DNA from: Candidatus Hydrogenedentota bacterium
GTDB lineage: Bacteria > Hydrogenedentota > Hydrogenedentia > Hydrogenedentales > JAGMZX01
Direction of reading: 5' to 3'
Assembly (NCBI GenBank): GCA_018005585.1
Contig: JAGMZX010000050.1
Coordinates: 1 to 35,522, forward strand
Length of the DNA stretch: 35,522 nt
Below, piece by piece: positions 1-35,522 of this stretch. Made by a program: the position numbers and the translations under genes. Below the pieces are notes generated by a model. The model was not told the DNA's origin. It worked only from the letters and a program-made list of their open reading frames with translations, and did no database searches. The stretch's first letter is position 1; each line of letters starts with the position of its first letter.

Positions 1-1586
1 TAGGTGTCGCCCTCGACCGCCACGCACACGACCGGCAGTTCGTTCGTGACGAGCGCGATCGGGCCGTGCTTCATTTCGCCGGCCGCGTAACCCTCGGCGT
101 GGATATAGCTGATTTCCTTCAGCTTGAGCGCGCCTTCGAGCGCGCTCGGGAAGTTGTAGTTGCGGCCGAGATACAGGGCGCTCTGCGCGTCGCGGTATTT
201 CGGCAGGTTCGCCAGGTCGATGATGTGCTGCTTGTTGTCAATGACCCACTGAATCTTGTCGGGGATCGCGCGCAAATGCGCAATCATCTCTTTCGCCTGC
301 TTCTTGCTCATCACGCCGCGTGACTCAGCCATCCAGATGGTGAACAGGGCAAACGCGGTGCACTGCGACGTGTACGCCTTGGTCGACGCGACGCCGATCT
401 CCGGGCCCGCCTGCTGATATACGACGCCGTGCGATTCGCGCGCCACGCTCGAGCCGACGACGTTCACGACCGACGCCACCTTCGCGCCCAGCCGCTTCGC
501 AATGCGGATCGCTTCCAGCGTGTCCGCCGTCTCGCCCGACTGGGACACGGGGATCATGATCGTGTGTTCGGGCACGATGGGATCGCGGTAGCGGTATTCA
601 GAGGCCAGGTCGAGTTCGACGGGCACCTTGGCAAATTTCTCGATAAGGTATTTGCCGACCATGCCCGCGTGCCACGCCGTGCCGCACGCGACGATCACGA
701 TCTTCTGGCACGCCTTCAACTCCGCGACGCTGATGTTCATGTCGGGGAGCTTCACCTCTTCGGAGCCTTCCTCGACGCGGCCCCGCAGCGTGTTGCGGAT
801 CACGTCCGGCTGCTGGTGGATTTCCTTCAGCATGAAGTGCGGATAACCTTCCTTCTCCGCCGCCGAGTCGTCCCAGTCCACCGTCTTCACTTCGAGTTGC
901 ACGGGGTTGCCATGGATGTCCTCGATCTTGTAGCCGTCGCGGCGAATTTCGCAGACCTGACCGTTGTCGATGTACAGCACCTTGCGCGTGTACTTCATGA
1001 TCGCCGGCACGTCGGACGCAATGTACGCCTCGTCATCGCCGAGTCCCACGATCAGCGGGCTGCCGTGGCGCGCCGCGACCAGCAGGTCCGGGTTGTCCTT
1101 GCAGATCACGCCGATCGCATACGCGCCGGTGACGTCCTGCAGCGCGCGCTTGACCGCCACGAACAGGTCGCCCTTGTAGTACTTGCGGACGAGGTGCGCA
1201 ATGGTCTCGGTGTCGGTCTGGCTGCGGAAATCCACGCCCTCGGCCGTCAGCTGTTCGCGCAATTCCTGGTAGTTCTCGATGATGCCGTTGTGCACCACGG
1301 CGATCTCTTTCTGCATGTCGAAGTGCGGGTGCGAATTGACTTCGCTCGGCACCCCATGCGTCGCCCAGCGCGTGTGGCCGATGCCCAGACGGCCGCGCAA
1401 CGGGTGCTCCTCGAGTTTCTGATCCATGGTCTTGAGCTTGCCCAGCGCCTTGATGCACTCGAGGCCCTTCTCATTCACAACGGCCACGCCCGCCGAGTCG
1501 TATCCCCGGTACTCGAGGCGGTGCAGCCCGGCCATGATCACTTCCGTCGGGCTCTTGTCGCCGATATACCCCACGATTCCGCACAT
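1..1586 (-). CDS. glmS: Glutamine--fructose-6-phosphate aminotransferase (isomerizing), 3' end cut by window edge
   Basis: Makes glucosamine-6-phosphate from fructose-6-phosphate and glutamine in the cytosol, the first committed step toward UDP-GlcNAc, peptidoglycan and LPS. The product begins M-C-G-I-V-G-Y, so Cys2 is the class II glutamine amidotransferase nucleophile exposed after Met removal. The N-terminal half has the expected RLGIGHTRWATHG and HNGIIENY motifs. A SIS sugar-isomerase domain follows (VACGTAWHAG, then PVSQSGETADT), and a second SIS domain begins before the edge (ALYLGRNYNFPSALEGALKLKEISYIHAE, given here only as landmarks GRNY and ALEGALK). About 528 codons are present; the family is near 610, so roughly 80 C-terminal residues are missing. 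The start is supported by AGGAG about 10 nt upstream. It follows the envelope operon on the same strand but has its own predicted promoter. Confidence 0.97.
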   Translation of the reverse strand, partial: MCGIVGYIGDKSPTEVIMAGLHRLEYRGYDSAGVAVVNEKGLECIKALGKLKTMDQKLEEHPLRGRLGIGHTRWATHGVPSEVNSHPHFDMQKEIAVVHNGIIENYQELREQLTAEGVDFRSQTDTETIAHLVRKYYKGDLFVAVKRALQDVTGAYAIGVICKDNPDLLVAARHGSPLIVGLGDDEAYIASDVPAIMKYTRKVLYIDNGQVCEIRRDGYKIEDIHGNPVQLEVKTVDWDDSAAEKEGYPHFMLKEIHQQPDVIRNTLRGRVEEGSEEVKLPDMNISVAELKACQKIVIVACGTAWHAGMVGKYLIEKFAKVPVELDLASEYRYRDPIVPEHTIMIPVSQSGETADTLEAIRIAKRLGAKVASVVNVVGSSVARESHGVVYQQAGPEIGVASTKAYTSQCTAFALFTIWMAESRGVMSKKQAKEMIAHLRAIPDKIQWVIDNKQHIIDLANLPKYRDAQSALYLGRNYNFPSALEGALKLKEISYIHAEGYAAGEMKHGPIALVTNELPVVCVAVEGDT

Positions 1587-1912
1587 GATCCTTTTACTCC
1601 TTTTCCTGTTGGTTCGCGAAGGCCGGCCCGGACTGCGCGGGTATGCACATCGCCCTTCGCCAACTACACGTAACCCCGGTCCGCAAGGGAAATCGCGGTC
1701 CCGGACGCTGCGCCCTCAGTCAGGGGGACCGCACGGCGCCTGCTGTGTCCGGCAGGACCTTCGCTCCAGGGTAGCCCGCTCGAGGAACCGCATGACAGAC
1801 GCCCTCAGCGGCGTCTCCTGGCGAGAAAAGACCGCGCCCGAATGGTAACGGCCCGCGGCATGCCTCGGTCTCTTGGTTGAACGAGACTCCACGCCCTCGC
1901 TGCTGCAGCCGG
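1587..1912 (-). other. Long glmS 5' leader (about 320 nt)
   Basis: No convincing gene is present between the predicted glmS promoter and its start codon. Read on the minus strand it contains a short GTCTC/GAGAC stem near 1866-1890 and a 7-bp hairpin AGACGCC-GCTGAG-GGCGTCT at about 1799-1818. No glmS ribozyme core was recognised. No U-run follows the hairpins, so a simple terminator-type attenuator is not evident. The remaining 1943-2015 stretch, up to the stop of the upstream gene, shows nothing further. Confidence 0.35.
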
Positions 1913-1942
1913 ATTATAGCCTTTTCACGCAACGACAGACAA
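1913..1942 (-). promoter_or_regulatory. Predicted sigma70-type promoter for glmS
   Basis: On the minus strand TTGTCT (1942-1937) is followed after 18 bp by a perfect TATAAT (1918-1913). Transcription would start near 1906, giving a leader of about 320 nt before the glmS ATG at 1586. The -35 box matches 4 of 6 positions. Confidence 0.5.
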
Positions 1943-2015
1943 CTTTCGGAGAAAATCGAGTTTCTACACGGGAATACCGGGTTGGCGCGCCCCCGAGCTT
2001 GGTTACCTCCCGGCG

Positions 2016-3449
2016 TTACTGCGACACCTCGTCGCGGACCGCGCCGAGGTCAGAAACCTTGAGCCCCTGCTCCGGAACCGGCGCCAGGCCGCTTTCGCCG
2101 GGAGACGCAGCGGTTACGTGGGCCTCTATGCGGCGGGGAACGGCGCTGGGTTTTCCCGTCGCGTCGCAGAGAAGGCGAACAACGACTTCCCCCTTTCGGG
2201 CAAGCGCGTCTTCCAGGTCGACGCTGCATGTACTCAGGCCCTGTTCATCACGGGCAACGCCCGCCTGACGCCCGACGGAGGTAGGCGCCAGCCGGGGCGA
2301 TTCCCAGCCGGCCGGCAGCGTGACCGTCAGAATGGCGTGTTCGAGCGGCAGGTTCTCCGCCCGCCGGCATGAAACCAGGATGACCGTAAGGCCAGAAGTA
2401 TCAAAGTGGTACGATGAACAGCGCGCTTCCGCCGTAGCCACGCCCGTGCGCGCTCTCTCGGACACCGATGTACTCTGCGCCGAAGTGCGCGCCGCTTCGC
2501 TGACCTGCCTCTCCGGTGTCACCGCGGATACCCCGGCTGCGCTGTCAGACCCGGTGGCAAGCGCATTGTGTCCCTGTTCCGAGAAGCAGGCAAGATGCTG
2601 GCCGCTTGCCCCAATTCCCGCCACGCCATGAGCCGCCTCAGCCGCGGCGCCGCTGTCCGCGCTGGCAACGGCGTATTCGGCGCCCCAGCGGGAGTCTGCG
2701 CAGACCCCTTCCACTCCCGCTCGCCACGCGAGCGGGCGCACGCTGGACGAAGTGGACCGAGCCGACGATACAAATGTCGAGGACAGGGACGCTACCCCCG
2801 CGCCGCTTCCGGTTCGCCGGACCCCCGCTCGCTGAACCTGCCTCCCCGGCTCGCTGACTGTTGCGTGGAGGTCCGCCGCCTGGGCCGCCGCCGTACCGCG
2901 CACCCGCGCCGCTGCGCCCTGCACTTTTCCGCCGGAAGATGAATGCGTAACAGAAGGTGCGGACCCGCCAATACGCTCGTGTACGGCAACGGGAATGGTT
3001 TCCGTGCCTGTCATGCGCGTGGAAGCGGACGCCTGTGCGGCGGTCCCACAGGCCGCCTGTAACGGGGCTGCCGCCGCGGCCATCCCTTCCAAGGTCTGCG
3101 GAGCTTCCGCCTGCTCAGGTCGCAGCCGGCCATCGGTGGTCTGCGGAGCGACCCGCCCCGCGAGCGAAGCGAGGCCATGCGGCTCGCCCATGGCTTGCGG
3201 CGCCGCGTCAGAGGGCGTCACCGCCGCCCTGTCCGCCGCACGAACCCGCTCCGGCTGACCGGCCTCGATGCTGACCTGGACCGAACCAATGTATGATGCG
3301 GTCCCCGCATCGCCTCTTTGCATGAACGCAAAGGAAACGAAAGCAGCGGTCATCATGCGCGGGAGCGCGCCCCTTGTTGCAGGGCGCGCCCCGTTCCCAC
3401 GGATGAGCGAATGAACGCGGTGCCCTTTCCCGCAGGGGAAGAACGGCAT
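2016..3449 (-). CDS. Unknown exported protein with Ala/Ser/Thr/Gly-rich middle and C-terminal beta-rich domain
   Basis: Not recognised. About 477 residues if translation starts at 3449, 9 nt after the stop of the upstream lipoprotein gene, where an AAGGA lies about 13 nt before the ATG. Another start at 3356 (MMTAAFVSFAFM) would place a short hydrophobic segment at the N-terminus. Residues of about 70-340 are low complexity, dominated by Ala, Ser, Thr, Gly and Arg with hardly any Lys. From about 345 to 455 the sequence becomes ordered and strand-rich (LTVILVSC, ILTVTLPAGWESP, EVVVRLLCDATG), resembling bacterial Ig-like or DUF11-like beta-sandwich repeats; that resemblance is inference. It is last in the four-gene operon and probably acts in the envelope with its neighbours. 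Confidence 0.6.
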   Translation of the reverse strand: MPFFPCGKGHRVHSLIRGNGARPATRGALPRMMTAAFVSFAFMQRGDAGTASYIGSVQVSIEAGQPERVRAADRAAVTPSDAAPQAMGEPHGLASLAGRVAPQTTDGRLRPEQAEAPQTLEGMAAAAAPLQAACGTAAQASASTRMTGTETIPVAVHERIGGSAPSVTHSSSGGKVQGAAARVRGTAAAQAADLHATVSEPGRQVQRAGVRRTGSGAGVASLSSTFVSSARSTSSSVRPLAWRAGVEGVCADSRWGAEYAVASADSGAAAEAAHGVAGIGASGQHLACFSEQGHNALATGSDSAAGVSAVTPERQVSEAARTSAQSTSVSERARTGVATAEARCSSYHFDTSGLTVILVSCRRAENLPLEHAILTVTLPAGWESPRLAPTSVGRQAGVARDEQGLSTCSVDLEDALARKGEVVVRLLCDATGKPSAVPRRIEAHVTAASPGESGLAPVPEQGLKVSDLGAVRDEVSQ

Positions 3450-3458
3450 AATGGGCGC

Positions 3459-4394
3459 CTATTCCTTGACCTCGATCGAGTACGGCAGCCGTTCCGCGGC
3501 CCCCGGGCCATAGCCGTACCAGTACGAATTGTTCATGAAGCTGAAAGTCGGCTGCGGCACGGTCACCGGCGCCAGGCGCGCCTCCGCCTCGGCCTTCCGG
3601 ATCGCCCAATCGAGCTTGGCACTGTCACGCTGGATCTCGTAATCGAGCATGGCGTTCTTCTCGCGCATGGCGAAATCAAGGTCCGCCTCCCGCACGCGAT
3701 GCTCAAAAGCCAGGCGAACTTCCAGCCCTTCCATTTCCCGCTCGAAATCTATCTGGTCGTTCTGCAATTGATAGACGCGTTCCATCCGGCGAAGCAGTTC
3801 CTGCCGCGGGATGCGGATCAACACCTTCGCCTTCCACAGTTCCTCGTACTTCATCATGTTGAGCACGGGCTCCGGCTGCTGGCCCCATTCGCGTGTCACC
3901 CAGGCATCGGCAATCGTGGCCAAGGCCAGAACCGAGTCGCGCAGCAACTGCGCGTTGGAATCATCCCGCCATTCCCCTTCCGATTCCCGTTCCCAGTCGT
4001 GCGTGGCGCCCCGGCCGCGGCGAATCAGGTTAGGCCACTCCGCTTCGGTCTCGGTGCTCGAACTCGAGGTAAACTGGTCGCTGCCCACGAATTCTATGGC
4101 CAGCGCATCCGCCACGCGCCGCACCGCATCCAGATACGCCTGCTGTACGGCCTCGTATTCGCTCGGCGCCTGTTCTTGCGAGATGCCGATAAAATAGAAA
4201 TACTCCTCGTGGCTCAGCGCCGGGTCTCCGGCAATATCGCCGGTGGCCCAGGAAGGCACGTGCGGCCCCGGGACTTGGTCACCCAAGGCTTGCTCACTTA
4301 CCTCGCCAAAATCAATGCGCCGCGTGGTTTCGCATCCCGCGAACACCATTGCGAAGAGAGTTAGAGCTAATAAAATCATTTTCCCCTGTTGCAT
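3459..4394 (-). CDS. LPP20/FlgO-like lipoprotein
   Basis: A predicted lipoprotein of 311 residues. The signal peptide MQQGKMILLALTLFAMVFAGC ends in a lipobox-like F-A-G-C with lipidated Cys21. Residues of about 60-130 (EEYFYFIGIS, then a helix with AYLDAVRRVADALAIEF) resemble LPP20/FlgO-type envelope lipoproteins, in which a short repeat-like domain is followed by helices; this is a family-level guess. Residues of about 200-285 form a long charged helix rich in E, R, D and L (probable coiled coil). The C-terminus is aromatic (MNNSYWYGYGPG). The start is fixed by AAAGGAG 8 nt upstream. It is third in the operon, 101 nt downstream of another lipoprotein gene, so both may sit in one envelope complex. 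Function unknown. Confidence 0.75.
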   Translation of the reverse strand: MQQGKMILLALTLFAMVFAGCETTRRIDFGEVSEQALGDQVPGPHVPSWATGDIAGDPALSHEEYFYFIGISQEQAPSEYEAVQQAYLDAVRRVADALAIEFVGSDQFTSSSSTETEAEWPNLIRRGRGATHDWERESEGEWRDDSNAQLLRDSVLALATIADAWVTREWGQQPEPVLNMMKYEELWKAKVLIRIPRQELLRRMERVYQLQNDQIDFEREMEGLEVRLAFEHRVREADLDFAMREKNAMLDYEIQRDSAKLDWAIRKAEAEARLAPVTVPQPTFSFMNNSYWYGYGPGAAERLPYSIEVKE

Positions 4395-4495
4395 AGCTTC
4401 CGCTCCTTTCTGTGTTGCGCCCCGGATTCCCGGGAAGGTTGTACGATTATTCTCCTGGCCCGACCCGCCCCAATGCGGCCTCCCCAGCCGCAGAT

Positions 4496-5839
4496 CTAAC
4501 GGTTCCGGGACCTCGCGCGGTCCATCTCACGCGCGTACGTGCCGTGGATAGTCGCGTAATCGTTCGTGCCGAGCATATTCCCCAACCGCGTGACCGCAAG
4601 GATGCGCCCGCGCTTCCTGGCCTCCTGGATTGGGTCGTAGGCCCCTCCTTCAGCGCCCGCTATCTGGGATACGAACGTCTCACGGGGCGTGGACCGGCCA
4701 TCCGGCGGGTACAGTTTTTGCGTCGGCGCGCCGCTTGCATCCTGAAGCCATACTTCGATATCGCGCGGGGATTCCAGGTCGGGCCCAAAGGCCCAAATCT
4801 GTCCGGAACCCGTGCGCAGATAGGTTCGCACATGCCCATTGCCCGCGCGTATGTTTTCCGACCGGACACTCAGGTGCGTCACCGTGCGCACCTCCGTATT
4901 CGCGCGCACACCGCCCGTGTCAGCACGCGGCACCCCGGTCGTAAAAGGTATGAACTGCACGACCGTAAGCTGTCCCGAAGGCCAGTAAGACGGCAAGCCC
5001 TCGCGCAGCCTCGCTTCCTGAGGATTCTCCGGCGCTTCGTTCGGATCGTACGTGACGATGGTGACGACCTTGTCTTGACGAATCCAATCGAGGTAATCGT
5101 CCTCGATGATGAACGGCAAGGCCCCGGCGGTCGCAAACGTGGTGCGTTCAAAGGTTTCGACCCAGCCATTGATCACCCGAGGATAGGGGTCGTTCGGATT
5201 GTTCACCATGAGTTCCAGCGCCACGACGCGCGACTTCAAGAGATTCAACTCTGCGCGCCACGCCTCAATCTGATCAACCAGGCTGTCCACAAGTTCCTGC
5301 GGAAGCAGGCGGTCCCTGGCGATATCGTCCAGACGAAGCCGCTCTTCGTCGCGCGCGGCGATCAGACTCTGCCGGGCTTCCGGCGTCAGCAATTGCGCGG
5401 CAGCCGTGGTGTTCTCGCGCAAGCGGCGGTCCGCGTCGTCAATGGCTTCGTACAGGCGCTCCAGCTTGGCGCGCAAGAGCGCAAGTCTGCGATACTCGTA
5501 GTTCTCCGGGAGCTTGACCTGCACCCGGTATGCGGCGTTCGCCTCGAGGTCGACCCGGGTCTTGACATGCTCCGCCGGATTCTCCCACGCAATGACGGCC
5601 GTAATCGGCGACCCCTGAAGCCGGGTGAAGTCTATCGTCTTGTCCCCGCTCCGCGTCGTCTTTATTCGGTATTTCTGGAACGCTATCGTGGGCGGATTCA
5701 ACCTCCCCGTTTCGTCAGGGAGAACCATGGGGTCCGCCATGCGCAATTGAATGTATTCTCGCGGCGCGCAACAGCCGTTTGTCAAGAACAAAGCGGCCAG
5801 TAACAACGCACAGACAGGCTTGAGTATCCCGTACGCCAT
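4496..5839 (-). CDS. Lipoprotein with central coiled coil, function unknown
   Basis: Not recognised. The start at 5839 is chosen because GGGAGGA sits about 7 nt upstream and the product then begins with a signal peptide (MAYGILKPVCALLLAALFL) ending T-N-G-C-C, a slightly unusual lipobox with Cys23. An open frame runs further upstream but encodes only Arg-rich sequence. The mature protein is about 425 residues. A beta-rich N-terminal segment is followed by a charged helical region at about 108-205 with heptad-like Leu spacing, then a globular region of about 210-400 (INGWVETFERTTFATAG, LDWIRQDKVVTIVTYD). It is second in the operon, between a secreted protein and an LPP20-like lipoprotein. Likely periplasmic and outer-membrane anchored. 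Confidence 0.75.
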   Translation of the reverse strand: MAYGILKPVCALLLAALFLTNGCCAPREYIQLRMADPMVLPDETGRLNPPTIAFQKYRIKTTRSGDKTIDFTRLQGSPITAVIAWENPAEHVKTRVDLEANAAYRVQVKLPENYEYRRLALLRAKLERLYEAIDDADRRLRENTTAAAQLLTPEARQSLIAARDEERLRLDDIARDRLLPQELVDSLVDQIEAWRAELNLLKSRVVALELMVNNPNDPYPRVINGWVETFERTTFATAGALPFIIEDDYLDWIRQDKVVTIVTYDPNEAPENPQEARLREGLPSYWPSGQLTVVQFIPFTTGVPRADTGGVRANTEVRTVTHLSVRSENIRAGNGHVRTYLRTGSGQIWAFGPDLESPRDIEVWLQDASGAPTQKLYPPDGRSTPRETFVSQIAGAEGGAYDPIQEARKRGRILAVTRLGNMLGTNDYATIHGTYAREMDRARSRNR

Positions 5840-5978
5840 GGATTTGGTCCTCCCTCGCTGTTTCCTCGTATAACCACCGCGCGGCGCCGCACCCTGCGGC
5901 ATCGCCGCCATTGCCTTCCGTCCGCGGCCCCAGCGCCGCCTCGCCCTGTAACCAGGACGCGCAACGCAAGGGCGCCGT

Positions 5979-6626
5979 CTATTTCGGCGTTTGGGCGTCT
6001 TTCGCCGCAACACCCTGCACGTCTTGACCCGCCGCCGGTTGCCCCGGAGCACCGCGCGTTCTCCGGCTCTGAGGCGGCTTGAGCGTTCTCAGTTCCGGTT
6101 CAGTTACCAGCTCGCGCCAGTCCTCGAATATCATGCGGCGGAGTTGCGGCCCCGAAGCCGCCTCGACAACTCGCAGGAAGAAACGTAACGCCCACAGAAG
6201 CCCCTCATCGTTCTTTGCCTGAATCACCACCCCGCGCAAGCCGACCTGAACACGCCAGGCCGTCGGCGCGCCAAACGATGGACACTCCTTGTCGAAAGGA
6301 CTGTGTTTTGGCCGCCACACCACCTTGAGCATCGCGTTTCCATGATAGAGGCTGGTCTCGATGACCCGTTCTTCCGGAATCTGTGCGTGCCGGGCCAGGG
6401 CAAGGGCGTATTCACGCACAACGCCATCCATTTCCGGGTCTTGCGCCTTGTAGTAGATGTAGGAGTTGCCCCTCGTGCTGAACGTGCAGAAGTCGCGCCC
6501 CAGATTGTGGTAAGTGGGTAGAGACGTTACCGCCTCTTTCCATGGTTGCGGACTATCGCTGTTCCATTCGCCCCACGACGCGCCCGCGGCCAATAAAATG
6601 AGAAGTCCCGTCACACTCTTCCGCAT
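5979..6626 (-). CDS. Secreted protein of unknown function, first gene of envelope operon
   Basis: Not recognised. 215 residues. A short signal peptide (MRKSVTGLLILLAAGASWGEW) predicts export with cleavage after Ala-Ser-Trp-Gly or nearby. The mature part has a compact alpha/beta look up to about residue 180 (NSYIYYKAQDPEMDG, AMLKVVWRPKHSPF, WRVQVGLRGVVIQAK). It then has a low-complexity, Pro/Arg/Gln-rich tail. There are two Cys in the mature region, so a disulphide is possible. The ATG at 6626 is preceded by GAAGGGG 7-8 nt upstream. It is the first gene behind the promoter at 6737-6765 and lies 139 nt upstream of the first lipoprotein gene. Confidence 0.7.
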   Translation of the reverse strand: MRKSVTGLLILLAAGASWGEWNSDSPQPWKEAVTSLPTYHNLGRDFCTFSTRGNSYIYYKAQDPEMDGVVREYALALARHAQIPEERVIETSLYHGNAMLKVVWRPKHSPFDKECPSFGAPTAWRVQVGLRGVVIQAKNDEGLLWALRFFLRVVEAASGPQLRRMIFEDWRELVTEPELRTLKPPQSRRTRGAPGQPAAGQDVQGVAAKDAQTPK

Positions 6627-6676
6627 GCCATACCCCTTCTTCGCAATTGCGCCCCTTCAGACCTCCCGGTCTAACG

Positions 6677-6732
6677 CGCACTTCCCATCGCAATACTCGT
6701 ATACAGTTTCCCCTTACTAAACGGGAAGTGCG
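6677..6732. repeat. 10-bp inverted repeat in the 5' leader of the envelope operon
   Basis: CGCACTTCCC (6677-6686) and GGGAAGTGCG (6723-6732) are perfect inverted copies 36 nt apart. The predicted transcription start (about 6730) lies at the outer arm, so the mRNA would begin with a 5' stem, which could stabilise or attenuate it. The loop holds a further short TTCCC/GGGAA pairing. Confidence 0.5.
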
Positions 6733-6736
6733 TGAC

Positions 6737-6765
6737 ACTATGACATACGCCGGGCTGTATGTCAA
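6737..6765 (-). promoter_or_regulatory. Predicted promoter of the four-gene envelope operon
   Basis: On the minus strand a perfect TTGACA (6765-6760) is followed after 17 bp by CATAGT (6742-6737, 4 of 6). The -35 box overlaps the stop codon of the upstream ADP-ribosylglycohydrolase gene, so the envelope operon appears to have its own promoter. Confidence 0.5.
6741..6764. promoter_or_regulatory. Perfect dyad operator candidate
   Basis: TGACATAC, 8 bp, GTATGTCA: two perfect 8-bp inverted arms that fill the space between, and overlap, the -35 and -10 boxes of the predicted promoter. The spacing and place fit a dimeric repressor site. The same hairpin could also help end transcription of the upstream gene, but no U-run follows. 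Confidence 0.5.
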
Positions 6766-7742
6766 CCTCCTTCTGAAATATCCGTAGCCGGCCTGGCGTC
6801 CTTACAGGAAAGGCCCGGATTCTGTGCCAGGCGGCACAACTGCGCACCCAGCGCCGCGATGGCCTCGCCCTCGTGCAACCGGGTGCGCCAAGGCGCCGGA
6901 ATTCCGTTTTCTCCGTAGAATACCCCGGCGATCTGGCCGTAAATTGCGGCGGTTGTATCCGCGTCGTCGCCAAGGTTCGCCGCCATCAGGCACCCTTCGC
7001 GGAAATCCGCGCTGTTGTGAAAAGCCCACAACGCCGCCTCGAGGGTCTGCGCCACATAGCCCGTGCCACGGATCTCGGGCGGCTGCTTTTCCTTGAACGA
7101 GCCCCGCGTCACGGCATCGATCTCCGGGCATAACCGGTGCTCCTGCCAGTACCCGGGCGCCGGGGCATACCGGTCCGACAGCAGCGCGTCTTTGCTGGCG
7201 CCGCTCGCGGCGCCGGCGATCAGGCCGCCGAAATAGCGGCACGCGTCCACCGCGATTACGGAGCCATGCGTCGTACGCGAACTGTCGCCGGACAGCTCAA
7301 TGGCCTCGGCCGGCGCGTGCGCGAACGCCAGCGGCACGGGCGCGAGGCGCATGAGCGAGCCGTTGCCGGACGCGCGCACGCTCGTGGAACCGCTGTACGG
7401 CGCGCCGGTTTCTTCATACCGGCGCAGCGCCATACTGGTCGTCATACCGATGTCAAAGCATCGGCCCGTGCTGCTCAGGTACCCGTCCCGATACCAGCGC
7501 ACATATCGCCGCATCTGGTCCGCCGGGTCAAAGGCGCGGCATTCGACAAGGCTTTCCGCCAGGCACAGCGCCATCGACGTGTCGTCGGTCCATTGGCCGG
7601 GCGCCAATTGGAACGGCCCGCCGCCGGTCATGTCCTCGATCGGCGCAAACGTGCCCGGACGCATGAATTCGAGGGCGGTCCCCACGGCGTCCCCCACGGC
7701 CAGCCCCAACAAACAACCGCGATATCGTTCCGTGCGCTCCAT
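6762..7742 (-). CDS. ADP-ribosylglycohydrolase family protein (DraG/ARH3-like)
   Basis: Predicted to hydrolyse ADP-ribose from modified proteins, nucleic acids or O-acetyl-ADP-ribose with two Mg ions. The 326-residue length is typical. The metal-binding signatures are present in order: GLAVGDAVG near the N-terminus, WTDDTSMAL at about 51-59, and [18 protein letters not shown] near 256-273. [10 protein letters not shown] and [19 protein letters not shown] are also typical of the family. The start at 7742 has AAAGGGG 8 nt upstream. It diverges from the DUF488/dual-OB operon across 163 bp holding a dyad. Many relatives are housekeeping enzymes, some oppose ADP-ribosylating toxins; the context leaves the substrate open. 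Confidence 0.92.
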
Positions 7743-7800
7743 GCGTCATGCCCCTTTCTCGCGGAATCCCGGGAACCACGGCGTTCCATCCCGGCACCCT

Positions 7801-7826
7801 TGTATTTTCGCTCGTGACGAAATACA
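7801..7826. promoter_or_regulatory. Dyad between divergent ADP-ribosylglycohydrolase and DUF488 genes
   Basis: TGTATTTTCG, 7 bp, CGAAATACA form inverted arms matching except for one extra T in the left arm. A weak plus-strand promoter (TTGTAT at 7800-7805 region, 17 bp, TACACT) overlaps it, so it is a plausible operator or part of a divergent promoter. Confidence 0.35.
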
Positions 7827-7877
7827 CTGACCATTGAATTCTGCCAAGAGGATACTCTGTCTCGCGGTGGGAGGGAA

Positions 7878-7913
7878 ATGCGTTACATGGGCTTGATGCA
7901 ACGTTATGGATGA
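7878..7913 (+). CDS. Possible 11-residue leader peptide overlapping the DUF488 start
   Basis: A GGGAGGG followed closely by ATG opens an 11-codon frame (MRYMGLMQRYG) whose stop TGA lies 8 nt inside the DUF488 gene, whose own ATG at 7906 lacks a clear ribosome site. Termination at this stop could load ribosomes on the overlapping ATG. This is an inference from layout alone. Confidence 0.25.
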   Translation: MRYMGLMQRYG

Positions 7914-8508
7914 GATTTTCACTATAGGACATTCCAACCACGCGCCGGATGCCTTTCTCGACCTGTTGTCCGCGCACCGCGTATCCGCAATCGCGGATGT
8001 GCGGTCGAACCCCGTCAGCCAGTTTGCACCGCACTTCAGCAAGGGCGCATTCGAGACGCTCCTACGCGACGCGGATGTCGAATACCAGTTTCTCGGCAGG
8101 GAACTCGGCGCAAGACGGTCCGAGGAAAGCTGCTACGTCGGCGGGCAGGCCAAGTACTCTCTGATCGCGCGGCTGCCCATTTTTCAATCGGGCCTCCAGC
8201 GCGTGCTCGCGGGCGCGGAACAGTACCAAGTGGCGCTGTTGTGCGCGGAAGCCGACCCGCTCGCGTGCCACAGGACCATTCTGGTCTGTCGCGAACTGGG
8301 CAAGCTGCGCCCGGGTTTGCGCATCACGCATATTCTGCCCGACGGCAACGCGGAATCCCACGAGGAAGCCGGTCAGCGGCTGGTCCAACTGCACGGGCTC
8401 GCACACGAGCTGTTCGGCAACCTCGCCACCGAAAACGGATTGCTGGAAGAGGCCTACAACCGGCAGGCGGAGAAGATTGCCTACCGGAGGCCGTTGGAGG
8501 AGTTATGA
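7906..8508 (+). CDS. DUF488 family protein (long form)
   Basis: A 200-residue DUF488 protein. The opening IFTIGHSNHAPDAF, the D-V-R-S-N-P at residues 31-36 and the C-x7-C-H-R at 113-123 (LLCAEADPLACHR) are family hallmarks. The Cys-His-Arg cluster and Asp31/Arg33 are likely active-site or ligand-binding residues, but no DUF488 reaction is firmly known to me. About 60 extra C-terminal residues are helical. It is the first gene of a three-gene operon; its stop overlaps the next start in an ATGA, indicating translational coupling. It sits opposite an ADP-ribosylglycohydrolase. Its ATG has no good Shine-Dalgarno sequence, see the small frame at 7878. Confidence 0.88.
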   Translation: MDEIFTIGHSNHAPDAFLDLLSAHRVSAIADVRSNPVSQFAPHFSKGAFETLLRDADVEYQFLGRELGARRSEESCYVGGQAKYSLIARLPIFQSGLQRVLAGAEQYQVALLCAEADPLACHRTILVCRELGKLRPGLRITHILPDGNAESHEEAGQRLVQLHGLAHELFGNLATENGLLEEAYNRQAEKIAYRRPLEEL

Positions 8509-8939
8509 AGCTCTTTTCCATCGGGTTTACAAAGCGGTCCGCCGAGGACTTCTTCACGCGGCTCCAAGAGGCGGGCGTGCGCCGGGTCGTGGACGTGCGC
8601 CTCAACAACACGTCGCAGATAGCCGGCTTCGCCAAGTCGCGCGAATTGCAGTATTTCCTGCGGGTCATTGCAGGCATCGACTACGTGCATATGCCGGTAT
8701 TCTCCCCAACGCAAGACATTCTCGACGCCTACAAGAAGAATAAGGGCTCCTGGGACGCATACGAACGGGAATTCCGCGGTTTGCTGAAGAAACGCCGCAT
8801 CGCGGACAGCGTTATCCAATCTTTACGGGATGGGGATTGCCTCCTGTGCGGCGAGTACACACCGGAGCATTGTCATCGCCGCCTCGTGGCAGATTACGTG
8901 CAGGCGCGCCGGAAGGACGTCGAAATCGTGCATCTGTGA
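8505..8939 (+). CDS. DUF488 family protein (short form)
   Basis: A 144-residue second DUF488 protein, paralogous to the one just upstream. It keeps the same landmarks: KLFSIGFTKRSAEDF at the N-terminus, D-V-R at residues 30-32 and C-x7-C-H-R at 115-125 (LLCGEYTPEHCHR). It lacks the C-terminal extension of its neighbour and diverges strongly elsewhere, so it is more likely a partner subunit or a second specificity than a recent copy. The ATG overlaps the upstream stop (ATGA) and GGAGGAG lies about 7 nt before it. The next gene starts 2 nt after its stop. The three genes are therefore almost certainly co-expressed. Confidence 0.88.
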   Translation: MKLFSIGFTKRSAEDFFTRLQEAGVRRVVDVRLNNTSQIAGFAKSRELQYFLRVIAGIDYVHMPVFSPTQDILDAYKKNKGSWDAYEREFRGLLKKRRIADSVIQSLRDGDCLLCGEYTPEHCHRRLVADYVQARRKDVEIVHL

Positions 8940-8941
8940 GC

Positions 8942-9661
8942 ATGACCCGCTTCGTTATTCTTGCCAATTCATGGAAGCATCGGGACTGGTGCCTTGCCGG
9001 AATCGACCTGGACACCGGCAAGTGGGTGCGACCCGTCACCGAACTCGAGGACGGCCGCGTGCCGAAAACGCGCATGGACCTCGACGGATATTTCCCGGCC
9101 CTCCTCGATGTGCTGGAAGTACCGCTGGACGCCACAGGCCCCGATTTCGGCTTCGAGTGCGAGAACAGGACCATCCTGCCGGGAAAATGGCGGCGCGTGA
9201 CCCGGCTGACGCCGCAGGACGTCCTGAAATATGCGGCGCGGCCGGACGTCGTGCTCCACAACCAGAAGAAGTACATGTCTGTTGGGGAACTGCATCGCAA
9301 ACCGTTCCACCAACGGACAACGCTGCAACTGGTCAAGACCGATAGCTTTCGCGTGCGCGACGCGCGAAGAGCAGACACCGCCAAACCCAATTGGACCGGC
9401 ATTATCATGTCGGGGGAGAAGGAACTGGAAGTCAAGATAACCGACCCGGTGTACTCGAACAAACTGAACCGAGGCTGGAAAGCTTGCCGGAAATGCCTGT
9501 TGACGATGAGCCTGGGCATGCCCTACAAACCGCCCGAATGGGGCGAGAAGGCCAAGCCCGTCTGCTGGAAGCTCATTGCGGGCATCCTCGAATTGCGCGC
9601 GCGGCATTCCATTGCCGCGTTCTTCTCGCGCGCAAAGGCCTTCATCCACGGAACCGGATGA
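8942..9661 (+). CDS. Dual OB-containing domain protein
   Basis: A 239-residue protein whose beginning (RFVILANSWKHRDWCLAGID, then TGKWVRPV) matches the pattern I associate with dual OB-fold proteins often annotated only as hypothetical. Two consecutive beta-barrel-like segments are suggested, about 1-110 and 115-215. The second contains W-K-A-C-R-K-C and a WGEKAKPVCWKLIAG stretch. OB folds often bind nucleic acids or nucleotides, which would make this the binding arm of the DUF488 pair; that is inference. The start at 8942 follows the upstream stop by 2 nt. An upstream-extended reading frame only overlaps the preceding gene and is not favoured. Confidence 0.75.
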   Translation: MTRFVILANSWKHRDWCLAGIDLDTGKWVRPVTELEDGRVPKTRMDLDGYFPALLDVLEVPLDATGPDFGFECENRTILPGKWRRVTRLTPQDVLKYAARPDVVLHNQKKYMSVGELHRKPFHQRTTLQLVKTDSFRVRDARRADTAKPNWTGIIMSGEKELEVKITDPVYSNKLNRGWKACRKCLLTMSLGMPYKPPEWGEKAKPVCWKLIAGILELRARHSIAAFFSRAKAFIHGTG

Positions 9662-9671
9662 TCCGCGTGGA

Positions 9672-9763
9672 GCGCGCCAAGTCGTGGCGCCCGCCAAGGC
9701 CTCGGAGGAACTGGTCGCCGAGGCGATTCGTCTGCTGGCCGAGGCCCCCTCCGCCTGGGACCC
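9672..9763 (+). pseudogene. Fragment of the TPR gene (duplicated, decayed)
   Basis: About 92 bp closely resembling 11119-11210 inside the intact TPR gene. The translated pieces correspond as ARQVVAPAKASEELVAEAIR against ARQAVAPAKASEELIAEAIH, with only a handful of base differences over the first 70 bp. Neither the signal/membrane segment nor the TPR repeats are present, and the frame soon ends. It starts 11 nt after the dual-OB stop codon. The fragment and the intact gene flank the toxin-antitoxin segment as imperfect direct repeats. Confidence 0.8.
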
Positions 9764-9889
9764 GTGCGCGCATTTCTCCACCCATGCTACGATAGGAATC
9801 GCAATGAGCCTAACGCATACGGACGAACATGAAGACCGTGTCTTCAATCGGGAACCTTGGAGTGTACGCAGCCCAATGGACGGGCTATG

Positions 9890-9905
9890 ATAGGAAGATT
9901 CCTAT
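9890..9905. repeat. Palindrome
   Basis: ATAGGAA-GA-TTCCTAT, two perfect 7-bp arms with a 2-bp centre. Possible protein-binding site ahead of the toxin-antitoxin genes; a half-similar ATAGGAA also occurs near 9791. Confidence 0.35.
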
Positions 9906-10026
9906 GCTGACCCGTATAAGACGCCCGAATAAACGCCCGAGTCCGCATCAAGAGACCGGAAGAACAGGCTTTATCACTCCCTCGATACGATATCTCGAGG
10001 CGTCTCATGCGGAAAGAAAGCAAGAA

Positions 10027-10055
10027 ACCCGCATCTTATGCGGGTCCATCCGATT
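10027..10055. terminator. Hairpin, probable (bidirectional) terminator
   Basis: ACCCGCAT-CTT-ATGCGGGT forms a perfect 8-bp stem with a 3-nt loop. On the plus strand a weak T-rich tail (GATTCTTTT) follows after about 6 nt; on the minus strand a TTTCTTGCTTTCTTT tail follows directly. It could end the DUF488/dual-OB transcript. Confidence 0.5.
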
Positions 10056-10137
10056 CTTTTGAGGTTCTTGCAGTCGCTGGCGCCCGCGCGAGAAAGAACA
10101 GGCTGACGCGGAGCCAGAGAGAAGGCAGACAGATGAC

Positions 10138-10614
10138 ATGACCAGAAGGCCGATGCGGGTGTACGCGGATACTTCGGTGTTCGGCGGCGTGTTCGATGAG
10201 GCGTTCGCGTTTTCAAGCCGTGCGTTCTTTGAGCAAGTGCGCAGGAACCGATTCGAACTCATTTCCTCGGCCTTGGTTGTCGACGAACTCGCGGACGCGC
10301 CCGGGAAGGTCCGGGATTTCTTTCGGGAACTTGCGAGCCATGTACATATCCAGGCCATATCGGCTGACGCGGTCCGGCTGCGTGATGCCTATCTGGCGGC
10401 TGGCATTGTCGGACCCGCTTCCAGGGACGACGCCCAACACGTGGCCTTGGCGACGGTCCTGGACTGTTGGACGATTGTGAGCTGGAATTTCAGGCACATC
10501 GTGCACGCACGCAAGATTCCATTGTACAATGGGGTCAACAGAGGACAGGGTTACAAGGAGATCGCGATCCATACCCCGCAAGAGGTGATTGATTATGAGA
10601 ACGAAGAAGTTTGA
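10138..10614 (+). CDS. PIN-domain ribonuclease toxin (VapC-like)
   Basis: A 158-residue PIN-domain protein expected to cleave RNA with a Mg ion held by acidic residues. The conserved positions are visible: Asp11 in VYADTSVFGG, Glu50 in VVDELADAP, Asp97/Asp98 in RDDAQHVALATV, and Asn117 in SWNFRHIV. Length is typical of VapC-type toxins. An AGAGAAGG lies about 13 nt before the ATG; a second ATG at 10153 just before VYADTS is an alternative start. Its last 20 nt overlap the next gene, a small protein likely to be its antitoxin. Toxin-first order is the reverse of most vapBC loci. Confidence 0.88.
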   Translation: MTRRPMRVYADTSVFGGVFDEAFAFSSRAFFEQVRRNRFELISSALVVDELADAPGKVRDFFRELASHVHIQAISADAVRLRDAYLAAGIVGPASRDDAQHVALATVLDCWTIVSWNFRHIVHARKIPLYNGVNRGQGYKEIAIHTPQEVIDYENEEV

Positions 10615-10780
10615 CTGCGTCGAGATGAAGCGTAAGGGAGCGCAGAAGGTATATGAGGCCACGAAGGGCATGACAGTTGCGGAAGAGGTCAAGTACTGGC
10701 GCAAGCGGACAAGAGAAGCCCGTCGGTGGCTCGCGGCGGGAACTGTCTCCAAACCCCTGTCCAGAACCGCCGGCCGTTAG
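10595..10780 (+). CDS. Putative antitoxin of the PIN toxin
   Basis: A 61-residue basic protein. AGAGGT 8 nt upstream fixes the ATG at 10595, inside the toxin gene (20-nt overlap), which implies coupled translation. The sequence carries F-D-C-V-E-M-K, K-G-M-T and Y-W-R-K-R-T-R-E, features shared with the next small gene. I do not recognise a ribbon-helix-helix or AbrB fold. Assignment as antitoxin rests on size, overlap and pairing with a PIN toxin, not on a named family. Confidence 0.7.
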   Translation: MRTKKFDCVEMKRKGAQKVYEATKGMTVAEEVKYWRKRTREARRWLAAGTVSKPLSRTAGR

Positions 10781-10791
10781 CCACAAAAACG

Positions 10792-11007
10792 ATGAACGCC
10801 TTTGACTGCAGGGAGATGATGCACGAAGGGCAGGAAGAACTTCACAGGAAACTGGATGGCATGACAGCCCAAGAGCGGCGGGAATACTGGCGCAGGCGGA
10901 CCGAAGACTTGCGGCAGCTTCAGCAGCAGACTCGCATCAAGCAACGCCACGCGCAGGCCCTGGAGGAACTGAACGCGAGTCGCCCAACGGCCACGCCTCG
11001 CGAGTGA
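10792..11007 (+). CDS. Second antitoxin-like small protein (no toxin attached)
   Basis: A 71-residue protein homologous to the preceding small protein: F-D-C-R-E-M-M against F-D-C-V-E-M-K, G-M-T-A-Q-E against G-M-T-V-A-E, and E-Y-W-R-R-R-T-E-D-L-R against K-Y-W-R-K-R-T-R-E-A-R. It begins 11 nt after the upstream stop and has no PIN gene of its own. Its C-terminus is longer and Gln/Arg-rich. No clear Shine-Dalgarno sequence precedes the ATG. It may be a duplicated antitoxin, an anti-addiction copy, or a leftover of a lost second module. Confidence 0.65.
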   Translation: MNAFDCREMMHEGQEELHRKLDGMTAQERREYWRRRTEDLRQLQQQTRIKQRHAQALEELNASRPTATPRE

Positions 11008-11025
11008 AGTGCGCGGGATTCGTCT

Positions 11026-11955
11026 TTGAGCAGATCACGGGACGCGAATTTGCGGCATCATCGGTTCATATGGACGATTGCGGCGGTGTTCATGGCCGCG
11101 GCGGCGATTGTGGTCGGCGCGCGCCAGGCCGTGGCGCCCGCCAAAGCCTCGGAGGAACTGATCGCCGAGGCGATTCATCTGCTGGCCGGCGACCCTTCGG
11201 CATGGGCGCCGCGGACGCGCTCGTCCATCCGCGCGGCGGCCGTGCTGGTCGAACGCGGCGAAATCCGCACGGCGGAAGGCTATTATGTGCTGGCGCTGCA
11301 ATACATGCGCGAGCACAACGCCACCGGCGCCGAGGCGCTATTCAAGCGCGCCATAGCCGTGCGCCCGGACTGGAGCTGGCCCTACGTGGGGCTGGGCACG
11401 CTCCTCGGCGGCTACATGATGGGCCGCACGCAGGGCGCCATCGCCGCATTGCGCAAGGCCGCCGAACTCGACCCGCAATGGAGCCGGCCGCACGACAGCC
11501 TCGCGATCATCCTGCGCCTCGACGGGCGCCTCGAAGAGGCCGAGCAGGAGGCCGTCAAGGCGCTTGAACTCGACCCCGGCAATGTCGCGACGAACACCAA
11601 CTACGCGAATCTGCTCGTGGCCATGAACCGCTTCGACGAGGCGGAGCAGTACTACGTCAAGGCGATCACCCTCGACCCGGGGCATTCCAAACCGTATTAC
11701 AACCTCGCGTGCTTGTATAGCTTGCGCGGCGCAACGGCGGACGCGGTCAAGAACCTCGAGGAAGCCATCAAGCGGGCCGGAAGTCTGCGCGTGGAAGCGC
11801 GGATAGACCCCGACTTCGACCCCATCCGCGAGAACCCCGCGTTCCGCCGCCTGGTCTATGTTGAGGAATTCCGCCACGAGACGCTGGAAGAAGACGCGGC
11901 GCCCTCGACGCTGGACGCCGACGCGCCCCCGCCCGCGGAAGCGGCGGACCTGTGA
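11026..11955 (+). CDS. Membrane-anchored tetratricopeptide repeat protein
   Basis: A protein of about 309 residues starting at TTG 11026; no upstream ATG keeps the frame. A single hydrophobic segment at about 14-33 (FIWTIAAVFMAAAAIVVGA) anchors it or exports it. Three to four TPR units follow, at about 105-135, 140-172, 174-206 and 208-240; examples are HDSLAIILRLDGRLEEAEQE and NYANLLVAMNRFDEAEQYY, each ending in the ALELDP-type consensus. The acidic Ala/Pro-rich tail is disordered. TPRs mediate protein binding, so this is likely an assembly factor; partner unknown. Part of its 5' region is duplicated at 9672-9763, upstream of the toxin-antitoxin genes. Confidence 0.8.
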   Translation: MSRSRDANLRHHRFIWTIAAVFMAAAAIVVGARQAVAPAKASEELIAEAIHLLAGDPSAWAPRTRSSIRAAAVLVERGEIRTAEGYYVLALQYMREHNATGAEALFKRAIAVRPDWSWPYVGLGTLLGGYMMGRTQGAIAALRKAAELDPQWSRPHDSLAIILRLDGRLEEAEQEAVKALELDPGNVATNTNYANLLVAMNRFDEAEQYYVKAITLDPGHSKPYYNLACLYSLRGATADAVKNLEEAIKRAGSLRVEARIDPDFDPIRENPAFRRLVYVEEFRHETLEEDAAPSTLDADAPPPAEAADL

Positions 11956-11986
11956 CCCGCGCACTCTTGCGCGCAAGGAGGGACCC

Positions 11987-13252
11987 ATGACGGAACCGAC
12001 CATTACCTGTCCCCAGTGCCGCTACGAGATCAAGCTTACGGAGTCGCTCGCCGCGCCGCTGCTCGAAGCCACGCGCCAGGAATATGAGAAGCGCCTCGCG
12101 AAGAAAGACCTCGACGTGGCCAGACGCGAGGACGGCCTGCGCAAGCGCGAGGAGGCGCTCGAAAAGGCCAGGGAGTCCATTGACAGCCAAGTCGCGGAAA
12201 GACTGCGCCAGGAACGGGCCGGGATCGCCGCCGAGGAAGCGAAGAAGGCCCGGCAAGCCCTGAGCACCGACCTCGAAGAAAAAAACCAGGCCATCACCGA
12301 ACTCCAGGGCGTGCTGAAGCAGCGCGATGAGAAACTCGCCGAAGCGCAAAAGGCCCAGGCGGAGCTCATCCGCGCGAAGCGCGAACTGGACGACGCCCGG
12401 CGCGAACTGGAACTCACCGTCGAGAAGCGCGTTCAGGAATCGCTCGACGCCGCGCGCGCACAAGCGCGCAAGGAGGCCGAAGAATCGCTCCGGCTCCGCG
12501 TGACCGAAAAGGAACAGACCATCGCCGCGATGCAGAGGCAAATCGAGGAATTGAAGCGGAAGGCCGAGCAGGGCTCGCAGCAGCTCCAGGGCGACGTGCA
12601 GGAAGCCGAACTCGAGCAGGTGCTGTCCGCAAAGTTCCCGATGGACACCATCGCGCGGGTGCCGAAGGGCGAATTCGGCGGCGACGTGGTGCATGGCGTC
12701 GCGGGGCCGCTCGGGCAGGAGTGCGGCACTATCCTGTGGGAATCAAAGCGCACCAAGAACTGGAGCGACGGCTGGCTGCCCAAACTGCGCGACGACCAGC
12801 GCGCGGCCAAGGCGGACATCGCCGCCATCGTCACCCAGGCGCTACCGCGGGAAATCGAGTCCTTCGACCTGAAAGACGGCGTCTGGGTCATCCATCCGCG
12901 CGTGCTGCTGCCCGTCGCCGTCGCGCTGCGGCATACGCTCGTCGAAGCGGCCACGGCCCGCCAAGCCAGCGAAGGCCAGCAAACCAAGATGGAACTGGTG
13001 TACCAGTACCTGACGGGACCGCGATTCCGCCAACGCGTCCAGGCCATCGCCGAAGCCTTTTCTTCCTTGCAGGAAGACCTTGACAAGGAAAGGCGCGCGA
13101 TTATGAAGCAATGGGCCAAGCGGGAAGAACAGATCGAACGCGTAATCCAGGCGACCGTCGGCATGTACGGCGACCTGCAGGGCATCGCGGGCAAAACCCT
13201 CCAGGAAATTGACGGGCTGAGCCTGCCCGGCCTTGAGGACGGAACGGCGTAA
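11987..13252 (+). CDS. DUF2130 protein: zinc-ribbon-like start, coiled coil, nuclease-like core
   Basis: 421 residues with the order typical of DUF2130. The N-terminus has a C-P-Q-C pair (Cys8, Cys11). A long charged coiled coil spans about 28-200. A conserved core of about 203-345 includes GGDVVH (Asp233) and WESKRTKNWSDGW (251-263). C-terminal helices follow at about 350-405. The spaced Asp and the E-x-K at 252-254 recall PD-(D/E)xK nucleases, so a DNA-related function is a reasonable inference, not proven. The start at 11987 has a near-perfect AAGGAGGG 4-5 nt upstream; an upstream frame extension lies inside the TPR gene and is rejected. It follows the TPR gene by 31 nt and may be cotranscribed with it. 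Confidence 0.85.
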   Translation: MTEPTITCPQCRYEIKLTESLAAPLLEATRQEYEKRLAKKDLDVARREDGLRKREEALEKARESIDSQVAERLRQERAGIAAEEAKKARQALSTDLEEKNQAITELQGVLKQRDEKLAEAQKAQAELIRAKRELDDARRELELTVEKRVQESLDAARAQARKEAEESLRLRVTEKEQTIAAMQRQIEELKRKAEQGSQQLQGDVQEAELEQVLSAKFPMDTIARVPKGEFGGDVVHGVAGPLGQECGTILWESKRTKNWSDGWLPKLRDDQRAAKADIAAIVTQALPREIESFDLKDGVWVIHPRVLLPVAVALRHTLVEAATARQASEGQQTKMELVYQYLTGPRFRQRVQAIAEAFSSLQEDLDKERRAIMKQWAKREEQIERVIQATVGMYGDLQGIAGKTLQEIDGLSLPGLEDGTA

Positions 13253-13339
13253 GAAACACGCGTGCAGCCACGGGCCGCCGGGTCGTGGTCACGCAATCCC
13301 GGGTTGTACCCGCCCTGACAGTCCCCGCCGCGAAAGGCC

Positions 13340-13372
13340 TCCACAATACCCCGTATATGCCCTATAATAGGG
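13340..13372 (+). promoter_or_regulatory. Predicted upstream promoter with palindromic -10 region
   Basis: TCCACA (13340-13345, 4 of 6) is followed after 17 bp by a perfect TATAAT (13363-13368). The -10 box is embedded in a 13-bp palindrome CCCTATAATAGGG (13360-13372), which could let a dimeric regulator occlude it. Confidence 0.4.
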
Positions 13373-13389
13373 ATTCGAAGGCCAGGGAC

Positions 13390-13473
13390 ATGAGCTGTAC
13401 GGGCGTAATCGTGGCGTTCGGCGCACCGGGCGGGGCCGACCCAGGGGTGTCCACAGGCGACAAAAGAGCTTGA
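13390..13473 (+). CDS. Possible 27-residue small protein
   Basis: An ATG 18 nt after the palindromic -10 region and just behind CAGGGAC opens a 27-codon frame (begins MSCTGVIVAFGAPGG) that ends in TGA inside the -35 box of the next promoter. Nothing is known about it; existence rests on the promoter, a weak ribosome site and position. Confidence 0.2.
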   Translation: MSCTGVIVAFGAPGGADPGVSTGDKRA

Positions 13474-13498
13474 CGAGGGGCTGGGATTATGATTTAAT
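13470..13498 (+). promoter_or_regulatory. Predicted sigma70-type promoter of the acyl-CoA dehydrogenase gene
   Basis: TTGACG (13470-13475, 5 of 6), 17-bp spacer, TTTAAT (13493-13498, 5 of 6). Transcription would start near 13505, inside the first operator-like repeat. Confidence 0.65.
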
Positions 13499-13513
13499 AC
13501 CTACCGTTCGTTA
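13497..13513. promoter_or_regulatory. Operator-like repeat, copy 1
   Basis: ATACCTACCGTTCGTTA, identical to the copy 31 bp downstream. The inner TACCGTTCGTTA is an imperfect palindrome (TA-n-CG-nn-CG-n-TA), as in TetR-family fatty-acid regulator sites. It covers the end of the -10 box and the expected start of transcription, so bound protein would repress. Confidence 0.55.
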
Positions 13514-13527
13514 GATTTGGACAGGGT

Positions 13528-13544
13528 ATACCTACCGTTCGTTA
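13528..13544. promoter_or_regulatory. Operator-like repeat, copy 2
   Basis: ATACCTACCGTTCGTTA, a perfect direct copy of 13497-13513. The 31-bp period is close to three helical turns, putting both sites on one face of the DNA. It lies 44 bp before the start codon. Confidence 0.55.
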
Positions 13545-13588
13545 AATGACGCGGCACGCATCGAGCGTAAAAGGGAAGGTAAGAAGCT

Positions 13589-15544
13589 ATGGCTAGCGGT
13601 GAAGACAAACAGGCAAAAGACGCTGCAATGGAGTTGGCGGAAGCGGCACGGGAAACGGAGTGGCAGTTCCCGAGTTTCACGGCCGAGATGTTCAAGGGCA
13701 ATTTCCGGTGGGATTTGGTGCATCCCTACCCGGAGCAGGACCCCGAGGACAAGAAGATTGGCGATGAACTGCAGGCCAAGGTGAAGGAAGTCCTCGAGAA
13801 GTACGTGGACCCCATTGAAATCGACCGTACGGGCGAATATCCGAAGGCGGCGATCAAGGCCCTGTCGGATTTGGGCATCTTCAGCATGAAGATTTCCAAG
13901 GAATACGGCGGTCTGGGACTCTCGCAGATCAACTACGCGCGGATGCTGAGCTTCATCGCGAGTTATTGCCAGAGCACGGTGACGTGGGTGTCGGCCCATC
14001 AGTCTATCGGTGTGCCGCAGCCGCTGAAGGACTTCGGCACGCCCGAACAGAAAAAGAAGTTCCTGCCGAAGATTTGCGCGGGCGCCATTTCGGCCTTCGC
14101 ATTGACCGAACCGGACGTAGGTTCCGACCCGGCGAAGATGGGCACGACGGCCACGCCATCCGAGGATGGTTCGTACTACCTGCTCAATGGCGACAAGTTG
14201 TGGACCACGAACGGCCCGGACGCGGACATCATCGTGGTCATGGCGAAGACGCCGCCGAAGATCAAGAACGGCCGGGAAATCCCGCAGATAAGCGCCTTCG
14301 TTTTCGAGACGAAAGACGCGAACGGCAACTTCGTGCCGGGCTTTGAAGTCGTGCACCGCTGCAAGTTCATGGGCCTGAAGGGCCTGTCGAACGGACTGCT
14401 GCGTTTCAACAACGCGAAGGTGCCCGCGGAGAACATCATTGGCAAGCCGGGCATGGGCCTGAAGATCGCACTGACGACGCTGAACACGGGCCGGCTGGGC
14501 GTGCCCGCGGCCGGTGGCGGCGCGTGCAAGAGCTTCCTGGACGACGCGGCATGGTGGGCGGCCGCGCGCGTACAGTGGGGCCAGCCGGTTGGCAAGCATC
14601 AAGCGATTTCGAAAAAGATCGCGAACTACGCGGCGACAACCTTCGCCATGCAGGCCATGGTACAACTGACCTGTTCGTTCGCGGACAAGAAGAACGCGGA
14701 CATCCGCCTCGAGGCGGCCGCCGCCAAGTATTTCTGCACCGAGCAGACCTGGTCCATTTGCGACGACCTGCTCCAGGTCATGGGCGGGCGCGGCTACGAA
14801 ATGGCGACGTCGCTATACAACCGGGGCGAGAAGCCGTTCACGGTGGAGCGGTCGATGCGCGACATGCGCGTGGGCCGCATCTTCGAGGGCTCGTCTGAGG
14901 TCATGCACCTGATCATGGCGCGCGAAGCCATGGACACCCACTTCAAGCTGGCAATGCCGATCATCCAGCCGAAACCCGGTCAGAAGGAAGGCAAAGTCAG
15001 CCTGATCCTGAAGGCAATGAAATTCTACGCGGGCTGGTACCCGAAGACATGGATGCCGGCGCAGAAGAATTTCGGCGTGAAGCACCTGAGCGCGTCCAGC
15101 CGCGGTCACCTCAAGTTCGCGGCGAAGACCTGCAAGAAGCTGGCGCGGCGCCTGTTTCACACCATGGCGAAGTATGGCCCGAAACTCGAATACGAGCAGG
15201 TCATTCTCGGGAATTTCGTCGAGATCGGCGTGGACCTCTTCGTGATGGCGGCAGCCCTCTCCTACGCGGAACACCTGCTGGCCAAGAACCCGAACGACCG
15301 GACCCCGGAAGAACTGGCGGACCTGTTCTGCGAGGCTGCGCGCCACCGCATCGCCGTCAACTTCGACGCGGTCAAGCACAACTTCAACCGGAAGTACAAG
15401 AAGGTCGCCAACAACCTGATGGACGGGAAGTACCGCTGGCTGATCCAGGACGTGTACAACGAACTGCCGCCGCAGTACCGCGACTACGCAAAGAACGCGC
15501 CGAAGTCCGTGGGCGCGGAAGACCTGGCCTCGGCCCGGAAGTAG
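13589..15544 (+). CDS. Acyl-CoA dehydrogenase, long form (VLCAD/ACAD9-like architecture)
   Basis: A 651-residue FAD flavoenzyme that would catalyse the first, alpha-beta oxidation of an acyl-CoA and pass electrons to ETF. Common ACAD signatures are present: FALTEPDVGSDPAKM near 170-184, LWTTNGPDADI, MGGRGYEM, and RDMRVGRIFEGSSEVMH, where Glu433 aligns with the catalytic base of MCAD-type enzymes. Ordinary ACADs are about 380-400 residues; the extra region after about 455 (helical, Lys-rich) resembles the C-terminal half of the membrane-associated VLCAD group. The ATG has purine-rich AAGGGAAGG upstream. It is monocistronic, between its own promoter with repeated operators and a strong terminator. 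Substrate chain length cannot be read from sequence. Confidence 0.95.
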   Translation: MASGEDKQAKDAAMELAEAARETEWQFPSFTAEMFKGNFRWDLVHPYPEQDPEDKKIGDELQAKVKEVLEKYVDPIEIDRTGEYPKAAIKALSDLGIFSMKISKEYGGLGLSQINYARMLSFIASYCQSTVTWVSAHQSIGVPQPLKDFGTPEQKKKFLPKICAGAISAFALTEPDVGSDPAKMGTTATPSEDGSYYLLNGDKLWTTNGPDADIIVVMAKTPPKIKNGREIPQISAFVFETKDANGNFVPGFEVVHRCKFMGLKGLSNGLLRFNNAKVPAENIIGKPGMGLKIALTTLNTGRLGVPAAGGGACKSFLDDAAWWAAARVQWGQPVGKHQAISKKIANYAATTFAMQAMVQLTCSFADKKNADIRLEAAAAKYFCTEQTWSICDDLLQVMGGRGYEMATSLYNRGEKPFTVERSMRDMRVGRIFEGSSEVMHLIMAREAMDTHFKLAMPIIQPKPGQKEGKVSLILKAMKFYAGWYPKTWMPAQKNFGVKHLSASSRGHLKFAAKTCKKLARRLFHTMAKYGPKLEYEQVILGNFVEIGVDLFVMAAALSYAEHLLAKNPNDRTPEELADLFCEAARHRIAVNFDAVKHNFNRKYKKVANNLMDGKYRWLIQDVYNELPPQYRDYAKNAPKSVGAEDLASARK

Positions 15545-15568
15545 CAAGCGCAATCCTGGTTACATTTC

Positions 15569-15606
15569 GCGGGAGGCCTCCTTTGGGAGCGCCTCCCGCT
15601 TCTTTT
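15569..15606 (+). terminator. Intrinsic terminator after the acyl-CoA dehydrogenase gene
   Basis: GCGGGAGGC (15569-15577) pairs perfectly with GCCTCCCGC (15591-15599), followed by TTCTTTT. It lies 25 nt after the stop codon. Confidence 0.85.
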
Positions 15607-15671
15607 GAGCGAGCCGCGCATGAAACAGGCGAGAGGAGGGGGGCGGTCAACCTGCGGCGCGCGCCGGGTCA

Positions 15672-18569
<2,898 letters not shown>

Positions 18570-18626
18570 CCCCGAGAGTACTTGAATGGCAGTCAGGGGC
18601 GATCCGCAGTCTAGTGCGCACGGGCG

Positions 18627-18659
18627 AAAAAGACCACCGGCCGCCGCGCCTGTGCGGCG
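18627..18659 (-). terminator. Weak terminator-like hairpin after pilT
   Basis: On the minus strand CGCCGC-ACAGGC-GCGGCG (18659-18642) is followed by a T5 run, but only after about 10 nt, so termination would be partial at best. Confidence 0.3.
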
Positions 18660-19760
18660 CTACACGCCCAGGATGCCGCCGCGCGTCGAGCTGAGCCGGA
18701 TACCCTGGAGCATCATCTGCAGTTCCTCGGGGTTATCCGAGGCCTCGAGCGCCGTATCGAGCGAAATCAGGTTGCGCCGGACCAGGTCGTGCAGGCTGTC
18801 GTTAAAGGTCTGCATGCCCGCTTCGCGACCCTGCTGGATGGCGAGCGTGATCTGGGCAACGCGGTTCTCCTTGATCAGCTTGCGCACCGCCGGCGTGTTG
18901 AACATGACCTCGCAGATGGGCACGCGGCCAACGCCGTCCTTCCGGGGCAGCAGGCGCATGCACATCATGGCGCGCAGGTTGATGGAAAGCTGCGAGCGCA
19001 CCTGGTCGTGCTGGGTCGAGGGAAACAAGTCGATGATGCGGTCCACCGTCTGCATCGCGTTGGTCGTGTGGAGCGTGCTGAACACGAGATGCCCCGTCTC
19101 GGACGCGCTGATCGCGGCTTGAAACGTCTCGATGTCGCGCATTTCGCCGATCAGAATCACGTCCGGGTCCTGCCGCATCACGGAACGCAGCGCAGTCGAG
19201 AAATCCTGCGTGTCGATGGTGATCTCGCGCTGGTTGATGACCGCCATACGGTCGTAGTGGATATATTCAATCGGGTCTTCGATGGTGACGACGTGGCAAC
19301 GCCTGCGGTCGTTGATGTAGTCGACAATCGAGGCGAGCGTCGTGGATTTGCCGCTGCCGGTCGTGCCGGTAATCAGGATGAGACCGCGCTGCATCTTCGC
19401 GAAGCTCTCGACCGAGACCGGCAGATTCAGTTGCTCGAAATTCAGGATTTTCGTCTTGATCCGGCGCATCACGATCGATACGCTGCCGCGCTGCCGGAAC
19501 ACGTTGACACGGAAGCGCCCAACGCCTTTCTCGGTGAAGGACAAGTCGATTTCGCCCCGTTTCGCGAAGAATGCCTTCTGATCCGCCGAGAGCAGTTCGT
19601 CCAGAATCGCATCGACATGCTCGCGATGGAGCGGCTCGCCTTCCTGGGCCGCAAGCAGGCCGTCAACCCGGAAATAGGCGGGGCTGCCGGTCTTGAGATG
19701 GATGTCGGACGCGTCTTTCTGGACCGCCCGCTGCAAGAGTTTCGTAAACTGCTGATTCAC
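18660..19760 (-). CDS. pilT: PilT/PilU-type pilus retraction ATPase
   Basis: A hexameric ATPase of 366 residues that would drive type IV pilus retraction from the cytoplasmic face. The N-terminal domain (DASDIHLKTGSPAYFRVDG) is PilT-like. Walker A GTTGSGKST is at residues 132-140. The Asp box TIEDPIEY, Walker B DPDVILIGEMRD and His box STLHTTNAMQTVDRIIDLFP follow. The C-terminal AVRKLIKE corresponds to the AIRNLIRE retraction motif. Its GTG start overlaps the ftsZ stop codon (GTGA), so it is translationally coupled to ftsZ, an unusual partner. PilU is the alternative; the sequence alone does not settle it. A pilin-like gene is in the window at 33-34 kb. Confidence 0.92.
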   Translation of the reverse strand: MNQQFTKLLQRAVQKDASDIHLKTGSPAYFRVDGLLAAQEGEPLHREHVDAILDELLSADQKAFFAKRGEIDLSFTEKGVGRFRVNVFRQRGSVSIVMRRIKTKILNFEQLNLPVSVESFAKMQRGLILITGTTGSGKSTTLASIVDYINDRRRCHVVTIEDPIEYIHYDRMAVINQREITIDTQDFSTALRSVMRQDPDVILIGEMRDIETFQAAISASETGHLVFSTLHTTNAMQTVDRIIDLFPSTQHDQVRSQLSINLRAMMCMRLLPRKDGVGRVPICEVMFNTPAVRKLIKENRVAQITLAIQQGREAGMQTFNDSLHDLVRRNLISLDTALEASDNPEELQMMLQGIRLSSTRGGILGV

Positions 19761-21001
19761 TTTGCCCTCTTCTTCATCCGTTTTCGCAGAAACGCGGGGA
19801 TGCTGAAGTCTTCATCCGAGTCTTGCTCCGCGACGCCGGAAAACTGCGGCTCCCGTTCCATCGTCCGTTCTTCCGGAAACAGGAACTGCTCCTCCGGCTC
19901 TGCGATGACCAGTTGGGGCGCGGGTTTCACCGGTTCCGGCTTCGGCGCCGGTTTCGGCGCGGACGCGGCCACCTCGACGGGACGCGGCCGGGCGCTTGCC
20001 TCGCCGGGAGCTTGCTCGCCGGCTGCGGGGCTGGGGAACCCCGCGGCGATCACCGTAACCTGGAGTTCCGGGTGTTCGACGTCGTCAACCACGACGCCGA
20101 CAATAATGTTCGCGTTCGGGTCGGCGGCTTCCTTGACCGTATTCACGGCTTCCTCAACCTCGCGCATCCGCATGTCGCAGCCGCCGCGCACGTTTACGAG
20201 CACGCCTTTGGCGCCGTTGATCGTCGATTGTTCGAGCAAGGGGCTGACGATGGCCTCTTCGGCCGCGCGGATGGCGCGCCCGTCGCCCTCGGCCACGCCG
20301 ATGCCCATAAGCGCGCGGCCCTTGGCCTGCATAATCGTGCGCACGTCGTTGAAGTCCGCATTGACCAGGCCCGTGACGGTGATCAGTTCGGTGACCGCGC
20401 GCACGCCGTTGTGCAGCACTTCGTCCGCGCGCCGGAACGCGTCCAGCAGCGAGATGTTGTCGCGGCAGAGGTCGGCCACGCGGTCGTTTGGCACTACGAT
20501 CAGGGAATCGACGTGCTCCTCGAGGTCGCGCAGGCCCGCGAGCGCGTTGTTCATGCGCTCGCGGTTCTCGAATCCGAACGGAAGGGTGACGATCGCCACG
20601 GTCAGCGCGCCCGCGTCCGCGGCTTCTTCCGCGACAATGGGGCTCGCGCCGGTTCCCGTGCCGCCGCCCAGGCCGATCGTCAGAAAGACCATGTCGGCGC
20701 CGCGGATGACTTCGCGTATCCGTTCCCGATCCTCTTCCGCCGCCCGCTTGCCGATGTCCGGAATAGCGCCGGAACCGAGGCCGTTCGTGATTTGCGCGCC
20801 CACCTGGAGGCGCGTGCCCGCGCGGGACTGCTTGAGCGCCTGGGCGTCGGTGTTGATCGCGATGAATTCAACGTCCGACAGCCCGGCGTCGATCATGCGG
20901 TTCACGGCGTTGCCGCCGCCCCCGCCAATGCCGCAGACCTTGATGACCGCGCGCTGATCGAAAGACTGGAACTCGTCCGCTGTGCCTATGGTCTTGCTCA
21001 T
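19757..21001 (-). CDS. ftsZ: Cell division protein FtsZ
   Basis: The tubulin-like GTPase that forms the division ring, 414 residues. VCGIGGGGGNAVNRMI is at about 22-37 and the tubulin signature GGGTGTGAS at 112-120. DVRTIMQAKGRALMGIG and a GTPase C-terminal domain ending near residue 316 follow. A Pro/Ala/Glu-rich linker then leads to the conserved tail DFSIPAFLRKRMKKRAK, which normally binds FtsA or ZipA. Start fixed by GAGGG about 6 nt before ATG 21001. The stop overlaps the pilT start by 4 nt. ftsQ ends 166 nt upstream, with no ftsA between them. Confidence 0.98.
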   Translation of the reverse strand: MSKTIGTADEFQSFDQRAVIKVCGIGGGGGNAVNRMIDAGLSDVEFIAINTDAQALKQSRAGTRLQVGAQITNGLGSGAIPDIGKRAAEEDRERIREVIRGADMVFLTIGLGGGTGTGASPIVAEEAADAGALTVAIVTLPFGFENRERMNNALAGLRDLEEHVDSLIVVPNDRVADLCRDNISLLDAFRRADEVLHNGVRAVTELITVTGLVNADFNDVRTIMQAKGRALMGIGVAEGDGRAIRAAEEAIVSPLLEQSTINGAKGVLVNVRGGCDMRMREVEEAVNTVKEAADPNANIIVGVVVDDVEHPELQVTVIAAGFPSPAAGEQAPGEASARPRPVEVAASAPKPAPKPEPVKPAPQLVIAEPEEQFLFPEERTMEREPQFSGVAEQDSDEDFSIPAFLRKRMKKRAK

Positions 21002-21119
21002 GGTTTCCCTCTTCACGTCCGCCCGCGAACCGGCTGGACCGTCGGGGATGCGCCTCGGAAACCCTGCCGCGGCCATCTTACCACCGGTTGCGAATGCGGC
21101 ACAATTTGTCCGGCCCGAC

Positions 21120-21167
21120 GCCGGGGCATTCCCCGGCCGCCTGCCGGCCCTCTTTCCCTGGCCGGCC
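21120..21167 (-). other. Pair of GC-rich hairpins between ftsQ and ftsZ
   Basis: GCCGGGG-CATT-CCCCGGC (21120-21137) and GCCGGCC-N10-GGCCGGC (21143-21166) are two perfect 7-bp stems directly after the ftsQ stop. No U-run follows. They may process or attenuate the division transcript. A weak minus-strand promoter (TTGTGC, 18 bp, TAAGAT) lies between them and ftsZ, near 21070-21100. Confidence 0.4.
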
Positions 21168-21953
21168 TCAGTGGACGACCACCTCGTCTTTGAATCGCAA
21201 ATCGATATATTCGTTGCACGCGATCTGGCTGCCTTTCGCGCGCCAGAAAACATCCAGCCGTTTCGCCTGGCCCTCGAAATCCGCGTGGCCCCAGCGGATT
21301 TCGAAGTCGAGATCGTTGCAGAACATGAGGATCTCGTTGGGGCTCAGCGCCGCGATTTCCGATACGGTCACATCGCGCGCCATGGGCATCTCGCGGTACG
21401 CCCGCCACACCGCCAAGGCTCCCTGAAGCGACGGGTGCGTGAGACGGTCGCCCACCTGGACGTAGCCGAGCCCGCGCACATTGGTGATGAAGGGGCCGCA
21501 CTTGCGGGCATTCGCGTCTATTTCTTCGAGCACCACGCCCTCCGCGTCCACCTCGAACAGACGATTGTTGACAATCAGCGTGGCCAGCGGCTCGCGTTCC
21601 GAGACGCGGATCAGCACGACATCGGGAAAAGCGCGGCGGATCACGCAATCGCGCACATAAGGGATGCGTTCGATGCGGTCGCGCACGGCCTGCACATCCA
21701 GGAACAGCACGTTGTCCGTTTCCGTGATGCCCGCGACGGCGCGAATCGTTTCCGCCGGGATGCGCTGCGCGCCTTCGATGCGCAGACATTGGACCCGCAG
21801 GGCCGGCGCCGTGCGCACGTATGCATACGCGGCAATCACCACGGCAGTCAGCACGGCGATGCCAATCACCGCTTCGGTCCAGCGCAATACACGACGGATG
21901 CGCGCGCCGCGGTTGCCACGCCGCGGCGTGTGTTTCCGGTGCGGTCTGGCCAT
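21168..21953 (-). CDS. ftsQ: Cell division protein FtsQ
   Basis: A bitopic inner-membrane divisome protein of 261 residues. A basic cytoplasmic tail (about 1-24) is followed by one transmembrane segment of about 27-46 (AVIGIAVLTAVVIAAYAYV). A POTRA domain comes next, starting at about 53 (LRVQCLRIEGAQRIPAETIR, FPDVVLIRVSEREPLA), then the beta domain. The stop of murC and the start of ftsQ share one base (TGATG), so they are coupled. The order murC-ftsQ-ftsZ matches a shortened dcw cluster; murB, ddl and ftsA are absent from their usual positions. Confidence 0.92.
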   Translation of the reverse strand: MARPHRKHTPRRGNRGARIRRVLRWTEAVIGIAVLTAVVIAAYAYVRTAPALRVQCLRIEGAQRIPAETIRAVAGITETDNVLFLDVQAVRDRIERIPYVRDCVIRRAFPDVVLIRVSEREPLATLIVNNRLFEVDAEGVVLEEIDANARKCGPFITNVRGLGYVQVGDRLTHPSLQGALAVWRAYREMPMARDVTVSEIAALSPNEILMFCNDLDFEIRWGHADFEGQAKRLDVFWRAKGSQIACNEYIDLRFKDEVVVH

Positions 21954-23386
21954 CAGCGTCGTCTCAGCGCCTCCAATAACGGTTCACAAATGCGATTGAT
22001 GTTGCCCGCGCCCAGCACGAGCACCACGTCGCCCGGCTTCAGGCCGGGCACGATATGCTCCGGCACGGCATACATGTCCTGCACCAGTTCGACCTGCTGC
22101 GCGCCCTGCCGCCGCGCCGCATCGACAATCAGGCTGGAATCCACGCCCGGCATCGGCTCCTCGCGCGACGGGTAGATGTCGGTGACCAGGCTGCGGTCCA
22201 CGCTGCCCAGGACGCGCCCAAACTCCTCGCAGAAGAACTTCGTCCTGCTGTACAAGTGCGGCTGGAATATGCAGACGATGCGGCCCGGCCCGGTCATGCG
22301 CACCGCCTCGAACGTGCTGGCGATCTCCGTCGGGTGGTGCGCGTAATCCTCGACCACGACCACGCCATCGTGCCGGCCGCGCACTTGCAGCCGCCGCTGC
22401 ACCCCGTCAAACTGGCGCAGACCGTCCGCGATGACCCCGAAGCGCATGCCCAGGCACAAGCCAACGGCGCACGCGCCGAGCGCGTTGCGCACGTTGTGCG
22501 GGCCGAGGGCGTTGATGTCCAGTTCCCCGAGACGCCCCGTGGCGGGCAGCCGCTCGTCGCGGCTCACCACCTCGAAACGCAAGCGTGCCTGGCTGAGCTG
22601 GTCCGCAGGCGCGCGGTTCGGGTCGGGGACTGCAAGACGGACGTTCCGGCCCTGCAACGACGCGCCGTCGTCCAATCCGTACGTGATACAGACGCTCTCG
22701 ATATCATCGAGGATCGCGCGGACATTGGGATCGTCATAGCACACGATGGAATACCCGTAGAACGGCACGCCATTGCAGAAATCGGTGAAGGCGCGCTTGA
22801 TCCGGTCGAGCGTGCCAAAGTACTCGAGATGTTCCGCGTCGATGCTCGTAACCACGGCGATGGTCGGGTGCAGCCGCAGGAACGAGCCGTCGTGTTCGTC
22901 CGCCTCCGCTACGAGGCAGTCGCCAGTGCCCCAGCGCGCGTTCGTCCCGCTGCGGTGGAGGATGCCGCCGACGATGCTGGTGGCGCCCACGTTGGCGCGG
23001 TCGAGGAACGTGCTGATCATCGAGGTCGTCGTGGTCTTCCCGTGCGTGCCGCCAACCGCCACCGCCTCCGGCTTCAGCCGCATCAGGTCCGCCAGCAGGT
23101 CGCTGCGCTGAATCACCGGAATGCCGCGCCGTGTCGCCGCAACCACTTCCACGTTGTCCTCGCGCACCGCCGCCGAGATTACGAGGATGCCCGCATCGCC
23201 GATGTTCGAGGCCTGATGGTCCTCAAAAAACTTCAGGCCATTGTGTTCCAGGCGCTGCGTAATCTCCGAAGCCGCCAAGTCGGAACCGGACACTTCATAA
23301 CCGAGATTCAGGAGAATCTCGGCAAGACCGCTCATGCCGATACCTCCGACACCGACGAAGTGTACTTTTCGCTTACTCCCATTCAC
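21953..23386 (-). CDS. murC: UDP-N-acetylmuramate--L-alanine ligase
   Basis: Adds L-Ala to UDP-MurNAc with ATP in the cytosol. 477 residues from a GTG at 23386; the open frame runs further upstream but no other start fits the family, and this one begins just before KVHFVGVGGIGMSGLAEIL. The P-loop GGTHGKTTTT is at about 112-121. EADEHDGSFL, HPTEIASTFEA (in EDYAHHPTEI) and FQPHLYSRTKFF are present, all typical of MurC. AGGGG lies 8 nt before the GTG. A perfect -10 at 23426-23431 gives a leader of about 30 nt, supporting this start. It heads the division operon. Confidence 0.97.
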   Translation of the reverse strand: MNGSKRKVHFVGVGGIGMSGLAEILLNLGYEVSGSDLAASEITQRLEHNGLKFFEDHQASNIGDAGILVISAAVREDNVEVVAATRRGIPVIQRSDLLADLMRLKPEAVAVGGTHGKTTTTSMISTFLDRANVGATSIVGGILHRSGTNARWGTGDCLVAEADEHDGSFLRLHPTIAVVTSIDAEHLEYFGTLDRIKRAFTDFCNGVPFYGYSIVCYDDPNVRAILDDIESVCITYGLDDGASLQGRNVRLAVPDPNRAPADQLSQARLRFEVVSRDERLPATGRLGELDINALGPHNVRNALGACAVGLCLGMRFGVIADGLRQFDGVQRRLQVRGRHDGVVVVEDYAHHPTEIASTFEAVRMTGPGRIVCIFQPHLYSRTKFFCEEFGRVLGSVDRSLVTDIYPSREEPMPGVDSSLIVDAARRQGAQQVELVQDMYAVPEHIVPGLKPGDVVLVLGAGNINRICEPLLEALRRR

Positions 23387-23425
23387 GGAAGAGGCCCCTG
23401 ACCGCAATATATTGTGGCACCGCGC

Positions 23426-23454
23426 ATTATAACATCTACAGACAGATAAGGGAA
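23426..23454 (-). promoter_or_regulatory. Predicted promoter of murC-ftsQ-ftsZ
   Basis: Minus strand: TTCCCT (23454-23449, poor match), 17 bp, perfect TATAAT (23431-23426). Expected start near 23419, about 33 nt before the murC GTG. Confidence 0.5.
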
Positions 23455-23510
23455 GCCTCTTCTTTCTGCCGAAAAGGCCTTCCCTTCCCGGCAGACGCAA
23501 GGGCCATCCC

Positions 23511-23538
23511 TTGACACAAAGCACCATTATCATAAATT
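23511..23538 (+). promoter_or_regulatory. Predicted promoter of cobA/hemD
   Basis: Perfect TTGACA (23511-23516), 16 bp, TAAATT (23533-23538, 4 of 6), in a strikingly AT-rich stretch of about 60 bp. The leader to the ATG at 23670 would be about 125 nt; no riboswitch was recognised in it. Confidence 0.45.
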
Positions 23539-23669
23539 TATCATTTTATCAAGTAATGTTTTTCTTGCCTCGCGGCAGGTTTACCAGACACGACACGACG
23601 GCAAGCGGGGTGCGCGGACAACGCCTCTGCTGTTACCATAGGCGCATTGGTGCGATGGGATACGCCGCC

Positions 23670-25190
23670 ATGAGCGAATTCGGCAAGGTCTATCTCGTCG
23701 GCGCGGGGCCGGGCGACCCAGCCCTGATAACGGTGCGGGGCCGCGCGTTGCTGGAATGCGCTGATGTAGTCATTTATGACGCCTTGATACATCCGGAACT
23801 GCTGTGTTTGGCGCCGCGCGCGGAACACGTTTACGTGGGCAAACAGGCGGAACGCCACAGCCTGCCACAGGATGATATCAATCGTATTCTTCTGGAGCAC
23901 GCGTCGCGCTGCGGGTGCGTCGTACGGCTGAAAGGCGGCGACCCGTTCGTGTTCGGGCGCGGCGGCGAAGAGGCGGCCGCGCTGGCGGCGGCGGGCGTGC
24001 CATTCGAGATCGTGCCGGGCGTGACCGCGGGCGTGGCGGGCCCCGCATACGCGGGCATACCGGTAACGCATCGCGGACTTTCCTCGAGCGTGACGTTCCT
24101 GAGCGCGCACGGCGCGCCCGGGGAGCCGTCGCGTCTGACCAACATCGCGAAGACGATGCTTGAGGGGACGCAGGTCATATACATGGGCGTGACAAAACTC
24201 GCGCAGGTCACGGATGCGCTCATACGCGCCGGACGCGCGCCGGACACGCCCGCCGCGGCCGTCGAGTGGGCGGCCTTCGCTCGTCAGCGCACGATCACCG
24301 GGACCCTGGGGACATTGAGCGATCGGTGTATCCGCGCGAACCTCGAAGCGCCCGCCATTGTCGTGGTTGGCCCCGTCGTAACGCTGCACGAAACGCTGCG
24401 CTGGTTCGAGAAACGGCCGCTGCACGGGCTGCGCGCAGCCGTGACGCATGCGGAGCAGCATGCGGGCGCGCTGGAACAGCGCCTGCGCGACCTCGGAGCG
24501 GACGTATTCGCGTTACCGGCGCTGCGCATCGAAACGGTGGACACCCTGCCGGATATCGACCCCGGCGCCTACGACTGGGTCGTACTGACGAGCGCGAACG
24601 CGGCCGCCATGCTCTTTCAACTGCTCGCGCGGTCGCGTCACGACGCGCGCGCCCTCGCCGGAGTGCGCCTGTGTGCCGCGGGCACGCCGAGCGTGCTCGA
24701 AACCCTGCGCCGGCGCTGCATCGAGCCCGATGCCGTCCCCGCGCATTTCGGCGCGGGAGCGGCGGCCGACGCGATAGAGGCCTGCGGCGGACCCCTGAAA
24801 GGGAAACGCGTACTGCTGCCGCGCGCCGACATTGCCCGCGCCGCGCTCGCCAGCGCGTTGCGCGAGCGGGGCGCGACGGTTGAAGAACTTGTGGGATGGC
24901 GCAGGGTGCCCGCGCCTGTCGCACGCGAAACGGTTCAGGCGTTCCTCGCGTTCGACCCGGAAGTCGTCGTCTTTACGAACAGCGCGGGAGCCGCGCACTT
25001 CGCCTCCTTCTTTACCGGCGTGGAAATCGCGGCGCTGAGAGAACGCGCCGCCATAGCGTCGCTCGGGCCCGTCACCAGCGCTGCGGCCCGGGAACGGGGT
25101 TTCAAGGTCGCCGTCGAGCCTGCGCAGCCGGACATTCCGCATCTGATTGAAGCCATATGCCAGTGGCGGCTTCAAAAGTGCAGACCATGA
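23670..25190 (+). CDS. cobA/hemD: Fused uroporphyrinogen-III C-methyltransferase / uroporphyrinogen-III synthase
   Basis: A bifunctional protein of 506 residues. The N-terminal domain (about 1-250) is a SAM uroporphyrinogen-III methyltransferase that makes precorrin-2/sirohydrochlorin: KVYLVGAGPGDPALITVRG, RLKGGDPFVFGRGGEE, VPGVTAGVAGPAYAGIPVTHR and VIYMGVTKL are diagnostic. The second domain (about 258-500) has the alternating alpha/beta HemD fold (DWVVLTSANAAAMLF, GKRVLLPRADIAR, VVFTNSAGAAHF), which makes the uroporphyrinogen-III substrate. The fusion is well known in other bacteria. It serves siroheme or cobalamin synthesis. ATG 23670 is chosen because it precedes the family start closely; an ATG at 23655 is possible. 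No other tetrapyrrole genes are in the window. Confidence 0.93.
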   Translation: MSEFGKVYLVGAGPGDPALITVRGRALLECADVVIYDALIHPELLCLAPRAEHVYVGKQAERHSLPQDDINRILLEHASRCGCVVRLKGGDPFVFGRGGEEAAALAAAGVPFEIVPGVTAGVAGPAYAGIPVTHRGLSSSVTFLSAHGAPGEPSRLTNIAKTMLEGTQVIYMGVTKLAQVTDALIRAGRAPDTPAAAVEWAAFARQRTITGTLGTLSDRCIRANLEAPAIVVVGPVVTLHETLRWFEKRPLHGLRAAVTHAEQHAGALEQRLRDLGADVFALPALRIETVDTLPDIDPGAYDWVVLTSANAAAMLFQLLARSRHDARALAGVRLCAAGTPSVLETLRRRCIEPDAVPAHFGAGAAADAIEACGGPLKGKRVLLPRADIARAALASALRERGATVEELVGWRRVPAPVARETVQAFLAFDPEVVVFTNSAGAAHFASFFTGVEIAALRERAAIASLGPVTSAAARERGFKVAVEPAQPDIPHLIEAICQWRLQKCRP

Positions 25191-25260
25191 GTCGGAGACG
25201 GCGCGCGCCGGCGGCCCGATTACGGGAATCGCGCATCTGGTTACATTCGGTAATTGGGGA

Positions 25261-27336
25261 GTGACTGCCTTGTTGACGATCGTGCTTGGTTTTGCCCTGT
25301 TTGCGCAGGCGGAGACGCCCGCGGAGCACCTGCTGGTGGATTTCAGCGCCGAGACCTTGCCCGCCTGCGTCGTGCTGCACGACACGGAGATGCGGCGGGT
25401 CGCGTACGAGGACGGATTCGCGCACGAGGTCCGGTTCCACACGGTCGACTGGCCGAACGTGTTCTTCCAGGCGCCGCCCGGAAACTGGGACTGGAGCGCC
25501 TACGCCGGTGTAGCGGCGTCGCTATACAACCCAGAGGATGCGCCAATCGACGCAGCCATGCGCGTGGACAACGCGGGCGCGGACGGCGTTCATCACTGCA
25601 ACACCGTTTCGGGCAGCGTCGCGCCGCGAAGCCGCTGCATACTCCGCTGCTATTTCAACACGGGCGACGCGGAACTCTTCTGGGGCATGCGCGGCGTGCC
25701 CGTGCGCGGCCCCTTGGGCGGCGGACCCACGCTTGACACGCGGAATATTACGGCGTTTCAGGTTTTTCTGCAGCGGCCGCAACACGAACGCACACTCCTC
25801 TTCGAGCGCGCGTGGCTCTTCGGCAAAGGGGGCGCCCTGCGCGAACAAGTGCCGTTTCCGTTCATCGACCCGTTTGGCCAATACAAACACGCCGACTGGC
25901 CCGGCAAGCTGCACGACGAAAGCGCGTTCGCGGAACGCCGCCGCGAGGAGGAAACCGCACTCGCCGCCGCGCCGCGCCTGACCGGACGCGACCGTTTCGG
26001 AGGCTGGGCCGACGGACCGCGCCGCGAGGCCACGGGCTGGTTCCGCACGGAAAAGGTGGACGGCAAATGGTGGCTCGTGACGCCTGAGGGCTCATTGTTC
26101 TTCTCCGTTGGCGCGGATTGCGTCGGCACGTGGGAGCAGACCTTCATCGAAGGGCGCGACGGCTGGTTCGAATGGCTTCCGGACGAAGGGGACCCGCGTT
26201 TCCAGGGCTGCCGCGGCGAAGTGCAAGGCGCGCATAGCGGCGCGGACCGCATTGGCGGGAAGGGCCGCACGTTCAGTTTTTATCGGGCAAACCTGGCGCG
26301 CAAATACGGTGAACGCTGGGCCGATGCATGGCGCGACATCAGCTACCGCCGCCTGAACGCGTGGGGAGTCAACACGATCGGCAACTGGTCGCAGCAGGAC
26401 GTGCTGGAGCAGAGCCCGGCGCCCTTCATCGTGGCTACCGGCATCGGCGGCGTGCGCCTGATCGAAGGCGCCACCGGCTATTGGTCGAAGATGAAAGATG
26501 TCTTCGCGCCCGAGTTCGAGGAACAGGCCGACCGCGCCCTTGCCTGGGCGGGCGCGAAATACGGGGCAAATCCGCTGTGCATCGGGTATTTCTGCGACAA
26601 CGAGCTCGCCTGGGAGGGCTTCGCGCGCGGCACGCTCGAGAGTCCGGCCGGTCAACCGGCGCGCGCCGCCCTGATCGAACAGCTGAAGGCGCAGTACACC
26701 GGAATTGAGGCGCTCAATGCCGCGTGGGGAACGGCCGCCACAGACTGGGACGCGCTGCGCACGCCGGAAACGCCGAACGTAACGGCGCTGGCGGATTTGG
26801 AGACGTTCACCTGCCAGTTCGCCCGCCGCTATTTCGAGGTGGTCCGCGCGGCGTGCAGGAAACACGCGCCACACCAGTTGTATCTGGGCTGCCGGTTCGC
26901 GGGCCCCCCGCCGGAACCTGTGGCGCGCGCCTGCGCCGAATTCGCGGACGTGATGTGCTACAACCTCTACTACCGGGAAATCCCGGCGGACAAGTTCCTG
27001 GCTTACGACAAGCCGCTGATCATCGGCGAGTTCCATTTCGGCGCGCTCGACCGCGGACTGTTCCACACGGGGCTTGTCGCGACGGAGAACCAGCAGGCGC
27101 GCGCGGAGGCCTATGCGCGTTATGTGCGAAGCGTTGCCGTGCACCCGAACTTCGTCGGCTGCCACTGGTTTCAGTATGTGGACGAGCCCGTTACCGGGCG
27201 CTGGTTAGATGGCGAAAACTACAACATTGGCTTTGTCGACGTGACTGACACGCCCTACCCGGAACTGGTCGAGGCGGCGCGCGCCGTGCATCAGTCGATT
27301 TACCTGCTGCGCTCCGGCGGCGCTCAGCACCCATGA
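25261..27336 (+). CDS. Secreted glycoside hydrolase, clan GH-A, GH50 (agarase)-like
   Basis: About 691 residues. The GTG at 25261 is chosen because it gives a signal peptide at once (TALLTIVLGFALFAQA) and avoids overlap with the previous gene; the frame itself is open from 25147. A carbohydrate-binding-type beta domain (about 25-210) precedes a TIM barrel. WWLVTPEGSLFFSVGADC starts the catalytic part. IGYFCDNELAWE gives Asn447-Glu448 as probable acid/base and LIIGEFHFGA gives Glu590 as probable nucleophile, typical of clan GH-A and GH50/GH42-like enzymes. Beta-agarase or a related galactan-degrading activity is an inference. It is exported and follows cobA/hemD by 70 nt on the same strand. 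Confidence 0.75.
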   Translation: MTALLTIVLGFALFAQAETPAEHLLVDFSAETLPACVVLHDTEMRRVAYEDGFAHEVRFHTVDWPNVFFQAPPGNWDWSAYAGVAASLYNPEDAPIDAAMRVDNAGADGVHHCNTVSGSVAPRSRCILRCYFNTGDAELFWGMRGVPVRGPLGGGPTLDTRNITAFQVFLQRPQHERTLLFERAWLFGKGGALREQVPFPFIDPFGQYKHADWPGKLHDESAFAERRREEETALAAAPRLTGRDRFGGWADGPRREATGWFRTEKVDGKWWLVTPEGSLFFSVGADCVGTWEQTFIEGRDGWFEWLPDEGDPRFQGCRGEVQGAHSGADRIGGKGRTFSFYRANLARKYGERWADAWRDISYRRLNAWGVNTIGNWSQQDVLEQSPAPFIVATGIGGVRLIEGATGYWSKMKDVFAPEFEEQADRALAWAGAKYGANPLCIGYFCDNELAWEGFARGTLESPAGQPARAALIEQLKAQYTGIEALNAAWGTAATDWDALRTPETPNVTALADLETFTCQFARRYFEVVRAACRKHAPHQLYLGCRFAGPPPEPVARACAEFADVMCYNLYYREIPADKFLAYDKPLIIGEFHFGALDRGLFHTGLVATENQQARAEAYARYVRSVAVHPNFVGCHWFQYVDEPVTGRWLDGENYNIGFVDVTDTPYPELVEAARAVHQSIYLLRSGGAQHP

Positions 27337-27471
27337 CGCCGGAGAGGAACGCGCAGCCGAAGCGCGTCCGTTGTTTGCATTCCCCCCGATGGCGCGCTAG
27401 GCTATGTGCTCGCACATTCGACGGGGCTTGGAAGCTTCCCCGCAGCCCCGATACAAAAACAACGGAGTAGC

Positions 27472-27903
27472 ATGTTCATGGGTACCGGTCCAAAAATCGC
27501 CATTGCGGTGGGCGTGGTTTTTGCCGTGGTATTCGGCCTGCCGATGCTCGCTATGCTGAAGAAAGGCGGCATCGAGGCGGCGAAGCCCAAGAATTTCACC
27601 GCAACAGACCTCACGAACACGTCCTGGGAAGTCAACGTCATGGGACACACGGCCAGCATCGACCTGAACGCCGGCGGCCAGGCGGTGGCGAATGTGCCGC
27701 CTCCGGTCATTGCGATGGCGAAACAGATGATGAACATGGACATACCGCCGCAGGTTCCCGGCACGTGGTCGGTGACAGACAACCAACTGGTCGTGGGCGT
27801 CGATTTCATGGGAATGAAACAGCAGGTCAAATGCGAGATTCGCGGCCAGCATATATACTATAAGGAAGGTCAAGAGGAGAAAGAAGCGCGGCGCCTGCGC
27901 TGA
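27472..27903 (+). CDS. Single-span membrane protein with small beta domain (paralogue 1)
   Basis: Not recognised. 143 residues. ATG 27472 has GGAG 8 nt upstream. One transmembrane segment at about 8-28 (IAIAVGVVFAVVFGLPMLAML) leaves the rest outside. The C-terminal domain shares a pattern with the next protein: N-T-S-W, N-A-G-G-Q-A-V-A, G-T-W-S-V-T-D-N-Q-L-V-V, and a short C-E-I-R-G-Q-H-I. This suggests a small lipocalin-like or META-like barrel; no family name is claimed. The leader at 27422-27450 can form alternative CGGGG stems with CCCCG. Confidence 0.7.
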   Translation: MFMGTGPKIAIAVGVVFAVVFGLPMLAMLKKGGIEAAKPKNFTATDLTNTSWEVNVMGHTASIDLNAGGQAVANVPPPVIAMAKQMMNMDIPPQVPGTWSVTDNQLVVGVDFMGMKQQVKCEIRGQHIYYKEGQEEKEARRLR

Positions 27904-27948
27904 CGCGGGCGCGTAGCGGGGGTTTTCAGTCGTGGACGGTTGGATACG

Positions 27949-28467
27949 ATGAATCCGGGTTTGCGCATAGCCTTGACGATCGCCGGCGTCCTGATTCTGG
28001 TGTTCTGCGCGCTCACGCTGCTCGCCGTGCTCGCGAAACAGCACAGAGCCGAAGAAAGCGCCAACGGCGCCCCGCAGACCGCAGCGGATGCCGCTGTGCC
28101 GCAACCTGGTTCCCCGCCGCAATCCATCCCGCCCCCTGCCCCGGCGTTTCAGCCCGTCCCCCAGTCCCCGCAACCGCCCCCTCCTGCGCCCCCCCCGCGC
28201 CGCGCACCACAGCAGCCTCAAGGTTGGAACGCGCAGAACCTGGTCGGCACGGCGTGGGCAGTTGGCACCCAATACGGCAATTTCATCGTGCATCTGCAAC
28301 CGGGCGGTCAAGCCATCGCTTCCACGCCAATGGGAACCGTAGTGGGCAATTGGCGGGCTTCGGGCAACAATCTGACCGTCTCCGCCATGGGCCAGTCGTA
28401 CACCTGCCGCATCCAAGGCTGGCAGATCATCGCGGGCGACGGCTTCCCGATCACCAAGGTCAATTAG
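27949..28467 (+). CDS. Single-span membrane protein with Pro-rich linker and small beta domain (paralogue 2)
   Basis: Not recognised. 172 residues, starting 45 nt after the first paralogue. One transmembrane segment at about 7-29 (IALTIAGVLILVFCALTLLAVLA). A proline-rich linker of about 45-93 follows, then a domain homologous to the one upstream: L-V-G-T-A-W, Q-P-G-G-Q-A-I-A, N-W-R-A-S-G-N-N-L-T-V and C-R-I-Q-G-W-Q-I. The two look like duplicated genes whose linkers have diverged. The Pro-rich arm may span the periplasm or peptidoglycan. The gene is convergent with the S41-like gene, 21 nt away, and no terminator with a U-run is visible. Confidence 0.7.
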   Translation: MNPGLRIALTIAGVLILVFCALTLLAVLAKQHRAEESANGAPQTAADAAVPQPGSPPQSIPPPAPAFQPVPQSPQPPPPAPPPRRAPQQPQGWNAQNLVGTAWAVGTQYGNFIVHLQPGGQAIASTPMGTVVGNWRASGNNLTVSAMGQSYTCRIQGWQIIAGDGFPITKVN

Positions 28468-28488
28468 GCGGTCTCCCGCCCGCCGGCG

Positions 28489-29976
28489 TCACGGTGCGGC
28501 CGCGAGTATCGCCTCTTCCGCATAACGCAGCGTGGCGTCTTCCCCGTCCGCATAAACAGCGCGCACCGTGTCCACATCCAGCGGTACGCGCAGGTCGGGC
28601 TGCACGCCCCCCTCGCCCGCCGCATTGCCTTCGCCCAGAATGCCGCCCGCTTCATTCAGCGCACGGCCCACCGGGAAATAGAGTGCACGCCCGTCCGGCA
28701 GGTCCGCATACCCGCCGCCCACGGCCATCGAGCCAAAGGTGCCGCTCATGCCTGCGATGCGTGTGCCGGGCCGCCGTTGCAGCGCCATGGGCACGCCCTC
28801 GGCGGCATTGAACGTGGAGTAATCGACCAGCACGGCGACAGGCCCTTCAAAATAGGGGTCGCGCGGCTCGATTCGCAGATGCGCGTCCTCCTTCACGACA
28901 AAGTCCTGCGCTTCCTTGTCATAAATCGCGATGTCTTCGTAGAACACAGGTTCCCGGAAGAAATGACCGAGACATTTTGGGACCAGGTCGTCCGCCCCGC
29001 CGCTGTTGCCGCGCACGTCCAGGATCAAGCCCGGCACTCCCTTGCGGACGAGAGACGCGACCTCGCTCTTGAATGCATTCGCGGGAAACGGCGTGGTCAC
29101 CGTCGGCGCGAAGAAGTGCAGTCTGATGTAACCCAGGCCGCTGGGCAGCACCTTCGCCTCGACCGGCGAGCCAAAATCGCTGACTTCACTGTCATAAAGA
29201 TAGGTCTGGTTGAGCGTCTCGTAGCCGTCGTCAACGGCGCGCAGGGTCGCCTGCACCGGCTCCGCGGCATTGAGGTTCTTGAAGACCACCCCCACCTCCG
29301 AGTCCACGGGACAACGCGTCAGGAAACGCAACTGCTCGATGCGGCGTCCCGCCAAGGTCGCGGGCGGGCGGCGCGCCCAGATGACCGGCGTGCCGTCCAG
29401 CGCGTTCTGAACCGGCGCGCCGCCGTATTCGACGATTTCCGCGCCCCACTGCATGCCCGCGGCGGCAGCGGGGCCATCGTCGAGCAGGATGTGCGCGATG
29501 ACACGCCCGTCGTCCAGTTGAATGACGCCGAACCCGAGTCCGCCGCCGATATGATCGCGCCGGATATCCTCATCGTCGTAAAGGCCCATGTTGCCATCCG
29601 GAATCGCGTAGACGTACTCGAGCAGGACGACGTAGAGCGCCGCTTCGTCCTCCGCGGCTTCAGCAGCGCTGATGCGCGGCGCGAACGCTTCGTAATGGGA
29701 CGCCCAATCAATGCCCTTATGGGCCGTGAACGGGTATTCCGCCGCCAGTTTCTGATGTATCGCGTCGAAAGCGCCCAGCCAGCCCAGCCTGCTATAGTCC
29801 AGGTCCTTCTTCCCGAAGAAGGGGATGCGGAAAGGCAGATCGGGCACGGGGATTGGGATATTGGTCAGCGGGATTGTCGTTGTCGTGCATGTCAGCAGCA
29901 CTCCGCAAAGCCCGCCCACCGCGAACACGCGCCATGCGGCGCCCATGCGCAGCCGTCTGTCACCACGATGTGCCAT
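28489..29976 (-). CDS. S41 (tail-specific/CtpA-like) protease homologue lacking the catalytic dyad
   Basis: About 495 residues. The N-terminus is a signal-like segment (VFAVGGLCGVLLTC), with a Cys but a weak lipobox. A PDZ-like region (GGGLGFGVIQLDDGRVIAHILLDDGPAAAAGMQWG) and an S41 core (LILDVRGNSGGADDLVPKCL) follow. Where S41 enzymes read T-F-S-A-A-E, this reads T-F-N-A-A-E (Asn390). Where they have T-F-G-K, this has T-F-G-S (Ser416). The spacing, 26 residues, fits the usual Ser-Lys dyad. Start 29976 has AAGGA close upstream; 29988 is an alternative. A non-proteolytic, peptide-binding role is likely. It diverges from nadX. Confidence 0.8.
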   Translation of the reverse strand: MAHRGDRRLRMGAAWRVFAVGGLCGVLLTCTTTTIPLTNIPIPVPDLPFRIPFFGKKDLDYSRLGWLGAFDAIHQKLAAEYPFTAHKGIDWASHYEAFAPRISAAEAAEDEAALYVVLLEYVYAIPDGNMGLYDDEDIRRDHIGGGLGFGVIQLDDGRVIAHILLDDGPAAAAGMQWGAEIVEYGGAPVQNALDGTPVIWARRPPATLAGRRIEQLRFLTRCPVDSEVGVVFKNLNAAEPVQATLRAVDDGYETLNQTYLYDSEVSDFGSPVEAKVLPSGLGYIRLHFFAPTVTTPFPANAFKSEVASLVRKGVPGLILDVRGNSGGADDLVPKCLGHFFREPVFYEDIAIYDKEAQDFVVKEDAHLRIEPRDPYFEGPVAVLVDYSTFNAAEGVPMALQRRPGTRIAGMSGTFGSMAVGGGYADLPDGRALYFPVGRALNEAGGILGEGNAAGEGGVQPDLRVPLDVDTVRAVYADGEDATLRYAEEAILAAAP

Positions 29977-30121
29977 AGCGTCCTTCATCCCTCCGGTTGT
30001 TCCATCTGTCAAGGCCGACACCTTAGCGCAAAAAGTCCCCTGCGCGCAAAGGACCAGCGCCCAAAGCATGCCGTTGGTGCGGCGCGGCGGGGAGGCGTCA
30101 AACACCGCCGCCGCGTTAGAG

Positions 30122-30151
30122 TTGACTCCTTCCGGGCACATATGGTATTTT
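30122..30151 (+). promoter_or_regulatory. Predicted promoter of the nadX-rplU-rpmA-obgE operon
   Basis: TTGACT (30122-30127, 5 of 6), 18 bp, TATTTT (30146-30151, 4 of 6). The leader of about 100 nt includes a T8 run near 30225. Confidence 0.45.
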
Positions 30152-30255
30152 TCCGCTCCGTGCCCAATTACGGCTCTGCGCGGCAGGCGGCGGCACGCCG
30201 TTGCTCGCGGTGATGGATTGCCGTCTTTTTTTTGTCCCTCGTTGGGAGATGCCCC

Positions 30256-31068
30256 ATGGTCCGGATGAACGTGGGCTTGATCGGGTGCGGCAATATTGGC
30301 GCCGACTTGTGTATCGCTTTGCAAAAGGGTGATATTCCGGCGACGCTCGTCGCCCTGACGGATATTGACGAAAAGAAAGCGCGTTTGCTCAAGCGCTCGT
30401 TTCAGCTTGATGCGGATGTTTGTTCGCTGGAGGAAAGCGCCGGGCACGCGGACTTTTTGGTCGAGTGCGCGGTGGCCAGTTCCGTGCCCGAAGTGATCGA
30501 GGCGGCCATCCGGCATCATCGCGACTGCCTGGTCATGAGCGTGGGCGGCCTGATGCAGCGGCCGGACCTGGTCGAGCAGGCGCGGGAGTGCAAGATCGAG
30601 GTGCGCATCCCGTCGGGCGCGCTCGCCGGATTGGATGCGGTGCGCGCGGCGATGGAGGCGGGGCTGCACAGCGTCACGTTAACGACGCGCAAGCCGCCCA
30701 AGGGCCTGGAAGGCGCGCCGTATTTGAAAGAGCATGACATCGACCTGTCGACGTTGAAGGAGCCGAAGGTCGTGTTCGAGGGAACGGCTCTCGAGGCCTG
30801 CAAGGCGTTTCCGGCCAACGTGAACGTGGCCGGGGCGTTGAGCCTCGTGGGTATCGGCCCGAAAGAAACGCGGGTACGTATTATCGCGGACCCGAAGGCA
30901 ACGGAAAACAGCCACGAGGTCGTGGCGGAAGGCGCATTCGGCCGGTTGCAGACGATGACGACGAATCTGCCGTCGCCGCGCAACGCGAAATCGAGTTATC
31001 TCGCTTCGCTGTCGGCCATTGCGGAACTGCGGGCTGCTGCCATGGCCTTCGCGGCGCACCAGCGTTGA
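30256..31068 (+). CDS. nadX: L-aspartate dehydrogenase
   Basis: 270 residues. Oxidises L-aspartate with NAD(P) to iminoaspartate, feeding NAD biosynthesis with NadA, or reversibly makes aspartate. The Rossmann segment VGLIGCGNIGADL is at about 6-18. ECAVASSVPEVIE, VMSVGGLM, RIPSGALAGLDAV, ANVNVAGALSLVGIG and ENSHEV (a conserved His is expected here) match the NadX/DUF108 family. GGGAG 8-9 nt upstream supports ATG 30256. It precedes rplU by 47 nt on the same strand with no terminator, so it is likely cotranscribed with ribosomal genes. No nadA or nadC is seen. Confidence 0.92.
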   Translation: MVRMNVGLIGCGNIGADLCIALQKGDIPATLVALTDIDEKKARLLKRSFQLDADVCSLEESAGHADFLVECAVASSVPEVIEAAIRHHRDCLVMSVGGLMQRPDLVEQARECKIEVRIPSGALAGLDAVRAAMEAGLHSVTLTTRKPPKGLEGAPYLKEHDIDLSTLKEPKVVFEGTALEACKAFPANVNVAGALSLVGIGPKETRVRIIADPKATENSHEVVAEGAFGRLQTMTTNLPSPRNAKSSYLASLSAIAELRAAAMAFAAHQR

Positions 31069-31115
31069 GTCGCGGCGCCCGAAACCGAAGCAGACGCAGC
31101 AACGGAGAATAGCCC

Positions 31116-31427
31116 ATGTACGCAGTAGTCAACACCGGCGGAAAACAGTACAAGATGGCCGTAGGCGACACGGTCCGCGTCGAGAAGATCGATGCGGAAA
31201 TCGGCGACACCATCGAGTTGGACCAGGTGGCCCTGCTCGCGAAGGACGACGAGATCGTCACGGACCCGGCGGCACTGGCCGCGGCGCGGGTAGTCTGCAA
31301 GGTCGTCGAGCAGGACCGGGCCAAGAAGATCCGCGTCTACAAGTACAAGAACCGCAAGAACTACCACAAGACACGCGGGCACCGGCAGTACTACACGGCG
31401 GTGCGCGTACAAGACATCCAGGCATAA
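31116..31427 (+). CDS. rplU: Ribosomal protein L21
   Basis: 103 residues, the normal length for bL21. MYAVVNTGGKQYKMAVGDTV at the start and the basic KKIRVYKYKNRKNYHKTRGHRQYYT near the end are diagnostic; these residues contact 23S rRNA in the 50S subunit. An ACGGAG about 10 nt upstream supports the ATG. rpmA starts 12 nt after the stop, the near-universal rplU-rpmA-obg order. Confidence 0.98.
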   Translation: MYAVVNTGGKQYKMAVGDTVRVEKIDAEIGDTIELDQVALLAKDDEIVTDPAALAAARVVCKVVEQDRAKKIRVYKYKNRKNYHKTRGHRQYYTAVRVQDIQA

Positions 31428-31439
31428 GGGAGAGGCGCC

Positions 31440-31703
31440 ATGGCTCACAAGAAAGCAGGTGGCAGCTCGCGAAACGGGCGCGACAGCCAGTCGCAGCGGC
31501 TCGGGCTCAAGAAGTTCGGCGGGCAACAGGTCAAGGCGGGAAATATCATCGTGCGCCAGCGTGGCACGCAGTTTCACCCCGGCGACAATGTCGGCATGGG
31601 CAAAGACCATACGTTGTTTGCACTTATCGACGGCCGGGTACAGTTCCGGTTCCTCCGCAAAGACCGCAAGTGTATCGACGTCATTCCGGCAACAACGGAG
31701 TGA
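31440..31703 (+). CDS. rpmA: Ribosomal protein L27
   Basis: 87 residues. [22 protein letters not shown] is the typical bL27 beginning; the flexible N-terminus reaches the peptidyl-transferase centre. The protein starts directly with this motif, with none of the cleavable leader found in Firmicutes. GGGAGAGG precedes the ATG. The obg gene follows after 18 nt. Confidence 0.98.
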
Positions 31704-31721
31704 TCCGCGCTCGTCACGATC

Positions 31722-32978
31722 ATGTTTGTGGATCGCGTGAAAATCCGCGCCTTCGCGGGCGCTGGGGGCAACGGCTGCTGTAGCTTCCGCAGAGAGAAGT
31801 ATGTGCCGCGCGGGGGACCCGACGGCGGCGACGGCGGGCCGGGCGGCGACATTGTCCTCGTGGCTTCCTCGCGGCTGCATTCTCTCCTGGATTTGCGCTT
31901 CCATCCTATTTGGAAGGGGAAGCGCGGCGTGCACGGCATGGGCAAGGACCGTCACGGCGCGGCGGGCGAACCCATCGAAATCCTCGTTCCCTGCGGCACC
32001 ACCGTGCGCGACGCCGCGCGGGGAACCGTGCTGGCCGACCTCACGCACGAGGGCCAGCGCTACGTCGCGGCGCACGGCGGGCGCGGCGGCCGCGGCAATC
32101 CCCGTTTCGCGAGCTCGACCAATCGCACGCCGCGATTCGCGGAAAAGGGCGAACCCGGCGAAGATGTGCATCTCGCGCTGGAACTCAAACTGATCGCCGA
32201 GGTGGGCATCGTCGGCCTGCCCAACGCGGGCAAGTCCACGCTGCTGGCGGCCATCAGCGCGGCGCGCCCGAAAATCGCCGACTATCCTTTCACCACGCTC
32301 GCGCCTGTTCTGGGCGTGGCCGCATTGCCCGGGTTTCGCACGCTGACGGTGGCCGATATCCCCGGCATCATCGAAGGCGCTGCCGAAGGCAAGGGCCTCG
32401 GCCACGATTTTCTGCGGCACATCGAGCGCACCAAAGTGCTCCTGTTTCTGATTGACTTGAGCGATGCAAGCCCGCTCAAGACGAAACAAATCCTGGAGAA
32501 AGAACTGGAGCAACACAGCGCGGTTTTCAGCGGCCGCCCGCGCGTTTACGCACTGAACAAGGCCGATATTCCGGAGAACCGGGAGCGGTTCGAAAAACTG
32601 CGGCGCCGCTTCAAGAAGCCGAGCCTCATCTCGGGTGCGACCGGCGACGGCGTCCCGGAACTGCTGGAGCGCCTCTGGGAGGAAGTCGAGCAGGTGCGCA
32701 AGAGCGAGACATTGGAGCCTCAGGAAGACACGGAGGACGCGGAGTATGTCTATGAGGCGCCCTTCGAGGTCATGAAAACGCCCAGCGGTTTCGCCGTCGA
32801 GGGCAAACGCATCGTGCAGGTCGTGCGCATGACCAACTTCGAGAACGAAGAGGCCGTGCGGCACCTGCAGGACACGCTGCGCAAGATGGGGCTTTTCAAG
32901 GCGCTCAAGCGCCTCGGCGCCAAGTCCGGGCAGACGATCCGTATCAGCGATTACGAACTCGAGTACGAGCCCGAGTAA
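31722..32978 (+). CDS. obgE: GTPase Obg (CgtA)
   Basis: 418 residues with the full three-domain architecture of the 50S assembly and stress GTPase. The glycine-rich Obg fold is at about 1-158 (GAGGNGCCSFRREKYVPRGG, then HGGRGGRGNPRF). The G domain has P-loop GLPNAGKST at 165-173, DIPGIIEGA and NKAD. An OCT domain is at about 337-416 (VVRMTNFENEEAVRHLQDTLRKMG). No clear Shine-Dalgarno sequence precedes the ATG, only 18 nt after rpmA, so translation is probably coupled. Downstream a GCCGGCG/CGCCGGC stem (32998-33017) has no U-run and may still mark the transcript end. Confidence 0.98.
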   Translation: MFVDRVKIRAFAGAGGNGCCSFRREKYVPRGGPDGGDGGPGGDIVLVASSRLHSLLDLRFHPIWKGKRGVHGMGKDRHGAAGEPIEILVPCGTTVRDAARGTVLADLTHEGQRYVAAHGGRGGRGNPRFASSTNRTPRFAEKGEPGEDVHLALELKLIAEVGIVGLPNAGKSTLLAAISAARPKIADYPFTTLAPVLGVAALPGFRTLTVADIPGIIEGAAEGKGLGHDFLRHIERTKVLLFLIDLSDASPLKTKQILEKELEQHSAVFSGRPRVYALNKADIPENRERFEKLRRRFKKPSLISGATGDGVPELLERLWEEVEQVRKSETLEPQEDTEDAEYVYEAPFEVMKTPSGFAVEGKRIVQVVRMTNFENEEAVRHLQDTLRKMGLFKALKRLGAKSGQTIRISDYELEYEPE

Positions 32979-33045
32979 GGCCGTGCAACTGCAGGAAGCC
33001 GGCGCGCCTTCGCCGGCGGGCGCGCGCCAACGGATTGCGCTTCGC

Positions 33046-34062
33046 TCAGCTGGCCGAGAAGAGCGCCATGATGTTCGCCATGGGCCGGTTGATCGGCTGG
33101 CCGCCCGGATACCGGATGAAATCCACGTGACCGTCCAGGTACATCACGTTACACCCGCCCGGCACGTGGTTGTACAACGTGATGGTGCCCGCCGTGCCGA
33201 GTTGGTCGATCATGACGAATACGGTGCTCTGCGCCTGGGCCGCCGCCGCCGGGTTGTTGATGTCGGTGATCAAGAACCGCTCAATGCCCTCGCGAAGCCG
33301 GTAGACGGTGTCGCCGCCGCCATTCCCATGTGACTCGAGCGGCGTGCCGGGACCGCCCTGCACATCGCAGTCCGCCAGCCTGGCGACCGGCAACTCGCCC
33401 GCGGGTCCGGGGCTCATCAGGCCGGTCACGGCGGCCGGATTGTCGTTGAAGGCTTCCAGCAACAACCGCGGCAGTTGCGACGGCACCAGGGTGTCGCCTG
33501 GAATGTTCACGCCGAAGGTGGAGGCAAGCAGGTCCACCCCCACGGCGCTTGCAGGCTCCACTTGGCCCGGCACATCGTTCATGCGGTCCAGCACCCAGCC
33601 GAAATAGGCGTAACTCGTGTCGATATCGTTCACGCCGTTGCCGCCGCCCAGGTAGTAGCCGATGTGCCAGTCGCCTTCGCGGATGCCCAAGGCCGGGATG
33701 TCGTCGTCCCGCAGGTTATCGATGTCTTCCGTCGCATCGGATGGGCAGACGACAATCGCCGGGTCCGTAAGGTATTCCGGATAGATCGCCTTCACCTTCG
33801 GCCCTGCCGCAACGTAAAGTTCCCAGGAACCACTGTCATCGCGCGGCTTGACTTCGAGTTCCATGGGCGGGAACCGTTCTCCGGGGTCTTCGTTCGCATA
33901 CATCTTGTACACGAGCCCCCATTCCTTGAGATTGTTCTGGCAGCTGGAGCGCCGCGCCGCCTCGCGCGCCCGCGCCAGGGCCGGCAGAAGAATCGCAGCC
34001 AGAATCCCGATGATAGCGATCACCACCAGCAGTTCAATGAGCGTGAAACCTCTGCGTCGCAT
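33046..34062 (-). CDS. Prepilin-like secreted protein (type II pseudopilin N-terminus)
   Basis: 338 residues. [36 protein letters not shown] starts with a classical type IV prepilin signal; PilD-type peptidase would cut after Gly5, before Phe-Thr-Leu-Ile-Glu, and Glu10 is the conserved E5. Only the first 20 residues are needed to see this. The large C-terminal domain ends N-V-M-Y-L-D-G-H-V with His 10 residues before DG, close to the prepilin-associated H-X9-DG signature of Planctomycetes-like genomes. GGAGG 7-8 nt upstream fixes ATG 34062, so the longer open frame is not used. It stands alone. Confidence 0.88.
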
Positions 34063-34477
34063 GACGATGCCTCCTATTGCGCGTGTCTCATTCATGCCGC
34101 AACTACCGGCGAACCTGTCATGGTCCTGCCCACGGGGCTTGGCGCGACGCCGCCCCCGCGGAGGTGATCCCGCGTCTCCTGTGGTTCGGGCTGGAAACAC
34201 CGCCGCGACACGCAAGGGCCCTCTCCACCACCTCGCAATCACACTGCCCTGACCTGGCGGCCCCCTGTCGGGCTTGGGCAAGAACGACGCCCAGGATGCC
34301 GCTCGGCCGCTCCTTGCAGCTGCCACTATAGCGCCTTGTTCTGTGGGCGTCAATGGGGTATGGCGGCAGCGCCGCCAGTCCTTGCGGCAATGCCCGGGCT
34401 AGGCCGTACTGACCACGCGCGTGCTATGATGGACGCCTGCAACGGGCGAGGTGGGCGTGCGAAAGGAGTCCAAGGAG
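34063..34477. other. Divergent intergenic region
   Basis: 415 bp between the prepilin-like gene and the secreted duplicated-domain protein. It holds a strong minus-strand promoter at 34325-34353 and so a leader of about 255 nt for the prepilin-like gene. A weak TATGAT at 34424-34429 could serve the plus-strand gene, but no matching -35 was found. Nothing else is supported. Confidence 0.5.
34325..34353 (-). promoter_or_regulatory. Predicted sigma70-type promoter of the prepilin-like gene
   Basis: Minus strand: TTGACG (34353-34348, 5 of 6), 17-bp spacer, TATAGT (34330-34325, 5 of 6). The leader to ATG 34062 is about 255 nt. Confidence 0.65.
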
Positions 34478-35518
34478 ATGCGGAAACCCGCAGTGGTGTT
34501 CTGGTGCTGTCTGCTGGCGGCATCCTGGACGATGACGGGCGCCATCGCGGCGCAGGAAGGTGAATTGCTTTTCCCGAACAGCGATTTCGAGCAGGGCAAC
34601 CTGAATCACTGGAAACAGGAAGGCAACGCGTTCCAGGACCAGCCGACACGCGGCGACAATCCCCGGGCGCGCGACCGTTCCCGGTCGGCGCTGCCGCAAG
34701 GATCCTTCTGGGTGGGCACCTACGAGTTGTTTCAGGGCAAACGGGGCCAGAAACCGGGCCAGATGCAGGGTGACAAGCCCCAAGGCGGCCTTCTGTCCGA
34801 GCCGTTTACCATCCGCAAGCCCTACATCTCCTTCCTTGTCGCAGGCGGCATGGCCCCCGCCGCGTCAGTAGACCTGGTCGTGTCCGGCAGCGTCGTGCGC
34901 TCCGCTTCGGGCGCGGAAAGCCCCACCTTGAGGCAGGCAGTCTGGGACGTAACGGAATTCTTGGGCGAACGCGCGCTCATCTACGTCCGCGATCGGAGCA
35001 GCGCCCCGTGGGGAATTATCAGCGTCGACGACTTCCGCGCCCTCGACCGGGCCCCGGACCTGCTGCCCTTCCCCAATAGCGATTTCGAACTCGGCACGCT
35101 GGACAACTGGACCGCCGACGGCCCCGCATTCCAAGGGCAGCCCGCGCGTCATGGCCAGGAGTTCTCCGCCAATCCGTATGAACCAAACGGTGTTTTTCAC
35201 GTTGACGTCTGCGCGGCGCCCCCCGCGGAGACTCCGGCCGCGTCCGCCGCGCAGACTCTCACGTCCCTCCTCTTCGAGGTGCGCGGGCGTGCCTTGGGAT
35301 TTCGTTTTCGCGCATCCGCCGACGCCGCCGTTCGGCTCCTCATCGACGGCCGGCCCGTGCAGTCGGCCGCCGGCGCGGGAGAGGAAAACGTTCTTTCGGC
35401 GGTCTGGATGCTCGACGAGTACAAGGGCCGTTTCGCGCAAATCCAGCTGGCGCTGCCGCAGGGCGGGCCGCAGCCCTGCCTCGCAACCGGCGGCTTCTAT
35501 TACGTCCGCCGCTACTAA
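34478..35518 (+). CDS. Secreted protein with two copies of a beta-sandwich domain
   Basis: Not recognised at family level. 346 residues. A signal peptide (MRKPAVVFWCCLLAASWTMTGAIAA) is followed by two homologous units. Unit 1 starts LFPNSDFEQGNLNHWKQEG and continues AFQDQPTRGDN; unit 2, from about 187, starts PFPNSDFELGTLDNWTADG and continues AFQGQPARHGQ. Each unit is about 150 residues with a strand-rich pattern and W-containing turns, like galactose-binding or PEP-CTERM-associated jelly-roll domains. The stop is in the window, so the gene is complete. ATG 34478 is preceded by AAAGGAG 9 nt upstream. Likely extracellular, carbohydrate-binding by inference. Confidence 0.8.
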   Translation: MRKPAVVFWCCLLAASWTMTGAIAAQEGELLFPNSDFEQGNLNHWKQEGNAFQDQPTRGDNPRARDRSRSALPQGSFWVGTYELFQGKRGQKPGQMQGDKPQGGLLSEPFTIRKPYISFLVAGGMAPAASVDLVVSGSVVRSASGAESPTLRQAVWDVTEFLGERALIYVRDRSSAPWGIISVDDFRALDRAPDLLPFPNSDFELGTLDNWTADGPAFQGQPARHGQEFSANPYEPNGVFHVDVCAAPPAETPAASAAQTLTSLLFEVRGRALGFRFRASADAAVRLLIDGRPVQSAAGAGEENVLSAVWMLDEYKGRFAQIQLALPQGGPQPCLATGGFYYVRRY

Positions 35519-35522
35519 CCGC

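Follow-up and report, generated by a model that had tools for sequence, protein, structure and literature searches.

A PDC-M45-type cassette of two DUF488 proteins and a dual OB-domain protein in Candidatus Hydrogenedentota, possibly directed against phages or mobile DNA

Genes at the locus

We analyzed a contig of a Candidatus Hydrogenedentota bacterium (assembly GCA_018005585.1, contig JAGMZX010000050.1, positions 1 to 35,522); this whole stretch of 35,522 nucleotides is called the window here. Three adjacent genes on its forward strand encode two DUF488 proteins (B and C) and a dual OB-domain protein (DuOB), next to a divergent ADP-ribosylglycohydrolase (ARG) gene. The features are listed below.

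6762..7742, minus strand: ARG gene, divergent neighbor (Pfam, 4.9e-80)
7801..7826, no strand: dyad TGTATTT-12-AAATACA in the divergent spacer, arms of 7
7906..8508, plus strand: gene B, DUF488 protein of 200 amino acids (P0001), PDC-M45B type (Pfam DUF488, PADLOC)
8505..8508, plus strand: ATGA overlap at the B/C junction, a spacing of -4 (sequence)
8505..8939, plus strand: gene C, DUF488 protein of 144 amino acids (P0002), PDC-M45C type (Pfam, PADLOC, AF2)
8942..9661, plus strand: DuOB gene, dual OB-domain protein of 239 amino acids (P0003), PDC-M45A type (Pfam, PADLOC, AF2, Foldseek)

Both DUF488 proteins match the Pfam family DUF488 (PF04343) over their full length, B with 7.6e-20 and 72.2 bits and C with 1.7e-23 and 84.0 bits, both above the curated cutoff of 22.2 bits. 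Gene C also matches DUF488-N3a (2.8e-9). The third gene, which starts after a gap of 2 nt, has a full-length match to Pfam DuOB (PF22557; 8.9e-39, 134.1 bits, cutoff of 27). The Pfam results thus bear out a sequence-only reading of this DNA, which had proposed two nonidentical DUF488 genes and a dual-OB gene. No further DUF488 or DuOB genes were found elsewhere in the source genome (6.08 Mb in 288 contigs).

The same reading had pointed to a dyad shared by the divergent genes. It exists at 7801-7826, but it is not significant, as 39 of 500 letter shuffles of the spacer reach arms of 7. Its half-sites TGTATT/AATACA persist in a sister species of the same genus, and the dyad is possibly a regulatory site. 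Searches for consensus promoters, terminators, Rfam families, and tRNAs found none.

Downstream, at 10138-10780, a PIN-like gene overlaps an open reading frame of 61 amino acids that has no Pfam match. Of the toxin-antitoxin locus claimed earlier, the overlapping gene pair remains, but the PIN_3 score of 20.2 bits lies below the cutoff of 27, and the assignment as a toxin-antitoxin pair is tentative. The pair is not conserved with the trio, which argues against its being part of the same system. A 115-nt stretch from the 5' end of a TPR gene is duplicated (81%) at 9669-9783 and 11116-11230. The first copy directly follows the DuOB stop codon, and the two copies flank the PIN pair, as though the pair had been inserted at this point.

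Match to PDC-M45

The three window genes pair one to one with all three models of PDC-M45 in PADLOC-DB: DuOB with PDC-M45A (1.7e-25), B with PDC-M45B (3.2e-70), and C with PDC-M45C (5.1e-62). They are adjacent and codirectional, and we found no difference from PDC-M45. PDC in PADLOC stands for phage-defense candidate. The trio almost certainly belongs to PDC-M45 and hence to a candidate anti-phage system of a public catalogue. It had been put forward as undescribed, which no longer holds, since PADLOC already lists it; in the literature searched, no paper names PDC-M45 or the trio as such.

Distribution and coinheritance

Within the phylum, DuOB has a patchy distribution, being present in 11 of 68 genomes. 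In 9 of the 10 phylum genomes besides the window's, both DUF488 genes adjoin DuOB; in the remaining one the contig ends inside DuOB. A genome-wide scan with gene C as the query gave at least 566 relatives, and we examined the best 80 loci. By profile, 56 of these carry the full trio, 12 carry B and C, 1 carries C and DuOB, and 11 carry C alone, with some of the incomplete loci resulting from contig ends. Two loci scored as B and C (L089 and L051) carry a divergent DuOB, so 56 is a lower bound. The trio thus co-occurs across genomes of many phyla.

Two gene orders predominate among the trios, DuOB-B-C (40 loci) and B-C-DuOB (15 loci), the window having the latter, minority order. The tight coupling claimed from the ATGA overlap and the 2-nt gap recurs in the relatives: among 55 trio loci drawn from many phyla, 53 have a B-C junction of at most 20 nt, with -4 as the most frequent spacing, and this exceeds chance. 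Pairwise distances across 53 loci are correlated between the three proteins (B-C, 0.80; B-DuOB, 0.84; C-DuOB, 0.74; permutation maximum, 0.145), values that include a contribution of shared species history. We placed 118 DUF488 sequences in a tree, where the B proteins all fall into one group (SH-aLRT of 87) and the C proteins all fall into another (SH-aLRT of 100). The tree mixes sequences from Planctomycetota, Acidobacteriota, Chloroflexota, Myxococcota, Nitrospirota, Pseudomonadota, Thermodesulfobacteriota, Cyanobacteriota, and Spirochaetota, and this intermixing of phyla suggests horizontal spread. Taken with the invariant residues described below, the trio is one conserved, coinherited unit with intact cysteine sites.

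The sister species has the same divergent layout, with a decayed cassette. Its gene B contains an in-frame TAG, the match to gene C ends at residue 109, short of the cysteines, and there is no DuOB; unrelated DNA lies in between. This decay shows that the cassette is dispensable. In a single case (L017:15368-16510), DuOB lacks its last quarter and runs in frame into B, possibly a gene fusion or a decayed copy.

No fourth gene is conserved near the trio beyond local synteny, for example in Caldilineaceae. The neighbors are mostly ordinary metabolic genes. These would suit a housekeeping operon of nucleotide or phosphate metabolism with no role in conflict or repair, as would the resemblance of the predicted fold of gene C to general phosphatases (see below). 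We consider such a role very unlikely, because the patchy presence, the decay in the sister species, the intermixed phyla, and the carriage on plasmids and prophages are not housekeeping traits.

The ADP-ribosylglycohydrolase gene

The divergent ARG reported earlier is present on the minus strand as claimed, and its nearest NCBIfam model is Tri1, below that model's cutoff. In a published set of neighborhoods (PMC9503650), more than half couple ARG with rhodanese-phosphatase genes. The window resembles these ARG-centered anti-ADP-ribosylation systems in having an ARG beside genes that are probably of rhodanese-phosphatase type. It differs from them in that DuOB is present, that their Nudix/WYL regulator or chaperone has no counterpart among the scanned neighbors (5982-13249), and that the linkage is not conserved.

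ARG is found near the trio in the window and in the sister genome (divergent in both), in L014 (about 7 to 8 kb off), and in L058. In L058 the ARG gene (2362-3357) follows C after 14 nt, as a fourth gene of the operon would. Outside the genus of the window, ARG adjoins the trio only there, in 1 of 80 loci; with the window left out and 4,500 genes per genome assumed, 1 tight neighbor was observed and about 0.06 expected (P = 0.06). ARG itself is present in 60 of the 68 phylum genomes, compared with 11 for the trio. A single ADP-ribose-processing system made of ARG and the DUF488 pair, for which the published coupling, the divergent pair in two species, and the L058 arrangement speak, is therefore highly improbable given these two surveys, and ARG was rejected as a partner of the trio. 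It is probably a mere neighbor outside the system. A DarT-like gene had also been suggested as something to look for near the locus, and neither DarT nor another ADP-ribosyltransferase was matched among the scanned window neighbors.

Active-site residues and predicted folds

The D-V-R and C-x7-C-H-R motifs described in the sequence-only reading are present in both DUF488 proteins. In B they are D31-V32-R33 and C113-x7-C121-H122-R123, with E115 and P118, and in C they are D30-V31-R32 and C115-x7-C123-H124-R125, with E117 and P120. D-x-R and C-x-E-x2-P-x2-C-H-R are kept without change in 63 sequences of B and 72 of C, apart from three Pro-to-Ala changes in C. The C proteins have an additional invariant cysteine, C112, in all 72 sequences, which was absent from the earlier description.

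No solved relatives were found by sequence. In the AF2 model of gene C (pLDDT, 89; pTM, 0.85), C115 ends the strand 111-115, and a helix starts at H124-R125. Its top solved match in Foldseek is the Clostridioides difficile tyrosine phosphatase 8dhi (probability, 0.96; E, 0.017), and the same list includes a Sulfolobus PTP, Mycobacterium PtpB, a Neisseria phosphatase, and unrelated Rossmann-like proteins. RapZ is not among the top 50 matches. Pfam gives weak matches to Y_phosphatase3 (E, 0.01) and BLH_phosphatase (E, 0.18). The models thus weakly point to a tyrosine-phosphatase-like fold for C, with the best Foldseek E value of 0.017 and the Pfam matches below usual significance. The CX5R signature of protein tyrosine phosphatases is absent from C, which has C115-x9-R125 in place of this loop.

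DUF488 has reportedly been assigned by Burroughs and Aravind (2023) to the rhodanese-phosphatase superfamily, in a clade of RapZ-C, DUF488, and DUF4326. The modeled fold and cysteine topology of C would fit this placement: the cysteine shared by the superfamily lies at the end of a strand before a helix, and proteins of the PTP fold are the top structure matches. DUF488 here differs in lacking the CX5R P-loop, and the similarity is below usual significance. No established reaction for DUF488 was found in the literature searched.

The AF2 model of DuOB (pLDDT, 92) matches tandem-OB DNA binders in Foldseek, namely HIN, Teb1, POT1, and RPA (best E, 2e-3), in agreement with the earlier claim of a dual-OB protein of nucleic acid type. 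The model suggests a tandem-OB fold like that of HIN, POT1, and RPA, and DuOB is probably the nucleic-acid-binding subunit.

Prophage, plasmid, and repair settings

Trio carriers include prophage or viral contigs and plasmids. Most of 24 viral-contig loci have DuOB and C followed by a protein with mSLOG and DUF4326 domains in place of B, and many of these adjoin a terminase large-subunit gene. This form (L109-L121, L148:7371-9054) lies mostly in prophages, beside terminase genes. It shares DuOB and a C-type DUF488, tightly coupled, with the window and has the mSLOG-DUF4326 protein where the window has a B-type DUF488. In PADLOC, its DuOB and C are matched and the mSLOG-DUF4326 gene has no match. 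E. coli SC487 carries a DuOB-DUF488-DUF4326 trio at an e14-like site, where it adjoins icd, is flanked by integrase genes, and has mcrA in its vicinity, and a 4.2-kb Citrobacter plasmid carries DUF488 with DUF4326.

DUF4326 belongs to the rhodanese-phosphatase superfamily and has been proposed to process ribose-linked phosphates (PMC9503650). Its C-terminal end, C-x-C-x-P-x2-C-H-G-D, is reminiscent of the DUF488 motif; a profile comparison of the two families aligned only the P-x2-C-H stretch, with a probability of 16%. Sequence resembling DUF4326 is found in 1,680 phage records, of which many are T4-like.

On plasmid pAt1 of Allochromatium tepidum, the trio is embedded in a CRISPR region of type III-B, which has Cmr, Csm6, Csx16, and Cas1, and AbiE adjoins a lone C gene elsewhere. 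The near/far tally of PADLOC families around the trio counts families, not genes, and enrichment in defense islands is not decisive. The earlier suggestion of a conflict system is plausible in that a conserved unit is also carried on prophages and plasmids and once in a CRISPR island, and we consider it likely that the trio is an accessory conflict module.

Lone C genes are found in another setting. In a formaldehyde-detoxification island of IncC and IncHI2 plasmids, uvrA is followed by a C-type DUF488 that shares 54% identity with gene C of the window, and uvrB is also present when a longer stretch is considered. On an Aeromonas IncP plasmid a C relative and uvrB are neighbors, and another formaldehyde dehydrogenase is encoded close by. 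Such lone C genes by uvrA or uvrB were seen in L130, L131, L137, and L140, in formaldehyde islands of IncC, IncHI2, IncR, and IncP plasmids. A lone C gene of Shinella lies near rarA. The uvr setting hints that DNA lesions or ends may be substrates of C-type DUF488.

These observations raise the alternative of a DNA repair or lesion module, in which DuOB would recognize DNA that is damaged or single-stranded, leaving the DUF488 proteins to remove adducts or mend blocked ends, with the cassette spreading through stress tolerance. The uvr, formaldehyde dehydrogenase, and rarA neighbors favor it, as does the predicted similarity of DuOB to RPA/POT1-type proteins, and lone C genes accompanied by excision-repair genes are as suggestive of repair as of defense. 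However, the plasmid copies are close kin within the C clade (support of 99), so they may stem from one recruitment; no uvr gene lies beside a trio except a uvrA fragment in L032; and the full trio and its prophage form are found in conflict-type settings. We regard the repair module as unlikely, though less so than the housekeeping operon.

Proposed function

We propose that the window carries a PDC-M45-type mobile accessory cassette, directed most likely against phages or mobile DNA, with a nucleic-acid-directed cysteine mechanism; taken as a whole, this proposal has slightly less than an even chance of being right. The PDC-M45 matches, the conserved trio, the codivergence of its proteins, the invariant residues, the resemblance of the DuOB model to DNA binders and of the C model to PTP-fold phosphatases, the mobility and conflict settings, and the patchiness in the phylum support this proposal, and the low significance of the phosphatase-fold matches, the missing PTP loop, the metabolic neighbors, and the lone C genes by repair genes stand against it.

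In the proposed mechanism, DuOB would bind an unusual nucleic acid, such as a single strand, an end, or damaged DNA, and present it to paired cysteine enzymes of rhodanese/tyrosine-phosphatase type. The C-type DUF488 would be the constant catalytic partner, and the second enzyme would vary, being a B-type DUF488 or, in prophages, the mSLOG-DUF4326 protein. The conserved cysteine (C115 in C and C113 in B) would sit in a loop that connects a strand to the helix beginning with Cys-His-Arg and, with D-x-R, carry out phosphate or group transfer on sugar or phosphate ends. It is an even bet that B, C, and DuOB form one physical complex. Somewhat more tentatively, the DUF488 proteins may be cysteine phosphotransfer or end-processing enzymes acting on nucleotides or nucleic acid.

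A broader reading, which we consider doubtful and less probable than the repair module, is that C-type DUF488 is a general processor of nucleic acid lesions or ends across the antiviral trio, the prophage trio, and the plasmid formaldehyde/excision-repair islands. If it is true, one reaction would link bacterial defense with DNA repair. The trio is compact, conserved, and easily assayed, with a prophage version in E. coli, and the lone C genes on plasmids offer a second, independent route through formaldehyde or UV survival. Should the same cysteine be needed in both settings, this would give a function to a common and widespread family and a testable bridge between defense and repair.
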